Shown here piece by piece: positions 1 through 64,000 of a DNA stretch of 64,000 nucleotides. The notes below the pieces were generated by a model that worked only from the letters and a program-made list of their open reading frames with translations, did not search any database and was not told the DNA's origin. Position 1 is the first letter of the stretch, and the number at the start of each line of letters is the position of its first letter. Position numbers and translations under genes: made by a program. Origin of the DNA: Bacteroidota bacterium (GTDB lineage Bacteria; Bacteroidota; Bacteroidia; Chitinophagales; Chitinophagaceae). The stretch lies in assembly GCA_018268015.1 (NCBI GenBank), contig JAFDXJ010000050.1, positions 62,001 to 126,000 on the forward strand, read 5' to 3'.

Positions 1-933
1 CGTGGTTTCATTCCGGATAGTGCAAATATTGTTGATCATAATCCCTCACGGGGATTTGTTAGCAGTGCAAACCAATTACCTTATGATACCAGTTATCCCT
101 ATTATTTAGGAGGTGTTTACCCGGTTTACAGAGGTTACCTGATAAACCGTTACCTAGGTCGTATGCAACAAATCACCGTACAGGATATGGAAAAATTGCA
201 AACAAATAATTATAATATTTTCCAGGAGATGGCCAGGCCTATATTACTGAAATACATAGATCAGTCTGCTCTTTCAGAAAAAGAAATGAAATACCTGGAT
301 ATTTATATTCAATGGAATTTGCAAAATGATGCTATAGAAAAAGGCCCAACCATTGAAAAATTATGGTGGGATAGCCTTATGACTACTGTTTATTCGGATG
401 AGTTCTCCCGCTCATCACTTCCATTACCATGGCCTGAGAAAAGTACTTTATTGGATGGTTTACTTAAAGATTCGACACATTATTTATTTCTGGATAATAC
501 ACTTACTTCGAGTCAGGAAACCTTACAAAATGATATTACCAGTGCATTTAAAAAAATGATCCCTGTATTGGAAAAAGCAGATTCAGAAAACAATTTAGTT
601 TGGGGAAAATTTAAAAAGAGTGGTATTCGGCATTTGTTGCGCATACCGGTATTAAGTCGCTTAGATCTTTTTTCCAGTGGAGGAGAAACGGAAATCAATG
701 CATTAAAAGAATTCCATGGTCCCAGCTGGCGTATGATCGTAGAACTCACAGATTCTACACAAGCTTATGGAATTTATCCCGGAGGGCAAAGTGGTAATCC
801 CGGCAGCCCATACTATGATAACTTTGTAAATAACTGGGTTCAGGGGAAATATTACCCTTTACTTTTTATGAAAGAAACAGCCATGAAAAACAGACCTGGA
901 TTAAAGGGTACCATGATATTTAAAAAAGCATAA
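1..933 (+). CDS. Penicillin acylase family protein, C-terminal part (5' end outside window)
   Basis: The reading frame is open from base 1 and has no start in the window, so about 310 C-terminal residues of a longer protein are visible. The end of the protein carries the pattern seen at the C-terminus of the penicillin amidase (Ntn-hydrolase) family: NPSRGFVSSANQ near the window edge, and GGQSGNPGSPYYDNF about 50 residues before the end, followed by the closing KGTMIFKK strand. Members cleave amide bonds of acylated substrates, including beta-lactam side chains and acyl-homoserine lactones, and are usually exported and self-processed; the catalytic serine and signal peptide would lie upstream of this window. 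The next gene starts 9 bases after the stop, so the two are probably cotranscribed. Substrate cannot be told from this part. Confidence 0.85.
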   Translation, partial: RGFIPDSANIVDHNPSRGFVSSANQLPYDTSYPYYLGGVYPVYRGYLINRYLGRMQQITVQDMEKLQTNNYNIFQEMARPILLKYIDQSALSEKEMKYLDIYIQWNLQNDAIEKGPTIEKLWWDSLMTTVYSDEFSRSSLPLPWPEKSTLLDGLLKDSTHYLFLDNTLTSSQETLQNDITSAFKKMIPVLEKADSENNLVWGKFKKSGIRHLLRIPVLSRLDLFSSGGETEINALKEFHGPSWRMIVELTDSTQAYGIYPGGQSGNPGSPYYDNFVNNWVQGKYYPLLFMKETAMKNRPGLKGTMIFKKA

Positions 934-942
934 TTCAAAAAA

Positions 943-1284
943 ATGAAATTTATAACCAGCATATTATTAACTGCTTTGTTAGGATACGCAGCGCCTTTAT
1001 ACCTTCCCTGGTGGAGTTTTGCCATTACCACATTCATTGTTTTCATATTTCTCAGGCAATCGCCTGGTAAATCTTTCCTGGCCGGTTTTTTAGGTCTGTT
1101 TCTTTTATGGGGATGCAATGCACTTTGGATAGATATTGCGAATAACCATATTTTATCTCAAAAGGTAGCTGTGATCCTGCCGCTTGGCGGCTCCTCAGTG
1201 TTATTGATTTTTCTAACAGCATGTATTGGTGGATTGATATCAGGCTTCTCCGGATTGGCTGCTGCTTATACGAGAAAGAAATAA
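943..1284 (+). CDS. Small integral membrane protein, function unknown
   Basis: A 113-residue protein beginning 9 bases after the acylase stop, so probably in its operon. It has a hydrophobic start (residues 1-20), a second segment around 22-40, a third around 45-60 and a long glycine-rich hydrophobic stretch around 75-108, suggesting four membrane helices, and ends in a basic RKK tail. I do not recognise a family. The tight spacing suggests translation together with the acylase, but nothing in the sequence gives a function. Confidence 0.65.
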   Translation: MKFITSILLTALLGYAAPLYLPWWSFAITTFIVFIFLRQSPGKSFLAGFLGLFLLWGCNALWIDIANNHILSQKVAVILPLGGSSVLLIFLTACIGGLISGFSGLAAAYTRKK

Positions 1285-1408
1285 CTGCATGAAAAATGCC
1301 CTCACTCCAGAGAAAATATTTCATCAACATTCATCTTTAACTTATAACCATTTCTTTTTTTAACTGTATGACTGATATAATACAGGATTCTATAAATCTT
1401 TGAACAAT

Positions 1409-1438
1409 AAAAAAAGAGCAGCACATGCTGCCCTTTTT
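1409..1438. terminator. Bidirectional hairpin terminator
   Basis: AAAAAGAGCAGC and GCTGCCCTTTTT form a stem with one A:C mismatch and an ACAT loop, with A-rich and T-rich flanks. It lies between the convergent membrane-protein gene and the SusD gene and can serve both. Confidence 0.75.
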
Positions 1439-1468
1439 CTGAGGGGTTTGGTTTTTATAATTCATCTA

Positions 1469-3073
1469 TTATGGATTCCACCATAAATGTGTGCCACCAT
1501 TATCCGGGCCATTGAGCATTTGAATGGCTTTCTGAACGCCGATAGGATTATTACTTTTTTCATCTGCTGGGAAATTTATCCTGCGAATAAAATCAGTTGT
1601 AGAAATGGTACCGCCACTATTATTGATCACAACAGGGAATAATTTTGGATAACCTGTCCTGCGGAATTCACTCCAGGCTTCCTGTCCTTCGGGGTACATA
1701 GAAATCCATTTTTGAGTAATTATACGTTCCAATTTTTGATCAAAACTTGCATTGTTATCCCATTTAATAGTAATCTTACTTAACCATGGAGAACCTGTAA
1801 GTACATCATTTTGCCCTGGAGTCATAGCCTTAGGATCTACATAAGGCTGTGCTGTAGAACTGCCGTCTTGTATATAAGCGGATGCATCCAGGCCATATTG
1901 AGCAAATGAAGTACTGATGCCGGTTTCATAATCTTCCTGAGCATCCCCGGCTCCAGACCAGCCTCTTAAAGCTGCCTCAGCTTTTAAAAACCATGCTTCT
2001 GCAGCGACCATTAGTTGCACTTTATTAGGGAATGTTACCATGGATGAATAATCGGCATAACGTGAATGATCATCAATATTAATACCGTTACGAATACCAA
2101 TAAATTGTCCTGCTACGGTTGGGTCTGTGGCTTTAGTAGCCATTTTGGGTAGACGAGGATCATTATATCCATTCAGAAGTGATGCAAATGGAGCACCTAA
2201 GCGAATATCGCCCCATGATTCATTGATTACATTCAAAGGATGTGTATTGGTGCCGATATCAATCAGGCAATTGTCATCATTGGTTTTTAATAAGCCATAA
2301 GGATTAGATAAAGATTTTTCGCCTTCTTCTTTTGCCTTTGCAGGATCAATTCCTGATATACGAATGGCCAATCTTAAACGTAATGTATTTGCAAACTGCA
2401 GCCATTTTTCATTATTTCCGCCATAGGCCAAATCAAAATCTGTAAGTGTAGGCAGATCATTATTTTGAACCATTTCTGTGAAAACATTAATGGCTGTATC
2501 CAGGTCATTAAAAAATGCATTATAAACATCTTGCTGTGAATCATAATCTATGCTTCCATCTGCATTAATCTGACCATAATGAGTGTAAATAATAGGGCCA
2601 TAAATATCACTGACACGGTGCATGGCTTCTACACGCAGAATTTTTGCCCATTGATAAAATGCCTGAAACTGGGGGTCTTTGGCTTTTTTTAATACGGCAT
2701 CCGTATTGTTCATCACATTGTTATAGGCCCAATCCCAGGGGTAAGAATTCCACCCATCTATCAGATAATAGTTGGTATTATTGATATTACTTTGAAAAGG
2801 AGAAGGTGACATCATATAACCTGAGTAAACATCTGCAATCAGATTCTGTTGCAGCTGGTATGCCCAGGCAGGATTTGCTATATAAATAAATAATTGGGCC
2901 TGTTTTAATGGAGAACCAAGATTTTGATAATCTACTTCCAATTGATCTTCAGAAAGTCCAAGTGGGTTTGTGTTGTATTTTTCAAAATTCTTGGTACAGC
3001 TTGTCATGGAGAAAACCACCAGGATGACCGCTGCAACCATTGATATTTTTTTCATACTATTTAGAATTTTCAT
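1469..3073 (-). CDS. SusD/RagB-family nutrient-binding outer-membrane lipoprotein
   Basis: 534 residues. The N-terminus is a lipoprotein signal peptide: a basic start, a hydrophobic run, then a lipobox ending SMTSC near residue 26, and the mature part begins with the short EKYNTNP segment typical of the SusD-like_2 branch. The body is rich in Trp, Tyr and Asn and has the helical TPR-like fold signature of this family (for example LRLRLAIRIS and the late WISMYPEGQEAWSEFRRTGYP). SusD proteins sit on the outer surface as lids of the SusC channel and bind the imported ligand. The gene follows SusC by 18 bases on the same strand, the usual order. The branch often occurs with FecR/sigma-regulated systems; ligand unknown (glycan, peptide or other). 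Confidence 0.95.
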   Translation of the reverse strand: MKILNSMKKISMVAAVILVVFSMTSCTKNFEKYNTNPLGLSEDQLEVDYQNLGSPLKQAQLFIYIANPAWAYQLQQNLIADVYSGYMMSPSPFQSNINNTNYYLIDGWNSYPWDWAYNNVMNNTDAVLKKAKDPQFQAFYQWAKILRVEAMHRVSDIYGPIIYTHYGQINADGSIDYDSQQDVYNAFFNDLDTAINVFTEMVQNNDLPTLTDFDLAYGGNNEKWLQFANTLRLRLAIRISGIDPAKAKEEGEKSLSNPYGLLKTNDDNCLIDIGTNTHPLNVINESWGDIRLGAPFASLLNGYNDPRLPKMATKATDPTVAGQFIGIRNGINIDDHSRYADYSSMVTFPNKVQLMVAAEAWFLKAEAALRGWSGAGDAQEDYETGISTSFAQYGLDASAYIQDGSSTAQPYVDPKAMTPGQNDVLTGSPWLSKITIKWDNNASFDQKLERIITQKWISMYPEGQEAWSEFRRTGYPKLFPVVINNSGGTISTTDFIRRINFPADEKSNNPIGVQKAIQMLNGPDNGGTHLWWNP

Positions 3074-3091
3074 AATTAATAAATTTTTATA

Positions 3092-6000
3092 TTAAAACCC
3101 AATATTTAAGGAGAAACCAATACTACGTGTAGATGGGATACTAAAGGTTTCGGTTCCTTGTAAACCATTATTCGTAGCCATGGAAATTTCCGGATCAAAT
3201 GGCGCTTTTTTCGTGATGAAAAATAAATTCCGGCCAATTAAAGTTAAACGCAGGTTTTGCATCCATTTAGATTTTACCGGGAAATTATAAGCAATAGATA
3301 ATTCCCTTAATCTTACATTGGTCGCATCATACATATAATACTCTGAAATACCATCCTGGCCACCAACAGCCTGGAAAAATGTCTGAGGATCGAGTGGGCC
3401 GACAAATTTGGTACCATCTTCATAAACTGCAGGAATATTTAATCCTCCTGCATCACGTGCATCCTGGGTGGCTTTTGTATCGCCTAGTTTATCCAGAATG
3501 GCCTGAGTTACACTCATTACTTTTCCTCCAAAACGGCCATCAAACAAGAACCCTACGGTAAAATGTTTGAAATCAAAAGAATTGGACCATCCCAAAGTAT
3601 ATTTTGGATTTGGATTTCCGAGGTATGTTTGTCCCTCATCACCCACTTGTGTATTTGGATCTGTGCCTTTTAAAGGAGCACCATTTGCGTCAACTACTAT
3701 TGCACCACTTGCATCACGTTTGAAGAAACGGCCATAAATATCTCCCCAGGAGCCACCCACTACAATATCGGATGCATAAAGTAAATTACCTAAACCAGTA
3801 AGGGTATAATAATTACGGCCAACATTCAACTGGTCATTTGATAAACTGATGACTTTATTTTTATTGAGAGCATAATTCAGGCTGGTATTCCAGGTAACGG
3901 ATGGGGATTTAACCGGTGTGGCATAAATGGATATTTCTACACCTGTATTACGAATATTTCCACCATTGATGAAATAGGTATTATAGCCGGAGCCATTGGG
4001 TGCACTTACTTCCAGGTATTGATTATAATTGTTGTTTTGATAATAAGTAGCATCTAAACCTAATTTACTATTGAAGAAACGGAATTCAAGACCTGTTTCA
4101 AAGGAGCGGTTGTCTTCAGGTTGCAAAAAAGTGCCTGGGTAAGGAGCTGCTCCATTATAAGAAGTGGGCTGTGTGTTATCGAAATTTACGTAATAATTGG
4201 GCGGAAATGTAGAATAAGCGCTAACATCATTACCTACTTTGGCATAAGATACACGCAATTTACCAAAACTGATAAAAGAGGGTAAATGGGTCATCTCACT
4301 CAGGATAAGATTGACACCGCCGGAATAATATAAATAGCCTTTTCCTACTTCAGGGGTAAAAGCAAATGTAGAAGACCAGTCATTTCTTGCACTAAGATCT
4401 ACATACACAAATTTTTTATAGTTGAGTGATGCAGTTGCAAAAACTGATTGCACCTGGCGATGGGTAATATCTTGAGAGAGCGATAAGAAATTTGGTTGAA
4501 TATTAGATAAAACAAATACATTCGGGATATTCAATCCGGGCCCTCCTGTTTTTGTTCCAAAAGAATTGCTATTAAATTTTTCATCCGTAATACTTGTACC
4601 TAAAGTGGCATTGATACCAAAATTCTCACTGAGGTCTTTAGCGCCTGTCAATAAGAGGTCGCCATATAACTGAGTATTTATCGCATTCATCAATGAGTAA
4701 CCGCCATTATCTGCAGTAAGAATAGGAGAGGTAGTGGCATAACTTTTAACATCTATATCATTGAATAATTTATCAATATTTCCTCTTGCCTGAATATTGA
4801 TCCAATCATTGATTTTATATTTAAAAGATAAATTAGAATAAACCCTATTCAATGTATTTTGGCTTTGATTGCGATACAGCAACCAATAAGGATTTTGCTG
4901 ATCGGCGCTGGCATTCCAGCCTTTATCAAAATTCACATCCCACCAATTTTGAACATAGGTATTCCGGAGTGTTGAATATTGTTCATAATTTTTGTATTGA
5001 TAAAAATCAATGCCACGAGGTAATGAATATAAACCGCCTAAAGGATTGTCGTAAGTACCACTTGCAGGCCTGTTATGTGCATTCTGATTTAAAAATAAAA
5101 CATTGAAATCTGCAGTCAGGCGATCATTGAAGAATTTAGCGGTTTCGCGGAAATTAATATTGTGCTTTTTTAATGTAGAAGTAGGCACTATACCTTTATT
5201 ATCCGTATAGGAATAGGAAAAATAAGTCTGTGCTTTTTCAGTACCTCCTGATAAGGCGATAGAATTAAATGAAGTAAGGCCGGTTTGGAAAAAATCATCA
5301 ATATAATCATTGGCATTTACCACACCACCCCAACTTTCAAGACTTCCGGGACTTGTTGATGATTGGGGAGTCGTTTGACCATATTTGAATTGTAAGGGCT
5401 CTTTATAAAGTGGGTTATCGAATGTAAGTGAACTGGATATATCAATTTTAGTTACTCCGGCTTTTCCCTTTTTAGTAGTAATTAAAATAACCCCATTCGC
5501 TGCGCTACTTCCATATAAAGCTGCCGCTGAAGCACCTTTTAAGACCGTTACATTTTCAATATCATCCGGATTTAAGTTTGAAATACCATCTCCACCATCC
5601 AGACCAACATATCCAATTGACTGGCCGAATTCATCATTAGGTTGAGCAGGCGAATAGTTGACTAAAGGCACCCCATCAATAACATATAAAGGTTGATTTT
5701 CGCGGGTGGATTTATTTCCCCTCAAAATAACACGGGTGGATCCTCCGATACCTGAGGCACTTTTGGAAATCGTCACACCGGCAACACGGCCGGTCAGGTT
5801 ATTGATAAAGTTGGCATCCTGTACTGTGGTGAGATCTTCATTATTCACTTTTTGCACTGCATAAGTTAAGCTTTTTGATTGGCGTTGAATACCTAATGCT
5901 GTTGTCACAACAACATCTGTTAATTGAGTTTGAGTCTCTGATAAAGAAATCGTAATGGAGTGATCAGTACCTACGGTTACTTCTTTGGAATCATAACCAA

Positions 6001-6610
6001 TATAAGAGAAAACTAAGATATCTCCTTCATTGGCATCTATTTTAAAACTTCCATCTGTGCCAGACGATACACCCCGGGTTTTTCCTTTTATTGTAATACT
6101 TACACCGGCAAGAGGATTGCCATTTTGATCTGTAACTTTACCGTTAATGATATCGTAGAAGAATGACGTACCGGGTAATCCTTTCATAATGACAAAATGC
6201 TCGAGATCGCTCACACTGATATCGGCTATTTTCTTTTTATTGTCATTCACGATGACATAAGTATTATCAGAAACTTTTTTGTAAGTAAGTCCGGAGTTTC
6301 TTAATACTTGTTGCAAGATTTTATCCGTGTTTTGTATATTCTCAGGAATGGGATTAACCAAAGTCTGATCAATACCTTTTTCGGAAAAAAGGAAATAAAT
6401 GCCCTGTGTTTTATTCAATTCCTTTAGGACATTTATGAGTGTTTGTTTTTGCGTATCCTGTACTTTTAGATTGACAGGATCATTATTTCTCTGGGCATAT
6501 TGCACATTTATGGCATATGCATTTTCAGATTGCGCATACAGAGATTTTGCGCAAAAGGCCTGTGCTACCAGAGCAATACAGACCAGGTAATAGGTAATTG
6601 ATTTTCTCAT
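3092..6610 (-). CDS. SusC/RagA-family TonB-dependent outer-membrane transporter with STN signalling domain
   Basis: 1172 residues. Order of domains: signal peptide (to about residue 26, ending LYAQ), a secretin/TonB short N-terminal (STN) domain around 45-125, a carboxypeptidase-regulatory-like beta sandwich around 155-230 starting GKVTDQNGNPLAGV, the plug with LYVIDGVPLVN and VLKGASAAALYGSSAANG, and a long beta-barrel ending in an aromatic-terminated strand GFSLNIGF. The protein imports a ligand delivered by SusD using TonB energy. The STN domain is the part that in known systems touches the FecR anti-sigma factor in the periplasm, and fecR is the gene just upstream (32 bases), so the transporter probably reports its own ligand. 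No glycoside hydrolase is adjacent, so the ligand is not evidently a polysaccharide. Confidence 0.97.
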   Translation of the reverse strand: MRKSITYYLVCIALVAQAFCAKSLYAQSENAYAINVQYAQRNNDPVNLKVQDTQKQTLINVLKELNKTQGIYFLFSEKGIDQTLVNPIPENIQNTDKILQQVLRNSGLTYKKVSDNTYVIVNDNKKKIADISVSDLEHFVIMKGLPGTSFFYDIINGKVTDQNGNPLAGVSITIKGKTRGVSSGTDGSFKIDANEGDILVFSYIGYDSKEVTVGTDHSITISLSETQTQLTDVVVTTALGIQRQSKSLTYAVQKVNNEDLTTVQDANFINNLTGRVAGVTISKSASGIGGSTRVILRGNKSTRENQPLYVIDGVPLVNYSPAQPNDEFGQSIGYVGLDGGDGISNLNPDDIENVTVLKGASAAALYGSSAANGVILITTKKGKAGVTKIDISSSLTFDNPLYKEPLQFKYGQTTPQSSTSPGSLESWGGVVNANDYIDDFFQTGLTSFNSIALSGGTEKAQTYFSYSYTDNKGIVPTSTLKKHNINFRETAKFFNDRLTADFNVLFLNQNAHNRPASGTYDNPLGGLYSLPRGIDFYQYKNYEQYSTLRNTYVQNWWDVNFDKGWNASADQQNPYWLLYRNQSQNTLNRVYSNLSFKYKINDWINIQARGNIDKLFNDIDVKSYATTSPILTADNGGYSLMNAINTQLYGDLLLTGAKDLSENFGINATLGTSITDEKFNSNSFGTKTGGPGLNIPNVFVLSNIQPNFLSLSQDITHRQVQSVFATASLNYKKFVYVDLSARNDWSSTFAFTPEVGKGYLYYSGGVNLILSEMTHLPSFISFGKLRVSYAKVGNDVSAYSTFPPNYYVNFDNTQPTSYNGAAPYPGTFLQPEDNRSFETGLEFRFFNSKLGLDATYYQNNNYNQYLEVSAPNGSGYNTYFINGGNIRNTGVEISIYATPVKSPSVTWNTSLNYALNKNKVISLSNDQLNVGRNYYTLTGLGNLLYASDIVVGGSWGDIYGRFFKRDASGAIVVDANGAPLKGTDPNTQVGDEGQTYLGNPNPKYTLGWSNSFDFKHFTVGFLFDGRFGGKVMSVTQAILDKLGDTKATQDARDAGGLNIPAVYEDGTKFVGPLDPQTFFQAVGGQDGISEYYMYDATNVRLRELSIAYNFPVKSKWMQNLRLTLIGRNLFFITKKAPFDPEISMATNNGLQGTETFSIPSTRSIGFSLNIGF

Positions 6611-6641
6611 TTGATGCAGGTTTTATTTTTAATGTTTGCAC

Positions 6642-7652
6642 TCAGGGTTTTATAATGGAAATTTGATCATTATTCCGAACAATTTTAAAATTCATCGTTG
6701 CTTCCAGGGAATTCAACAAAATTTCCAGGTTATCATTGGGTAATATTCCCGTAATGGTTGTTTGTGAAATACTGCTATCCGCAATGATGATATGTGCATC
6801 ATATTGCGCATTGATCTGCTTAATAGCCTCTTCTAATGGAGTATTATCAAAAACCAATTTGTGGTCTTTCCAGGCAAGGATTTTTTCTTTTTCAGCCTTT
6901 TCCTTTTGAATAGCATTATTTTTTACTTCTGCGAAATCACCGGGGACCATATTGATTTTCTTTCCGTCTTTTGTTTGAAGGGTGACACTACCTTCATCTA
7001 ATAATACCTGTGTTACACCACCTATATTAGTTACATTGAATTTTGTACCCGTAACGATAATATCGCAATTCCCGGTATGTACCACAAAATGAGTCTTTTG
7101 TGGGGTTTTAGCTACATGAAAAAAAGCTTCGCCTTCCAGCCATACTTCCCGCGTAGTACCGGAATGCCAGTTACTGGAAAATTTTAATTTTGAAGTGGCA
7201 TTCAAAATGACTTCAGATCCATCCGGTAAAATTTTATGAGACAATTCGCCTTTGGCCGTTTGAATTTTAGTTTCTTTTGATGGTGCAGTAAACAAAATAA
7301 ATGCTGTTCCCAGGGCCAGAATAAAAGCAGCGGCAACAGATAAAAACTTTTTGTTTTTATAAAAAGGAACGATCTTTTTTACCGGATGAAAAATGGCCTG
7401 AATAAATTTAGCTTCAGCTTCAGCCATTTTAGTATTGCAGATGGTTTCACTAATGACTGCTTCGACATATATTTTCTTTGCTTCGGCGGCCAGGGCAGCA
7501 TTTTCCGGGCTTTCCATTTGCCATGCCACCCAATAATCGTGATCAGGTTGCTTTCCGGATTGCAGATAAGCCAAAAAGCTATCTTCTGATAACAGCTCCT
7601 CCGGTGAATGAAAAGTAGATTTCATAATAGTATAATGACCGTAAGTATCCAT
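6642..7652 (-). CDS. FecR-family anti-sigma factor
   Basis: 336 residues. A cytoplasmic N-terminal segment (about 1-95) would hold the sigma factor, one membrane helix follows around 103-120 (FLSVAAAFILALGTAFILF), then a periplasmic FecR domain with the characteristic LPDGSEVILNATSKLKF and EGEAFFHV strands, and a C-terminal DUF4974 (STN-like) domain from about 265, including LEEAIKQINAQYD. The first codon could also be the ATG nine codons in (7625), which is equally plausible. It lies upstream of susC on the same strand and is divergent from the sigma gene at 7769. The protein is expected to keep the sigma factor inactive until SusC signals ligand binding. Confidence 0.95.
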   Translation of the reverse strand: MDTYGHYTIMKSTFHSPEELLSEDSFLAYLQSGKQPDHDYWVAWQMESPENAALAAEAKKIYVEAVISETICNTKMAEAEAKFIQAIFHPVKKIVPFYKNKKFLSVAAAFILALGTAFILFTAPSKETKIQTAKGELSHKILPDGSEVILNATSKLKFSSNWHSGTTREVWLEGEAFFHVAKTPQKTHFVVHTGNCDIIVTGTKFNVTNIGGVTQVLLDEGSVTLQTKDGKKINMVPGDFAEVKNNAIQKEKAEKEKILAWKDHKLVFDNTPLEEAIKQINAQYDAHIIIADSSISQTTITGILPNDNLEILLNSLEATMNFKIVRNNDQISIIKP

Positions 7653-7768
7653 TTATTGAGTTTTGTAACCATATTTCATATATTTTTTTATTTCCTTGAA
7701 ATTTCTGTTTTAATTTGGGGGCAAATCGGCAGGGCCTTTTAAATTCCCCTGCAAAGTGCTTGTTGGAT

Positions 7769-8296
7769 ATGGCAAATGGTTTTACTAATGAAGCAGAATT
7801 TCAAATTTTCTTCCGGGAATATTATCCGAAACTTTACAGCTATGGGTTTAAAATAATGCCCAATCACTTCTTGCTGGAAGACTGTATCATGGAATTATTT
7901 TCCGATCTCTGGAAAAATGCCGGAAAAACAGAAATCAATTCAATGAATGCCTATCTATTTAAATCCCTTCAATATAAAATTTTCAAAAAAGGGGCTTATG
8001 AGCATAAAAGTATGTCTTCCTCACCGGACCAATTTGAAATACCATTTGAAATTACTGCTGAATCTTTAATCGTTGAAGGGGAAGAAAATATTGAAAAAGC
8101 GAAGAAAATTTCCGCCCTGATGGTCCATTTAAGCGCCCGTCAACGTGAGATTATCTACCTGAGGTTTTATAAAAACTTTTCTTATGATGAAATCAGTGAA
8201 TTGATGCAGATTAATTACCAGGCTGCACGGAATCTTTTGAGTTTATCTCTCAAAGTTTTGAGGAAAGCCATTGATCAGGATGTTACAATGAATTAA
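7769..8296 (+). CDS. ECF-type RNA polymerase sigma-70 factor
   Basis: 175 residues from the ATG at 7769. The frame is open further upstream to a TTG at 7715, but the ATG start gives the usual short acidic lead (MANGFTNEAEFQIFFREYY) of Bacteroidota ECF factors. Region 2 spans about 15-75 (LYSYGFKIM, DCIMELFSDLW) and region 4 about 110-170, with the helix-turn-helix SYDEISELMQINYQAARNLL. It is divergent from fecR with 116 bases between the start codons, and is expected to be held by that FecR protein and to drive the susC-susD operon. Confidence 0.93.
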   Translation: MANGFTNEAEFQIFFREYYPKLYSYGFKIMPNHFLLEDCIMELFSDLWKNAGKTEINSMNAYLFKSLQYKIFKKGAYEHKSMSSSPDQFEIPFEITAESLIVEGEENIEKAKKISALMVHLSARQREIIYLRFYKNFSYDEISELMQINYQAARNLLSLSLKVLRKAIDQDVTMN

Positions 8297-8446
8297 AATT
8301 GATTTTTCTCCTTTTTCTGAACCTTTAACGCAATCCAAGGAATCAAATGGTTTGTCAGGTTTGCCGTGAAAAATCACTCTTCAACGGGTGGTATTTCACT
8401 ATTGATACTCCGGAATGAATTCTTTATTTTGAGAAAAATACTTGAC

Positions 8447-8989
8447 ATGCAAATACGAATCAATCTTTTCAAAAAAATGATCTGGATCTTTTTGTTCTGT
8501 AATTTAACAAGCATAACTCATGCACAAACAGATACAGAATTTCCCAAAGGTTTTATCATGTATGGTAAGTTGCATTCGGGTTTGGTAACAAATTTTTCAT
8601 CGCCTGATCTTTTCATCGGAGGTATTCAGCTTGCACCGCAATATACGGTCGTTCCGCATCTACTAAGAATTGGAGCCATTGCCGGAGGCTTCTATTCCAG
8701 CAAAAAAATTCAAGGCGAATTTGGCCCTTCTGTTTCTTTGAAATTAAAAACATTCAATGCCAAGCTGGAAGGCGCCACTGTGGGTTCCATAGCCAATATC
8801 AATTTATTAATTGATCATCTCTGGGGCACAAATAAACAAAGACAAATCGGCGCGGGCATCATTCTGGATACCGGAAATATTATTACAATCGGGATCACAA
8901 CACATCGCGATTATAATCTTAATACCTGGCTATTTCAAAGTGAAATAGGAATCCGCCTGACAAAAAAACATAAAAACCCGGTTATTTAG
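8447..8989 (+). CDS. Secreted or outer-membrane protein of unknown function
   Basis: About 180 residues from the ATG at 8447, which gives a clean signal peptide (basic start, IWIFLFCNLTSI core, cleavage after THAQ). The frame continues upstream to a GTG at 8366, but that would put the signal peptide internally. The mature part alternates hydrophobic and polar residues with many glycines (GGIQLAPQYTVV, LLRIGAIAGGFY, FGPSVSLKLKTF, RQIGAGIILDTG), compatible with a small eight-stranded beta-barrel. I do not recognise a named family. It is on the same strand as the sigma gene 150 bases upstream; no evidence ties the two functionally. Confidence 0.7.
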   Translation: MQIRINLFKKMIWIFLFCNLTSITHAQTDTEFPKGFIMYGKLHSGLVTNFSSPDLFIGGIQLAPQYTVVPHLLRIGAIAGGFYSSKKIQGEFGPSVSLKLKTFNAKLEGATVGSIANINLLIDHLWGTNKQRQIGAGIILDTGNIITIGITTHRDYNLNTWLFQSEIGIRLTKKHKNPVI

Positions 8990-9039
8990 TAGGATCAATG
9001 ATTATAAAGTACCCACATTTCCAATAATAAAATTAGATT

Positions 9040-10077
9040 ATGAAAAGAGCATTAGTCATTAGTGGCGGAGGGTCCAAAGGGGCATTCGCTGTAGGGGTTT
9101 TGAAACAGCTATTCCATATTTTCCCCAATCTTGATTTTGATATTTTTGTTGGCTCAAGTGCAGGCTCACTCGTGGTGTCACTTGCGGCATTAAATCAAAT
9201 GGATACATTGAGTGAAATCTATTCTACTATTTCGAATGACAACTTGTTTATAGAGGGGAATATAGTAGATAAGTTGGGCGATACATCTTTATTTGATGTA
9301 ACACCGGCATGGAATTTAATACAAAACAAGTACCCTGATCAGGCTTATGATCAATTACAGGCGTCTGGTAAAAAAGTCTTTTTGACAACGGTTTGTTTGC
9401 AAACAAATGAACTGAATGTTTTTACCAATGATGCTTTATCCATCAAGCCGGGAAATTATAAAGTTGTACAAACATTAGATGCGAATCATTACCGTAGGGC
9501 ATTATTAGCTTCCTGCTGTGAGCCGGTTTTTATGCAGCCAATTCAAATAGCCAGAAATGTTGCCGGTGCAGCCCATCCCGAATATCAATATGTGGATGGA
9601 GGTGTATTAAAATATGTGGGAATAGAAATGGCCATAGATGCCGGCGCTACAGAAATATTTACCATTTTACTTTCGCCCGACAAAAGCACTTTAGTCAAAG
9701 ATCAGTTTACCAATTTAATGAGTATTTTGGGTGAAACGGTCGATATTTTAACAAGTAGTGTAGGGAAAACGGATGTTGCCATTACAGATCAGTATGCCGC
9801 GGCATTAAAATATATAGATGATGTTAAAACAAAAATGAAAATGGCAGGTATTGATGAGAATGACATTAAAAATTATTTCACTTTGCCCACTGCCAATATT
9901 TTTCAGGATAAAGAACCGATTAAGATTTTTAAAATAAGGCCGGATGACTACCTGGGTGGCGGCCCTGGCGGATTAACTTTTGATCCATCCGAAATGCAGG
10001 GTATGATGGCTAAAGGAATCACCGCTTTCAACCAATTTGCTGCAAACCTGCCAAGTGGGGATGTTACCTGGGTATGA
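9040..10077 (+). CDS. Patatin-like phospholipase
   Basis: 345 residues with all patatin landmarks: the oxyanion-hole loop GGGSKGAF at residues 9-16, the nucleophile elbow GSSAG with Ser40, and the catalytic aspartate in DGG (Asp186). Patatins are Ser-Asp dyad lipid acyl hydrolases acting on phospholipid or neutral lipid acyl chains. There is no signal peptide or barrel domain, so this one is probably cytoplasmic. The C-terminal third (LGGGPGGLTFDPSEMQGMM) is less typical. It stands alone on its strand between a secreted protein and a convergent small gene. Enzyme class is firm; substrate and role are not. Confidence 0.93.
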   Translation: MKRALVISGGGSKGAFAVGVLKQLFHIFPNLDFDIFVGSSAGSLVVSLAALNQMDTLSEIYSTISNDNLFIEGNIVDKLGDTSLFDVTPAWNLIQNKYPDQAYDQLQASGKKVFLTTVCLQTNELNVFTNDALSIKPGNYKVVQTLDANHYRRALLASCCEPVFMQPIQIARNVAGAAHPEYQYVDGGVLKYVGIEMAIDAGATEIFTILLSPDKSTLVKDQFTNLMSILGETVDILTSSVGKTDVAITDQYAAALKYIDDVKTKMKMAGIDENDIKNYFTLPTANIFQDKEPIKIFKIRPDDYLGGGPGGLTFDPSEMQGMMAKGITAFNQFAANLPSGDVTWV

Positions 10078-10127
10078 TGAGAAGATTCTTATGATGAAGC
10101 ATTGAATAGAATTACCTAAAAGGTTCA

Positions 10128-10673
10128 TTAAAAAACTTCATCATTTGGCCAATTAGGTGTAGTGATTTTGCTAAATATTACCTGTGTTAGAGGGCCGTTT
10201 TGTGGATTGTCGGAACCTACAATATTATAAATTTGAATTCCAAGTGAACCTTTCTTGAAACACTGAACAATCATATTTCCTTTTGCATCTTTAGGTACCT
10301 TCAAAGGCAGTACTTGATAATTCCGATTGATAAGAGTATTCATAATTGAGTTACTCAATTCCGGGTTTACAAACTGGAATTGAACATATTGATGGTTTCC
10401 TGAGCGATCTTCCAATACCAGCCAACTCACAGTACAGTATCTGCCATCGGGAAAAGTATAAGGGTCTCTATAACTATCAAATACTAATACTTTTGGATGT
10501 TTAGATGTTTCTTCTTTTTGGTAACCCCTGGATAATAAATATTTACCAAAAGCATCGCGATTATTAATAGAAAAAATTTTAGCCATTTCATCTAAAGTCA
10601 AAAACTTTTGAGCAGAAACTTGATTGAAAGAAAAAAAGAAAAGAAATAGGATGTAAAAAAGGCTTCTCTTCAT
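10128..10673 (-). CDS. Small secreted protein of unknown function
   Basis: 181 residues with a strong signal peptide (MKRSLFYILFLFFFSFNQVSAQ, cleavage near residue 21). The mature part is mixed alpha/beta and includes FLTLDEMAKIF, a tyrosine-rich middle and a C-terminal SLGIQIYNIVGSDNP segment; no recognised domain or sorting signal. It is convergent with the patatin gene and on the same strand as the large gene at 10826-13054, separated from it by a hairpin, so it is probably its own unit. Confidence 0.65.
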   Translation of the reverse strand: MKRSLFYILFLFFFSFNQVSAQKFLTLDEMAKIFSINNRDAFGKYLLSRGYQKEETSKHPKVLVFDSYRDPYTFPDGRYCTVSWLVLEDRSGNHQYVQFQFVNPELSNSIMNTLINRNYQVLPLKVPKDAKGNMIVQCFKKGSLGIQIYNIVGSDNPQNGPLTQVIFSKITTPNWPNDEVF

Positions 10674-10762
10674 TTAGTAAGATTTATTTATAAAGATAAA
10701 AGGTAATTCATTTTTATAAGAAGAAAACTTTAGATAAAACGAATAATTATTAAATAAAGAAA

Positions 10763-10803
10763 GGCTGAATAATTGAATTTTTATTTATCGAAATTATTCA
10801 GCC
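10763..10803 (-). terminator. Hairpin terminator downstream of the 742-residue protein gene
   Basis: A perfect 12-bp inverted repeat (GGCTGAATAATT / AATTATTCAGCC) with a 17-base AT-rich loop begins about 23 bases past the stop of the gene ending at 10826 and is followed on that strand by a T-rich run. Confidence 0.6.
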
Positions 10804-10825
10804 ATTTAGAAATATCCTGTAAGTG

Positions 10826-13054
10826 TTAAGATTTAGGCGCAATTGCTATTGCAGCTGTATCAGATGCATCTAAATTATACAGATGATTTGTGCCATCCGT
10901 ATGTGTACTCCATACACCCAGAATTTCGGCAAAAGCAGCCTGAGGACAGCCATTTAATAATGTATCTACATTAAACTGATTATGATATAAATCTTCCAGG
11001 GCAGATCCATGATCAGCATCAGGAACATCAATTGATAATGAGTATCCATTTCCAGGTGATTTCAACAAGCCTTTTGAATCTGCAACTGCAACGTCACCAC
11101 TATTACCTTTAGTTACATTAAAATGATATACTCCAAAGTTCTGTGGGTGTCCGGCAAAAAAGCGTAACCTGGCATGATGATTCGCGTCATTAAAATGGCC
11201 AAAGCCACAAGCTGTATCTGTACTACCGGAGCCTACTAAGGCATCTATGATATTCGCATAGCAATGTTGATTATCAATCCTTAGTAAAAACCTGAAACCA
11301 GTAGCCTGTCCGCCGAAATTTTTTATAAGATAATTTTCAGGTAAGCCATCTGCATGAATGGTAACTTCATCAGGAAATGTTTTTGGCGGATCCACTGCAT
11401 CATTCCGCGTAACTACATAATCATTGGCATTTACAGGAATTAAATTTCCTGCATTGTCGGTGAGTTCAAAAACAAATTCATACAAACCATTTGAAAAGTT
11501 GGGTGAATTGATGTAAATAGAATAAGTATCTTGATTCCACTCTGCAGTTGATTCGGGCACATCATCTGTTGCATGCACATGAGGAATTATGTATTTTGGA
11601 ATTCCGGCATCATAATCTGCCCCCAGTCTGAAACTCTTCGTAGCAAAATTCCCATTTGGCAACTGATAAGTGTAATTTTTAAATAGTTCACCTTCGAGAT
11701 AAGCATAACCTTCAGATACATTATTCAAAAAAGCATCTTTTACACGTTTATATTTCCAACGGTAATGTGTGGCTGCAGAATTTGGGTATCCATTCCCAAA
11801 TTGAATAATAAATGGGAATGTAGAACCGAAAGGACTGATTTTAAAATTGCCAAACTCAGAGAAATAATTATTTAAGCCTACGGCATTCTCCTGGTTGCCG
11901 CTTGATGCGCTATTTTGTTGAATAGCTCGTATAGAAGTTCCTGTATTTACATTCTTCATCCAAATGATATTTCCTTGTATTGGATTGCAAACACATGGTC
12001 GAATGCGTGAATCTGTAAGCCTTACATTTATATCAGTACCACAAGCATAATCCCAATAGGTGCCACATGGTAAACTCGGTTTATAAACAGTAATCCATTC
12101 TCCATTTATATTCACTTCAACCCAAATATAAATATCCGGTTTATCTCCATTCTCAAAATAAAAATAGGGAAATTCAAATTTTCCTAGACAATCAGTAGTA
12201 ACCACCGCAATTTCATCACACCGATAAAGCCATGGCCAGAATATGGGCCATAAACAGAAGTAAGGATGTAATAAATGTAGATTATTGATAATGGTATTTT
12301 GCGCCACTGTAAGAGATGGAGACATGATACCATTTTTTACAATGTCTGGTAAAACCGGCAGGGATTCAAGTTTTGTAGCGCTACTCAAATGGATCGCAGA
12401 AGTTGAAAAATTTTTTAATTCCGGATTATTTATTTTCCCGGATATCGTTTTGACAACATGGCTTTGAATATCTGGCCTGATTGCTGAAGGGCTAATTTGA
12501 GGTTTAATTGGCCCGGGATCAGGAATGGGCTTGGGAATTTGAACAACAGTTTTTAATTTATTGATTAAATCTAAAAAGACAGGATCTGGTACTTTTTGCC
12601 ACCACCATACAAAGGGGTCCACTTCGCATATATGTACCCTGGCTTCACATACGGGCTGCACTTCAGGAATATTATCAATAGAGAACGTTTTTGATAATGA
12701 TCCTTTGATATTGCACCAATGAAATAAAGGAAATGGAAATTTTGGAAGAATGGGAAGCAATAGTTTATTACCTGTTGAAAGGTGAAATGGAACTTCTTTA
12801 GCGCCCATTTTCAAAAGGAAGCTACTGGTGATTTTTTGGTTTTGAAATTCTTTTGGAATGTCACTGCCAATCATTAATCTGGTACCTTTACCAAGTTTTT
12901 CGGGAACACTTTTTAAAGTAGTTTCTCCTTTGCTTAGGGATACTTTTTCAATTAGATTTCCCTGATTGTCTAATAAATAGGCTTTTGCGTTTCCGGCAGT
13001 TTCCTTATCTGCCGGATTTGTAATAATTTTAATAAACTTTTGATTTTCTGGCAT
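10826..13054 (-). CDS. Large protein of unknown family with beta-sandwich-like segments
   Basis: 742 residues, no signal peptide, no membrane helix and no T9SS sorting domain, so apparently cytoplasmic or released by another route. Visible parts: an N-terminal beta-rich region (1-105); a cysteine- and tryptophan-rich motif around 110-170 (CNIKGSL, VCEARVHICEVDPFVWWWQKVPD); a proline-rich linker (IPKPIPDPGPIKPQI); a second aromatic-Cys motif with CLWPIFWPWLYRCDEIAVV leading into a transthyretin-like strand pattern ending CGTYWDYACGTDINVRLTD; and a C-terminal half with VHATDDVPESTAEWN and THYRWKY that looks like repeated sandwich domains. I cannot name the family. It is transcribed away from rpmB; TAGGTTTG on the minus strand (13083-13090) is a possible -7 box. 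Confidence 0.75.
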   Translation of the reverse strand: MPENQKFIKIITNPADKETAGNAKAYLLDNQGNLIEKVSLSKGETTLKSVPEKLGKGTRLMIGSDIPKEFQNQKITSSFLLKMGAKEVPFHLSTGNKLLLPILPKFPFPLFHWCNIKGSLSKTFSIDNIPEVQPVCEARVHICEVDPFVWWWQKVPDPVFLDLINKLKTVVQIPKPIPDPGPIKPQISPSAIRPDIQSHVVKTISGKINNPELKNFSTSAIHLSSATKLESLPVLPDIVKNGIMSPSLTVAQNTIINNLHLLHPYFCLWPIFWPWLYRCDEIAVVTTDCLGKFEFPYFYFENGDKPDIYIWVEVNINGEWITVYKPSLPCGTYWDYACGTDINVRLTDSRIRPCVCNPIQGNIIWMKNVNTGTSIRAIQQNSASSGNQENAVGLNNYFSEFGNFKISPFGSTFPFIIQFGNGYPNSAATHYRWKYKRVKDAFLNNVSEGYAYLEGELFKNYTYQLPNGNFATKSFRLGADYDAGIPKYIIPHVHATDDVPESTAEWNQDTYSIYINSPNFSNGLYEFVFELTDNAGNLIPVNANDYVVTRNDAVDPPKTFPDEVTIHADGLPENYLIKNFGGQATGFRFLLRIDNQHCYANIIDALVGSGSTDTACGFGHFNDANHHARLRFFAGHPQNFGVYHFNVTKGNSGDVAVADSKGLLKSPGNGYSLSIDVPDADHGSALEDLYHNQFNVDTLLNGCPQAAFAEILGVWSTHTDGTNHLYNLDASDTAAIAIAPKS

Positions 13055-13373
13055 AAAATAAATTTTAGATGAAATAATTTTGCAAACCTATTTGCTATAG
13101 AAACCGTTTTAAAGGTGAAATCGCACTTTTTTGCAGTGATTTTCCTGCCTTCAAAAAGTGATTTTTCACTTCATTGTGACGAGCGATAAGATTTCATTTG
13201 CAGAAAATAATACCTATAAAGTATTGAAAAGGAAATATGGATGTCTTCGGGGCCAAACTTTCCACTTTTGAAAATATTTCACTTTAAATGCAATAAATAT
13301 TTACCAAATTAATGTACTTAAATATTGTTTATTTATTGAAATTGCATACCTTTGCGGTCCGAAAAATAAAATT
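13055..13373. other. Intergenic region between divergent 742-residue protein gene and rpmB
   Basis: 319 bases, AT-rich, without an open frame of note. It holds the rpmB promoter (13324-13354), a possible minus-strand -7 box at 13083-13090 and a small dyad AAGTGA-TTTT-TCACTT around 13160. Nothing else is evident. Confidence 0.5.
13324..13354 (+). promoter_or_regulatory. Bacteroidota-type promoter of rpmB operon
   Basis: ATTG at 13324-13327 and TACCTTTG at 13347-13354 are separated by exactly 19 bases, matching the primary-sigma consensus TTG-N19-TAnnTTTG of Bacteroidota. The -7 box lies 20 bases before the rpmB start codon. Confidence 0.85.
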
Positions 13374-13610
13374 ATGTCTAAAGTTTGCGAGGTTACCGGT
13401 AGAAAACCCATTCGCGGCAACAAAGTTTCCCACTCAAATATTAAAACAAAACGCCGTTTCCTGCCCAATTTGCAGACAAAACGGTTTTATTTTACTGAAG
13501 AAGGTCGCTGGGTTACTTTAAAGCTTACGGCCGATTCCATCCGTACCATTAATAAAAGAGGATTATCTGTTGTTATTGGAGAAATGCGTGCAAAAGGAGT
13601 AAAAATTTAA
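13374..13610 (+). CDS. rpmB: 50S ribosomal protein L28
   Basis: 78 residues, the normal L28 length. The N-terminus MSKVCEVTGRKP followed by GNKVSHSNIKTKRRFLPNLQ is the conserved L28 signature; this form lacks the zinc-binding cysteine set except the single Cys5. It opens a four-gene run L28-L33-DUF4295-FtsY that is conserved in Bacteroidota, with a clear promoter 20 bases upstream. L33 begins 24 bases after its stop. Confidence 0.98.
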   Translation: MSKVCEVTGRKPIRGNKVSHSNIKTKRRFLPNLQTKRFYFTEEGRWVTLKLTADSIRTINKRGLSVVIGEMRAKGVKI

Positions 13611-13634
13611 TTTAAAATTTTTTAATAAAAGTAT

Positions 13635-13817
13635 ATGGCAAAAAAAGGCAGTAGGGTACAGGTTATTTTAGAATGCACAGAGCATAAAACCAGTGGCATG
13701 CCCGGAACCAGCAGGTACATCAGTAAAAAAAATAAAAAGAACACACCGGAAAGGTTGGAACTGAAAAAGTATAACCCTATTCTGAAAAAAGTGACCGTTC
13801 ATAAAGAAATTAAATAA
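13635..13817 (+). CDS. rpmG: 50S ribosomal protein L33
   Basis: 60 residues, starting [18 protein letters not shown] and continuing with [25 protein letters not shown], which is the full L33 pattern. Only one cysteine is present (in ECTEH), so this is the zinc-free (C-minus) form. It is 24 bases after rpmB and 33 bases before the DUF4295 gene, on one transcript. Confidence 0.98.
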
Positions 13818-13850
13818 TCAAAGTATTTAAATAATCAGAAAACATTTTTT

Positions 13851-14021
13851 ATGGCCAAAGTAGCAAAAACAGCGATTAAGAAAGACTTGAAATCTTCTGC
13901 AGAATCTAAAAACTGGAGTAAAGTAGTCCGTGCTGTTCGCAGCCCTAAGACCGGCGCATACACTTTTAAAGAGTCCATCGTTCATAAAGACAAAGTGAAA
14001 GATTTTTTGTCTTCTAAATAA
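13851..14021 (+). CDS. DUF4295 family small basic protein
   Basis: A 56-residue gene that is easy to miss because of its size. It starts MAKVAKTAIKKDLKSS and carries the family core VVRAVRSPKTGAYTFKE followed by HKDKVKDF. It is very lysine-rich and sits in the ribosomal-protein operon between rpmG and ftsY, as is usual for DUF4295 in this phylum, which suggests (inference) association with the ribosome. Function is not established. Confidence 0.9.
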   Translation: MAKVAKTAIKKDLKSSAESKNWSKVVRAVRSPKTGAYTFKESIVHKDKVKDFLSSK

Positions 14022-14111
14022 GTTCGTTTTAAATTTTTGAAAAGCTGTTCTGAACATACCGGGACAGCTTTTGTATTTTTGAAATATTCAATCACCATTT
14101 ATTCATATTCT

Positions 14112-15053
14112 ATGGGATTATTTGGAAAAATTTTTGGTAAAAAAGAAAAAGAAAGCCTGGAAAAAGGGATGGAAAAAACCCGGACCGGCTTTTTATCAAA
14201 GATCACAAAAGCCATTGCCGGTAAAAGCACCGTGGATGAAGAAGTGCTGGATGAATTGGAAACAGCTTTAATTGCTGCGGATGTAGGCCTGGATACAACC
14301 ATTCATATTATTAACCAGGTGGAAAAAAGAGTCAAAGAAGATAAGTATGTAAGCACATCAGAATTAAATACATTATTAAAAGATGAAATTGCTCAACTTT
14401 TAGTAGATCATTCCAAAGCCGATGAACCGGCATCAATTCCTAAGCCTTATGTGATCTTAGTTGTGGGCGTGAATGGCGTAGGGAAAACGACAACAATTGG
14501 TAAACTGGCGTATCAGTTTAAGCAGGCCGGAAAATCCGTAATGCTTGGAGCTGCTGATACTTTTAGAGCGGCTGCTGTAGATCAGCTTACCATTTGGAGC
14601 GAACGAGCCGGTGTGCCAATTATCAAGCAACCGATGGGCAGTGATCCTGCCGCGGTAGCCTTTGATGCGGCAAAAAGCGCTGTGGCAAAAGATATAGATG
14701 TTTTATTAATAGATACTGCAGGGCGCTTGCAAAATAAGCAACATTTAATGGACGAACTGAGTAAAATAAAAAGATCCATCACCAAAGTCATTCCCGGTGC
14801 TCCACATGAAGTGATGTTGGTACTGGATGGATCTACAGGTCAAAATGCATTGGAACAAGCAAGACAATTTACTGCAGCCACAGATGTTTCTGCTCTGGTG
14901 ATCACTAAGCTGGATGGTACGGCTAAAGGAGGTGTTGTACTGGCTATTGCACACCAATTTCAAATACCGGTCAAATATATCGGTGTAGGGGAAAAAATAG
15001 ATGAATTACTTTCTTTTGATAAAAAGGCTTTTGTAGATACCCTATTTGAGTAG
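14112..15053 (+). CDS. ftsY: Signal recognition particle receptor FtsY
   Basis: 313 residues from the ATG at 14112 (the frame extends upstream to a TTG at 14037, which is unlikely). Short basic N-terminus MGLFGKIFGKKEKES for membrane contact, then the NG domain: helical N domain with DELETALIAADVGL, G1 GVNGVGKTT at 119-127, DTFRAAAVDQL (G2), DTAGR (G3), TKLDGTAKGG (G4). It has no long acidic A domain, as in many Bacteroidota. It takes ribosome-SRP complexes to the Sec translocon. Last gene of the rpmB run, followed by a terminator. Confidence 0.98.
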   Translation: MGLFGKIFGKKEKESLEKGMEKTRTGFLSKITKAIAGKSTVDEEVLDELETALIAADVGLDTTIHIINQVEKRVKEDKYVSTSELNTLLKDEIAQLLVDHSKADEPASIPKPYVILVVGVNGVGKTTTIGKLAYQFKQAGKSVMLGAADTFRAAAVDQLTIWSERAGVPIIKQPMGSDPAAVAFDAAKSAVAKDIDVLLIDTAGRLQNKQHLMDELSKIKRSITKVIPGAPHEVMLVLDGSTGQNALEQARQFTAATDVSALVITKLDGTAKGGVVLAIAHQFQIPVKYIGVGEKIDELLSFDKKAFVDTLFE

Positions 15054-15075
15054 AATCATTTTTTGAATTGGCAAT

Positions 15076-15105
15076 AAAAAAACCGGGAACAAGCCCGGTT
15101 TTTTT
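15076..15105. terminator. Bidirectional terminator between ftsY and tRNA-Gln
   Basis: AACCGGG (15081-15087) pairs perfectly with CCCGGTT (15094-15100) around a six-base loop, with an A-run before and a T-run after, so it can stop both the ftsY transcript and the opposing tRNA transcript. Confidence 0.85.
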
Positions 15106-15107
15106 GT

Positions 15108-15177
15108 TGCCCGACCTGGATTCGAACCAAGACAGACAGTACCAAAAACTGTTGTACTACCCTTATACTATCGGGCA
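15108..15177 (-). tRNA. tRNA-Gln (anticodon TTG)
   Basis: On the minus strand a cloverleaf forms: acceptor TGCCCGA/TCGGGCA, D arm GTAT/GTAC with loop AAGGGTA, anticodon stem ACAGT/ACTGT around loop TTTTGGT giving anticodon TTG, four-base variable loop and T arm CTTGG/CCAGG with TTCGAAT. CCA is not encoded. Length 70. Confidence 0.95.
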
Positions 15178-15204
15178 ATCCGATTGCCGGAATTAACCGG
15201 GATG

Positions 15205-15236
15205 CAAAAATAATTGCATGGCTATAACTATCCAAA
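15205..15236 (-). promoter_or_regulatory. Bacteroidota-type promoter of tRNA-Gln
   Basis: On the minus strand TTTG (15236-15233), a 20-base spacer and TATTTTTG (15212-15205) fit the TTTG-N19/20-TAnnTTTG consensus, 28 bases upstream of the tRNA 5' end. Confidence 0.8.
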
Positions 15237-15284
15237 TGAAATGCAGAAAATATTTTCTGCATTTCATTAAATGGGCATAAAGAT

Positions 15285-15797
15285 TTATTTCTCTATTACA
15301 ATCTTATACGATTTGCCGGTTTCGAGGTTTGTAAGGTAATAGATGCCGGTTGGATATGCAGAAACATTCATATAACTGTTTTTAAGAACGCTCATTTTTA
15401 CAAGTGTTTTACCGCTTGCATCTCTTAAAATATATTCTCCATGATCGTTATTTTGAATATAAATTTTATCCTTTGCGGGGTTTGGATAAACTTTATCCTC
15501 TTTTGTATTTTCCTGGGTTTGAAGAGAATTATTCTTTCCGGCAGAAAAATTTATGGTTTGGTACAATACCGTATCACTTTGAAGCGTAAGTTTAGTAGCT
15601 ATCTGGTTTGTAATTTCTACGGTATAGCTGCCATTCTCTAAAGGCTGTTATAAAGAGTCTCCCTGGATTGTTACATGGGTTCCGGTGCTCGTATTATTCC
15701 ACTTATAGCTGTTGTTTTGCAAGGTACCACCTGCAGAAACATACAAAACATTATTTTCATATTCATTTATGCAAATACAGTATGAGGATGTTGCAAT
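15285..15797 (-). pseudogene. Remnant of a T9SS-sorted secreted protein
   Basis: The last about 90 codons form a type IX secretion sorting domain: YPNPAKDKIYIQ, a middle DASGKTLVKMSV, and the final GIYYLTNLETGKSYKIVIEK. Upstream in the same frame coding continues (NVLYVSAGGTLQNNSYKW, then ENGSYTVEITNQIATKL) but is broken by a TAA at 15648-15650, where the flanking residues DSL and QPLENG suggest a lost tyrosine codon, and ends at a TGA at 15798. No start codon or signal peptide is left. It is therefore the 3' remnant of a larger cargo gene, probably one with a PKD/SprB-like surface protein build. Confidence 0.75.
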
Positions 15798-16035
15798 TCA
15801 AAGCCATTTAATCTATGGATCTTTTTAAAAAAATCCTTTCAACGGCATTGAAAGACCGGTTATTGCCTTATTATTTCTGAAAATTCTTAATACCTGATGA
15901 TAGATGATTTTACATTGATCCCGGAAAAGTACTTTTTCAAAATAGCATTCAAGCAGCCATGCTGAAGCACGTCCATCTTTATAGATGAAAAATAATGAAT
16001 GAAGAACGGATTCAAAGAAGATGATGGGATATGTC

Positions 16036-16068
16036 AAAAAAAAAATCCCCCATCATCAATGAGGGATT
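16036..16068 (-). terminator. Terminator of tRNA-Met transcript
   Basis: On the minus strand AATCCCTC and GGGGGATT pair around an ATTGATGAT loop and are followed by a run of ten T, immediately after the tRNA-Met 3' end. Confidence 0.8.
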
Positions 16069-16069
16069 G

Positions 16070-16143
16070 TAGCGAGAATGGGAGTTGAACCCATGACCTC
16101 CGGGTTATGAATCCGACGCTCTTACCAACTGAGCTACCTCGCC
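16070..16143 (-). tRNA. tRNA-Met (anticodon CAT)
   Basis: Minus-strand cloverleaf of 74 bases: acceptor GGCGAGG/TCTCGCT (with two G-T pairs), D arm GCTC/GAGC with AGTTGGTAA loop, anticodon stem TCGGA/CCCGG (last pair A-C mismatched) with loop TTCATAA, variable AGGTC and T arm ATGGG/CCCAT. The U-paired acceptor start indicates an elongator-type tRNA; a tRNA-Ile2 with lysidine at C34 is possible from the anticodon alone but less likely. TAGTTTTG at 16160-16153 may be its -7 box. Confidence 0.93.
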
Positions 16144-16172
16144 AAAAGGCTGCAAAACTAATTGTTTTTAAT

Positions 16173-17378
16173 TTAATTTTTTATTCTTCCAGGATAAATC
16201 TTTAAAGCGGCTTCCAAACAATCCATTGCAGCTTCTAAATCATCAAGATTAAGTACATAAGCCAGGCGTACTTCATTTTTTCCTAATCCGGGAGTGCTGT
16301 AGAATCCTGTAGCAGGAGCCAGCATGACTGTTTTTTGATTGAGTTGAAAATCTTCCAGTAACCAGCGGCAAAATTCATCCGAATCATCTATGGGCAATTT
16401 TGCCATTGCATAAAATGCCCCGCCCGGTTGAGGGCAAAAGACACCTTCCATTTTATTTAATCTATTTACCAGCAAATCTCTTCTTTCCATGTATTGAGAT
16501 TTTGTTTTATCAAAATAATTGGAAGGTAAACCTACTCCTGCTTCTCCTGCAATCTGGCCAAAAGTGGGTGGGCTGAGCCGCGCTTGAGCAAATTTCATGG
16601 TTGCATCCAGGATGGTTTTATTGTGTGTAACAAAAGCGCCAATCCGGGCGCCACAAGCGCTGTATCTTTTACTGATCGTATCCATTAAAACAATATGGTC
16701 TTTGACTCCCTGCAGCTGCATCGCGCTAAAATGATTTCCTTCATAACAAAATTCACGATAAGCCTCATCGGAAAATAAATATAAATTGTGTCTGGTGATC
16801 AGTTCTTTCAATACATTCATTTCTTTTTCACTATACAAATAACCGGTGGGATTGTTAGGATTACAAATCACAATGGCCTTGGTTCTCGATGTAATGTGTT
16901 TTTCAAAATCTTCAATAGGAGGTAAGGCAAAACCATTCTCTATATGCGCTGTGACCGGCACTACTTTTACGCCTGCAGCAATGGCAAAACCATTGTAATT
17001 TGCATAAAATGGTTCCGGAATGATCACTTCATCACCGGGGTCCAGGCAGGCCATGAAACCGAATAATATGGCTTCTGAGCCTCCGGTCGTTACAATAATT
17101 TCATGAAAGCCCACCTCGATGCCGACATGATGATAATACTCGGCTAATTTTTTTCGATAGCTCTCCATACCTGCGCTATGACTGTATTCCAGTACTTTAA
17201 AATCAGAATTTCTCACTGCGTCAAGCATTACCTGCGGCGTTTCTATATCGGGCTGGCCAATATTTAAATGATATACAGAAATACCTTTTTTCTTTGCTGC
17301 CTCTGAATAGGGTACCAGTTTTCGGATAGGCGATGCAGGCATTTCCTGTCCACGCCGGCTGATTGTTAAGTTTTGCAT
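16173..17378 (-). CDS. Pyridoxal-phosphate-dependent aminotransferase, class I/II
   Basis: 401 residues, full length for fold-type I aminotransferases. Visible: the N-terminal GQPDIETP, the cofactor phosphate contact region GGSEAILFG, NPNNPTGYLYS (Asn for the PLP ring), the SDEAYREF Asp/Tyr, the Schiff-base lysine in DTISKRYSACGARIG, and the substrate-carboxylate arginine near the C-terminus (NEVRLAYV). The pattern is that of aspartate/aromatic aminotransferases of the AspC/PatA group, cytoplasmic amino-acid metabolism. Exact amino-acid specificity is not readable. TAAATTTG on the minus strand (17390-17383) just before the start is a likely -7 box, leaving a very short leader. Confidence 0.93.
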   Translation of the reverse strand: MQNLTISRRGQEMPASPIRKLVPYSEAAKKKGISVYHLNIGQPDIETPQVMLDAVRNSDFKVLEYSHSAGMESYRKKLAEYYHHVGIEVGFHEIIVTTGGSEAILFGFMACLDPGDEVIIPEPFYANYNGFAIAAGVKVVPVTAHIENGFALPPIEDFEKHITSRTKAIVICNPNNPTGYLYSEKEMNVLKELITRHNLYLFSDEAYREFCYEGNHFSAMQLQGVKDHIVLMDTISKRYSACGARIGAFVTHNKTILDATMKFAQARLSPPTFGQIAGEAGVGLPSNYFDKTKSQYMERRDLLVNRLNKMEGVFCPQPGGAFYAMAKLPIDDSDEFCRWLLEDFQLNQKTVMLAPATGFYSTPGLGKNEVRLAYVLNLDDLEAAMDCLEAALKIYPGRIKN

Positions 17379-17582
17379 AATGCAAATTTACACTTGTTTA
17401 CTCTTTTATCTGTTGTATAATAATTCATTCCTGGAAAAAATATTTTGCTCCTCTTTCTTTGATATAAAATAATGACTTTGCTCTTATTGAAAAATGCCAT
17501 GCAACCTTTGTCATGTGTCATTGTTCAATCTCTGACAAAAAACAGGAATTCGGCATGAACCTGAAGTAGGCAAATTTTTGAT

Positions 17583-17615
17583 ATAAAAAACCGGGAATAG
17601 ATTCTATCCCCGGTT
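17583..17615 (-). terminator. Terminator downstream of delta-60 protein gene (copy 1)
   Basis: AACCGGG and CCCGGTT with an inner ATAGA/TCTAT extension make a long hairpin followed on the minus strand by a T-run. An almost identical copy is at 23419-23451. Confidence 0.85.
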
Positions 17616-17625
17616 GTAAATCATT

Positions 17626-18174
17626 CACCATTCACCATCATTCCTTCACCAGTCTCAGCTTCGTTAGTTTTCCTTCCTGCTCCACGAGTATGAAATAACT
17701 TCCCTGCGCTAATGTTTTTATGGAAATGGTTGCACTACTTGTATTGGAGAAATTTTGTTTGCTGATTTCTCTTCCCTGCATGTCTGTAATTTTTATGGTT
17801 GCTTTTGCGTTGATGTTGAGGCCTTTTAAAGTTACGGTATTTTTTGCTGGATTGGGGTAAAGGGAAATAGTTTGGCTGTCTGCAAAAGTTACTTTTAAAA
17901 TTTGGCTATAGGTGTTGGCGCCATTGGCTGCATTTTCTTTGATGCGATAATAGTTATCTCCATACAAAGGATTTTTATCTGTATAGTTGTAAGCGTTGCC
18001 GGCAGCGTGTTTCGCGGGAAGGGTAGTGATGCCCAAAAAGTCTTTTCCATTACCGCTTCTTTCTACGGTGAAAGATTTTGTATTGTTTTCATTGAGTGTT
18101 TGCCAGCTAATGGTGATGACATCATTTTCCAGGATAGCCTTTAGGTCTTTGAAGTGGGCGGCAAGGACATTGTC
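17626..18174 (-). repeat. Homogenised 3' block, copy 1 of 2 (partner 19472-20020)
   Basis: A 549-base stretch covering the sandwich and sorting domain of the first delta-60 gene plus its stop region aligns without gaps to 19472-20020. The encoded parts differ at only nine residues, whereas the propeller parts upstream have diverged widely. This is what gene conversion or a recent partial duplication gives. Confidence 0.9.
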
Positions 18175-19443
18175 GCCGTTGTAGCGGGCTGCTAATAATC
18201 TTGAATTGGAATACCCTGCTAAAACTATTTTCCCATCCTGTTCAAGATTACCACTTTTACATGCAATGGAAAAACCATTATTGGTCGTAACCTGCATTCC
18301 ATTCACAGCAAATCCCGGATCAAAATCTCCATTATCTAAAAAGCGCATCAACAACATAGGGTCAGCGCCTACTACATTGTCTTGTGCCATAGCGCCTGCT
18401 ATCAGCTTGCCATCGGGCTGCATCATTAATGTAATTATCTGCGAAAAATAACCCGGATAATTTATTTTTACTGTTCCATTTTCCCCATAAGTATTATCCA
18501 AAGTGCCGTTTGGATTAAAACGTACTAAACCCATATCATAACTCCAGTTTGCAAAATCTCCCTGCATCCCGCCACAAATTATTTTACCATCCGGCTGAAT
18601 AGTAATAGCATGTAATGCATTAGCCCATTCATCACTCCCTTGCCCTAAACCAAATGTATAAGTGGCAATACCATTGTCTCCAAAACTCTTGTCCTCACTT
18701 CCATCCGAATTATATCTGGCAACATAATATGAAGGCCTGGATGATAAAAAATTATATGTACCCCCCGTTAAAATCTTACCGTCTTCCTGCATAATTATGC
18801 TTTCTGAAGTAGTTGCTAAGTCAAATTTGCGAACTATATAACCATCTTCTCCAAAACTACTGTCAATGCTACCATTGGAGTTAAAGCGTGCTAAAAATAT
18901 ACTCTTAGAATCATATTCATTTTTCATATTTTGACCTGAAATAATAAATTTTCCATCTGCTTGTTGTATCATTCCTGTAGTATAATTGAGTTTGTTTATG
19001 CTTAAAGATGATATCCCATTTTCGCCAAAACTGCTATCAATACTTCCATTTGGTTTTAGCTTTACAAGCACCATGTCTATGTCCTTAATACTATTTTTAA
19101 CCCTGTATCCGGAAACAATGATATTATTTTCATTATCAATAACAACACCAGTTGCCGCATCACTATTGTGATAAAATGTAATTGTTACTCTTCCATCTAC
19201 TCCAAAGCTTTCATCTAATACGCCATCTATAGTATATCGTTCTATAACAAAAGCGCTAAACTCGCCGGCAAGAATAATTTTACCATCATTTTGAACGGCT
19301 GATGCATGGCATTGTGCAATAATATTTGACCCGGCCAAGCCACCATTTCCAAACGTTGGGTCTAAAAATCCGGGTTGAGCAAATAAAATGTTTGATGAAA
19401 TGAAAAGGAATGAAAGGATTGTATAAATGAATAACTTTTTCAT
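17638..19443 (-). CDS. Delta-60 repeat beta-propeller protein with T9SS sorting domain (copy A)
   Basis: 601 residues. Signal peptide to about residue 22 (FISSNILFAQ), then seven delta-60 repeats, each with the core (G)xxDxSFGxxG: GFLDPTFGNGG, GVLDESFGVDG, two GSIDSSFGE forms, GSEDKSFGDNG, GTLDNTYGENG and a weaker last one GDFDPGFAVNG. The number suggests a seven-bladed propeller. From about residue 425 follows a beta-sandwich (SWQTLNENNTKSFTVERSG) and the type A sorting domain SLYPNPAKNTVTLKG...GSYFILVEQEGKLTKLRLVKE. It should be exported by Sec and then T9SS to the surface or medium. Ligand unknown. The last about 180 residues are nearly identical to the neighbour at 19484-21316. Confidence 0.93.
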   Translation of the reverse strand: MKKLFIYTILSFLFISSNILFAQPGFLDPTFGNGGLAGSNIIAQCHASAVQNDGKIILAGEFSAFVIERYTIDGVLDESFGVDGRVTITFYHNSDAATGVVIDNENNIIVSGYRVKNSIKDIDMVLVKLKPNGSIDSSFGENGISSLSINKLNYTTGMIQQADGKFIISGQNMKNEYDSKSIFLARFNSNGSIDSSFGEDGYIVRKFDLATTSESIIMQEDGKILTGGTYNFLSSRPSYYVARYNSDGSEDKSFGDNGIATYTFGLGQGSDEWANALHAITIQPDGKIICGGMQGDFANWSYDMGLVRFNPNGTLDNTYGENGTVKINYPGYFSQIITLMMQPDGKLIAGAMAQDNVVGADPMLLMRFLDNGDFDPGFAVNGMQVTTNNGFSIACKSGNLEQDGKIVLAGYSNSRLLAARYNGDNVLAAHFKDLKAILENDVITISWQTLNENNTKSFTVERSGNGKDFLGITTLPAKHAAGNAYNYTDKNPLYGDNYYRIKENAANGANTYSQILKVTFADSQTISLYPNPAKNTVTLKGLNINAKATIKITDMQGREISKQNFSNTSSATISIKTLAQGSYFILVEQEGKLTKLRLVKE

Positions 19444-19471
19444 GTTGTATTATTTTCGGTTTTTAGAAATG

Positions 19472-20020
19472 CACCATTCACCATCATTCCTTCACTAATC
19501 TCAGCTTCGTTAGTTTTCCTTCCTGCTCCACGAGTATGAAATAACTTCCCTGCGCTAATGTTTTTATGGAAAGCGTTGTACTACTTGTATTGGAGAAATT
19601 TTGTTTGCTGATTTCTCTTCCCTGCATGTCTGTAATTTTTATGGTTGCTGTTGCGTTGATGTTGAGGCCTTTTAAAGTTACGGTATTTTTTGCTGGATTG
19701 GGGTAAAGGGAAATAGTTTGGCTGTCTGCAAAAGTTACTTTTAAAATTTGGCTATAGGTGTTGGTGCCATTGGCTGCATTTTCTTTGATGCGATAATAGT
19801 TATCTCCATTCAAAGGATTTTTATCTGTATAGCTGTAAGCGTTGCCGGCAGCGTGTTTCGCGGGAAGGGTAGTGATTCCCAAAAAGTCTTTACCATTGCC
19901 ACTTCTTTCTACGGTAAAAGATTTTGTATTGTCTTCATTGAGTGTTTGCCAGCTGATGGTGATGGCATCATTTTCCCGGATAGCCTTTAGGTCTTTGAAG
20001 TGGGCGGCAAGGACATTGTC
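19472..20020 (-). repeat. Homogenised 3' block, copy 2 of 2 (partner 17626-18174)
   Basis: Second copy of the 549-base block. The match begins in the shared string CACCATTCACCATCATTCC past the stop and ends sharply at GACATTGTC, after which the two genes differ. Confidence 0.9.
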
Positions 20021-21316
20021 ATTATTAAAACGTGCAAGTAATGTATAAGTTTTTTGACCAATATAGGTCAATAGTTGTCCCGTTGTAAAAATTTTCCCAT
20101 TACTTAAAAGATGGATTGAACTTGCCCCTATATCGGCCGTATCATTGTTAACACCTCCATATCCATTTTCACCAAAGGTTGGGTCTATTTGTCCTGATGA
20201 GGTATATCGCACTAAATTAATTCCTCTTAAAGAACTTTCATGTATTCCGGCAATTGTAATAATTTTACCATCCGGTTGAAAACATAATTCATACACCTTA
20301 GAAACAGTATTGCTATTGTTTTTGAATGGCACTATGATTCCACCACCCTCACCAAAGCTGCCATCTATAGAACCATCAATATTAAATCTACAAAGCGCCA
20401 TAGATTCCTCATCGCCTTTTCCACTTTCTCCGCAACATGTTATCTTGCCATCCGGCTGTTGTGCCATCATATACATAACCGAATTCCAATACCCATCCTG
20501 TCCCAGGCCAAAAATATATTTTGCAACGCCATTTTCACCAAAACTTATATCCTTACTTCCATCCGTATTGAAGCTTTCCAACATAAAAGATGAATGAGTA
20601 TCATAAATATTATTATTACTTCCTCTTATTAATTTGCCTGCAGCATTTATAATTAGGGAATTCGAATTGGTGGCATTTGTATACGTGGTAATCACAATTC
20701 CACCTACCCCAAATGAAGGGTCTAGGCCGCCATCAGGCATATACCGGCATATGAAAGTTCTTTTCTCGTCATACGCACTTTTCTTTACATCACCTGAAAT
20801 AACTATTTTCCCATCGGGTTGAACCACAAGGCCGGTAGCAATCGTAGCATTATCCAACTCAAGCGTGTCAAACCCGTTATTGCCAAAACTGCTATCTAAG
20901 TTGCCAATAGAATCAGTCCTGACCACAGCTAAATTTAATTTGCCAAATACACCAGTTGGGTAATACATTGCTGCACATACAATTTTCCCGTCATCTAACA
21001 ATGAATAAGTTTTATTGTTTTCAACGCCTGCTAATTTCCCTTTTAAGCTTATGCTACTTCGGCCATTCATTCCAAAACTCTCGTCGTAACTCCCATCTGT
21101 ATTGAAACGATCTAGACATAAGCCTCCATAACTTCCAATTACCAGAATTTTTTCATCAGGTAACATAATTGAATAGCCATATCCATTAAAAGTATTTTCT
21201 CTTATTGTACCACCTATTCCAAATGTGGGGTCTGGTGTCCCTGCCTGTGCATAGATATTTTTTGTAGTTATAAATACAAAAACAAATGCAATCAGTATTT
21301 TAAATTTATTTTTCAT
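19484..21316 (-). CDS. Delta-60 repeat beta-propeller protein with T9SS sorting domain (copy B)
   Basis: 610 residues, paralogue of the gene at 17638-19443. Signal peptide ends TTKNIYAQ (about residue 24). Seven repeats are visible: GTPDPTFGIGG, GSYDESFGMNG, GNLDSSFGNNG, GGLDPSFGVGG, GSKDISFGENG, GSIDGSFGEGG and GQIDPTFGENG, followed by the same sandwich and type A sorting domain as copy A. It begins only 3 bases after the stop of the hydrolase-like gene and is followed after 40 bases by copy A, so the three formed one transcription unit. Exported by T9SS (inference from the sorting domain); molecular role not known. Confidence 0.93.
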   Translation of the reverse strand: MKNKFKILIAFVFVFITTKNIYAQAGTPDPTFGIGGTIRENTFNGYGYSIMLPDEKILVIGSYGGLCLDRFNTDGSYDESFGMNGRSSISLKGKLAGVENNKTYSLLDDGKIVCAAMYYPTGVFGKLNLAVVRTDSIGNLDSSFGNNGFDTLELDNATIATGLVVQPDGKIVISGDVKKSAYDEKRTFICRYMPDGGLDPSFGVGGIVITTYTNATNSNSLIINAAGKLIRGSNNNIYDTHSSFMLESFNTDGSKDISFGENGVAKYIFGLGQDGYWNSVMYMMAQQPDGKITCCGESGKGDEESMALCRFNIDGSIDGSFGEGGGIIVPFKNNSNTVSKVYELCFQPDGKIITIAGIHESSLRGINLVRYTSSGQIDPTFGENGYGGVNNDTADIGASSIHLLSNGKIFTTGQLLTYIGQKTYTLLARFNNDNVLAAHFKDLKAIRENDAITISWQTLNEDNTKSFTVERSGNGKDFLGITTLPAKHAAGNAYSYTDKNPLNGDNYYRIKENAANGTNTYSQILKVTFADSQTISLYPNPAKNTVTLKGLNINATATIKITDMQGREISKQNFSNTSSTTLSIKTLAQGSYFILVEQEGKLTKLRLVKE

Positions 21317-21319
21317 AGT

Positions 21320-23285
21320 TCAAAAATTAATCTTTTTTATAATAGCAGATTTGAAATATTCTTGTAAAGTTTCATTTTCACATGTATCGTTTCCCTTACA
21401 TCCATCATTAAAAGCAGCCGTTGCACAAGAGCCGCCACTAAACCTGAAATCTTCACAACTAATGAATTTACTCGTACCCTGCAAACTATTCATAGTTGCA
21501 TTCATAATCGCCTGAAAGAAAAAGGCGGCCCTTGATGCAAGATATTCATTCACCTGATCAGTGGATAAATTCCCTGCTACACCAAAATCCGAAAAGCAAA
21601 TTCCATTAACTTCCGTTGATAAACCATGCCCCATATTACAATCTATATACATTAAAGTGGGAATACTATTCGCTTTTAAAATATTATAAATATCATTGGA
21701 GCATTGTATCTGATAATCAGGATCAGGATCCTGATTATCATTATACAATGTTAATGGTGAATTAATTAAACAGGTTGTTTCACTTGTATAAATAGAATCT
21801 ACAAGATTACTATTTGGATAATATCTGCTTTGTGATTGTTTTCGAATCGGAAAGACCGGATCCAGTTTTCCTTGGAATCCAATAAAAGGAATATCCAATT
21901 GGATTGTTCCATCTTGTGTCAAAAACTGGTACTCGCGATTTGCAACGCTAACACTCTGCGGGAAAGCAAATCCTCCCCACATACTCCAGAAACCTTTGAT
22001 ACAAGAACGATAATCTATAGAAGTGTCGCCATAATAAAAATCTGCGTTTATCCGGCCTAAAGCGCTGTCTATGGGTATCTCCCCGGGCGGTACTGGAAAT
22101 TTTGAATCAATCATTTCCTGCTTTGGATAATAAACAGCCGTTCCCATAGCTAAAGCGCCTGCACTTTGCCCAGCAACAAAAATCCAATTAGTATCTATTT
22201 GGTAGGGAAAATGGTTATACGCAATTCTTAACTGTCTTTTTATGATACTGCGCAATGCACTGCGTATATCCTGGCTGGCACGATAGGCAGCGGCTTGCTG
22301 TTGCACACTGACACGCTTTGAATAAATATCTTTAAGCCTTCCTCTTCGGTACTCCACACAGAAAACTACAAAACCTTTTCTGGCCAAAACCCGGCATAAT
22401 GAATCTTCATACGTTAAAGTGCTGCAATCGGAAAAACCACCTGCATGTGCTAAAACAATAGCGGGAAATTTACAGTTTTCATAATTAATGCCACTGATAT
22501 AATAAGCAAAATAGTATAATGAAGTGGGGTCTTCCAGGCATTTATCAATATTATTACAGCCACTTTTTTCTTCATAATCGTCCCACCCAGCTGTTGTTTT
22601 ATCTTCTTTATACTCTACGTCATGAAAATCCGGGATGGGCGTAACATTTTTTGCATAAGAGACCGTATCGGATTTTATAACCCGGTTGGCAGCGAAAATA
22701 TAACCCCGCATATCAAAATGGCAATTGGCTGCGGTACTGTCGCAATCATTTTCCAATCTCTGTGGAATAGCAAAGGCTCGTTGTAATTCCAGGTATTTCA
22801 TTAAAGCACAATTATTAAAATATTTGCCATAACTTAATTGAATCATTTGTTCTTTTTCTCTAATCTTAGTATTGAATGCCCAAAGTAGGAACTTTAAAGT
22901 ATATTCATAATAAGTATGATAGGCGATTCGGGAATTAGAGGGGTTGAAACCTCCCTGAAAACCATTTGATTTTTCAAAAATAAATGGCATTGATCTTTTG
23001 GTGGGTGCAAAATCTTCACATAATTTTTATGGCATGTTTTGTTCATCTTTCATGGGAGGCGTTAAATATTCATGCGTCACATAGGTTAAATTTAATGATA
23101 TGCCAAGTGAGACCATTTCAGCTGATAACAATGCCAGGCTTTGATCTAAAGAATCGGCATAAGAATTACCCCCCCCCGGAAATGCCCGTCAGTAAAGCAT
23201 TTGCAGCGGTTGAGTCATTTTGCTTATTGTTTAAATAAGTAATAGAAGTGAGGAGGAGGAATGATACGGTAAAGATTTTTTTCAT
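21320..23285 (-). pseudogene. Secreted alpha/beta-hydrolase-like protein, broken by a G9 tract and an in-frame stop
   Basis: The downstream frame (21320-22990, up to 556 codons) has an alpha/beta hydrolase core: the oxyanion-type AIVLAHAGGFSDC, VVFCVEYRRGR, the nucleophile elbow GQSAGALAMG, and a late MYIDCNMGHG that may supply the histidine. It resembles carboxylesterases and is cysteine-rich. By itself it lacks an export signal. Upstream, an ATG at 23285 starts a good signal peptide (MKKIFTVSFLLLTSITY) but this frame stops after a run of nine G (23169-23177 on the plus strand as C). Removing one G joins it to 46 further plausible codons, then a TAA at 23027-23029, then KLCEDFAPTKRS and the hydrolase frame. 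So two lesions separate signal and enzyme. Translation from an internal ATG would give a cytoplasmic product. Confidence 0.75.
23169..23177 (-). repeat. Homopolymer G9 tract inside the hydrolase signal-peptide region
   Basis: Nine consecutive C on the plus strand (G on the coding strand) located exactly where the signal-peptide frame and the following coding frame part. Eight G restores the frame for 46 more codons; nine or ten do not. Confidence 0.85.
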
Positions 23286-23418
23286 GGTGCAAAGATTTTG
23301 GTTAGAAGGAAATATACCGTAAATCTACAAAAAATGTTTTAGGATCAGGCATTTTATTGCAGCGAATTTTTAATCCGGGATTGTAAATTGTTTATCTTTT
23401 AAAACCATTTAAAAGAGC

Positions 23419-23475
23419 ATAAAAAACCGGGAATAGATTCTATCCCCGGTTGTAAATCATTCACCATCATTCCTT
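23419..23475 (-). repeat. Copied terminator plus 3' tail of a T9SS cargo gene (copy 2 of 17583-17646)
   Basis: The hairpin AACCGGG/CCCGGTT with its inner arms, the following TGTAAATCATTCACCAT and CATTCCTTCAC strings are the same as at 17583-17650 except for one missing 7-base TCACCAT unit. Just beyond it on the minus strand the frame ends GQKNYKTATVKE and stop, which resembles the GKLTKLRLVKE ends of the delta-60 proteins. It therefore marks the remains of a third sorting-domain gene, and may now terminate the ABC transporter transcript. Confidence 0.75.
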
Positions 23476-23581
23476 CACGGTCGCAGTTTTGTAATTTTTC
23501 TGACCTTATGATGAAGAGAAAAACTTTTTTAAGAATCTCGTAAAATGGTAAACACTCATGTTGAAGCGCATTCCGGATCAT

Positions 23582-24880
23582 TTAATTTTTGCGAAAGCCC
23601 CATTTAATCAATTCCTTCCAGGTAGGTTTTTTTCCATACATTAAAATGCCGGTTCTGTAAATTTTTGCGGCAAGCCAGGTCGTTCCCAAAAAACCTAAGA
23701 TCAATAATGCCATGCTGAGTAATAATTGCCAATAAGGCACTACATCCGGTACACCATGCGCCACCCGTGCAATCATAACGATCGGCGATGTAAGTGGAAA
23801 AATACTGCCGAAAAGGGCTAAGCCACTCGATGGGTCATTGACGGCTTTCGTCATAATGACAATGGCAAATATGATGGGCATGGTAATAGGGAGCATTAAA
23901 CTTTGTGCATCCTGTGGGTCTTCATTTACCGCACTTCCTACGGCCGCAAATAATGCGGAATATAATAAATAACCGCCCAGGAAATAAAAGAAGAAACAAA
24001 TAATGATCATGGGCCAATTGATAGATGCTATACCCTGAAAAATGCCGGGGTCACTAGCCAATGTTTTCACTTGTTCCACACTTCCGGATGCGCCAAACAG
24101 TGATGGGTAAAACATCATGATTAGAAAACGTGTTCCAAATCCAAGGATTATCCAAATAATAAATTGAACAAGGCCTACGGCTCCTATACCGGTAATCTTG
24201 CCCATCATCAGTTGGAATGGTTTTACACTGCTGACGATGACTTCCGCAATACGACTTACTTTTTCTTCCATAACACCTCGCATCACCATAGTGCCATAAA
24301 TAAATAAAATAATGTAAATAAGAAAGCCGGATGCATAACCTACGATATAACTTACTGTTTCTTTTCCCTCATCACCTACACTTCCGGATATGGTGGGGAA
24401 CTTAATTTTTATAGATTGCTGCGCACTATCTAATTGATCTTTACTGATATGTAAAGCCAATAAACGTTGTTCTTCCAGTCTTTTATTAATGAGATCTTCA
24501 ATATTGCCCTTGGTAATAAGCCCTGCGCTTTTTTCAGTTACAACCTGGATACTATCAGTTTTGGAAAGTAAGGTTGTTTCCGGGATATAAATGTAGCCGC
24601 TGAATTGAGATTTCTTTACTTTATCTGCTAAGGTTGCCGTGGTTTCATTTTGCAGAAATTGGAATGTTACATCATTGCCGCCATCAATTTTTCCATTAAA
24701 TAAATTGGCTTTATCTACTACGGCAATTGATGTTTTATCTCCCGACTTTACAGAAAAATAAATCATGAGAGCATAAAACCCTGCAATGATTAAAGGCAAT
24801 AATATGGTAGTGAGTAAAAAAGTTTTCTTTTGTACCCTGCTTAAAAATTCTCTTTTTGCAATCAGTAATATTTTATTCAT
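23582..24880 (-). CDS. ABC-2 type transporter permease, NatB-like
   Basis: 432 residues. One N-terminal helix (LLTTILLPLIIAGFYALMIYF, about 22-42), a large extracytoplasmic domain to about 175, then five further helices (around 178-200, 222-245, 285-310, 325-345, 385-405), the layout of NatB/ABC-2 exporters. The internal motif VMRGVMEEKVSRIAEVIVSSV is the conserved cytoplasmic coupling region of this family. It is 17 bases downstream of the ATPase gene and forms a pair with it. NatAB-type systems export Na+ or drugs; substrate here is unknown. Confidence 0.92.
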   Translation of the reverse strand: MNKILLIAKREFLSRVQKKTFLLTTILLPLIIAGFYALMIYFSVKSGDKTSIAVVDKANLFNGKIDGGNDVTFQFLQNETTATLADKVKKSQFSGYIYIPETTLLSKTDSIQVVTEKSAGLITKGNIEDLINKRLEEQRLLALHISKDQLDSAQQSIKIKFPTISGSVGDEGKETVSYIVGYASGFLIYIILFIYGTMVMRGVMEEKVSRIAEVIVSSVKPFQLMMGKITGIGAVGLVQFIIWIILGFGTRFLIMMFYPSLFGASGSVEQVKTLASDPGIFQGIASINWPMIIICFFFYFLGGYLLYSALFAAVGSAVNEDPQDAQSLMLPITMPIIFAIVIMTKAVNDPSSGLALFGSIFPLTSPIVMIARVAHGVPDVVPYWQLLLSMALLILGFLGTTWLAAKIYRTGILMYGKKPTWKELIKWGFRKN

Positions 24881-24897
24881 GTCAATAAATTTATAAT

Positions 24898-25839
24898 TCA
24901 GGATTCAATATTTTGAAAAGAACGGCTCGTTGCCTGTGTCCCTTCCACCAGTTTGATAAATACCTGATTGAGTGAAGGCAACATTTCATTAAAGGCTTCT
25001 ACTTGAATGCCCTGCTGAATGAAGTACTGCAATACATCATTCCCGGAATGACCTTCATTGATTTTTACAATGAGTTGATTATTTTTTTTATTTACGATGC
25101 TGAATGGTGCATCTGTTATGGTTTCAGGGATATTCGTTAATTGTAATTGAAAAGCATTCTCTTTAAATTGTTGTTTTACCTCACTGACCGTGCCATCCAG
25201 GATTTTTTTACCTAAATTGATCAGTACGATCTGATCGCAGATTTCTTCTACCTGCTCCATCCGATGCGTACTGAATATGATGGTGCTTCCTTTTTGGGCA
25301 AGGTCAAAGATCTGGTCTTTGATCAGATTGGCATTGATTGGATCGAGCCCGCTAAAAGGTTCGTCGAGGATAATGAGTTTGGGTTCATGCAAAACGGTCG
25401 TAACAAATTGCAACTTTTGCCCCATTCCTTTACTCAGGTCTTCCACTTTTTTATTCCACCAGGTTTGCATATCGAGACGCGTAAACCAGTACTTGACTTT
25501 TTCCATAGCTTCAGCCCTGGATAAGCCTTTTAATTGAGCAAGGTATAAGGCCTGATCGCCTATTTTCATTTTTTTATACAAACCTCTTTCCTCCGGCATA
25601 TAGCCGATCTTGATGATATCTTTTTGTGGGTCAAAGGGTTTGCCTTCAAAGAATATTTTCCCTTCATCACAATAAAAAATACCGGTGATCATTCGGAGCA
25701 GTGTGGTTTTACCCGCGCCATTTGGGCCAAGCAGACCAAATATACTTCCGGGTTGTAGTGAAAAGCTGATATCATCCACAGCTTTTTGCGTGGTATAATA
25801 TTTTTTCAGATGCTGTACTTCTAGTAAAGCCATAGTCAA
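24898..25839 (-). CDS. ABC transporter ATP-binding protein, NatA-like
   Basis: 313 residues. Walker A GPNGAGKTT around 38-46, Q-loop region near GYMPEERGLYKK, signature LSKGMGQKLQF, Walker B LIILDEPFSGLD and the switch histidine in STHRMEQ are all present. The C-terminal 90 residues are the extra domain of the NatA/CcmA-like group. ATG at 25839 or two codons later. TACATTTG on the minus strand at 25859-25852 is a likely -7 box, giving a short leader. Operon with the permease. Confidence 0.95.
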   Translation of the reverse strand: MTMALLEVQHLKKYYTTQKAVDDISFSLQPGSIFGLLGPNGAGKTTLLRMITGIFYCDEGKIFFEGKPFDPQKDIIKIGYMPEERGLYKKMKIGDQALYLAQLKGLSRAEAMEKVKYWFTRLDMQTWWNKKVEDLSKGMGQKLQFVTTVLHEPKLIILDEPFSGLDPINANLIKDQIFDLAQKGSTIIFSTHRMEQVEEICDQIVLINLGKKILDGTVSEVKQQFKENAFQLQLTNIPETITDAPFSIVNKKNNQLIVKINEGHSGNDVLQYFIQQGIQVEAFNEMLPSLNQVFIKLVEGTQATSRSFQNIES

Positions 25840-25900
25840 AATTTATGGGGGCAAATGTACTGTGTTTATAATTGCATCCTAAATAAAAAAGGTTAACTTT

Positions 25901-27517
25901 CTACAATCCCTGAGCCCTGCTGGAGGCAACCGCTTGTGCAATTCTTTCACCATCCATAGCAGCGCTTACGATTCCGCCTGCATAACCGGCACCTTCTCCA
26001 CAAGGGAATAGATTTGAAATTTGTAGATGATGCATTTTGATAGAATCTCGCGGAATACGCACGGGGGAGGAGGTGCGGCTTTCGGTGGCAACCACCAAAG
26101 CGTCATTTGTATAAAAACCTTTCCCTTTTTTTCGACGCATTTCATTCCCAAAAGTTTTTAAGGCCTGTTGGAGTGATGAAAAAATAAATGGAGGTAATAC
26201 CTTATTTAATTCAACCGATGCAACGCCGGGAATATAACTGCATTGAGGGAGGTTTGCCGAAAATTTATGATTACAAAAATCTACCAGCCTTTGTGCAGGC
26301 GCTTTGAAATTTCCGCCACCGGCCTGAAAAGATTTTTCTTCCACATATTTTTGAAAATAAGAAAGCAAGAGCGGATCATTTTCTGTATCGGGAAAAGGCC
26401 ATGTCTTCATTTCTTTTAACCAGGTTTTTACATCATGTTTATTGACCTCTGCAACTAACCCGCTATTTGCAAAGGGATTATTCCTTTTACTTGGGCTCCA
26501 GCCATTTACCACCAATTGTCCGGGATGTGTTGAGGCAGGTGCAATAATTCCACCCGGGCACATACAAAAACTAAAAACGCCGCGCCCCATAGCTTGAGTG
26601 GAAAGTTGATAAGACGCAGGAGGCAAAAATTCACTTCGCGTTTCATGATGATATTGTATTGCATCTATACAGGATTGCGGATGCTCTATTCGAACGCCCA
26701 GGGCAAAGGGTTTTGCTTCTAATTGAAGGCTGTTGTTTTTCAACAGAAGATAAATATCGTCAGCGGAGTGGCCGGTTGCGAGGATGAGGGATTGTATTTT
26801 TATTTCTTCCCCCGAAGCGAGGTTGATATGACTAATTGAATGATCCTTGATTTTAAAACCGGATAATTTTTTCTCGAAATGAATTTCACCGCCGCAAGCT
26901 AAAATGCATTGACGCATGGCGGTGATAATGCCCGGTAATTTATTGGTTCCAATGTGTGGATGTGCATCCCACAAAATATTTGCAGGCGCTCCAAAATGAA
27001 CGAATAATTGCAGGATGCGATTGATATCACCTCTTTTATTACTTCGAGTATATAATTTGCCGTCACTGTAGGTGCCTGCGCCGCCTTCGCCAAAACAATA
27101 ATTACTTTCAGGATTCAGAATGCCTTTTTTGTTTAGTAATGCTAAATCTCTTCTTCTCTCTTTCACCATTTTACCTCTCTCAAAAAGAATGGGCTTTATA
27201 CCCAGTTCTATCAATTTTAATGCGGCAAATAATCCGGCGGGCCCGGCGCCAATGATGCATGCATTTCTTTTGACATGTTCCACATTCTTCCATGCAGGTA
27301 CAGGTATAGACCGCTCCGGGAAGGGCTCCTGAATAAAAACTTGTAAGTGCATTTGGATATAAGGAATTTTACTACGTGCATCAATAGATTTTTTGAGGAT
27401 ATGGTAGCCGGTAATATCTTCCGGTGCAATTCCACAATGCAAGGCTATGGCGCTTTTGAGGGATGATGGCATAACGGCATCTTCCGGGCTGAGCATGAGA
27501 TGGATTTTTTGCTGCAT
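25901..27517 (-). CDS. FAD-dependent oxidoreductase (COG2509-like)
   Basis: 538 residues. After an N-terminal domain of about 85 residues comes the Rossmann dinucleotide site IIGAGPAGLFAALKL with the ribose-binding ERG, then GEGGAGTYSDGKL, ATGHSADDIY, a FCMCPGGIIAPAS segment and the C-terminal FAD contact CGEGAGYAGGIVSAAMDGERIA. This is the pattern of the large uncharacterised FAD-dependent dehydrogenase family often annotated as NAD(P)/FAD-dependent oxidoreductase. Cytoplasmic, monocistronic; reaction unknown. Confidence 0.9.
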   Translation of the reverse strand: MQQKIHLMLSPEDAVMPSSLKSAIALHCGIAPEDITGYHILKKSIDARSKIPYIQMHLQVFIQEPFPERSIPVPAWKNVEHVKRNACIIGAGPAGLFAALKLIELGIKPILFERGKMVKERRRDLALLNKKGILNPESNYCFGEGGAGTYSDGKLYTRSNKRGDINRILQLFVHFGAPANILWDAHPHIGTNKLPGIITAMRQCILACGGEIHFEKKLSGFKIKDHSISHINLASGEEIKIQSLILATGHSADDIYLLLKNNSLQLEAKPFALGVRIEHPQSCIDAIQYHHETRSEFLPPASYQLSTQAMGRGVFSFCMCPGGIIAPASTHPGQLVVNGWSPSKRNNPFANSGLVAEVNKHDVKTWLKEMKTWPFPDTENDPLLLSYFQKYVEEKSFQAGGGNFKAPAQRLVDFCNHKFSANLPQCSYIPGVASVELNKVLPPFIFSSLQQALKTFGNEMRRKKGKGFYTNDALVVATESRTSSPVRIPRDSIKMHHLQISNLFPCGEGAGYAGGIVSAAMDGERIAQAVASSRAQGL

Positions 27518-28047
27518 CTGAAAAATTTATTGTGCGGTTTTTTATTCAGGAAAAATATAAAATCTTTTTCATAATTGCGTATTTGCCTGTAATTCAAGCC
27601 GGGTAAACATTCCAGGCAGCATGTTGTTTGAAAAAATAAACAATCCAATAAAAAAATACTTTGCAATGTACTGTGATTAAATTCCGGCTATAAATAAAAT
27701 GCTCATTTTTTGCTTTTGCTTTAATTGAAACTTTCAAATTTTCCAAATTTTTATTTTTAAAAAATATCCTGAAAATTTATTCTGTGAACTTTGAAACACC
27801 TTTTACATTGTATATCAATCCTATAAAAAAAAAATAGCCTTTTTTTAAGAGCATTGTGCATAAGAAAATGGCTGAAAATTCTTATCTTGTTTCTGTAAAA
27901 TGAAAAATCAGAAATTAAAAAATTTTTTTTTCAACATAAAAATTTGATATTCGTTTTTCAAGAGAAAAAAAGATAAACAACAGTTTTTTTTGAAACAATT
28001 TTTTTAAATAAATCGTATTAACCTGAATAAATTATCCAATAAAAACT
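27518..28047. other. AT-rich region upstream of dnaA, possible replication origin
   Basis: 530 bases with no convincing gene. It is very AT-rich, with long A and T runs at 27830-27850, 27915-27935 and 27980-28010. One DnaA-box match TTATGCACA is on the minus strand at 27855-27863 (consensus TTATNCACA) and a half match TTATCCA at 28033. This position next to dnaA is common for oriC, but two sites are not enough to call it. Confidence 0.35.
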
Positions 28048-29478
28048 ATGACAAGAACTGCAGAATCTGTTTGGTCAAATTGCTTGAAAATAATCAAAGA
28101 CATTGTAGAATGGCAACATTACAAAACCTGGTTCGAACCCATACAACCTGTAGAATTAAATAATAATATTCTTTTAATACAAGTTCCCTCTCAATTCTTT
28201 TTTGAATATCTTGAAGAACATTATATTTCCCTTCTTGCAAAAACATTAAAAAGAGAATTAGGAAAAAATGCAAGACTGGAATATCGCATCATGGTAGACA
28301 GCGGCAATAGCGGCCGTAAAGGAAGCATGGATCTGCCGGCAAGTGAAGCTCGATATACACATTATAATGAAATGGATTTTCCATTAGTCATTAATAATCC
28401 TGTAAAAAATCCATTTGTTATTCCGGGCCTCAAAAAAATTCAAATAGATCCGCAATTAAACAGCTCTTATACTTTTGATCTTTTTGTAGAAGGTGATTGT
28501 AATCGGGTTGCAAGGCGTGCAGGAAAAACGGTTGCAGAAAAACCGGGCGCTAATTCTTTTAATCCATTGGTGATTTATGGCGGTACCGGCCTTGGAAAAA
28601 CGCATATAGCACAGGCCATAGGCAATGAAGTGAAAAGGACGCAGCCACATAAAGTGGTTTTATATGTAAGCAGTGAAAAATTTATCAATCAATTTCAGGA
28701 TCATAGCCGGAATAATGCTATTAATGATTTTATTCATTTTTATCAATTGATAGATGTATTGATTATTGATGATGTTCAATTTTTTGCAAGGGCTGAAAAA
28801 AGCCAGGATGCTTTTTTTGCTATTTTCAATCATTTGCATCAAAGTGGAAAACAACTTATCCTAACATCAGATAAACCTCCAAAAGATTTAGATGGGATGC
28901 AGGAACGCTTGCTAAGCCGTTTTCGCTGGGGCTTAAGCACTGATTTACAGGTGCCGGATTATGAAACGCGCATTGTAATCCTGGAGCGTAAAATGAAAAA
29001 TGATGGTTTGGAAATGCCACCGGAAGTAGTGAAGTATGTTGCCTATAATATTAGCACCAATGTGCGTGAACTGGAAGGGGCGCTCATTTCCCTGCTTGCA
29101 CAGTCTTCATTAAATAAACGTGAAATTGATTTGGAGCTTGCAAAAAAAGTTTTAAGAAATTTTGTGCGTACCAGCTCAAAAGAAATTACCATTGATACGA
29201 TTCAAAAAATGGTTTGTGACTTTTTTGATGTGCCTTATGAAAAATTATTGCATAAGACCCGAAAAAGAGAAATTGTTCAGGCAAGGCAAATAAGTATGTT
29301 TTTGGCAAAAGGCTTTACCAAAAATTCATTAAAAACGATCGGGGAACATTTTGGTGGCCGCGACCATACAACCGTTATTCACAGTTGTCAGACCGTCAAA
29401 AATTTAATGGATACAGATACATTATTTAAAGAAAATGTCCTTGAACTCACCCAGAAGGTACAATTGGCGGCTATGTAA
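28048..29478 (+). CDS. dnaA: Chromosomal replication initiator protein DnaA
   Basis: 476 residues, all four domains present. Domain I about 1-80 (VWSNCLKIIKDIVEWQHYKTWFEP), a short linker, AAA+ domain with Walker A GGTGLGKT at 178-185, Walker B LIIDDVQFF and sensor LTSDKPPKDLDGMQERL, and the DNA-binding domain IV ending with the signature GGRDHTTVIHSCQTV that reads the DnaA box. It binds oriC and opens it for replication. dnaN and recF are not next to it. Upstream is the AT-rich region that may hold its promoter and the origin. Confidence 0.98.
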   Translation: MTRTAESVWSNCLKIIKDIVEWQHYKTWFEPIQPVELNNNILLIQVPSQFFFEYLEEHYISLLAKTLKRELGKNARLEYRIMVDSGNSGRKGSMDLPASEARYTHYNEMDFPLVINNPVKNPFVIPGLKKIQIDPQLNSSYTFDLFVEGDCNRVARRAGKTVAEKPGANSFNPLVIYGGTGLGKTHIAQAIGNEVKRTQPHKVVLYVSSEKFINQFQDHSRNNAINDFIHFYQLIDVLIIDDVQFFARAEKSQDAFFAIFNHLHQSGKQLILTSDKPPKDLDGMQERLLSRFRWGLSTDLQVPDYETRIVILERKMKNDGLEMPPEVVKYVAYNISTNVRELEGALISLLAQSSLNKREIDLELAKKVLRNFVRTSSKEITIDTIQKMVCDFFDVPYEKLLHKTRKREIVQARQISMFLAKGFTKNSLKTIGEHFGGRDHTTVIHSCQTVKNLMDTDTLFKENVLELTQKVQLAAM

Positions 29479-29529
29479 TTTTGTGGGAAACATTTTTTTC
29501 AATCAATTTATTTTTTAGTCTTTTTTATT

Positions 29530-29560
29530 TTTGGTTTTTAAAGACTGCGCCCTATTTTTG
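29530..29560 (+). promoter_or_regulatory. Bacteroidota-type promoter of tRNA-Ser
   Basis: TTTG at 29530-29533 and TATTTTTG at 29553-29560 with exactly 19 bases between them match the consensus fully; the tRNA starts 18 bases after the -7 box. Confidence 0.9.
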
Positions 29561-29578
29561 CAACCCCCAAGGGGTAAA

Positions 29579-29667
29579 GGTGAGGTGGATGAGTGGCTGA
29601 AATCAGTAGTTTGCTAAACTGCCGTACGGGTTAAACTGTACCGAGGGTTCGAATCCCTCCCTCACCG
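29579..29667 (+). tRNA. tRNA-Ser (anticodon GCT)
   Basis: 89 bases with the long variable arm of class II tRNAs. Acceptor GGTGAGG/CCTCACC, anticodon stem around loop TTGCTAA giving GCT, variable arm CGTAC...GTACC, T arm GAGGG/CCCTC with TTCGAAT. CCA not encoded. Confidence 0.97.
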
Positions 29668-29886
29668 CTTTTAGGCAAGTCATTATTGCCATTTTTATTA
29701 TTCAGCTTATGTGTATCAGCCATACACATCATCGTTAGATAGCGATTCAATACTTTTCTCTTTTTCTTTTACTTAGTACATGCGATTCAATAGGGAAAGA
29801 CCCCCAAATCAAAATAACTTCATAAACAGCACAGCGTTTTCTTAAATAATGTTTCACTTTAGGGCAACATTATTTCTCTTCGCTGA

Positions 29887-30232
29887 GTGGATAAAAACCA
29901 CAAGTGCCGAAAGGTCATTACGTGCAAACATTATCTTGAAGAGTTTTTCGTAAAGCAATGGCAAAAAGTAAAAGATAAAATTATCTGGACACTTAGCTTA
30001 GTTGAATACATAGAAAGAGTTCCGGAAACTTATCTTCAAAACCTGCAAGACGATTTATATGAAATTAGAGTAAAATTAGGGTCAGACATCTTTAGGATAT
30101 TTTGCTTTTTTTGACCACGACAAGTTGGTTGTTTTAGCATACGGATTTCAAAAGAAAACACAAAAGACACCCAAACAAAAAATTGAAAAAGCACTGAAAA
30201 TAAAAAAAGAATATGAAGACGAAAAGAAGTAA
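29887..30232 (+). pseudogene. RelE/HigB-type (Gp49-like) toxin gene, frameshifted
   Basis: From a GTG at 29887 the frame reads a RelE-superfamily toxin (LEEFFVKQWQKVKDKIIW, VPETYLQNLQDDLYEIRV, LGSDIFRIFCFF) and then stops in a run of seven T at about 30106-30112. With six T the protein continues DHDKLVVLAYGFQKKTQKTP and KALKIKKEYEDEKK to the TAA at 30230-30232, the normal C-terminus of this family. Members cleave mRNA on the ribosome. The lesion removes the last beta strand and helix, so the product is probably inactive; the GTG start is also unusual. Confidence 0.8.
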
Positions 30233-30236
30233 CATC

Positions 30237-30516
30237 ATGACACTTGACCAATTCAAGGACAAACATTATGGCGTTCGTGGAACGAGAAAAGGAACACCCG
30301 GAATCAGGTTATGAAAATTTTAAAATTGGGATGTTGATACAGGAAATCCGCCTTGAAATGGGAATGACACAAGAACAACTTGCGGTAAAAGTGGGCACTA
30401 CCAAGTCATACATTTCAAAGATTGAGAACAATATTAAAGAAGTCAGAATTTCAACGCTTCAAAAAATTATCGAAACTGGTTTCGGTGGACAATTGCAATG
30501 ATCAATTAAACTTTAA
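30237..30516 (+). pseudogene. XRE-type antitoxin gene, frameshifted near the start and truncated at the end
   Basis: An ATG at 30237, 4 bases after the toxin frame, reads MTLDQFKDKHYGVRGT, the normal antitoxin start, but leaves frame in a run of four A near 30290. With three A it joins HPESGYENFKIGMLIQEIR and the helix-turn-helix MTQEQLAVKVGTTKSYISKIENN. The end reads GGQLQ, TGA (30499-30501), then SIKL and TAA, where relatives have an uninterrupted tail, so the TGA looks like a mutated leucine codon. A shorter antitoxin could still start at an internal ATG (30268) and keep the DNA-binding domain. Confidence 0.75.
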
Positions 30517-30829
30517 CGATTAACATAAGGTTGAACCACATGTAACAGGATATTTACATTAGTAAGGCTTGACATCAAATGCTCAACTATGGTAATTTTA
30601 GTAAACTTTGGTTCAAAACCCGACTCGGACTGCTATTGCTATGTCATCGAAAATGCCTAATCCGTTAAGATGTCTCATCGGTTTTAGTTCCTTGCAAAAA
30701 TTTGGTTTCTAAAAATATTTTTGAAATTTAGGTTCATCTTATGTTTCCCGTTTTAAAAGTAAAATAGTTTTGCTTTCCCATAAAGGAATGAATGGGCAAA
30801 TAGAGAAACCCCTAAAAGAAATCCCAACA
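30517..30829. other. Non-coding stretch upstream of the GNAT gene
   Basis: 313 bases with no supported gene. TAGTTTTG at 30765-30772 is a candidate -7 box 58 bases ahead of the ATG at 30830. No repeat or RNA fold stands out. Confidence 0.4.
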
Positions 30830-31315
30830 ATGACAAATAAAAAACCGGATATTCAACTCAGGCCAACTGTGATGGCTGATCTGGACACTTTATTTCAGTT
30901 TCAACTTGACAAAGAAGGCGCCTACATGGCTGCATTCATGCCGAAAAATTCGACAGATAAAGAAGCCTACCTGATCAAATATGCAAAGTTGTTAGATGAT
31001 CCAGCTGTAAATAATCAGACCATTATCCTTGATGATGTCATCGTTGGGAGTATTGCAAAATTTGTAATGGAAGGCAACACAGAAATTACCTATTGGATAG
31101 ACCGAAAATTCTGGGGGCAAGGCATTGCTACAAAAGCATTAAATGAATTTCTTGCCCTGGTAAAACGCAGGCCAATATTCGGACGAGTGGCATTTGACAA
31201 TTTTGGTTCACAGAAAGTATTAGAAAATTGTGGTTTTCATAAAATAGGCTCTGACAAAGGTTTTGCAAATGCCCGGCAAATGGAAATAGAAGAATTTATT
31301 TATAAACTGACTTGA
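30830..31315 (+). CDS. GNAT-family N-acetyltransferase
   Basis: 161 residues from the ATG at 30830 (MTNKKPDIQLRPT). The frame extends upstream to an alternate codon at 30770, but that lies inside the probable -7 box. The fold pattern is that of RimJ/RimL-like acetyltransferases: IQLRPTVMADLD at the start, the strand IVGSIAKF, the acetyl-CoA pyrophosphate loop WGQGIATKAL, and VLENCGFHKIG near the end. It transfers acetyl from acetyl-CoA to an amine, substrate unknown. It lies in the accessory patch after tRNA-Ser. Confidence 0.9.
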   Translation: MTNKKPDIQLRPTVMADLDTLFQFQLDKEGAYMAAFMPKNSTDKEAYLIKYAKLLDDPAVNNQTIILDDVIVGSIAKFVMEGNTEITYWIDRKFWGQGIATKALNEFLALVKRRPIFGRVAFDNFGSQKVLENCGFHKIGSDKGFANARQMEIEEFIYKLT

Positions 31316-31473
31316 CATTTGACAGAAAAAAAAATCTCAAAACAAACAGTTTTCGTCAGGAGAGATGAAGCGTAAAACTCAACGTTTGTGCACGATTAGT
31401 CATGAGCATTAAAGCAGGCAAAAGAGTTTTGATTTTCCGCATGAATACAAAGTCACTAGAAGTGGTCCTTCAT

Positions 31474-31905
31474 TTATCCCATTAAATAGGCTATACCTTC
31501 TTCTACCGTTTCACAGAGATCACAAACTTTATTATTGCGACATATATCTTTGAATTGATCCCTTATCACTTTATAGGAGTGGTGCATAGGGCAGGGGTGC
31601 GTAGAAGAACATTTACTTAATCCAAGCCCGCACTCTTCAAAAGTCTGTTTTCCATCAATCGCATAAATAACATTTATGATCGGTTGATTATGTTGTTTTA
31701 ATGTAAGATAGAAACCACCTGTAGGACCTTTTGTACTGTTAATCACAGATTCTTTAACAAGAGATTGCAATATTTTTCCTACAGAATGTTCACTGGCATT
31801 TATATAGGCCGCAATATTTTTGATACCGGCTTTTTCGCCGCTTTTATATTTGATAGCGAGGTAAATAACCGCTTTAATGGCGGTCTTACAGGTTAAACTG
31901 AGCAT
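31474..31905 (-). CDS. Rrf2-family transcriptional regulator with Fe-S cysteine triad (NsrR/IscR-like)
   Basis: 143 residues, normal Rrf2 length. Winged helix about 1-65 with the conserved KGPTGGFYL wing. Cysteines 92, 99 and 105 have the C-X6-C-X5-C spacing close to the cluster ligands of NsrR and IscR; further cysteines at 122, 128 and 131 are extra. It is the last gene of a seven-gene operon for nitrogen-oxide stress and Fe-S repair, so an NO- or Fe-S-sensing repressor of that operon is the natural inference. Its start is directly at the stop of the DUF59 gene (no gap). A strong palindrome before the first gene of the operon (36295-36326) is a candidate binding site. Confidence 0.92.
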   Translation of the reverse strand: MLSLTCKTAIKAVIYLAIKYKSGEKAGIKNIAAYINASEHSVGKILQSLVKESVINSTKGPTGGFYLTLKQHNQPIINVIYAIDGKQTFEECGLGLSKCSSTHPCPMHHSYKVIRDQFKDICRNNKVCDLCETVEEGIAYLMG

Positions 31906-32232
31906 TTATCTTTCATTTAAAAATTCTCTGCCTTCGGGTGAAATCATTTGAGCATTCCAGGGTGGATTAAAAGAAAGCTCAAGCGCAATATGATAGTTTG
32001 GAAATGTACTGTGTAAAACTTCTTCTGCGGCTTGAGTAATGGAATCGCCCATAGGACAAAACTGGGTGGTAAGTGTCATGGTGCAAAAGATCTTTTTTTC
32101 TTGATCGTCAAAATCAACCTGATAGATAAGCCCCAGATCCACTACGTTTAAGCCAATTTCGGGATCTATCACTTCCAACAAGGCATTCAGCGCCTGCTGG
32201 CATTGTTCCGTATTATTTGTAACCACATTCAT
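31906..32232 (-). CDS. DUF59 / MIP18-family metal-sulfur cluster assembly factor
   Basis: 108 residues, the size of stand-alone DUF59 proteins (SufT/PaaD-like). Visible core: LLEVIDPEIGLNVVDLGLIYQ, then FCTMTLTTQFCPMGDSI with the conserved Thr and Cys, and SFNPPWNAQMI ending the domain. These proteins help mature Fe-S proteins. The start overlaps the stop of the membrane-protein gene by four bases (ATGA type), indicating translational coupling; the next gene is an Fe-S-type regulator and the operon starts with an Fe-S repair protein. Confidence 0.9.
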   Translation of the reverse strand: MNVVTNNTEQCQQALNALLEVIDPEIGLNVVDLGLIYQVDFDDQEKKIFCTMTLTTQFCPMGDSITQAAEEVLHSTFPNYHIALELSFNPPWNAQMISPEGREFLNER

Positions 32233-33521
32233 TCCTTTGTTGGTTTATGCGTGAGCAATTTAAAAACATTCAAATTGTATAAAATGGATGTAACCAATAA
32301 AAAAACAGCCCCGGTTTGTAATATAAAATATTGGTTCATGAATACGCCCAATAGAAAAATAATAAATCCCAATATATAAAAAATGGCCATCCATTTAAAC
32401 AAAGTAATATTAAACAGATCTTTGGGATTGGGTGTTTTTTGTTTTCCTGCCAGATGATGATACACTTTATTCCATACAATAAATGGCAGTGTTTTAAAAG
32501 TCATTCCTAAAATAATCGCAGTTATCCATCCAAAGAATATGATAAATCCATAGCTGATGATTAAAGCGATGTTTTCAGTGGATTGAGATAATAAGAGAAT
32601 GATAATGATGCATAAAAAAAGGAGGGGCAATAACATCATGATAACTGAAAGCAGAGAGACTTTCATGGGTTCATCTACTTTTTTCCTGATTCTTTCTTTA
32701 TAAGCATGATAACAAAAATTGGCAAATAATAGAATGGCCATGACTATCAATGCATAGGTTAATAGATACAGCCAGGATATTTGAAGATATATGAAATCCG
32801 CAATGAAAATAATTAACCCCGCATTGATACATACATAGATCCACCACAATTTTTTTGTATGATGATATTTTGAAATCAAAAACATGGGGATTAATCTTGA
32901 ACCCACACCCATGACCAACAATAAAAACCAACCCACAATACCGATATGAGCGTGCATCGGTAAATAGGTTATTGAATTTTCTGAAAGGAATGGCTTTGTG
33001 AAATTATACACCAGTAAAAGCCCTATAATGGTCGTAGCGAGTAACCAGAGCGTTGCAGTCAATACAAAAAATGCATGTACATTTTCATGTTTGCTTTTGG
33101 CCATGCTTATAGCCAGGTTAATACAATAAACGATGATGGCGCTTACAATAAAATGCGCTCCCCATTGAGCCGGCCAACCCATATTAAATACTAAAAATCC
33201 ATATATAAGTAATGGGATGCCGATTGCTGCGAAAATAAAGGAACACCAGGCGAGGAAATTGCTGTATAATTTATTTTCAATCATTACGGGAACCAGTTGA
33301 TGGCTAGCCCCAAGTATTATCATTGTGCCCCAGCCAAGCGCCATTGTGTGGGTAATGGCGAGCGTATTAGGCTGGAAATAATTTGTAGTAAAACCCGGAA
33401 TGGATATCACTAATAAAATGCAGGCCACAAAAAAGGAAAGGGCTGCATAAATATAAAAGGGTATTACAACCTTATAGGATGTAGTACTTGATAATCCCAT
33501 ATTTCCAGGTCCGGTAACCAT
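32229..33521 (-). CDS. Heme-copper oxidase subunit I / NnrS-like 12-helix membrane protein
   Basis: 430 residues with about 12 membrane helices. Histidines occur at the places where heme-copper-oxidase-type and NnrS proteins keep heme ligands: ITHTMALGWGTM with GASHQLVPVM in the second and third helix, and MHAHIGIVGWFLLLVMGVGSRLIP in the middle; the clear Cu-B Tyr-His helix of respiratory oxidases is not evident. It is thus related to, but not, a classic oxidase or NO reductase. Its operon (RIC, hemerythrin, DUF2249, DUF59, Rrf2) and the nearby nirK point to nitric-oxide handling. Start codon lies one base after the stop of the DUF2249 gene. Confidence 0.8.
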   Translation of the reverse strand: MVTGPGNMGLSSTTSYKVVIPFYIYAALSFFVACILLVISIPGFTTNYFQPNTLAITHTMALGWGTMIILGASHQLVPVMIENKLYSNFLAWCSFIFAAIGIPLLIYGFLVFNMGWPAQWGAHFIVSAIIVYCINLAISMAKSKHENVHAFFVLTATLWLLATTIIGLLLVYNFTKPFLSENSITYLPMHAHIGIVGWFLLLVMGVGSRLIPMFLISKYHHTKKLWWIYVCINAGLIIFIADFIYLQISWLYLLTYALIVMAILLFANFCYHAYKERIRKKVDEPMKVSLLSVIMMLLPLLFLCIIIILLLSQSTENIALIISYGFIIFFGWITAIILGMTFKTLPFIVWNKVYHHLAGKQKTPNPKDLFNITLFKWMAIFYILGFIIFLLGVFMNQYFILQTGAVFLLVTSILYNLNVFKLLTHKPTKE

Positions 33522-33522
33522 A

Positions 33523-34329
33523 TTATTTTTTATAAATCAATAGATGCACACTGCCTTCATTTATTTCTTTAATACGGAAATGAAAGCCTCTATCTTCTAA
33601 TTCGGGCAGGAGGAAAACCGGTATCCGCTTATGATAAACAAATAATGCTTTATCATCCGGCAGGCTTTCCAGGGCATCCAGAATGGTATGCATAGGCAGC
33701 GGCATAGGTAATTCCGTTACATCAATAACTGCTAAATTTTCTTTATAGGCATTCACTATTTCATCCCAGCCTTCAGACCAGTTTTCTTTCCGGGGCCCAT
33801 CAAATAATTGATGATCTTTTTTAAAAAAATAGGTGTGAAATACTTGTGGATCCGTATTTTTTACAAAAGATTCATATCCCTGTTTTTCAAGAAGATGAAT
33901 CAGTGGAGTCGGTTCAAAACTATTTATGATATTGAGTACATGCCCATTTGGCAATTCTTTCATTGCTTTCATAATAATCTTTAGCGGGTCATTGCCGGAT
34001 TCTATGTCTGCACGAACATCCAGGTTATGTATTTTATCTTTTTCAATCTGCTGAAGGAATGCCGGTTCCTCTTTTTGCGGTAATTTTTTTTCCTCCTGAA
34101 TGGATTGATCGATTTCGAAACCCAACGGCTGCAGTACATTAAAAAAATCTTTGACTGCACACCCGCCAATCCTGGAAGCCATTGTAATACTCGACCTGCC
34201 GGCAATCACTTTACGTAAAATGGGATTGCGTAGTTTTTCAAACTTTGGAGAAAGAGATACAATGGCATCCAATGCTTTTGGATTATGCTTGAGAATAGCA
34301 CCAATCTTTGTATTGACATTGATGATCAT
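33523..34329 (-). CDS. DUF1858-DUF2249-DUF2249 protein
   Basis: 268 residues in three parts. About 1-75 is DUF1858-like (NVNTKIGAILKHNP, with GGCAVKDFFN). About 95-180 is a DUF2249 domain (NLDVRADIESGNDPLKIIM, LNIINSFEPTPLIHLLEKQGY). About 200-268 is a second DUF2249 copy (AVIDVTELPMPLPMHTIL, FVYHKRIPVFLLPELEDRG), lacking the usual arginine of the first. DUF2249 is found with hemerythrins and nitrogen-oxide genes; its biochemical role is unknown. Two bases separate it from the lipoprotein gene before it, one base from the membrane-protein gene after it. Confidence 0.88.
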   Translation of the reverse strand: MIINVNTKIGAILKHNPKALDAIVSLSPKFEKLRNPILRKVIAGRSSITMASRIGGCAVKDFFNVLQPLGFEIDQSIQEEKKLPQKEEPAFLQQIEKDKIHNLDVRADIESGNDPLKIIMKAMKELPNGHVLNIINSFEPTPLIHLLEKQGYESFVKNTDPQVFHTYFFKKDHQLFDGPRKENWSEGWDEIVNAYKENLAVIDVTELPMPLPMHTILDALESLPDDKALFVYHKRIPVFLLPELEDRGFHFRIKEINEGSVHLLIYKK

Positions 34330-34331
34330 GA

Positions 34332-34787
34332 TTATTCAAAATAAGTGTGATAAGCTTTCAATTGAGTATCTAAATCGTTTACATTTTTCCGGGCTGTAGA
34401 GCTGTCTTTGATATTTTTCAAATCATTGGAAAGTCGCATCACCGGAGTGAGCCATTGATGAAGCGCCTCGTGGTCGGGCCCGGTCATTTTACATTCCTGT
34501 AATAATTTTTGCAGCATATTATTCATATCATTTCCTAAAACCTGGTATTCAGATGGTGTAGGCGCTGTAATTGTTTTGAAATGATCAGCTATATTTTGTA
34601 GATCTGTTATTCGTTGATTGGTTGCTGTATCGGCTTTCCATTTCATGCCATTATTGAGATTGAGCGCCTGTGTCTCTTCATGCGAGGTACTATCCTGATG
34701 CATTTCGCTGTGATCTTGATGATTACAGGCAAGGAGCATACTGCAACTTATAAAAAGGCAAATGAATCGTTTCATGATCATGTTCAT
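34332..34787 (-). CDS. Small lipoprotein with His/Asp/Glu-rich N-terminus
   Basis: 151 residues with a lipobox (SMLLAC, Cys at about residue 21, depending on which of two ATG codons is used) and a mature N-terminus rich in metal-type residues (NHQDHSEMHQDSTSHEE). The rest is helical (LGNDMNNMLQKLLQECKM, LHQWLTPVMRLSNDLKNI). I do not recognise a family. It lies between hemerythrin and the DUF2249 gene in the NO-stress operon; metal binding in the periplasm is a guess from composition. Confidence 0.8.
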   Translation of the reverse strand: MNMIMKRFICLFISCSMLLACNHQDHSEMHQDSTSHEETQALNLNNGMKWKADTATNQRITDLQNIADHFKTITAPTPSEYQVLGNDMNNMLQKLLQECKMTGPDHEALHQWLTPVMRLSNDLKNIKDSSTARKNVNDLDTQLKAYHTYFE

Positions 34788-34799
34788 TTTTTTAAATAC

Positions 34800-35297
34800 T
34801 CAAACATCATTCAGTGATTTCTTTTCCCAAAAACAATCTTTCCACAATTGGTCTAATTCTTTACTGTTAACAGGCATGCGCGATGAAATTTTTTCAAGTT
34901 CTTCTGCCGCAATTTTTTCCTGGAGATAATTCAGCAATACTCTTTCTTCAAATCGAATATGGGATTCCAATTTACTGGCAAAATGATTCAAAAGTGATTT
35001 GATTTCTTTTGATTGTTTAATAGCTGTAATGATTTGATGGAGCTCTTGATGTTCTGTGATGGCCCGTTTTATCAATGGATCATCATCAGGCATTTGGGAA
35101 AACAAAAGTGTTTCTTCATCCCTGATATGTTTTGCAATATCTTCTTCAAAAATATACAACACATAATTCTTGATTCTTGCTATTTCAACACCATTTTTCA
35201 GACCATTTCTAATTTTCCAGCAGAGCAATAATCCAAAATGATGCTCCTTAGAAAATGAGACAATGGCCTGATGGCGTTTTTGGGGTTTGGGGTTCAT
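34800..35297 (-). CDS. Hemerythrin-domain protein
   Basis: 165 residues, a four-helix hemerythrin-like protein. Candidate di-iron ligands: SKEHHFGLLL near the N-terminus, AKHIRDEETLL, TEHQELHQII, and SHIRFEERVLL. This arrangement binds O2 or NO at a di-iron centre or acts in Fe-S repair. Its start codon shares one base with the stop of the ric gene (TAATG), so the two are translationally coupled. Confidence 0.9.
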   Translation of the reverse strand: MNPKPQKRHQAIVSFSKEHHFGLLLCWKIRNGLKNGVEIARIKNYVLYIFEEDIAKHIRDEETLLFSQMPDDDPLIKRAITEHQELHQIITAIKQSKEIKSLLNHFASKLESHIRFEERVLLNYLQEKIAAEELEKISSRMPVNSKELDQLWKDCFWEKKSLNDV

Positions 35298-36259
35298 TAA
35301 TTTTTTAAAGTTTTTTCTTTCGATAGCGCTTTGGGAAAAAGAATGTTATTTTCCAGGTGAACATGTATATGGAGATCTTTTTCGAATTCATCCAAATTTT
35401 TGAATAAAAAAGCATAACTGGCACAGCCATCAGCCGGCACTTCATAATTGTTGCTGAGCTCACGGATTTCTTCCATTTTACGACCTACAATTTCATGTTC
35501 ATGTTGCATCATATCAATGGGGGATTCTACACTTTTAAATGCATTATGTTGAAGAGATCCCGTTTTATTTTCATTATGATCTAATTGTTTAATGAAAGGA
35601 AATAAAATATTTTCTTCTTTAATTAAATGTGGTGCCATTTCTTCACAAACATCTTTTACCAATTCATTGATCTGCAATAATTCGGGATGATGCTTACCAT
35701 GTACACGAGCCACTTTATCTGCATAAGCTTCCAGGTCAGGAAGTATTCTTTTCACATAACTGTGATGTGTATTAACAATATAATCAGCAAGAAAACTCAT
35801 ACTCCAGTCATTATAGGGTAAAGGCCTCATATCACTTACAGATTGATTTGCCTGCTGTAATTCTTTTTCTACTTTTGTTACATCCAGACCTTTTTCTGCA
35901 CAGGCTTCTTTAACTGTTTTCTTCCCTCCGCAACAGAAATCAAGTCCGTACTTTTTGAACACTTCTGCTTTGCGCAGATCTTTGGCTGCAATTTCACCCA
36001 GCGTTTCATCCTTTTCACCGGTGATCTTTTTGGAAATTTTCACTTCCCATACTTCCGGGCCTTCCGCTAAGTATTCCCAACTAAAAATATTTCCACGCTC
36101 TCCCAAAAGCTGGTAGTACAATGGCTTTGGATCATGGTCATTGTGAATGGTCAAGCTTTCTCCTTCAGGGAGCTCGTCAAATCGGGCAAAAATGGTTGGG
36201 TGCTTTTGTCGAGGTTCAAGGACTGTTACATCCAGGAAATTCTCCGTACTTGTTTGCAT
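35297..36259 (-). CDS. ric: Iron-sulfur cluster repair di-iron protein (RIC/ScdA/YtfE type) with N-terminal DUF2249 domain
   Basis: 320 residues from the ATG at 36259. Three parts: DUF2249 about 1-80 (TVLEPRQKHPTIFARFDEL, PLYYQLLGERGNIFSWEY), ScdA_N about 90-150 with the conserved FKKYGLDFCCGGKKTVKEAC, and a hemerythrin domain with NTHHSYVKRILPDL, HGKHHPEL, MAPHLIKEENILFPF, MQHEHEIVG and HVHLENNILFP. RIC proteins repair NO- or peroxide-damaged Fe-S clusters using their di-iron centre. Standard RIC lacks the DUF2249 front part. It is the first gene of a seven-gene operon and has a -7 box TACCTTTG (36294-36287) 28 bases ahead and a palindrome directly behind that. Confidence 0.95.
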   Translation of the reverse strand: MQTSTENFLDVTVLEPRQKHPTIFARFDELPEGESLTIHNDHDPKPLYYQLLGERGNIFSWEYLAEGPEVWEVKISKKITGEKDETLGEIAAKDLRKAEVFKKYGLDFCCGGKKTVKEACAEKGLDVTKVEKELQQANQSVSDMRPLPYNDWSMSFLADYIVNTHHSYVKRILPDLEAYADKVARVHGKHHPELLQINELVKDVCEEMAPHLIKEENILFPFIKQLDHNENKTGSLQHNAFKSVESPIDMMQHEHEIVGRKMEEIRELSNNYEVPADGCASYAFLFKNLDEFEKDLHIHVHLENNILFPKALSKEKTLKN

Positions 36260-36286
36260 ATATGTATGATTTTTAAATTTGAAACA

Positions 36287-36294
36287 CAAAGGTA
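36287..36294 (-). promoter_or_regulatory. -7 promoter element of the ric operon
   Basis: TACCTTTG on the minus strand, identical to the rpmB -7 box, lies 28 bases before the ric start. No good -33 TTG is found 19-20 bases upstream; that place is occupied by the palindrome, which suggests a regulated promoter. Confidence 0.65.
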
Positions 36295-36326
36295 AATAAT
36301 AAAAGTAAATAAATACTTTTATTATT
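36295..36326 (-). promoter_or_regulatory. Perfect 13-bp inverted repeat, candidate operator of the ric operon
   Basis: Left arm AATAATAAAAGTA (36295-36307), spacer AATAAA, right arm TACTTTTATTATT (36314-36326) are perfectly complementary. The repeat starts on the base next to the -7 box and covers the whole -7/-33 spacer, the usual place of a repressor site. The Rrf2 regulator encoded at the end of the operon is the natural candidate to bind it. Confidence 0.7.
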
Positions 36327-36462
36327 TCATAATTTTTTTAAAAATCAAAATTGAACGTGTTTACGCGTCTTTAGGATTTGAGTAGAAGGGGAGATATATT
36401 CCACAGATCAATTGGGTAAAAATAAGTAACAAAAAAATAGAGGATAAAGTTGAGTATATAAG

Positions 36463-36499
36463 AAAAAAGTAAAAAAGACGAAGGCTTTTTTACTTTTTT
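36463..36499. terminator. Perfect 15-bp hairpin between nirK-thioesterase unit and ric operon
   Basis: AAAAAAGTAAAAAAG and CTTTTTTACTTTTTT pair fully around a seven-base loop, 16 bases past the thioesterase stop. The T-rich arm makes it a likely terminator of the nirK-thioesterase transcript. Confidence 0.75.
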
Positions 36500-36514
36500 A
36501 AAAGGTATCAAATG

Positions 36515-36937
36515 TTACTTCTTAGGAGGAGAAACATCAGGAACGAGCCCGGGTACCGTAGTTGGCTTCCCTTTATCATCTAAGGCTACAAAGCGAAAGA
36601 AAGCATCACTAATCAGTTTGTTTACGCTTTCCTTCACCTTTCTTGCATAAGATTGAACATGAATTTCCAGGGATGTTTTAAATGATCTGGTAATCACTGC
36701 TTTGATGGTGATGATATCCCCTATTTTAGCGGGTATTTTGAAATCTACCCGGTCAATAGATACGGTTACACAAATTTTTCCCGCATGTGTCTGTGCACAT
36801 ACCGCAGCGGCAATATCCATCCAGGCTACTAACCGGCCACCTTGCAAAATACCCATAGGATTGGTATCGTTTGGGCATACCACCTCTGTCTTGATAGTTT
36901 CTGATTCACCGGGGCTTTTGGTTTTGATCATATCCAT
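36515..36937 (-). CDS. Acyl-CoA thioesterase, YciA/BACH-type hotdog fold
   Basis: 140 residues of a single hotdog domain. The conserved helix NPMGILQGGRLVAWMDIAAAV with its Asp, and the strands VTVSIDRVDFKIPAKIGDIITIKA match YciA-like acyl-CoA thioesterases, which hydrolyse short to medium acyl-CoA. It begins 11 bases after nirK on the same strand and probably shares its transcript, though no functional link with nitrite reduction is known to me. Confidence 0.9.
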   Translation of the reverse strand: MDMIKTKSPGESETIKTEVVCPNDTNPMGILQGGRLVAWMDIAAAVCAQTHAGKICVTVSIDRVDFKIPAKIGDIITIKAVITRSFKTSLEIHVQSYARKVKESVNKLISDAFFRFVALDDKGKPTTVPGLVPDVSPPKK

Positions 36938-36948
36938 TTCTTAGAACT

Positions 36949-38094
36949 TTATTGTACCGGGGATTGTTTTTTAATGACTTTCATTAAAGTGCTGTCCCAG
37001 TTGCCGGTTACTTTTATTTGTCCAATAGCGCCATAAGAAAAAGCTTCAATCAGATTATGATTGACAATGGCATAGGTGCCCGGTTCACGAAATTTATAAA
37101 GAGCAGCTGCTGCAGAGCCTCCGGGAATGGACCATGTTTCAAAATCTACATAGGGTTTATTATCAAATTTTCCACCAGGCCAAAAAAGGTCTGCATGTCC
37201 TCCAATCAGGTGAATTCTTGTGTCTCTGTTTGCTTGTGAAGTAATCAACAATACTTTTTCTCCCACTTTTGCAGTTAAAGCATTTTTTCCTGTCATGGCG
37301 CCTTCACTGCCATTGAAGACAATATTTGTCGGTTGTAAAGATTTCATGGATTCCTGAATCAATTTGATGCTTTCTTGCGGAGTAGCGATATTCAATATTT
37401 TTCCATCTTTATCTTTTGGAAGATAATAATCCTGTTCCGCAAAATAATATGCTTTATCAAATTGAACCGGGTTTCCATTTTCATCTTTCAATCCTTCCCG
37501 TGGTAAGACCATGATTGCACCATTCATTCCGGAAACAATGTGAGCCGGAGTCATCGTACCACCTGGCGCACAATGGTAGATGAAAACTCCGGGTTTGGTG
37601 CAGCGAAAACGAAATACTACTTGTTGACCGGGATTGACCAAAGAAATATCGCCGCCTCCCATTTCACCGGTGGCCGCATGAAAATCAATATTATGTGTTT
37701 GCGTATTTGTGGAAGGGTTTTTTAAAGTAAGTTCTACAAAATCATTTTGATGTGCTACGATAATTGGACCAGGCACTGAACCATTATAGGTAAATGCCCA
37801 TATGGAATCGCCGGGAGCTACCTGTATTTTTTTCTCCATGACAGTAAGCGTCACTTGGATTACTTTCGGCCCATCTTTAGCTACCTGGTCAAATTTTGGA
37901 AGATTGGGGGGTGCCACTAATTCCTGTGTAACTTTTGGCAGGTCATCACCGGTGCCTTCAAATTTAGCATCAAGTACAGAATTCGTACGACCATTTTTAC
38001 ATGCATTAAAACAAATCATCATTATCAAAATGATGAAGATTTTACTATGACGAAGGAACTTAGGTAATTGAGGAGTGATTTGTAACTTTTTCAT
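36949..38094 (-). CDS. nirK: Copper-containing nitrite reductase (NO-forming), lipoprotein
   Basis: 381 residues with two cupredoxin domains. Type 1/type 2 copper ligands are all visible: HNIDFHAATG (catalytic Asp and type 2 His), YHCAPGG (type 2 His, type 1 Cys), TPAHIVSGMNG (type 1 His and Met), DTRIHLIGGHADLFW and VNHNLIEA (catalytic His and type 2 His from the second domain). It reduces nitrite to nitric oxide in the periplasm. The N-terminus is a lipoprotein signal with FNAC at Cys32, so it is membrane-anchored rather than soluble. TAATTTTG at 38143-38136 is a possible -7 box. The NO it makes explains the NO-stress operon next to it. Confidence 0.96.
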   Translation of the reverse strand: MKKLQITPQLPKFLRHSKIFIILIMMICFNACKNGRTNSVLDAKFEGTGDDLPKVTQELVAPPNLPKFDQVAKDGPKVIQVTLTVMEKKIQVAPGDSIWAFTYNGSVPGPIIVAHQNDFVELTLKNPSTNTQTHNIDFHAATGEMGGGDISLVNPGQQVVFRFRCTKPGVFIYHCAPGGTMTPAHIVSGMNGAIMVLPREGLKDENGNPVQFDKAYYFAEQDYYLPKDKDGKILNIATPQESIKLIQESMKSLQPTNIVFNGSEGAMTGKNALTAKVGEKVLLITSQANRDTRIHLIGGHADLFWPGGKFDNKPYVDFETWSIPGGSAAAALYKFREPGTYAIVNHNLIEAFSYGAIGQIKVTGNWDSTLMKVIKKQSPVQ

Positions 38095-38244
38095 TTTTCT
38101 GTTTTAAGATTTAAAAATGTGATAGAGAAGAATTGCAAAATTAAAGTTTAAAATATATATGAAAAATTAATGATCAACCAGGTATAATAAATTGGGAATG
38201 GATTGTTTATCCAGATAAAATGTATATTAGCCGATAGAAACGAA

Positions 38245-39765
38245 ATGAATTATATGTATGATAATAATACCTGCAATTTAAACTTTAAAGAATTGCAACA
38301 ACAGTTTGCAGATCAGTACAGGCAGGTGTTTAATGATAAAATGGCTCATAAAACAATTGTCATCCTGCCCGGAATTTCTTTGGATGTTGACATTTTATCA
38401 AAGCTAACAGGTGTATTGCATTACGAAGAAAGAATGCTTTGTATGCTCATGTTGCTTCGTTTTCCCAATACACATGTTGTCTATATGACCAGTATCCCCA
38501 TTGACCCGGTTATTATAGATTATTATTTGCATTTACTGCCGGGAATAACCGGATATCATGCACGAAAAAGGTTGACCTTATTAAGTTGCTTTGATGCGTC
38601 CCGGAAATCTCTTACAGAAAAAATTCTGGAAAGGCCCAGGTTAATTGAGCAAATTCGAAAATGTATTCCCGATAAACGTTTTGCCCATCTTTCTGCTTTT
38701 AATGTTACCAATGCAGAAAAGGAACTTGCGATGTTGTTGGGAATTCCATTGTATGGTTGTGATCCGGACCTGCTCCTTCTGGGCACAAAAAGCAGTTGCA
38801 GAAAAATATTCCGGGAATGTGGAATTGCTTTGCCGGACGGTTTTGAAGATTTGAATACAGAAGATGATATCATAGATGCCTTAACTGCATTAAAAAAGAA
38901 AAACCCGAACCTTGAAAAAGCGGTTATCAAAATTAATGATGGGTTTTCGGGTGAAGGCAATAGTATGTTTTCTTTTCGGGGAGCACCAAATGATGATGAA
39001 TTGCATGAATGGGTTAAAGTGCAATTGCCTCAAAGAATTAAAATTATAGCAGCAGATGTGAGTTACAGGACTTATTTGGAGAAGTTTAATGCATTAGGTG
39101 GAATTGTGGAAGTCTTTATTGATGGGGAATCAAAATGTTCTCCCTCTGTTCAATGCCGGATCAATCCTTTGGGCGTTATAGATATTATTTCAACACATGA
39201 TCAAATACTTGGCGGTGAAAGTGGACAGGTTTTTCTGGGAGCTATTTTCCCGGCCAATCATGAATATGCACATGAATTAGGGGTCATCGGAAAAAAGATT
39301 TCTGAATATTTAAAACAGGCCGGAGTTTTAGGCCGGTTTGCCATAGATTTTATCAGTATCAAAAAGGGAGATCAATGGATTCATTATGCGATTGAAATAA
39401 ATGTCCGCAAAGGAGGCACTACCCACCCTTATTTAATGTTGCAATTTTTGACAAATGGACATTATGATGCGGATAAAGGGAAGTATTTCACGGCAAATGG
39501 TCAAACACGTTATTATGTTTGTTCTGATAATTTTCAAAGCCCCGTTTACCAGGGTCTAACGCCTTATGATTTAATTGATATTGCCACCTGTAGTGAATTA
39601 ATTTATAATGGCACATCTCAGGAAGGGGTCATGTTTCACATGATTTCTGCACTCTCCCAATATGGAAAAATGGGCTTAGTTTGTATTGGTTCCAGCTTAG
39701 ATCGCGCAAAAGAGTTTTATCAAAAAGCAGAAAATGTTTTTAATAATCATGAGAAACTAAGGTAA
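38245..39765 (+). CDS. ATP-grasp protein related to peptide ligase PGM1
   Basis: 506 residues from the ATG at 38245 (an earlier TTG at 38203 in the same frame is unlikely). After an N-terminal domain about 1-150 with FPNTHVVYMTSIPIDP, the middle carries ATP-grasp features: LLLGTKSSCRKIFRECG, AVIKINDGFSGEGN (phosphate-binding lysines and glycine loop), FIDGESKCSPSVQCRINP, and the Mg-binding FAIDFISI with IEINVRKGGTTHP. The overall look is that of the PGM1-related ligases (PGM1 forms peptide bonds in pheganomycin synthesis). Expected reaction: ATP-dependent joining of an amine to a carboxylate. No precursor-peptide or transport gene is adjacent. It converges with the TMEM175 gene with two bases between stops. 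Confidence 0.8.
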   Translation: MNYMYDNNTCNLNFKELQQQFADQYRQVFNDKMAHKTIVILPGISLDVDILSKLTGVLHYEERMLCMLMLLRFPNTHVVYMTSIPIDPVIIDYYLHLLPGITGYHARKRLTLLSCFDASRKSLTEKILERPRLIEQIRKCIPDKRFAHLSAFNVTNAEKELAMLLGIPLYGCDPDLLLLGTKSSCRKIFRECGIALPDGFEDLNTEDDIIDALTALKKKNPNLEKAVIKINDGFSGEGNSMFSFRGAPNDDELHEWVKVQLPQRIKIIAADVSYRTYLEKFNALGGIVEVFIDGESKCSPSVQCRINPLGVIDIISTHDQILGGESGQVFLGAIFPANHEYAHELGVIGKKISEYLKQAGVLGRFAIDFISIKKGDQWIHYAIEINVRKGGTTHPYLMLQFLTNGHYDADKGKYFTANGQTRYYVCSDNFQSPVYQGLTPYDLIDIATCSELIYNGTSQEGVMFHMISALSQYGKMGLVCIGSSLDRAKEFYQKAENVFNNHEKLR

Positions 39766-39766
39766 T

Positions 39767-40363
39767 CTAATTATGCTCCTTTGAAATTCTATTTTCGATT
39801 CTTTTATCAGGTATCAGCCAAATAGCGGCTACTAAAAAATATAAAGTAAGGCTGATCCATTCATTAAAAAAACCGCAAATAATGGAAACGATATAAATAA
39901 ACAAAGAAATTTTCCCTTTATAATCCTTTTCAAATGCTTGAGATAAAAGCGATTCTTTTCCATGAATTTTTACCAATTGATTGGCAAGAATAATATAAGC
40001 CAAAGCATTTATCAATAAAACAAATCCATATAACAAAACAGGAACCTGACTAAAATGATTTTCTCCCATCCAGGCTGAAGAAAAAGGTATGAGAGATAAT
40101 GTAAAAAGAAGAAAAAGATTTGCCCATAAAGTTCTGCCATCAACGCTTTTTACGGCCTGGAACATGTGGTGATGATTATTCCAATATATGCCTACATACA
40201 TAAAACTGAGTATATAACTTATGAATACAGGAATAATTGGTATTAATGCATTGAGGGTCGCTTCGTGGGGCACTTTCATTTCTAAAACCATGATGGTGAT
40301 TATAATGGCGATAACACCATCACTAAATGCCTCCAATCTGCCCTTATGAAATTTTATTTCCAT
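39767..40363 (-). CDS. TMEM175-family (DUF1211) channel-like membrane protein
   Basis: 198 residues with six hydrophobic segments. The first helix has the hallmark RLEAFSDGVIAIIIT, the filter-lining FSD motif of bacterial TMEM175 potassium channels, and NHHHMFQAV follows helix three. It overlaps the PAP2 gene by 20 bases and is the last gene of a three-gene operon with PAP2 and GT39. A potassium channel is the family-based call; the operon does not explain it. Confidence 0.9.
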   Translation of the reverse strand: MEIKFHKGRLEAFSDGVIAIIITIMVLEMKVPHEATLNALIPIIPVFISYILSFMYVGIYWNNHHHMFQAVKSVDGRTLWANLFLLFTLSLIPFSSAWMGENHFSQVPVLLYGFVLLINALAYIILANQLVKIHGKESLLSQAFEKDYKGKISLFIYIVSIICGFFNEWISLTLYFLVAAIWLIPDKRIENRISKEHN

Positions 40364-41003
40364 TTTGTACTTTATTTTGGTTTTTGTGATAATTTATTTT
40401 TTGAACAATGATATATGAAATGGTTACAGATAGAATAGCTGCAATAATGCCACCAGCAATATCCTCCGGAAAATGTTGCGCTAAATAGATTCTGGAATAA
40501 GCAACTATTAATGAATAAATAAGCCCCAAAATAAGCCACCACCTGCTTTTTAATAGCAAACAGAAAAACAGATATATGCTAAAAGCAGTTGTTGCATGCC
40601 CTGAAGGAAAACTCGAAACGGTATGCAGTTCTACACCGGGTACCATGTGAATTAATGCCGGATCACTTATATACTTTATGGGACGCAGGACATTCGGAGC
40701 GATTACATATTTAAAAAGTTGTGCAATGATTGTGCTGCATAGAAAGGTGAAAAAAAGTAATAATATGGCATCCTTTCTTTTAAGAATCAGCCAGGTTATG
40801 AGTAATACGGCCAACCATACTATACCATCACCCAGGTAAGTTACGCTACTAAAAAAAAGATCTGCCATTTTTCCCCAATCATTATTTAATAGGAGAAAAC
40901 TCTTTTCTTTTCCTAATGCAAAAGAATAAATGAAAATAATGAGCGCACATATTAATGATACAATGATCCCCCATCTTAAATATTTTGTATTAATATTTTT
41001 CAT
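40344..41003 (-). CDS. PAP2-family membrane phosphatase
   Basis: 219 residues, about six helices. Motifs: a C1-like motif KYVIAPNVLRP (spacing slightly longer than KX6RP), C2 SFPSGHATTAFS, and C3 SRIYLAQHFPEDIAGG (SRX5HX3D). Such enzymes remove phosphate from undecaprenyl-PP, lipid A or phosphatidate at the outer face of the inner membrane. It overlaps the GT39 gene by 14 bases and TMEM175 by 20, so the three are translationally linked; recycling the lipid carrier used by the glycosyltransferase is a reasonable inference. Confidence 0.92.
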   Translation of the reverse strand: MKNINTKYLRWGIIVSLICALIIFIYSFALGKEKSFLLLNNDWGKMADLFFSSVTYLGDGIVWLAVLLITWLILKRKDAILLLFFTFLCSTIIAQLFKYVIAPNVLRPIKYISDPALIHMVPGVELHTVSSFPSGHATTAFSIYLFFCLLLKSRWWLILGLIYSLIVAYSRIYLAQHFPEDIAGGIIAAILSVTISYIIVQKINYHKNQNKVQNGNKIS

Positions 41004-42570
41004 TATTCACTTTTTTTAGAATGACCGTGGTTGGCAATTCAAAAATATCACGGTGGCGTGCTATTTCTTTTAAAGGCAAACTCATTAGGTCAGGTAAATA
41101 CTCCTCTCTTGTAATGACGATACTATTTCCAGGTCTATTCAACCATTCTTTCAATGTGTCTGTATAAAATGTTTTGGGAATATTTTTATCAAGATAAAAA
41201 CGGTAACCGGAATTGAAAATTTGATATCCAAAAATATGATCCGCATTTTTTACCTGTTGAATGGTTGAAGCTACCGGGTTTTGACGATATATGGCTGGGT
41301 ATAAATAAGCAATTCCAATTACATTAAAGAGACAAAATGACCAAAAAATAATGAGGAGTTGTTTTTTGAAGAATAGATTTTTTCTGAAAATGAGATAAAT
41401 GAATAATAATAATGGCACGATTAAAAGAATGAATGCAACCGGGGCCATGAATTTTACATCCTGCTCTTGCATTAAGGCATAGTAACCGGCAATTGGAATG
41501 CAAATTGAAAAAAGAATTAAAATGAAATAAGGATATTTTTTTCCTGTCCAATCTCCCTGAACCAGGCCGGCAATATATTTTCCCAAAATAACCGCAGCAA
41601 AAGGATAACAAGGCATTGCATAATTAGGAAGTCGGGTGCTGGAAAATGAAAAAAACACGATAAATACCAGGACCACCATACCAGAAAATTTCAATAATGG
41701 TTCTGAAAAAATTGCTTTTCTTCTTTTAATTATTCCACCTGAATAAACAATATAGGGGAGCAAGCCAATAATGAAAAATAATAAAGTAAGGCCAAAGAAG
41801 CCACCATGTCCTTCCTGTGAGTCTGAGAATCGGTTTAAATTATTTTCAATAAAAAAACCCTTTGTCCAGGCTCCGTTTGTGGCCTTATCAACAGCTATGT
41901 ACCAGGGCAATGCGATAAGTAGAAAAAGTAAAAATGCGCCTAAAAGATGCAGCCATGATATGCGCTTCCATTGCTTTGTCCAGGCCACCCAAATAAACAG
42001 GATTAACCCCGGTAAGGCTAATGCTACAGGGCCTTTTGCCAAACAGGCTAAGGCTAAAGCTATGGCCGATAAGTATAATTGACTTGTTTTGTTTTCTTCA
42101 ATCCAACGATACGCGCTAAACAAACCCAGCGTGATAAAAAAAATGAGATAAGGGTCCGGAACCGACAAGCGGAATTCAAATATAAAATGTGTACTGGCCA
42201 CTAGAACTACTGTTGCGCAAAAAGCTTCAAATGGTTTGATAAATTTCCTGGCATACCAATACGTAATGCAAAGCGTTAATAAGCCCATAATAGCAGAGAA
42301 AAAGCGAGCGGCAAAAGGTGTATATCCAAAAGTCTTATAAGAAAGGGCCATAAAAAAATAATGCAATGGAGGTTTATCTGTACGTAATTCACCATTGAAT
42401 GTTGGAATAATCCATTGATGATTTTGTAGCATTTCCCTGGCACATTCCGCATTTTTTGCCTCATCTAAAATATAAATAGGCGTAGCCCCAATATGAAAGA
42501 ATAGCACAAAGCCTCCAATCAAAAGCAATAAGTAAAAATAAACCTGTTTATATGAAGCTGCGTCTATCAA
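40990..42570 (-). CDS. Glycosyltransferase family 39 (ArnT/PMT-like) membrane protein
   Basis: 526 residues with about 12 helices. The first loop has the ILDEAKNAECAREM motif (catalytic acidic residues of ArnT/PMT type) and TDKPPLHYFFMALSYK; the middle has LPNYAMPCYPF. These enzymes transfer a sugar from a polyprenyl-phosphate donor to lipid A, protein or another lipid at the periplasmic face. The frame has no ATG at its front; TTG at 42570 gives the expected start MIDAASYKQVYFY. It leads the operon with PAP2 and TMEM175. Confidence 0.92.
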   Translation of the reverse strand: MIDAASYKQVYFYLLLLIGGFVLFFHIGATPIYILDEAKNAECAREMLQNHQWIIPTFNGELRTDKPPLHYFFMALSYKTFGYTPFAARFFSAIMGLLTLCITYWYARKFIKPFEAFCATVVLVASTHFIFEFRLSVPDPYLIFFITLGLFSAYRWIEENKTSQLYLSAIALALACLAKGPVALALPGLILFIWVAWTKQWKRISWLHLLGAFLLFLLIALPWYIAVDKATNGAWTKGFFIENNLNRFSDSQEGHGGFFGLTLLFFIIGLLPYIVYSGGIIKRRKAIFSEPLLKFSGMVVLVFIVFFSFSSTRLPNYAMPCYPFAAVILGKYIAGLVQGDWTGKKYPYFILILFSICIPIAGYYALMQEQDVKFMAPVAFILLIVPLLLFIYLIFRKNLFFKKQLLIIFWSFCLFNVIGIAYLYPAIYRQNPVASTIQQVKNADHIFGYQIFNSGYRFYLDKNIPKTFYTDTLKEWLNRPGNSIVITREEYLPDLMSLPLKEIARHRDIFELPTTVILKKVNNEKY

Positions 42571-42659
42571 GATGTTCCATTTTAATTTAGATAGGTTTGC
42601 AAATTAAATGATTTAATATATGGCTGGCATCTTTTATGTATATGGATAATAAAATATTT

Positions 42660-44522
42660 ATGCAAAAAATTTTTACGATCTTATTGACCTTTTTGCTCAA
42701 CAACACTTTCGGGCAATTTCCTGTTGATACCTTACAAGGGGTACATGCCTTTATCAATGGATATCATGTGATTCCAAGTTATTTCTATACCACAAAGGGC
42801 CATACAATCGGAATGGGCTATATCAATCATTTTTCAAGTGATGGAAAAGCCGGCCCGATCGAAATTGTTCGCATCGACTTTACTGAACAAAAATTTGAGA
42901 AAAAAACCATTCCCGAAATTTTATCAGGCGTTGATGTCTTCTGGAAATCAATAATAGATGCCAAAGGAAACATCTATTTATCAGGGAATGTGCCTCAAAG
43001 AACCATAGAGCAATTGAACCTAGAAGATTCCATTGCATATCACATTCTGGGAAATGCTTTTACAACGGGGAATGCATTGGCTTATTCAATGGCTGAAGGC
43101 CAGGATGGAAAAATCTATTTTGGTGGAAGTAGTGGAGGTACATTTTATAGCAGTTATGACCCTCTTACAAAAAATTGGAATAAAGGACCGGTGCTGGATC
43201 CCGATCATGCCTATGTACTCAGCATTACGGGAGATGCTCAATTTATCTATGCACAAACGGGTCAACAAAATGCTATTCGTTTGTGGGCGATCAAGAAAAG
43301 TAATGGTCAAAAGAAATTATTGGCATCCATTAAAAATACGACCAGGTTTAATTTTGCTACATACCGGGAAGGTATTTATGTATCTATGAACACAGATACT
43401 TTAAAAGGGGTCTTCCAATTAAAAAACGGAAATATGGTTAGGGTACCTGCATTACCCGTATCAATGACGGCCATGAATTATGAGGATCGCAATGGGAATG
43501 TGCTTCAACAAATTTCCAGTTGGTATGATCCGGTGACAAATGACTTGAACTATGGCTGGAAAAATAATTTAAATAGGAAAATCCATATTCCATCCAGTGA
43601 ATACCAGACAGATATTCGTAAACTATTTTCTTTCCCGGGGGATAATAGATATTTATATTTTGTAGGAGATTATTATGGCAATTATTACCAATATGATATT
43701 GCTCAAAAGCGAACAACACTTCTTGGAAATACCGGTATGAATGTTTATTCCTTTTTGGCCTTTAATGATAGTATCTTGTATATGGGTGGTTACCCAAGTG
43801 GTTATTTAATGGTTTGGAACAGACATCAGCCATGGACTGCCAATCGTTTTATCAATGGCAAATTCATCACTCCAAATGAGCCTGAAGCGAATCCGCATTT
43901 ATTAATTCACTGGAAAAGTGAAGGTACTCCGCCGGCCGGATTTCATCATACATTGAAAATAGTTTTTGATATGAAGGGAAATATAGTTGGTGCAGGCAAT
44001 GTTATTCGTATTGGCCATGCAGCATCTGTGGGTGTTTATAATCCGTATAATCAAACATTGTATGGAATAGATTATTCTTTTCTGAATTACACGACATTCT
44101 CAGATATGATCCTCTGGAAAAACCAGATTATTTTTTCAGTGAAAAGCACCGGGAAAAATTTTTTATGGTTTTATGACCCCGAAAAAAACCGTATGACCGA
44201 CAGTATTAATTTGGGATATGATGATTATGGTAAATTATATATAGAAAAAAACCTGCTTACCGGCATTGCACAAGACAGGATTTACCAATTTGATCTGAAC
44301 AAAAAAGTGCTCATTTATAATTTTTCATTTCCACAAAATACCATTGCACAATCATTTCAATTGAGTTATGGGAAAAAACTGGTTCATTCCAAACTGCCAT
44401 TGCCAAAGGAGTTGAGCGCATTTTATTTGTTTCCATATAATGAAATGGTTGAAATCAATGGAGTCATTTATATGATCAAGGGTAAAAATATTTTCACCGT
44501 AAAAGAAAATCTTTTTAAATAA
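42660..44522 (+). CDS. Secreted protein of unknown function, possible beta-propeller
   Basis: About 620 residues. ATG at 42660 gives a clean signal peptide (MQKIFTILLTFLLNNTFGQ); two ATG codons at 42636 and 42642 in the same frame would add a few residues. The mature part has recurrent Gly/Tyr-rich strands (GNIYLSGNVPQRT, GKIYFGGSSGGTFY, DSILYMGGYPSGYLMVW, NQTLYGIDY), which look like the blades of a propeller, and no T9SS tail. Family not recognised. It is convergent with the flippase gene and divergent from GT39, in the middle of the lipid-glycosylation genes. Confidence 0.75.
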   Translation: MQKIFTILLTFLLNNTFGQFPVDTLQGVHAFINGYHVIPSYFYTTKGHTIGMGYINHFSSDGKAGPIEIVRIDFTEQKFEKKTIPEILSGVDVFWKSIIDAKGNIYLSGNVPQRTIEQLNLEDSIAYHILGNAFTTGNALAYSMAEGQDGKIYFGGSSGGTFYSSYDPLTKNWNKGPVLDPDHAYVLSITGDAQFIYAQTGQQNAIRLWAIKKSNGQKKLLASIKNTTRFNFATYREGIYVSMNTDTLKGVFQLKNGNMVRVPALPVSMTAMNYEDRNGNVLQQISSWYDPVTNDLNYGWKNNLNRKIHIPSSEYQTDIRKLFSFPGDNRYLYFVGDYYGNYYQYDIAQKRTTLLGNTGMNVYSFLAFNDSILYMGGYPSGYLMVWNRHQPWTANRFINGKFITPNEPEANPHLLIHWKSEGTPPAGFHHTLKIVFDMKGNIVGAGNVIRIGHAASVGVYNPYNQTLYGIDYSFLNYTTFSDMILWKNQIIFSVKSTGKNFLWFYDPEKNRMTDSINLGYDDYGKLYIEKNLLTGIAQDRIYQFDLNKKVLIYNFSFPQNTIAQSFQLSYGKKLVHSKLPLPKELSAFYLFPYNEMVEINGVIYMIKGKNIFTVKENLFK

Positions 44523-44527
44523 AAAAA

Positions 44528-45394
44528 TTATCCTTTTTCAAAAGGAGGATGATATTCCCAAAAAATTCCGGCAAGAGAAACCACGACGGTAATTAAATAA
44601 AAGCATAAACTGATACTCACCGGTAGAGGACTGTTCTGTGTATGCAATAATGTATTGCTGCCCCACAAAAAAACGATTTCTCTGGCTCCTAAACCGCCAA
44701 TGGTAAATGGGAAAATAGCAACGACCGATGATAATAAAAAGATGAATATAAATACCGGTATGAAAGTATGAATATTTAAAGCCATTAAAATAAAGTACAC
44801 ACAAATGACCTGTAATGTTTGTACTCCCAATCCCATCCATAAAGTAGGCCAGAAGCCGGGGAGAAAAGTTGGAAATATTTTTTTTACCAGTACATAATAT
44901 AAAAACAGCCCGGGTAATATCAGCGCAATTACGATCCACCCGATTTGATCAAAATGCCTGGTGATTGCAAAATAAACGGCTGCCAAAATGCTTAATCCGG
45001 CAATACCACTGACTCTGTCAAGCAAGACAGCGGCAGATAATAATTTTGTAGAAGCATTATATTTTCTTTTTAATAAGATAACCTTATAAGCATCACCACC
45101 TATACCGCCCGGAAGAAATAAATTATAAAACATTCCCAGCCAATAGAGTTTAATATTGGAACTTTCGGAAATAAAAAGACTCATATTCCTGAAATAAATA
45201 TTAAGCCGGAATGCGGAAAGAATTTTTGAAAGTATAAAAAATGCAACTGCCCCTAAGATCCATGACCATAAAGCTGTTTGAATTATTTCAATACTTTTTT
45301 GCCAGTCAATTTTGGTACTGATATACCATAGACATAAACAGGTAATTGTAATTTTTAAAAAGAGTTTTAACCAGGCCGGCCATTTTTTCTGCAT
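44528..45394 (-). CDS. LPG-synthase-type transmembrane (flippase-like, UPF0104) protein
   Basis: 288 residues with about eight helices. It carries the family motif YWLGMFYNLFLPGGIGGDAYKVILL and the late PFTIGGLGAREIVFLWG. Only the membrane domain of lysylphosphatidylglycerol synthases is present, without the aminoacyl-transfer domain; such stand-alone forms are thought to move lipids or lipid-linked sugars. It starts 18 bases after the GT2 stop and pairs with it. Confidence 0.92.
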   Translation of the reverse strand: MQKKWPAWLKLFLKITITCLCLWYISTKIDWQKSIEIIQTALWSWILGAVAFFILSKILSAFRLNIYFRNMSLFISESSNIKLYWLGMFYNLFLPGGIGGDAYKVILLKRKYNASTKLLSAAVLLDRVSGIAGLSILAAVYFAITRHFDQIGWIVIALILPGLFLYYVLVKKIFPTFLPGFWPTLWMGLGVQTLQVICVYFILMALNIHTFIPVFIFIFLLSSVVAIFPFTIGGLGAREIVFLWGSNTLLHTQNSPLPVSISLCFYLITVVVSLAGIFWEYHPPFEKG

Positions 45395-45412
45395 AAGAAT
45401 AAATCTGGATAA

Positions 45413-46387
45413 TTATTTTGGGAAGGATTTTTCTTCCATTTGTTTTTGTGCAGCATCTTTTTTCCAGAGGTTTCTTACCTGGTATGTTTTTCGGGTACCA
45501 GATTCATAATAAGTACGCATACTTACTTCGGCCAAAATACCAATGGTGATTAATTGGATACCACCCAATAATAACATCAGTCCCAGGATTAATAAAGGTT
45601 TTCCCCAGATATCCTGGCCCATGATTTTTAAGATGAGTAAATAAGTATTAATCAATATGCCTAAAAATAGCAGGATAAATCCAATTGTTCCAAATAGATG
45701 CATCGGCTTTTGACTGTATCGACGGAAAAAAACCATGGTGATAAGATCACTCATCACCCGGAAAGTCCTTCCCAGGCCATACTTTGATTTGCCAAATTGC
45801 CTGGCATGATGTTTAACATCTACCTGCACAATCCTGGCTCCCTGCATACTTGCAAGTACAGGAATAAAACGGTGCAATTCTCCATAAAGGCCCAATTCTT
45901 CTGCAATTTCTCTTTTGAAGACTTTTAAAGTACAACCATAATCCTGAATATATACTTTGGTCATATGACGAATAATGGCATTGGCTATCCGGCTGGGTAT
46001 CTTACGCAGAAAAATACCATCTTTCCGATTCTTCCTGTTACCGGCAACAAGATCCCAATCTTCTTCTTTTAATTTCTGCAACATCATGGGTATATCAGAC
46101 GGATCATTTTGTAAGTCGCCATCCATCAGTGCTATGTATTTCCCTTTTGAGTAATCAATTCCTGCTGCCATAGCGGTACTTTGGCCATAGTTTTTCCTGA
46201 GTTCAACCAATATAACATGGTCATCCATGTATTTTTTTATTTCTCCCCGGGTATTATCAGAGGAGCCATCATCCACTAGAATGATTTCATAATCCAGATC
46301 CTTTAGGGCAGCATGTATTGCATCCAATAAAGGATGTATATTTTCTTCTTCATTCATCACCGTTATCACTACCGATAATTCACACAT
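45413..46387 (-). CDS. Glycosyltransferase family 2, DPM1/ArnC-like
   Basis: 324 residues from the ATG at 46387; an upstream TTG at 46405 is unlikely. GT-A domain with VVITVMNEEENI, DYEIILVDDGSSDNT, the DXD-like MDGDLQNDP and a C-terminal pair of helices (about 230-252 and 262-290). This build is that of polyprenyl-phosphate sugar synthases (ArnC, GtrB), which make the donor used by GT39 enzymes like that at 40990-42570. Operon with the flippase-like gene. Confidence 0.95.
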   Translation of the reverse strand: MCELSVVITVMNEEENIHPLLDAIHAALKDLDYEIILVDDGSSDNTRGEIKKYMDDHVILVELRKNYGQSTAMAAGIDYSKGKYIALMDGDLQNDPSDIPMMLQKLKEEDWDLVAGNRKNRKDGIFLRKIPSRIANAIIRHMTKVYIQDYGCTLKVFKREIAEELGLYGELHRFIPVLASMQGARIVQVDVKHHARQFGKSKYGLGRTFRVMSDLITMVFFRRYSQKPMHLFGTIGFILLFLGILINTYLLILKIMGQDIWGKPLLILGLMLLLGGIQLITIGILAEVSMRTYYESGTRKTYQVRNLWKKDAAQKQMEEKSFPK

Positions 46388-46515
46388 GGGAATAATTTTC
46401 AACAAATATATGGAATAGAAAAAAAGGGTACAGTAAGCATGTTGAAATTCAAATTACTTCAATTCTTTTTTTTATTTTTACAAAAAACAATTATTTTCAT
46501 CCAAATTTTTGAAAG

Positions 46516-46541
46516 ATGGATAACCTGTCATGATTATCCAT
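46516..46541. promoter_or_regulatory. Inverted repeat upstream of ppsA
   Basis: ATGGATAA (46516-46523) and TTATCCAT (46534-46541) are perfect inverted repeats with a 10-base spacer, 40 bases before the PEP synthase start. It may be an operator; no T-run supports a terminator role. Confidence 0.45.
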
Positions 46542-46581
46542 TTATTTTTTAAAAGATTGATTCACCTAACAAATTTTATCT

Positions 46582-49008
46582 ATGAATGTCAATGAGACGA
46601 GCACTTATATTTTGCCCTTAGATCAGGTTGGAATTAATGATATCGACAGGGTAGGAGGAAAAAATGCTTCCCTAGGAGAAATGCTGCAAAACCTTTCATC
46701 GCTGGGAATTAGAATTCCAAATGGTTTTGTAATTACTGTTGCCGCTTACAAAAAGTTTATTGAATTCAATGGCTTAGAAGACACCATCAAAAAAATTATC
46801 AATGCAATTGATTACCAAAATATTGAGTCTTTACGCAGGGGAGGCTTACAAGTGAGGCAATTACTAAAGAATAGTCATTTTCCTAAGGACCTGAGTGAAA
46901 TGATTATTGATGCATATACAGGATTGTCCGGAAATTATCAACAAGATACAACGGATGTTGCCGTAAGATCTTCTGCCACTGCAGAAGATTTACCGGATGC
47001 AAGTTTTGCCGGTCAACAGGAAACCTATTTAAATGTACGCGGCCCGGCCTCACTTATTGATTGTGTGAGAAATTGTTTTGCGTCTTTATTTACAGACCGC
47101 GCTATTAGCTATCGTCAGAGCTTTGGTTATGACCATTTTAGTATAGGGCTGAGCGTATGTGTACAAAAAATGGTACGTAGTGACTTAGGTGCATCGGGTG
47201 TGGCTTTTAGTATAGATACGGAAAGTGGTTTTAAAGATGCTGTTGTAATCAATGGTTCTTATGGCTTAGGGGAAATGATTGTGCAGGGATCCGTATCACC
47301 GGATGAATACATTGTGTATAAACCCTTATTAAAGGAAGGTTATGCAGCGCTTATTGAGAAAAAAATGGGTGTGAAAGATAAGATGATGATCTATAGTGAT
47401 GCCGGTGATGAAAGGGTAAGAATTATTCCTACGGAGAAAGGATTTCAAAACCGGTTTTGCTTGAAGGATTCAACGGCTCTGGAATTGGCTTCATGGGTTG
47501 TTAAAATAGAAGAATATTATACACGAATTAAAGGAAAATGGACTCCCATGGATGTGGAATGGGCCATTGACGGTTTGAGTAAAGAACTATTCATTGTACA
47601 GGCCAGGCCGGAAACCATTCATTCTCAAAAGGAGACAGGAGAAGTTTCAGGTTATAAAATTTCTGATGAAAATCGTGGAGATAAAGTGATCTTGAACGGT
47701 ATTGCAGTAGGTGATAAGATTGCCGGCGGCAAAGTAAATATTTTATTTTCACTGGATAAAAGGGTTATAGAAGGTCATGAGTTCCAGGCAGGGGATGTGC
47801 TGGTAACAGATATGACAGATCCTGATTGGGAACCAATTATGAAAAAAGCCTCCGCCATCGTTACCAATAAAGGAGGAAGGACTTGCCATGCAGCCATAGT
47901 AGCCCGTGAATTAGGCGTTCCTGCTATAGTGGGATGTGGTAATGCCACTGAACTCTTACATGATTTGCAGGAAGTAACCGTAAGTTGCGCGGAAGGTGAG
48001 ACAGGAATGGTATATGAAGGCATTATTGCATTTGAAAAAGAGACTTTTAATGTGAAAGATCTTCCAGAAATCAAAACGCAATTGATGCTTAATGTAGCCT
48101 CTCCATCCATGAGTTTTCAATTTTCTCATTTACCTAATAAAGGTGTAGGCCTGGCACGTGAAGAATTTATTATTAATAATTATATTCAAGTACATCCGCT
48201 GGCATTAATGCAACATGAAAGCCTAGGTGATGAAGAATTGTCTAAAGAAATCAAAAATAAAACGGCCGGCTTTGATAATGAAGAAGACTTCTTTATAAAT
48301 AAATTATCTTATGGCATAGCCAAAATTGCCGCATCATTTTATCCCAATAAAGTGATTGTAAGATTTTCTGATTTTAAAAGCAATGAATATTTTAATTTAT
48401 TAGGAGGAAAATATTTTGAACCAGAGGAAGAAAATCCCATGATTGGATGGAGAGGAGCTTCGCGTTACTATTCTGAAAAATATAAGCCTGCCTTTGGCAT
48501 GGAATGTAAAGGTATTAAAAAGGTGCGTGAAGAAATGGGGCTTAAAAATGTAGTGGTCATGGTTCCATTTTGTCGCACCGTAGATGAATTAATCAAAGTG
48601 CAGGAAGTAATGAAAGAGTTTGGATTGGAACGTGGTAAAGATGGACTGGAAGTATTTTTAATGGCTGAAATTCCTTCTAATGTGATACTGGCCGAAGATT
48701 TTTGTAAACATATTGACGGCTTTTCCATTGGCTCCAATGATCTGACTCAATTAACTTTGGGATTAGACAGAGATTCCTCTTTGGTTGCCCATATTTATGA
48801 TGAAAGAAACCCTGCTGTAAAACGCATGATCAGTAATCTTATAGATACCGCAAAGAAAAATAATGTGAAAGTGGGTATTTGCGGACAGGGTCCAAGTGAT
48901 TTCCCTGATTTTGCACAGTTCCTTGTAGAGAAAGGAATTGATAGTATTTCCGTAACACCTGATTCAATTATTAAAACCATAAAGGCTATTGCAGAGATCG
49001 AAAAATAA
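46582..49008 (+). CDS. ppsA: Phosphoenolpyruvate synthase
   Basis: 808 residues, the usual PEP synthase length. N-terminal nucleotide-binding domain with VGGKNASLGEML, VRSSATAEDLPDASFAGQQET and NGSYGLGEMIVQG; central swivelling domain with the phosphohistidine in GGRTCHAAIVARELGVPA (His436); C-terminal TIM barrel with MVPFCRTVDELIKV, SIGSNDLTQLTLGLDRDS and the CGQGPSD cysteine. It converts pyruvate and ATP to PEP, AMP and phosphate, feeding gluconeogenesis. Monocistronic, with an inverted repeat in front and a strong terminator behind. Confidence 0.97.
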   Translation: MNVNETSTYILPLDQVGINDIDRVGGKNASLGEMLQNLSSLGIRIPNGFVITVAAYKKFIEFNGLEDTIKKIINAIDYQNIESLRRGGLQVRQLLKNSHFPKDLSEMIIDAYTGLSGNYQQDTTDVAVRSSATAEDLPDASFAGQQETYLNVRGPASLIDCVRNCFASLFTDRAISYRQSFGYDHFSIGLSVCVQKMVRSDLGASGVAFSIDTESGFKDAVVINGSYGLGEMIVQGSVSPDEYIVYKPLLKEGYAALIEKKMGVKDKMMIYSDAGDERVRIIPTEKGFQNRFCLKDSTALELASWVVKIEEYYTRIKGKWTPMDVEWAIDGLSKELFIVQARPETIHSQKETGEVSGYKISDENRGDKVILNGIAVGDKIAGGKVNILFSLDKRVIEGHEFQAGDVLVTDMTDPDWEPIMKKASAIVTNKGGRTCHAAIVARELGVPAIVGCGNATELLHDLQEVTVSCAEGETGMVYEGIIAFEKETFNVKDLPEIKTQLMLNVASPSMSFQFSHLPNKGVGLAREEFIINNYIQVHPLALMQHESLGDEELSKEIKNKTAGFDNEEDFFINKLSYGIAKIAASFYPNKVIVRFSDFKSNEYFNLLGGKYFEPEEENPMIGWRGASRYYSEKYKPAFGMECKGIKKVREEMGLKNVVVMVPFCRTVDELIKVQEVMKEFGLERGKDGLEVFLMAEIPSNVILAEDFCKHIDGFSIGSNDLTQLTLGLDRDSSLVAHIYDERNPAVKRMISNLIDTAKKNNVKVGICGQGPSDFPDFAQFLVEKGIDSISVTPDSIIKTIKAIAEIEK

Positions 49009-49029
49009 AGCGGTCTTTGATTTTATTAA

Positions 49030-49060
49030 AAGACTGCTTGAACCAAGCAGTCTTTTTTTT
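49030..49060 (+). terminator. Terminator of ppsA
   Basis: AAGACTGCTTG and CAAGCAGTCTT form a perfect 11-bp stem with a three-base loop followed by eight T, 20 bases after the ppsA stop. Confidence 0.9.
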
Positions 49061-49129
49061 CTTAGATCATATTCTATTTTAAAAAACAGAAATAAGAAAC
49101 ATCTTTTTTATATATCTTAAAATTATAGA

Positions 49130-49846
49130 ATGGCACATCTTGAAGGCAAAGTGGCTTATATCACCGGCGGTTCTAAAGGTATTGGATTGGGTATTGCTAA
49201 AATTTTATTGAAGCTGGGGATGCGTGTCGCCATTACCAGTCGAAATTTGAATTCTGCACAACAGGCAGCGAAAGAATTATCATCCATCCCCGGAAGGGTA
49301 TTGCCTTTAGTATCTGATGTGTCTTCTCTGGCTTCAGAAAATGAGGCTATTCAAAAAGTTATTCAGGAATATGGGCAATTAGATGTAGTCATCGCTAATG
49401 CTGGTGTGGGCCACTTTGCATCCATAGAAACATTGTCTGAAAAGGAATGGAAAGAAACCATTGATACCAATCTTACAGGTGTTTTCCATACCGTAAAAGC
49501 GAGTTTAGAAGAATTGAAAAAAACAAATGGATACATAATCACTATAGCCAGCCTGGCAGGTACAAATTTTTTTGAAAACGCATCCGCATACAATGCCAGT
49601 AAATTTGGTCTGGTAGGATTTTCACAGGCTATCATGCTGGATCTTAGAAAATATGGAATTAAAGTTACTACGATTATGCCCGGATCAGTGGCCACTTATT
49701 TTAATGGGCACACGCCAAATGAGGCTGATTATTGGAAAATTCAACCGGAAGATATCGGACAAATCGTTGCTGATTTATTAAGGATGAATCCAAGAACACT
49801 TCCAAGTAAAGTGGAAGTAAGGCCCATGAAACCAGGCGGTAAATAA
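49130..49846 (+). CDS. Short-chain dehydrogenase/reductase (SDR)
   Basis: 238 residues, classical SDR. Cofactor site TGGSKGIGLGIAK at about 10-22, NAGVGH (about 90), catalytic Ser in TIASLAG and the YNASKFGL Tyr-Lys pair. The basic residues after the second strand (SRNLNS) suggest NADP(H). It oxidises or reduces an alcohol/ketone; substrate unknown. Stands alone. Confidence 0.95.
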   Translation: MAHLEGKVAYITGGSKGIGLGIAKILLKLGMRVAITSRNLNSAQQAAKELSSIPGRVLPLVSDVSSLASENEAIQKVIQEYGQLDVVIANAGVGHFASIETLSEKEWKETIDTNLTGVFHTVKASLEELKKTNGYIITIASLAGTNFFENASAYNASKFGLVGFSQAIMLDLRKYGIKVTTIMPGSVATYFNGHTPNEADYWKIQPEDIGQIVADLLRMNPRTLPSKVEVRPMKPGGK

Positions 49847-49957
49847 TAAAACGGTTCCGCGTCTCATACACTTTTGAGCTTTTAGTTTATTCAATTACAA
49901 TAATCTTTTAAACTATCTGTTTTTAAATAAGTCTTTATTTGAATTCAGTTAGTTTTC

Positions 49958-51382
49958 ATGCAACAGATCGAAAATCAACACTTGTTGTGGCGGGCAGCAT
50001 TTGGTCCTGTCATGGATAATTTTAGCCAATTCAAAGAAATTACGCCTGCTCAGCTTTATGCACAGCTTAAAAAAAATACACTTCAAAAACCGATTCCATT
50101 TGAAATTGCTCAAAATATGTATGATGGGCTGATCAAAGGAATTCAGGATCTTGGCCAGAAACAACAACTGGAACAAAATCAAAAGATGCAAATGCGAAAG
50201 CAATCTATTGATGGTATCAAAAATCTGAATTTATCCTGGTTGGATACAATGGTCAATAGCACAGATCAACTTCGGGAGAAGATGTCCTTTTTTTGGCATG
50301 GGCATTTCGCTTGCAGGGTCATCAATATATATTTTCAACAGGAACTACTGAATATTATACGTGAAAATGCTCTTGGACATTTTGGCGATCTTTTAAGAGC
50401 GGTAAGTAAAAGTCCGGCGATGCTTTCATTTCTGAATAATCAGCAAAATAAAAAGCAACATCCCAATGAAAATTTTGCCCGTGAAGTCATGGAATTATTT
50501 ACCATGGGTCGTGGAAATTATTCTGAGGAAGATGTGAAAGAAGGCGCAAGAGCCTTTACCGGATGGGGTTTTGATATGCAGGGTAATTTCCAGGAGAGAG
50601 CCTATTTTCATGATAACGGCAAAAAAACATTTTTGCAACATACCGGAAATTTTACAGGAGACGATATCCTGGATATCATTTTGGAGCAACCTGCGACTGC
50701 ATTATTTATTACCCGGAAGATCTTTCGCTTTTTTGTAAATGATCAGGCCGATGAAGAAATCATCCAATCTTTAGCCCGGGATTTTTACAATAGTCATTAT
50801 GATATCCAACAATTAATGGATGCTATTTTTGAGAGCAATTGGTTTTATGAAGAAAAAAACAGGGGGACAAAAATAAAATCTCCAATTGAATTAATCGTTG
50901 GAATAAGGCGTTTGCTACCTATGGAATTGCAGACGCCCAATAGTCAGTTAGTGTTTCAAAGAGCCCTTGGGCAGGTATTATTTTACCCACCTAATGTATC
51001 CGGATGGCCTGGGGGAAATAGCTGGATAGATAGTAGTACTCTGATGGTAAGACTACGATTGCCTCAAATTATGGCCATGTCAGACTCGTATTCTATTCAA
51101 CCTAAAAATGATGATGATGTCATGATGGGCATGGAGCAGGAAAGGCCCCCAAAAACCCTTCAATACTTTCAGGCAAACATTAACTGGGATCCTTTGTATA
51201 GAAATTTTGAGCCTATTCACAGGGAGGAAATTTATGATATGTTAAAGGGATTTCTAATACAAACGCCATCTGCAATGAATGAATTCACTATTGAACGATT
51301 TACAAATCAGGATTCTAAAGAAAAGTATCTAAAGTCACTTATGGTACAGTTGATGAGTACGCCGGAGTACCAGCTATGTTAA
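49958..51382 (+). CDS. DUF1800 domain protein
   Basis: 474 residues. The family core is clear: QLREKMSFFWHGHFAC, NPNENFAREVMELFTMG equivalent (HPNENFAREVMELFTMGRG), the GARAFTGWGF repeat and PPNVSGWPGGNSWI near the end. DUF1800 proteins occur almost always together with DUF1501, as here (18 bases apart). No signal peptide on this partner. The pair is widespread in Bacteroidota; its biochemical function has not been shown as far as I know. Confidence 0.95.
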   Translation: MQQIENQHLLWRAAFGPVMDNFSQFKEITPAQLYAQLKKNTLQKPIPFEIAQNMYDGLIKGIQDLGQKQQLEQNQKMQMRKQSIDGIKNLNLSWLDTMVNSTDQLREKMSFFWHGHFACRVINIYFQQELLNIIRENALGHFGDLLRAVSKSPAMLSFLNNQQNKKQHPNENFAREVMELFTMGRGNYSEEDVKEGARAFTGWGFDMQGNFQERAYFHDNGKKTFLQHTGNFTGDDILDIILEQPATALFITRKIFRFFVNDQADEEIIQSLARDFYNSHYDIQQLMDAIFESNWFYEEKNRGTKIKSPIELIVGIRRLLPMELQTPNSQLVFQRALGQVLFYPPNVSGWPGGNSWIDSSTLMVRLRLPQIMAMSDSYSIQPKNDDDVMMGMEQERPPKTLQYFQANINWDPLYRNFEPIHREEIYDMLKGFLIQTPSAMNEFTIERFTNQDSKEKYLKSLMVQLMSTPEYQLC

Positions 51383-51400
51383 ATCTTATTTTAAAAATGT

Positions 51401-52594
51401 ATGTTTATTAAAAGGCGAAATTTCTTACAACTTGGATCACTGGCAACCGCTTCCCTGATGATGCCAAAATTTCTCAAAGCAGTAGAAATACCCGGAGCAG
51501 TTCCGCCTGGGAATAAAGTTTTGGTCGTACTGCAGTTCAGTGGTGGAAATGACGGGCTCAATACAATTATTCCTATGCGGAATGATTTGTATTATAAAGC
51601 CAGGCCAAAACTTGGTATAAAAAAAGAAAATGCATTAACGCTGACAGATGAATGTGGTATCCATCCTGCATTGCCAATCCTCAAATCTTTATATGATGAA
51701 GGCCAGGTTGGAATTATGAATAGTGTAGGTTATCCTAATCCTGATCGCTCACATTTTAGAAGTATGGATATATGGCAAAGTGCAAGTGATCCTACTCAAT
51801 ATTTAAATACAGGTTGGATCGGCCGATACCTGGATGCACAATGTAATGGTTGCGATAAGCCAACACAAGCTATTGAAATAGATGATATCTTAAGCCTGGC
51901 TTTAAAAGGAGATTTGCAAAAGGGAATTGCTTTAGAAGATCCACAGAGATTATTTAATAACAGTAATGAAAAATTTTTTAATGAAATCACTGATGCCCAT
52001 GCACACGCATCTCCTCCGGTGGATTATTTATATAAAACCTTAAGTGATACACTCAGCAGTGCTGCATATATTTTTAAAGAAAGCAAAACTCATCCGACAA
52101 CGCAGCTTTACCCGGCAACACCATTGGGTAAAGATTTTAAAACGATCGCATCACTTATCATGAGTGATATTAATACAAAAATTTATTATGTAAGTCTGGG
52201 TAGCTTTGACACGCATGTAAACCAGGTAAATCAGCAAACAAGGCTATTTACAGAACTCAATAATGCACTGGAAGCCTTTATCAAAGACCTCAAAATGAAT
52301 CATCGCTTTGAAGACGTGGTTCTCATGACTTTCAGTGAATTTGGCAGGAGAGTGGCTCAGAATGCGAGTGGAGGCACGGATCATGGTACGGCAAATAATA
52401 TGATCTTTATCAGTGGTGGATTAAAGCAGAAAGGTTTATTGAATAATTTGCCCGACTTATCAGATCTGGAAGAAGGTGATTTAAAATATTCCGTTGATTT
52501 CAAAAATGTTTATGCAACATTTTTAAATAAATGGCTGGCTGCGGATGACACGAAAATTTTAGGTAAAAAATATGAAAGAATGAATTTTATTTAG
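51401..52594 (+). CDS. DUF1501 domain protein with Tat signal
   Basis: 397 residues. The N-terminus KRRNFLQLGSLATASLMMP is a twin-arginine signal, so the protein is probably exported folded. The body matches DUF1501, distantly related to sulfatase/alkaline-phosphatase folds: LVVLQFSGGNDGLNTIIPM, YPNPDRSHFRSMDIWQSA, SLGSFDTHVNQVNQQTRL, and TFSEFGRRVAQNASGGTDHGTAN with probable metal-binding His and Asp. Operon partner of the DUF1800 gene. Confidence 0.95.
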   Translation: MFIKRRNFLQLGSLATASLMMPKFLKAVEIPGAVPPGNKVLVVLQFSGGNDGLNTIIPMRNDLYYKARPKLGIKKENALTLTDECGIHPALPILKSLYDEGQVGIMNSVGYPNPDRSHFRSMDIWQSASDPTQYLNTGWIGRYLDAQCNGCDKPTQAIEIDDILSLALKGDLQKGIALEDPQRLFNNSNEKFFNEITDAHAHASPPVDYLYKTLSDTLSSAAYIFKESKTHPTTQLYPATPLGKDFKTIASLIMSDINTKIYYVSLGSFDTHVNQVNQQTRLFTELNNALEAFIKDLKMNHRFEDVVLMTFSEFGRRVAQNASGGTDHGTANNMIFISGGLKQKGLLNNLPDLSDLEEGDLKYSVDFKNVYATFLNKWLAADDTKILGKKYERMNFI

Positions 52595-52608
52595 AATGAT
52601 GAAGCAAT

Positions 52609-52638
52609 AAAAAACCCGGCATGTGCCGGGTTTTTTTT
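52609..52638. terminator. Bidirectional terminator
   Basis: AACCCGGC/GCCGGGTT with loop ATGT, A-run before and eight T after, between the convergent DUF1501 and thioredoxin-like genes. Confidence 0.9.
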
Positions 52639-52656
52639 ATATGAAATTTATGTATT

Positions 52657-53892
52657 TTATTCCCAGGTTTTTTCACCATTCTTCATTTTATCCAGAGTTT
52701 GTTGCAAATCTTCTTTGCTATCTTCGGGTGAAAGATCAATAGCCTTTTGTTCCCATGCAATGGCCTCATCTTTCTTGCCTAATTTATATAAAATATTGGC
52801 ATAGGTATCCATGAATAAAGGGTTTTGATTTTCTGCAAAACTACGTTTACTCCATTCTAGTGCTTCTTCCACGCAACTCATATCACTACAGTTTTGGAAG
52901 ACCGTCCATGCATAACTATTCAAATCTTCCGGAGTAGCATTGTCGCCATATTTTTTCATATAGGCGACTATTGCTGGTGCAAAACTTTCCCAGTCTTTAG
53001 CAAAATATTGGTAATAAATGATTTTTCCTTTGGCCAAAACTTCATCTGCCTGAGCAGGGTATTTGGATTTTAAATTGGTTGCAATTTTATCCCAATCTGG
53101 TTTTTCATCTGATTTACGAGGTATTTTCCTAATGACTTCTTCACTCAGGATAATGGGTTGAACAATGCTATTTGCAACACCTTTACCTAAAACAGCATCC
53201 ACTTTATCTCCATGTTGCAACATAATTTCAAAGCCTTTGTCCTTACTGCTTTGTGTAAATTGTTTCAGAAAATCCAGGTTGCCTGCAGTATAATAATTCG
53301 ATTGTGTAGCCAGGTAATCTTTGGCTACTTTATTTGCAGTCTCTAAATCATAAGCATCTAATGCTGTCAATGCCATCGTGCGTAAAAAACTGCTATCTTT
53401 TTGGCCATTTTCATATTTTGCCAGTAAGGTATAATATTGCTTATCAGGATTTAAAGCATTTTCTGCTTTTGCAATAAATTCTTCTGCAGGGCTGGATCCT
53501 ACTGCCCTATGAACAATTTTACCATCTGGTGAAAAATAGAGATAGGTAGGATATGCGCGAATTCTATAATCATTGGCAATATTATGACCGTCCTGGTACC
53601 AGCTTTTTACAAATTCATTATCCTTGTCTGTTGTATCCAATTGAACAGCCACAGCAATAAAATTTTTATTGATAACATCACCAACAGATTTCATAGGAAA
53701 TATATTAGCGCTCATATATTTACACGGACCACACCATGTGGTAAAGCAATCCATGAAAATATATTTATTTTCTGCTTTAGCTTTTGCTTTTACCTGGTTC
53801 CAACTGAGTCCTTCCTGAAATTGAATGCCTCCATTCTGTGCAAATAAAAGCACAGGCGAAAGGAAGAGTAGAATAAAGAATAATTTTTTCAT
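52657..53892 (-). CDS. Exported thioredoxin-domain protein with C-terminal TPR-like region
   Basis: 411 residues. Signal peptide to about residue 19 (LFLSPVLLFAQ). Thioredoxin fold about 25-145 with the active site TTWCGPCKYM and the cis-proline region AYPTYLYFSPDG. The rest is helical with a TPR-like end (LYKLGKKDEAIAWEQKAIDLSPEDSK). It should act as a periplasmic disulfide reductase or oxidase; partner unknown. Confidence 0.9.
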   Translation of the reverse strand: MKKLFFILLFLSPVLLFAQNGGIQFQEGLSWNQVKAKAKAENKYIFMDCFTTWCGPCKYMSANIFPMKSVGDVINKNFIAVAVQLDTTDKDNEFVKSWYQDGHNIANDYRIRAYPTYLYFSPDGKIVHRAVGSSPAEEFIAKAENALNPDKQYYTLLAKYENGQKDSSFLRTMALTALDAYDLETANKVAKDYLATQSNYYTAGNLDFLKQFTQSSKDKGFEIMLQHGDKVDAVLGKGVANSIVQPIILSEEVIRKIPRKSDEKPDWDKIATNLKSKYPAQADEVLAKGKIIYYQYFAKDWESFAPAIVAYMKKYGDNATPEDLNSYAWTVFQNCSDMSCVEEALEWSKRSFAENQNPLFMDTYANILYKLGKKDEAIAWEQKAIDLSPEDSKEDLQQTLDKMKNGEKTWE

Positions 53893-53955
53893 AATATATA
53901 ATTTTAAATAAAGAATTAAAAAGCGAAATTATCAAACTGAATGTTAATGAAATGA

Positions 53956-54843
53956 TTATTTAAAATAGGTACTTACACCCAAATCTTTACTTCCTGGAGT
54001 ATAGGTATAGAATCCTTCCCCCGATTTCACACCGAGTTTGCCGGCATTAACCATGTTAACCAAAAGTGGGCAAGGTGCATATTTCGGATTTCCGTATCCA
54101 TTGTATAGAACATTTAAAATGCTCAGGCATACATCAAGTCCAATAAAATCAGCCAATTGCAAAGGTCCCATGGGGTGCGCCATACCCAATTTCATAATTG
54201 TATCAATTTCAGAAACACCCGCAATCCCTTCATATAAACTGATAATTGCTTCATTCAGCATGGGCATTAAAATTTTATTGGCAATAAAACCTGGATAGTC
54301 GTTAACAACACATGGAATTTTACCCAGTTGCTTACTTAATTCTACAATTTCTTTAGTGACTTCCTGCGATGTGCCATAACCATTGATAATTTCTACCAAT
54401 TTCATTACCGGCACAGGATTCATAAAATGCATGCCGATTACTTTATCCGGGCGTTTTGTAACCGATGCAATTTTGGTAATGGAAATGGAAGAAGTATTTG
54501 ATGCCAGAATAGCCTGAGCCGGAGCATGAATATCCAGCTCGGTGAATATTTTTAATTTTAAATCAATATTTTCCGTAGCTGCTTCGATCACTATTTCAGC
54601 ATTTTCCACTCCACGGGCTATGTTATTGGATGTGCTAATCCTTGCCAGTGTTTCATTCTTTTGAGATTCGGAAAGAATGCCTTTATCAACCTGTCTGCTT
54701 AAGTTTTTGGTAATTGTGGAAAGCGCTTTTTCCAATTGCGCTTCATTAACATCTACCATTATTACCTGAAATCCATTTTGTGCAAATACATGAGTAATAC
54801 CATTTCCCATGGTGCCTGCGCCAATAACTGTTACATGTGTCAT
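53956..54843 (-). CDS. 3-hydroxybutyryl-CoA / 3-hydroxyacyl-CoA dehydrogenase
   Basis: 295 residues, full length. NAD site VIGAGTMGNGITHVFAQNG at the N-terminus, ASNTSSISIT, the catalytic MHFMNPVPVMKLVEII histidine, NDYPGFIANKILMPMLNEAI, and a C-terminal domain with MAHPMGPLQLADFIGLDVC. It oxidises (S)-3-hydroxyacyl-CoA to 3-oxoacyl-CoA in beta-oxidation or butyrate/aromatic breakdown. No other pathway gene is adjacent. Confidence 0.95.
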   Translation of the reverse strand: MTHVTVIGAGTMGNGITHVFAQNGFQVIMVDVNEAQLEKALSTITKNLSRQVDKGILSESQKNETLARISTSNNIARGVENAEIVIEAATENIDLKLKIFTELDIHAPAQAILASNTSSISITKIASVTKRPDKVIGMHFMNPVPVMKLVEIINGYGTSQEVTKEIVELSKQLGKIPCVVNDYPGFIANKILMPMLNEAIISLYEGIAGVSEIDTIMKLGMAHPMGPLQLADFIGLDVCLSILNVLYNGYGNPKYAPCPLLVNMVNAGKLGVKSGEGFYTYTPGSKDLGVSTYFK

Positions 54844-54906
54844 AGAATGAATAAGTTTTTTAAAACAATGATTGCTTGAATATAAAAGCGCAAAGATAAA
54901 AGGAAA

Positions 54907-55563
54907 TTATTGCTTGCTTTTAAAATCTCCGCGTTTCCAGGCCTGGATAAAATCAGCCCACGCAGCAGGATTGAAAAGATTGATGGGAGGCTGTTGTCCC
55001 TGGTAATAATATTTTTGAGCTTGCTGGCGCATTTGAGAGCTTACAGCTTCTGTACCATCAGCAGGAAGGATAGATAGCAGGATACGTCTTTTTGCAATAC
55101 TCGTATTTTCTCTGGCAATTTCATAGGCATCTGCCGGAATATTTGTATTTACGAAATCTCTTTCAAATTGCGCCCGGGTAGGCCTGGCTTTAATAATGGT
55201 GGATGGCAAATATGCCGTATCATTTACCATCAATTGAATTACACTAAAATCCGTGCCTTTTAAATTTGTTGGAATTTCTTTGACTACATCTTTGAATCCA
55301 ATGCTTGAAAAACGAATAACATCTCCTTTCTCTACAACAATTGAAAAAACACCCTGGTTATTACTAATGGTACCTCTGCCTTTATTTTCTACAATAATGC
55401 TGGTACCACTTAAAGCTTTAAGGCTATCTGCACTTAATACAATGCCATATAATTGTATAACGGTATCTTTTGAAGGACTTATGGTTTGTGCTTTGGAAAA
55501 TTGAGAACAAAAAAGAGTGAGAATAAACAATAAATAACGAAAAATTTTTTGCATACGGAGCAT
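54907..55563 (-). CDS. Carboxypeptidase-regulatory-like domain protein, exported
   Basis: 218 residues, or 215 from the ATG at 55554, which gives the better signal peptide (YLLFILTLFCSQFSKAQ). A carboxypeptidase-regulatory-like beta sandwich follows (LYGIVLSADSLKALSGTSII, GVFSIVVEKGDVIRFSSIGFKD), the domain found at the front of SusC proteins, but here without plug or barrel. The C-terminal half (TRAQFERDFVNTNIPAD, QQAQKYYYQGQQPP) is not recognised. Small exported proteins of this type are common in the phylum; function unknown. Confidence 0.85.
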   Translation of the reverse strand: MLRMQKIFRYLLFILTLFCSQFSKAQTISPSKDTVIQLYGIVLSADSLKALSGTSIIVENKGRGTISNNQGVFSIVVEKGDVIRFSSIGFKDVVKEIPTNLKGTDFSVIQLMVNDTAYLPSTIIKARPTRAQFERDFVNTNIPADAYEIARENTSIAKRRILLSILPADGTEAVSSQMRQQAQKYYYQGQQPPINLFNPAAWADFIQAWKRGDFKSKQ

Positions 55564-55669
55564 TTCATTTCAATACATACAAAATAAATACTTCATTTTA
55601 TTCAGACAAAATAACCTGTTTGAGTGTTAACTTTGCAGCGCTTAATTTCTTTTAACAAAAAAATGTGTG

Positions 55670-56764
55670 ATGATAGAGGCAGATATTTTGAATGCTTTAA
55701 AAAAAGTAGAAGAACCTGATTTGCATAAGGATCTTGTTACATTAGGAATGGTTAAAGATATCATCATCAAAGAGGATGAGGTTACATTTACCATCATATT
55801 AACCACACCGGCTTGTCCGCTTAAGGAGAAAATGAAAAATGATTGCATTAAAGCAATCCATGAAAATGTAAATAAAAATGCACTGGTAAAAATTTCATTC
55901 ACTTCTAATACAACGACAAACCGTATTGACTCTGTTAATATTTTGCCAGGTGTAAAAAATATTATTGCTGTAGTAAGTGGAAAAGGAGGTGTAGGAAAAA
56001 GTACGATTGCCGCAAACCTTGCATTGGCATTGTCATCTCAAGGCGCATCGGTAGGTTTAATGGATGCAGACATTTATGGCCCAAGTGTCCCCATCATGTT
56101 TGGAGTGCGTGGTCAAAGGCCCAAAATGAAAGATATTAATGGAAAGGGTTATATAGTTCCTCTCGAAAGATTTGGGATTAAATTGATGAGTATAGGTTTA
56201 CTCATTGATGATAAACAAGCGGTTGTTTGGCGTGGGCCCATGGCAAGCAGTGCTATTAAACAATTTGTAAGTGACGTAGCCTGGGGCGACTTGGATTATC
56301 TTGTTATAGATATGCCACCGGGAACAGGAGATATCCATCTCACTCTTTTACAAACAGTACCGGTTACAGGGGCAATCATTGTGACTACTCCACAAGCCGT
56401 AGCCCTGGCGGACGCCAAAAAGGCTATTGCGATGTTCAAACAGGCACAAATCAACGTACCCATCATCGGTTTAGTAGAAAATATGGCTTGGTTTACACCT
56501 GCTGAATTGCCGGAAAATAAATATTATATTTTTGGAAAGGAAGGAGGAAAGCGGCTTTCAGAAGAATATGACCTGGCATTTTTAGGACAAGTACCCTTAG
56601 TTCAAAGTATTCGTGAAGGTGGTGATATCGGGATTCCGGCTATGATGTCTGATGAAGAAATAATTAAGACTGCTTTTATAGATTTTGCAGGTTTGGCAAC
56701 AAGGAATATCGCTATTCGTAATGCAGAAAAACCGGCTACCACCCAATTAAAGTCTTTAGTATAA
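55670..56764 (+). CDS. Mrp/ApbC-family Fe-S cluster carrier ATPase
   Basis: 364 residues from the ATG at 55670. N-terminal DUF59 domain about 1-80 (DILNALKKVEEPDLHKDLV, LTTPACPLKEKM), then the P-loop ATPase with the deviant Walker A GKGGVGKST at 104-112, DADIYGPSVPIMFG, and YLVIDMPPGTGDIHLT. These proteins carry or deliver [4Fe-4S] clusters. The C-terminal CxxC of many relatives is not evident. TAACTTTG just upstream (about 55628-55635) is a likely -7 box. Confidence 0.95.
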   Translation: MIEADILNALKKVEEPDLHKDLVTLGMVKDIIIKEDEVTFTIILTTPACPLKEKMKNDCIKAIHENVNKNALVKISFTSNTTTNRIDSVNILPGVKNIIAVVSGKGGVGKSTIAANLALALSSQGASVGLMDADIYGPSVPIMFGVRGQRPKMKDINGKGYIVPLERFGIKLMSIGLLIDDKQAVVWRGPMASSAIKQFVSDVAWGDLDYLVIDMPPGTGDIHLTLLQTVPVTGAIIVTTPQAVALADAKKAIAMFKQAQINVPIIGLVENMAWFTPAELPENKYYIFGKEGGKRLSEEYDLAFLGQVPLVQSIREGGDIGIPAMMSDEEIIKTAFIDFAGLATRNIAIRNAEKPATTQLKSLV

Positions 56765-56768
56765 TCAG

Positions 56769-57587
56769 CTACTGATATTTTCTTTCCAGGGAAAATAAAA
56801 TTTTCTGATCTCCTTCAGTCAAATATTGAGTGCTGTCATTTGGGGTAAAATGTATTTTAAAAGATTGAATTGCATTTACACTATCCTGGATATTGTATCC
56901 TATGATCCGTAAAGCTAATAAAGCATTAAAGTGATCCGGCATCGCCAGGTTTGTTGTATCATACCAATAACCAAATCCATTTTCTGCTAAAGTCTTCCAG
57001 GGGAAAAAACGACTGGGATCCACTTTCCGGCCCGGGGCAATATCTGCATGGCCAATAAAATTTGCAGTAGGGATATTATATTTTTTTTTCAATGAGGAAA
57101 GCAATTTCAAAAGGCTTTGAATTTGTACATCCGGAAAAATTGAATGAGCATCATTATCTAATTCAATACCAATACTGGCAGAATTAACATCGGTAAGATT
57201 GCCCCATTGACTAACACCGGCATGCCAGGCACGGAAATAATCATTTAACATGTGAAAAATGGTTCCATCTTTACAGATTACATAATGTGCACTTACCTGA
57301 GTCTTCGTCATGGTAAAAGTCTTCAAAGTTTGCTCACATGAGGACTGGTCTGTATGATGGATGATAACAAAATTGGGCTTTCGCAATCCGAAATTCGTTG
57401 TTCCGGCCCAAAAAGAGGAACTATTGATTGAATCCTCTAAAGGGTATTTTTTTATATCATTAGAAAACTGTTTAGCTTGTTTCTTATACATTTTATTGCT
57501 GACATAATAAGGATTATGCACACAACTACAAGTAAAAATTAAAGGTAACAAAATCAAATATTTTCTTCCTGACCTGAATGACTGCAT
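56769..57587 (-). CDS. N-acetylmuramoyl-L-alanine amidase (AmpD-type), lipoprotein
   Basis: 272 residues from the ATG at 57587, chosen because it gives a lipoprotein signal (LILLPLIFTCSC); the frame extends to 57650. Amidase_2 domain with the zinc ligands FVIIHHTDQ, the late GHADIAPGRKVDPSRFFPW, and the AWHAGVSQW loop with SIGIELDND. It cleaves the amide between muramic acid and L-Ala in peptidoglycan turnover, here at the periplasmic face. Convergent with the Mrp gene. Confidence 0.93.
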   Translation of the reverse strand: MQSFRSGRKYLILLPLIFTCSCVHNPYYVSNKMYKKQAKQFSNDIKKYPLEDSINSSSFWAGTTNFGLRKPNFVIIHHTDQSSCEQTLKTFTMTKTQVSAHYVICKDGTIFHMLNDYFRAWHAGVSQWGNLTDVNSASIGIELDNDAHSIFPDVQIQSLLKLLSSLKKKYNIPTANFIGHADIAPGRKVDPSRFFPWKTLAENGFGYWYDTTNLAMPDHFNALLALRIIGYNIQDSVNAIQSFKIHFTPNDSTQYLTEGDQKILFSLERKYQ

Positions 57588-57761
57588 GGTAAAATCTTTA
57601 ATTATGAAAGTAATCAATTCCAACATATCTGGCCTGCTAATTTTAATCACTTGTTAAAATTGATGAATATATACATATCATGATAACTTGTAAGGTTTTT
57701 CCACGTATTGTCAAAGAACCGAATTCTAAAAGCTTATTATATTTGAAAATTATTTTTACAA

Positions 57762-58736
57762 ATGCTAAAATTCATTCTATTTTTAATGGCATCGTTTTTT
57801 TTGATATCCTGTAATAAATCAGCCGATAAGCCGGATCATGATAAGGAAGTAAGAGATTATCACTCTGGTCTTGTACCACTAACTGACATTGACACCAATT
57901 ATATGGGTTATCCCGGAAAGTTGTTTCCGGGGAATTCAAATACTCCAACGGGGGAATATGCCAATGATCTTCAACAAATTTGTTCAGATATAAAACCGCT
58001 GGATGAAAATGGCCATTTCAATCCTTTTGGGAAAGTAGGATTCGTATCTGTAGGTCCAAGTACATCATTAATTATGATGAATGCATTAATTGAGAAAATG
58101 CAGGGTAACAAAAATATTAACCCGGCGATATGGCCTGTGCCATTAGGCCAGGGAGGAATGGGGATTAATCAACTCATTACAAACTCGACGTTATTTTGGG
58201 ATACAGTTGCAATGAAACTTCAAGAATTTCAACTTTCACCCAATCAAATACAGGTTGTATATTTTGAAGAAGATGATAATGAAAATTACTCCAGTGCATT
58301 TCCTGAAAGGCCATTGGATGTGAAAGAAAAATTGAAAGAAGGATTGCAACTAATCAAAACAAAATTCCCAAATGTCCGCGTGGCGTATATTTTAGCCAGG
58401 ACGACTACCATATATATGCCCATTCGCGATGATAATAAGCAACAGGAACCTATTGCTTACTATCTGGGTTTTGCAGATAAGTGGCTTATTGAGGATCAAA
58501 TAAATGGTGATCCTGGCCTGGCTTATAAAGGTGATAACCCGCTTGTGCCGATCATTACATGGGGACCCTATCAATGGTGTGATGGCGATAAATACCGAAG
58601 TGATGGTTTTAATTGGTTGCGTACAGATACTGATGATGGACTTCATCCAAATGATCAGGGGTCTGATAAATTATCAACCATGTTTTTAAACTTTTTATTG
58701 AATGATGAATATGCAAAAATATGGTTTGCTAAATAA
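57762..58736 (+). CDS. Lipoprotein, possibly SGNH-hydrolase-like
   Basis: 324 residues with lipobox FFLISC (Cys about 17). The mature part includes KVGFVSVGPSTSLIMMNALIE, then WPVPLGQGGMGINQLI, VVYFEEDDNEN and a late DGLHPNDQGSDKLS. The last resembles the Asp-x-x-His block of SGNH hydrolases and the first could be the nucleophile block, but the usual GDS is replaced by GPSTS. Family not certain; function unknown. Confidence 0.75.
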   Translation: MLKFILFLMASFFLISCNKSADKPDHDKEVRDYHSGLVPLTDIDTNYMGYPGKLFPGNSNTPTGEYANDLQQICSDIKPLDENGHFNPFGKVGFVSVGPSTSLIMMNALIEKMQGNKNINPAIWPVPLGQGGMGINQLITNSTLFWDTVAMKLQEFQLSPNQIQVVYFEEDDNENYSSAFPERPLDVKEKLKEGLQLIKTKFPNVRVAYILARTTTIYMPIRDDNKQQEPIAYYLGFADKWLIEDQINGDPGLAYKGDNPLVPIITWGPYQWCDGDKYRSDGFNWLRTDTDDGLHPNDQGSDKLSTMFLNFLLNDEYAKIWFAK

Positions 58737-58813
58737 GCCCCATTTTTTTGAAATCATTGCATTTCTATTTTACGTGTTTTAAGAATTTTTTTACTTTCAG
58801 TATCTTCGCGCAC

Positions 58814-59446
58814 GTGTATCAACTACCCCAATACATTACTGCCGGTTTTGAAGAAGTTTTTGCATTTATGCAGGCACACCCTTTTATCCTATTGACTTGC
58901 AATGGTAAAAATGGATACCCTCATGCTACACATGTTCCTGTACTCATGGAAATTAAAGAAGAGAAATTGTTTTTAGCATGTCATGTAATGAAAAATACGG
59001 ATCATGCAAATGCGATCATGGCAAATCGTGATATACTTTGTATATTCTCAGGCGCTAATAGTTATGTAAGTGCATCCTGGTATGATAAAAAAAATGTGGG
59101 TAGTACCTGGAATTATAAAGCCGTTCATGCCCTGGGAAGCATTCGTATTTATGATGAAGTGGAACTATTAGAACATTTGACAAAATTGACCAGGAAATAT
59201 GAAACAGGACATTCCGGAGAATCACTTGTTGAGAATATGGATAAAAATTATGTGGATAAAATGATGCAAGCCATCATGGGTATTGAAATTGAAATTAATA
59301 CCATTTCTCATGTATTTAAATTGAGCCAGGAAAAATCTGAAAAGGAATTTGAACACATTCAACAACATCTATTTGAGAAAGGCAATGAGTCTGCCCAGGT
59401 GGCAAAAGATATGGAAGAAATAAAGCAACATTTATTTAAAAAGTAA
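58814..59446 (+). CDS. FMN-binding negative transcriptional regulator-like (PaiB family)
   Basis: About 210 residues from a GTG at 58814; an upstream TTG at 58748 would lie before the probable -7 box TATCTTCG (58801-58808). The split-barrel flavin fold is visible: FAFMQAHPFILLTCNGKNGYPHATHVPVL, ACHVMKNTDHANAI, SWYDKKNVGSTWNYKAVHALG. PaiB-like proteins bind FMN. The C-terminal tail is a helix with repeated HIQQHLFEKG/IKQHLFKK. pyrF follows 7 bases later, so the two may be cotranscribed. Confidence 0.88.
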   Translation: MYQLPQYITAGFEEVFAFMQAHPFILLTCNGKNGYPHATHVPVLMEIKEEKLFLACHVMKNTDHANAIMANRDILCIFSGANSYVSASWYDKKNVGSTWNYKAVHALGSIRIYDEVELLEHLTKLTRKYETGHSGESLVENMDKNYVDKMMQAIMGIEIEINTISHVFKLSQEKSEKEFEHIQQHLFEKGNESAQVAKDMEEIKQHLFKK

Positions 59447-59453
59447 TAGGATC

Positions 59454-60296
59454 ATGAACAGGATACAATTGGCAAAACATATTCAGGAAAAAAATTCTTA
59501 TTTATGTGTAGGACTTGACACAAACCCGGACTTATTACCCTATCATTTGAAAGGAAAAAAGGATGCGGTATTTGAGTTTAATAAAGCGATTATTGATGCT
59601 ACATTACCCTTATGTGTTTCTTACAAAATCAATACGGCATTTTATGAATCCAGAGGAACAGAAGGTTGGGATGATATGGCAAGAACTGTAGATTACATCC
59701 CTGCAACCCATTTCAAAATTGCTGATGCCAAAAGAGGCGACATAGGAAATACCTCTTCACAGTATGCCAAAGCATTTTTTGAAACAATTCCTTTTGATGC
59801 CGTTACAGTAGCGCCATATATGGGTGAGGATAGTATTCGGCCCTTTTTGGAATATGATGATAAATGGACCATTGTTTTAGGGCTAACCAGTAATAAAGGT
59901 AGTATTGATTTTCAGCAGCAATTGCTGGCAACACATGGAGCTCATCCTTCTCAATTTGATTTTTTATATGAGCGGGTTATAAAAAAAGTTTGCTCATGGG
60001 GTAGCCCTGATAATCTGATGTTGGTTATCGGCGCTACGAAGCCGGGTGAAATAAAAAAAATAAGAGCACTTGTACCGGATTATTTCTTTTTGGTTCCGGG
60101 AGTTGGTTTCCAGGGTGGGAGTCTGGAGCAGGTTAGTGAACATGGAAAGAATGACCAAACGGGTATTTTAATTAATGTGAGCAGGGCAATTATTTATGCA
60201 TCACATCTTGAAAATTTTGCTGATGAAGCAAAAATTATTGCCAGTCAATATCAATATGAAATGAGTACATTTTTAGGAAAAAACATCAATTCTTAA
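59454..60296 (+). CDS. pyrF: Orotidine 5'-phosphate decarboxylase
   Basis: 280 residues, the longer class of PyrF. Motifs: LCVGLDTNPDLLP, SYKINTAFYE, the catalytic FKIADAKRGDIGNTSSQYA (Asp-Lys-x-x-Asp), VAPYMGEDSIRPF, VIGATKPGEI and FLVPGVGFQGG. It converts OMP to UMP, the last step of de novo pyrimidine synthesis. It starts 7 bases after the FMN-protein gene. Confidence 0.97.
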   Translation: MNRIQLAKHIQEKNSYLCVGLDTNPDLLPYHLKGKKDAVFEFNKAIIDATLPLCVSYKINTAFYESRGTEGWDDMARTVDYIPATHFKIADAKRGDIGNTSSQYAKAFFETIPFDAVTVAPYMGEDSIRPFLEYDDKWTIVLGLTSNKGSIDFQQQLLATHGAHPSQFDFLYERVIKKVCSWGSPDNLMLVIGATKPGEIKKIRALVPDYFFLVPGVGFQGGSLEQVSEHGKNDQTGILINVSRAIIYASHLENFADEAKIIASQYQYEMSTFLGKNINS

Positions 60297-60345
60297 ATTA
60301 TTTGATTTTTTATTTTATAAGCCACTAACACATAAAACCATGTTT

Positions 60346-60353
60346 TATCTTTG
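60346..60353 (+). promoter_or_regulatory. -7 promoter element of helicase gene
   Basis: TATCTTTG matches TAnnTTTG, 45 bases ahead of the helicase start; no clear -33 box at the standard distance. Confidence 0.5.
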
Positions 60354-60398
60354 CATCCTAAACACTCCTGTATAATTTTTTTAATATAAATCTGAATT

Positions 60399-61604
60399 TT
60401 GAATTTCGAAGAGATTGGACTTGAGAAGTCACTTATTGATGGGGTCAGCGCAATGGGATATGAAGAAGCGACTCCTGTACAGGAAAAAGTAATACCTATT
60501 ATCTTGAAGGGTAGGGATTTGATTGCATCTGCTCAAACCGGGACCGGGAAAACAGCCGCTTTCCTCTTGCCACTTGTACATCAACTTATTTCACAACCAC
60601 ATGATGTACACCAAATCAATGCCCTTATCATTGTTCCTACCCGCGAATTAGCAATACAAATAAGCCAGGCTATGGAAGGATTGGCCTATTTTACTTCTAC
60701 CAGCGCTATAGCTGTTTATGGAGGAGGTGACGGTGCCTTATTTACTCAGGAAAAAAAAGCACTTTCTTTGGGTGCTGACATGGTGGTTTGTACTCCGGGT
60801 CGTATGTTGGCACACCTTGCTATGGGTTATGTAAAATTTGACGGTTTAAAATACCTTGTCCTTGATGAAGCTGACCGAATGCTGGATATGGGTTTTTATG
60901 ACGATATTTTGAAAATCATTTCATATTTACCTAAAAAGAGACAAAACCTTTTATTTTCAGCCACAATGCCCACTCGAATCAGGATGTTGGCAAAAAAAAT
61001 TCTGCATGATCCTGTTGAAATCAATATTGCTATTTCTAAACCTCCTGAAAAGATCAAACAATATGCATATGTTATTTACGAAGAGCAAAAAATTTTATTG
61101 ATCAAAAATATATTAAAAGAAAAACCTTTTGAATGTATTTTGATTTTTTGTTCTAAAATTATTCAGGTCAGAAAATTATCCAGTGAATTAAGATATAGTG
61201 GATTTTCTGTAGGTGAAATTCATTCCGGTCTGGAACAAAATGTCCGTGAAAAAGTATTACTGGATTTTAAAAACAAAAAAGTCAAAATCCTGGTTGCAAC
61301 GGATATTTTATCACGCGGGATTGATATTGAAGATATAGATCTGGTCATTAATTATGATGTGCCTCATGACGGAGAAGATTATGTACACCGAATAGGGAGA
61401 ACGGCGCGTGCTGCGAATGAAGGAGAAGCCATCACTATGATCATTCCAAAGGAACAGTATCAATTTCGTGCTATTGAAGATCTATTGGGATATAATATAA
61501 AAAAGCTGGATGTGCCTTCATTCCTGGGGCCCGTTCCCGCCTATAACCCTGTAAAAAGAAACACTACTAAAAGGAATTTCAGAAATAAAAAACGCAAATC
61601 CTGA
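60399..61604 (+). CDS. DEAD-box RNA helicase
   Basis: 401 residues with the full set: Q motif GYEEATPVQEKVIP, motif I AQTGTGKT, Ia PTRELA, II VLDEADRMLDMG, III SAT, V DILSRGIDIEDIDLVINYDVP, VI HRIGRTARA, and a short basic tail (RNTTKRNFRNKKRKS). Cytoplasmic RNA unwinding in ribosome assembly or mRNA decay. A TGA two codons earlier leaves no ATG; TTG at 60399 is the only sensible start and gives the normal N-terminus NFEEIGL. Confidence 0.96.
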   Translation: MNFEEIGLEKSLIDGVSAMGYEEATPVQEKVIPIILKGRDLIASAQTGTGKTAAFLLPLVHQLISQPHDVHQINALIIVPTRELAIQISQAMEGLAYFTSTSAIAVYGGGDGALFTQEKKALSLGADMVVCTPGRMLAHLAMGYVKFDGLKYLVLDEADRMLDMGFYDDILKIISYLPKKRQNLLFSATMPTRIRMLAKKILHDPVEINIAISKPPEKIKQYAYVIYEEQKILLIKNILKEKPFECILIFCSKIIQVRKLSSELRYSGFSVGEIHSGLEQNVREKVLLDFKNKKVKILVATDILSRGIDIEDIDLVINYDVPHDGEDYVHRIGRTARAANEGEAITMIIPKEQYQFRAIEDLLGYNIKKLDVPSFLGPVPAYNPVKRNTTKRNFRNKKRKS

Positions 61605-61613
61605 AATCTTCAT

Positions 61614-61642
61614 AAAAAAAACCGCCGGTTAGGGCGGTTTTA
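61614..61642. terminator. Bidirectional terminator between helicase and rpoC
   Basis: AACCGCC/GGCGGTT stem with a six-base loop, A-run before and T-run after, between convergent genes. Confidence 0.85.
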
Positions 61643-61661
61643 AAAATAGGTCTATAAAGCA

Positions 61662-64000
61662 TTATTCTTCTTCATCAAAATTCATGGCTTCGCGGGTAGT
61701 ATTCAGTAATTCGTATTCTTCTTTACTGCCTACAATCATGTTATCAAATTCCCTCATTCCCGTACCGGCAGGTATAGGATGACCTGTAATTACATTCTCT
61801 TTTAAGCCGAGCATATCATCTGTTTTACCCTGTATTGCAGCTGTACTCAATACTTTCGTTGTTTCCTGGAAGGAAGCTGCACTGATCCAGCTTTGAACAC
61901 CAAGTGATGCTTTTGTAATTCCCAGTAGAACAGGTTGAGCTGTAGCAGGATGCGCATCTCTTGTTTCAGGTAATTTTTTATCTGCACGGCGAAGAATGGA
62001 ATTTTCTTCTCTTAATGCACGAAGTGATATGATTTGGCCGGGTTTTAAGATGCTGCTTTCACCGGCATCTATCACAACTTTTTTATCAAAGATGCGATCA
62101 TTCTCCATATTAAATTCAAAACGGTCTTCCAGATCTTCTTCGAGGAATTTTGTGTCACCGGCATCCACAATTTCCACTTTCTTCATCATTTGACGAACAA
62201 TAACTTCTATATGTTTATCATTGATTTTTACACCTTGTAAACGATATACTTCCTGTATTTCATTTACTACATATTCCTGAACTGCAAATGGGCCGCGAAT
62301 TGATAATATATCTGCAGGCGCAATCTGTCCATCACTTAATGGTGTACCGGCTTTTACAAAATCACCTTCTTGCACGAGTATCTGCCTGGTTAAGGGGACA
62401 AGATATTTTTTAATGATACCATCTTTTGCTTCCACTACAATTTCCCTGTTGCCTCTTTTGATATTACCAAATTCTACTACACCATCAATTTCACATACAA
62501 CTGCGGGGTTGCTTGGATTACGCGCTTCAAAAAGCTCTGTAACACGAGGTAAGCCCCCGGTAATATCACTTGATTTTCTCAAGGTCCTGGGTATTTTTAC
62601 AAGGATTTGTCCGGCTTTTACCATTTCCCCTTCTTCTACAACCAAGCGGCTTCCAACAGGAAGGTTGTACACCTTTGTTTCTTTGCCCACAACTTCCATC
62701 CCGGGGATCTTTGTTTTATCCTTTGTATCTATAACCACTTTATCTCTGTGACCTGTTTGTTCATCAGATTCTTCCCGGTAAGTAATACCTTCCAAAACAT
62801 TTTCAAATTTCACTTCACCTGAAATTTCAGATATAATGATGTTATTGAATGGATCCCAAGTACATATCACATCTCCTTTTTTGACAGTCTGGCCATTTTT
62901 CACCATTAATTCAGATCCATAAGGAACGTTGTTGGTAATTAAAATCCGGTCATTTTTATCATCCATCAAACGTACTTCTCCAGTACGTCCAATAACGATT
63001 ACAGATTTTTTATCTTCTGCATTTTGAGAAACAACCGTCCGTAATCCATCAAAGTGAACCGTTGCGTCAAATTTTGCTATTAATTTTGATTCTACAGAGG
63101 ATGAACCGGCAACTCCACCCACGTGGAATGTACGCAGTGTAAGCTGTGTTCCTGGTTCACCAATAGATTGAGCAGCAATAATTCCAACTGCATCTCCTTT
63201 CTGAGCCAGGTAACCTGTTGCAAGGTTTTTGCCATAACATTTTACGCATACACCTCGCTTTGTCTCACACGTAAGAACAGAGCGAATATCCACAGTTTCT
63301 ATGCCGGCCTCTTCGATATGATGAGCTGCATCGTACGTAATTTCTTCTCCAGCTCCAATCAACAATTCATCTGATTGTGGATGATAAATATCATGGAGTG
63401 ACATGCGGCCAATAATTCTGTCAGACAAAGGCTCAATGATGTCTTCATTATCTTTTAAAGCGGAGATAGCTATACCACGTAAGGTACCACAATCTTCTTC
63501 TGTGATGACCACATCCTGAGCAACATCTACAAGGCGACGAGTCAGGTAACCCGCATCTGCCGTTTTCAAAGCGGTATCTGCAAGACCTTTTCGGGCACCA
63601 TGGGTAGATATGAAATAATCTAATACATTTAGGCCACCTTTAAAGTTAGACAGGATAGGGTTTTCAATAACCTCGGAACCACTGGAACCACTTTTCCTCG
63701 GTTTTGCCATTAATCCACGAATCCCAGCCAATTGTTTTACCTGAGTTTTAGAACCCCTCGCGCCCGAATCGAGCATCATATAAACTGAATTAAAACCATT
63801 TTTATCTGTTGCCATTTCCCTGATCAGTGTTTCAGTCAGGCGGGTATCTACGCGGCTCCAGATATCAATTACCTGGTTGTAGCGTTCATTATTGGTGATA
63901 AAACCCATATTATAGTTCTCCCACACTTCATCTACTTCAGCTTTTGCATCATCCAGTAATGAATCACGTATATCGGGGATAATTAAGTCATTAACACTAA
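61662..64000 (-). CDS. rpoC: DNA-directed RNA polymerase subunit beta', C-terminal part (5' end outside window)
   Basis: About 778 residues are in the window; the frame is open to base 64000 (upstream residues read [17 protein letters not shown]). Visible landmarks: [37 protein letters not shown] (bridge/trigger region), [21 protein letters not shown], the zinc-type cysteines in EEDCGT and [13 protein letters not shown], and [25 protein letters not shown]. The C-terminal end (MNFDEEE) is complete. Core subunit of RNA polymerase. Confidence 0.98.

Follow-up and report, generated by a model that had tools for sequence, protein, structure and literature searches.

NsrR, an NO-sensing Rrf2-family regulator, represses ric in several proteobacteria (PMC9268430), and the NsrR motifs on record come from proteobacteria, Bacillus, and Streptomyces. 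The NsrR operator, gATGyAT-N5-ATrCATc, is odd (N5, 23 bp), and the Streptomyces protein has Asp8 as the fourth ligand of its cluster. Two further relatives bear on the comparison made here. One is IscR, and the other is RsrR of Streptomyces venezuelae, a [2Fe-2S] Rrf2 regulator that is the best PDB match, by sequence and by Foldseek, of the protein that we discuss below.

The window, by which we mean the whole 64-kb stretch that was analyzed, holds an operon on the minus strand whose first gene is ric (35297-36259). Its product, an iron-sulphur cluster repair di-iron protein with DUF2249, ScdA_N, and hemerythrin parts, scores 242 bits against TIGR03652, above the cut-off. The genes that follow, spaced by zero or just a few bases and all on the same strand, encode a hemerythrin HHE domain protein (34800-35297), a small predicted lipoprotein without a family (34332-34787), a DUF1858/DUF2249 protein (33523-34329), a membrane protein with a weak likeness to haem-copper oxidase subunit I (32229-33521), a MIP18/SufT-like Fe-S assembly protein (31906-32232), and an Rrf2-family regulator (31474-31905), which we propose as the protein that binds the palindrome. 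That the operon encodes its own Rrf2 regulator was already stated in a first-pass annotation of this DNA, and the gene is confirmed as the last of the operon. The membrane protein scores 25.5 bits against COX1, under the cut-off, and has no NCBIfam name; it is conserved in the operon and may be a haem-copper protein that acts on NO or O2. In many relatives, the full-length ric is preceded by an additional short gene that matches just the N-terminal DUF2249 part of ric (L062, L064, L067, L068, L069, L074, L075, L077, L078, L085, and others); the window has full-length ric alone. To the 5' side of the operon lie a thioesterase gene and the copper nitrite reductase gene nirK (436 bits), ended by the hairpin terminator of the thioesterase gene (36463-36499, minus strand, 15-bp arms), which sits between that gene and the ric promoter.

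The regulator scores 71.7 bits against PF02082 (cut-off 30) and matches the Rrf2 superfamily profile. Its AlphaFold2 model (pLDDT 89, pTM 0.84) has the winged-helix fold of the family with the recognition helix at residues 39-51, and the best PDB folds for the model are RsrR, CymR, NsrR, and IscR (Foldseek). Residues C92, C99, C105, and H108 are invariant in 96 of 96 sequences (64 of class A, to which the regulator belongs, and 32 of class B, described below), which supports the prediction of an Fe-S cluster. The likeness to NsrR extends to the Rrf2 fold (Foldseek hits 7b0c and 5n07), the three Cys of the cluster region, a small regulon, predicted control of ric/ytfE, an invariant Lys near G-6, and a G-(T/y)-A triplet in each half-site at a nearly equal distance from the dyad. 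The protein may function like NsrR, but we do not file it as NsrR because it fails the NsrR equivalog model (PRK11014, 23.8 bits vs a cut-off of 182), is without the Asp8 ligand, and has an operator that differs from the NsrR motif. Class A proteins have no Asp at positions 5-10, residue 7 being mostly Lys and residue 8 mostly Thr or Ala, so the cluster and the signal may differ as well (redox or iron status rather than NO). The operator core, TAAAAGTA-N6-TACTTTTA, is even (N6, 22 bp) rather than odd, with an A-tract, AAAA, where the NsrR operator has gAT.

The ligand spacing C-X6-C-X5-C-X2-H is close to that of IscR, and closer to it than to that of NsrR. The position of the recognition helix and the MIP18/SufT-like gene in the operon are further points in common with IscR, whereas the score against the IscR equivalog model is low (TIGR02010, 43 bits vs 207.55), the target is the ric operon rather than isc/suf, and residue 43 is Gly or Ala where IscR has Glu. 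RsrR differs in sequence (∼20% identity), in its operator, and in its target.

The palindrome and the ric promoter

The proposed operator is a perfect inverted repeat at 36294-36327, with 14-bp arms (36294-36307 and 36314-36327) around an N6 center. It had been described in the first-pass annotation as a perfect 13-bp palindrome. AATAATAAAAGTA-AATAAA-TACTTTTATTATT is indeed an exact inverted repeat at 36295-36326, and it is the single match in the 64-kb window with up to three mismatches allowed, but the outer pair A36294/T36327 is also complementary, which brings the arms to 14 bp. The same annotation held such a repeat unlikely to be accidental, and this judgment stands: when the 181-bp spacer (without the terminator) was dinucleotide-shuffled 3000 times, a 13-bp arm arose twice and a 14-bp arm never, which gives a chance probability of ∼1e-3 or less for this spacer alone, and the repeat is conserved across relatives. 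Length by itself is not decisive because perfect inverted repeats of similar size also occur elsewhere in the window, at 15235-15268, at 21711-21740, and in the terminator at 36463-36499; we judge the palindrome real because its core (36300-36321) is conserved before orthologous operons. The repeat at 15235-15268, a perfect 34-bp palindrome with 17-bp arms and no spacer, lies just beyond the stop of a minus-strand secreted-protein gene and is probably part of a terminator, and the repeat at 21711-21740, with 14-bp arms, lies within the coding sequence 21320-22990.

The −7 promoter element is CAAAGGTA at 36287-36294, which reads TACCTTTG on the minus strand; the consensus is TAnnTTTG, with the box taken as −12 to −5 (PMC6847099). 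It begins 5 bp past the operator core, and base 36294 is common to the palindrome and to the first T of the box. The operator occupies the place of the −33 spacer, as the first-pass annotation had it, so that this place carries operator sequence and not TTTG. The abutment of palindrome and −7 box, also claimed there, is true of this genome but is a minority state found in a few lineages, because core and box are 12-17 bp apart (mode 15) in most relatives. Short distances of 4-7 bp occur in the window (5), L071 and L073 (5), L158 (4), and L107 (7), and in L061 and L090 the distance is 22 and 23 bp, with a second overlapping core 8 bp closer. Such overlapping second cores, shifted by 8 bp so that the half-sites can be read in two registers, are seen at L061:6994-7023, L090:6460-6489, L081:7346-7375, and L073:4840-4869. 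A perfect TAnnTTTG stands no more than 45 bp downstream at 50 of 65 scanned sites, which include a few background ones, against 3.5% expected. The operator dyad lies near −28.5 in the window and near −38.5 usually, a difference of one helical turn, and the start codon lies about as far from the −7 box in this genome as in relatives, so the change in spacing lies between the operator and the −7 box.

The palindrome is likely, in our view, to serve as operator for the Rrf2 Fe-S protein that the operon itself encodes, in a self-contained, autoregulated, NsrR-like repressor circuit. Binding of the Rrf2 protein to the palindrome is a prediction, strongly supported by the comparison of sequences; we assign this protein as the binder because the core is kept before orthologous operons wherever the regulator occurs and because a sister regulator uses a version altered at two bases per half. 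The holo (Fe-S loaded) dimer would put one recognition helix into each AAAAGTA half-site, with its wings entering the flanking A-tracts, and would thereby cover the part of the promoter that precedes the −7 box and block RNA polymerase. NO or another cluster-damaging agent would destroy the cluster, and the protein would leave the DNA, allowing expression of RIC, the hemerythrin, the haem-copper-like membrane protein, the Fe-S assembly protein, and Rrf2 itself; with rrf2 inside its own operon, this would amount to negative feedback. The role of NO as the signal is suggested by the ric/hemerythrin gene content and by the control of ric by NsrR elsewhere (PMC9268430), and that of Rrf2 as a repressor by what is known of the family. 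Several observations count against the repressor circuit. The shift by a whole turn suggests a dependence on helix face for which simple occlusion has no need, a dyad near −38.5 in most relatives could also fit an activator, and the missing Asp8 equivalent noted above may mean another signal than NO.

The main rival is that the same Rrf2 protein is an IscR-like activator, whose apo, damaged, or other state recruits RNA polymerase to a promoter with a poor −33 element, which we regard as possible though improbable. In its favor, most relatives have the dyad near −38.5, ∼26 bp ahead of the −7 box, the spacing is either tight (12-17 bp, mode 15) or one turn shorter (4-7 bp) with the helical phase kept, and operator sequence replaces TTTG at the −33 place; the IscR-like ligand spacing points the same way. 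However, a dyad near −28.5, as seen in the window and in L071/L073, L158, and L107, falls within the core promoter, which is unusual for a class II activator, and the class B operator described below sits on the promoter of its own rrf2, as autorepression predicts. The −33 element is in any case weak in Bacteroidota (PMC6847099), so its absence here needs no activator.

Conservation of the core and its co-occurrence with the regulator

Operon, operator, and regulator clade occur as a set, with the operator placed on the promoter and changing in concert with the recognition helix. Rrf2 relatives were drawn from 84,980 species genomes and 149 genomes of the family, with hosts in Chitinophagaceae, Saprospiraceae, Cyclobacteriaceae, Crocinitomicaceae, and Sphingobacteriaceae, and the conservation counts cover orthologous ric operons with upstream DNA present. 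The orthologue of Ferruginibacter paludis (L051) is 70% identical to the window protein. The first-pass annotation had named a motif search upstream of such operons as a check. That search found the core before the first operon gene at 35 of 36 class A loci with no more than one mismatch and at all 36 with no more than two, whereas scrambled palindromes, as a control for the same loci, gave 0.05 per locus; loss of the palindrome from close relatives was looked for and did not occur. The core also precedes operons that have shrunk to ric-rrf2 (L060 and L089). Its half-site columns carry ∼2 bits and are nearly invariant, while the flanks drift, mostly at 0.1-0.5 bit.

A search of the family by DNA pattern only finds the exact core in 11 of 149 genomes, all 11 before a ric operon. 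These fall among the 19 genomes that have the Rrf2 clade (11/19 vs 0/130 without it; Fisher p = 5e-12), and with one mismatch allowed the core is present in 19 of the 19. A search of 395 genomes of the phylum finds the exact core in eight, four of which have the regulator. The cores in the four without it (G213, G262, G462, and G477) were rejected as real operators, given that they adjoin unrelated genes and that their number is at the level of the reversed control. One genome separates the pair physically: in G009, the operon on contig C8 (L153) retains the class A operator and has lost rrf2, and the sole class A-type Rrf2 found in the genome is on contig C15 (L034). Operator and regulator are thus unlinked and yet both kept, which tells a functional pair apart from co-inheritance of neighbors.

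The ric operon is the single evident target of the regulator in this genome. The core at up to three mismatches gave 98 sites in the genome as against 201 for the reversed control, so there is no excess and a wider regulon was rejected; this fits a one-target regulator, but it offers no second target as a functional check. Extra one-mismatch sites in the 19 relatives were likewise not above control, except for two near second class A rrf2 copies. Control of the neighboring nirK by the same operator was also rejected, as no core match lies upstream of it within three mismatches. In a relative (G142), a nirK homologue (L154:2358-3565) is the first gene behind a class A operator, an arrangement that would put nitrite reduction to NO under the same switch.

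A sister clade with an altered operator

Class A Rrf2 proteins form one clade (support 100/95), and a second group, class B, comprises Rrf2 proteins at 38-47% identity. Class B proteins, found for example in Chitinophaga, Elizabethkingia, and Chryseobacterium, share the class A ligands, wing, and operator frame and the same distance from operator to −7 box. Their operator, in contrast, is TAAAAGA-N8-TCTTTTA, placed ∼60 bp before their own rrf2 (L092-L125; e.g., L093:9936-9959), and rrf2 stands at the front of its own transcription unit, unlike in the window, where it is the last operon gene. The class B motif beats the class A motif at 33 of 33 class B loci and the reverse holds at 36 of 36 class A loci, so that operator class and Rrf2 class are concordant at 69 of 69. 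Class B-like sites are also present before ric in Elizabethkingia and Soonwooa (L111:11459, L116:14692, L121:14688, and L124:13982).

The two operators differ at bases ±4 and ±5 (TA in class A, AN in class B), and the G at ±6 is unchanged. The proteins differ at residues 38, 41, 42, and 43, in the recognition helix (39-51) and its cap, where the sequence is (S/N)EHTVGK in class A and PEHFIAK in class B, with residue 41 changed from T to F; K44, L46, Q47, and the wing SxKGPTGGF are common to both. DNA complexes of Streptomyces NsrR and of E. coli IscR have been crystallized; in them, the counterparts of residues 40 and 41 contact bases +5 and +4, Lys45 (K44 here) is near G-6, and the minor groove around ±10 holds the wing (PMC9338935). 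The equivalence of residues was taken from the RsrR alignment together with the statement that NsrR His42 is Tyr in RsrR and IscR (PMC9338935), and, since the 23-bp NsrR sites have odd symmetry and the sites here even symmetry, the base positions match only to half a base pair.

A wider reading, which we put forward tentatively, is that Bacteroidota have two insulated Fe-S Rrf2 systems on one frame, AATAAAAG-n10-CTTTTATT, with a small specificity code, whole-turn placement of the operator, and face-dependent regulation. The systems would differ solely by the inner bases ±4 and ±5; the code would be set mainly by helix residue 41 (Thr or Phe), with 38, 42, and 43, and Lys44 would read the invariant G. 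The operator would be movable along the promoter only by whole turns (dyad at −38.5 or −28.5), in which case regulation would be sensitive to the helix face that the operator shares with RNA polymerase.

The agreement of operator and Rrf2 classes at every locus also weighs against the proposal that the palindrome belongs to a different transcription factor (one of the CRP/FNR type, for example), with Rrf2 no more than a neighbor. In its favor, a proposal for dnrN/ric of Bacteroides fragilis, in the same phylum, names HcpR (PMC1274295). We nevertheless consider it very unlikely, given that the exact core is missing from all 130 family genomes without the Rrf2 clade, that G009 keeps operator and regulator though they are unlinked, and that the motif is dissimilar to the CRP/FNR-type motifs compared. 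A role as RNA or DNA structure (terminator, attenuator, or cruciform) is barely credible. The perfect hairpin with 14-bp arms is followed by T-rich DNA on the plus strand, but no plus-strand gene lies ahead of it, the minus-strand gene upstream ends in a terminator of its own, and the palindrome is upstream of the −7 box and hence outside the ric transcript. It is moreover the base sequence of the half-sites that is conserved: compensatory changes that keep pairing and alter half-site bases were not seen in the nearly invariant core, and the palindrome has no match in Rfam. We rejected the terminator reading on position and conservation. Chance in AT-rich DNA can be dismissed with similar assurance despite the several other perfect inverted repeats of similar length in the window, since the core is conserved at the same place in tens of genomes from several families.

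A proposed operator for the ric regulator in Bacteroidota

Conservation, co-occurrence with the clade, and the altered operator of the sister regulator all agree with the suggestion of the first-pass annotation that the palindrome may define the operator motif of this Rrf2 subgroup. Bacteroidota hold denitrification genes, such as the neighboring nirK, yet neither a published Bacteroidota Rrf2 operator for NO-response genes nor this motif was found in the literature searched, which did not reach subscription papers or RegPrecise. What is gained is a precise 22-bp motif, a named regulator, and a predicted regulon of one operon in this genome. Within the sister pair, each half-site differs at two base pairs and the helix at a few residues, which opens the DNA specificity of the Rrf2 family to direct testing by swaps. 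The operator and its regulator may also yield a promoter part that responds to NO or Fe-S, in a phylum where such tools are few.
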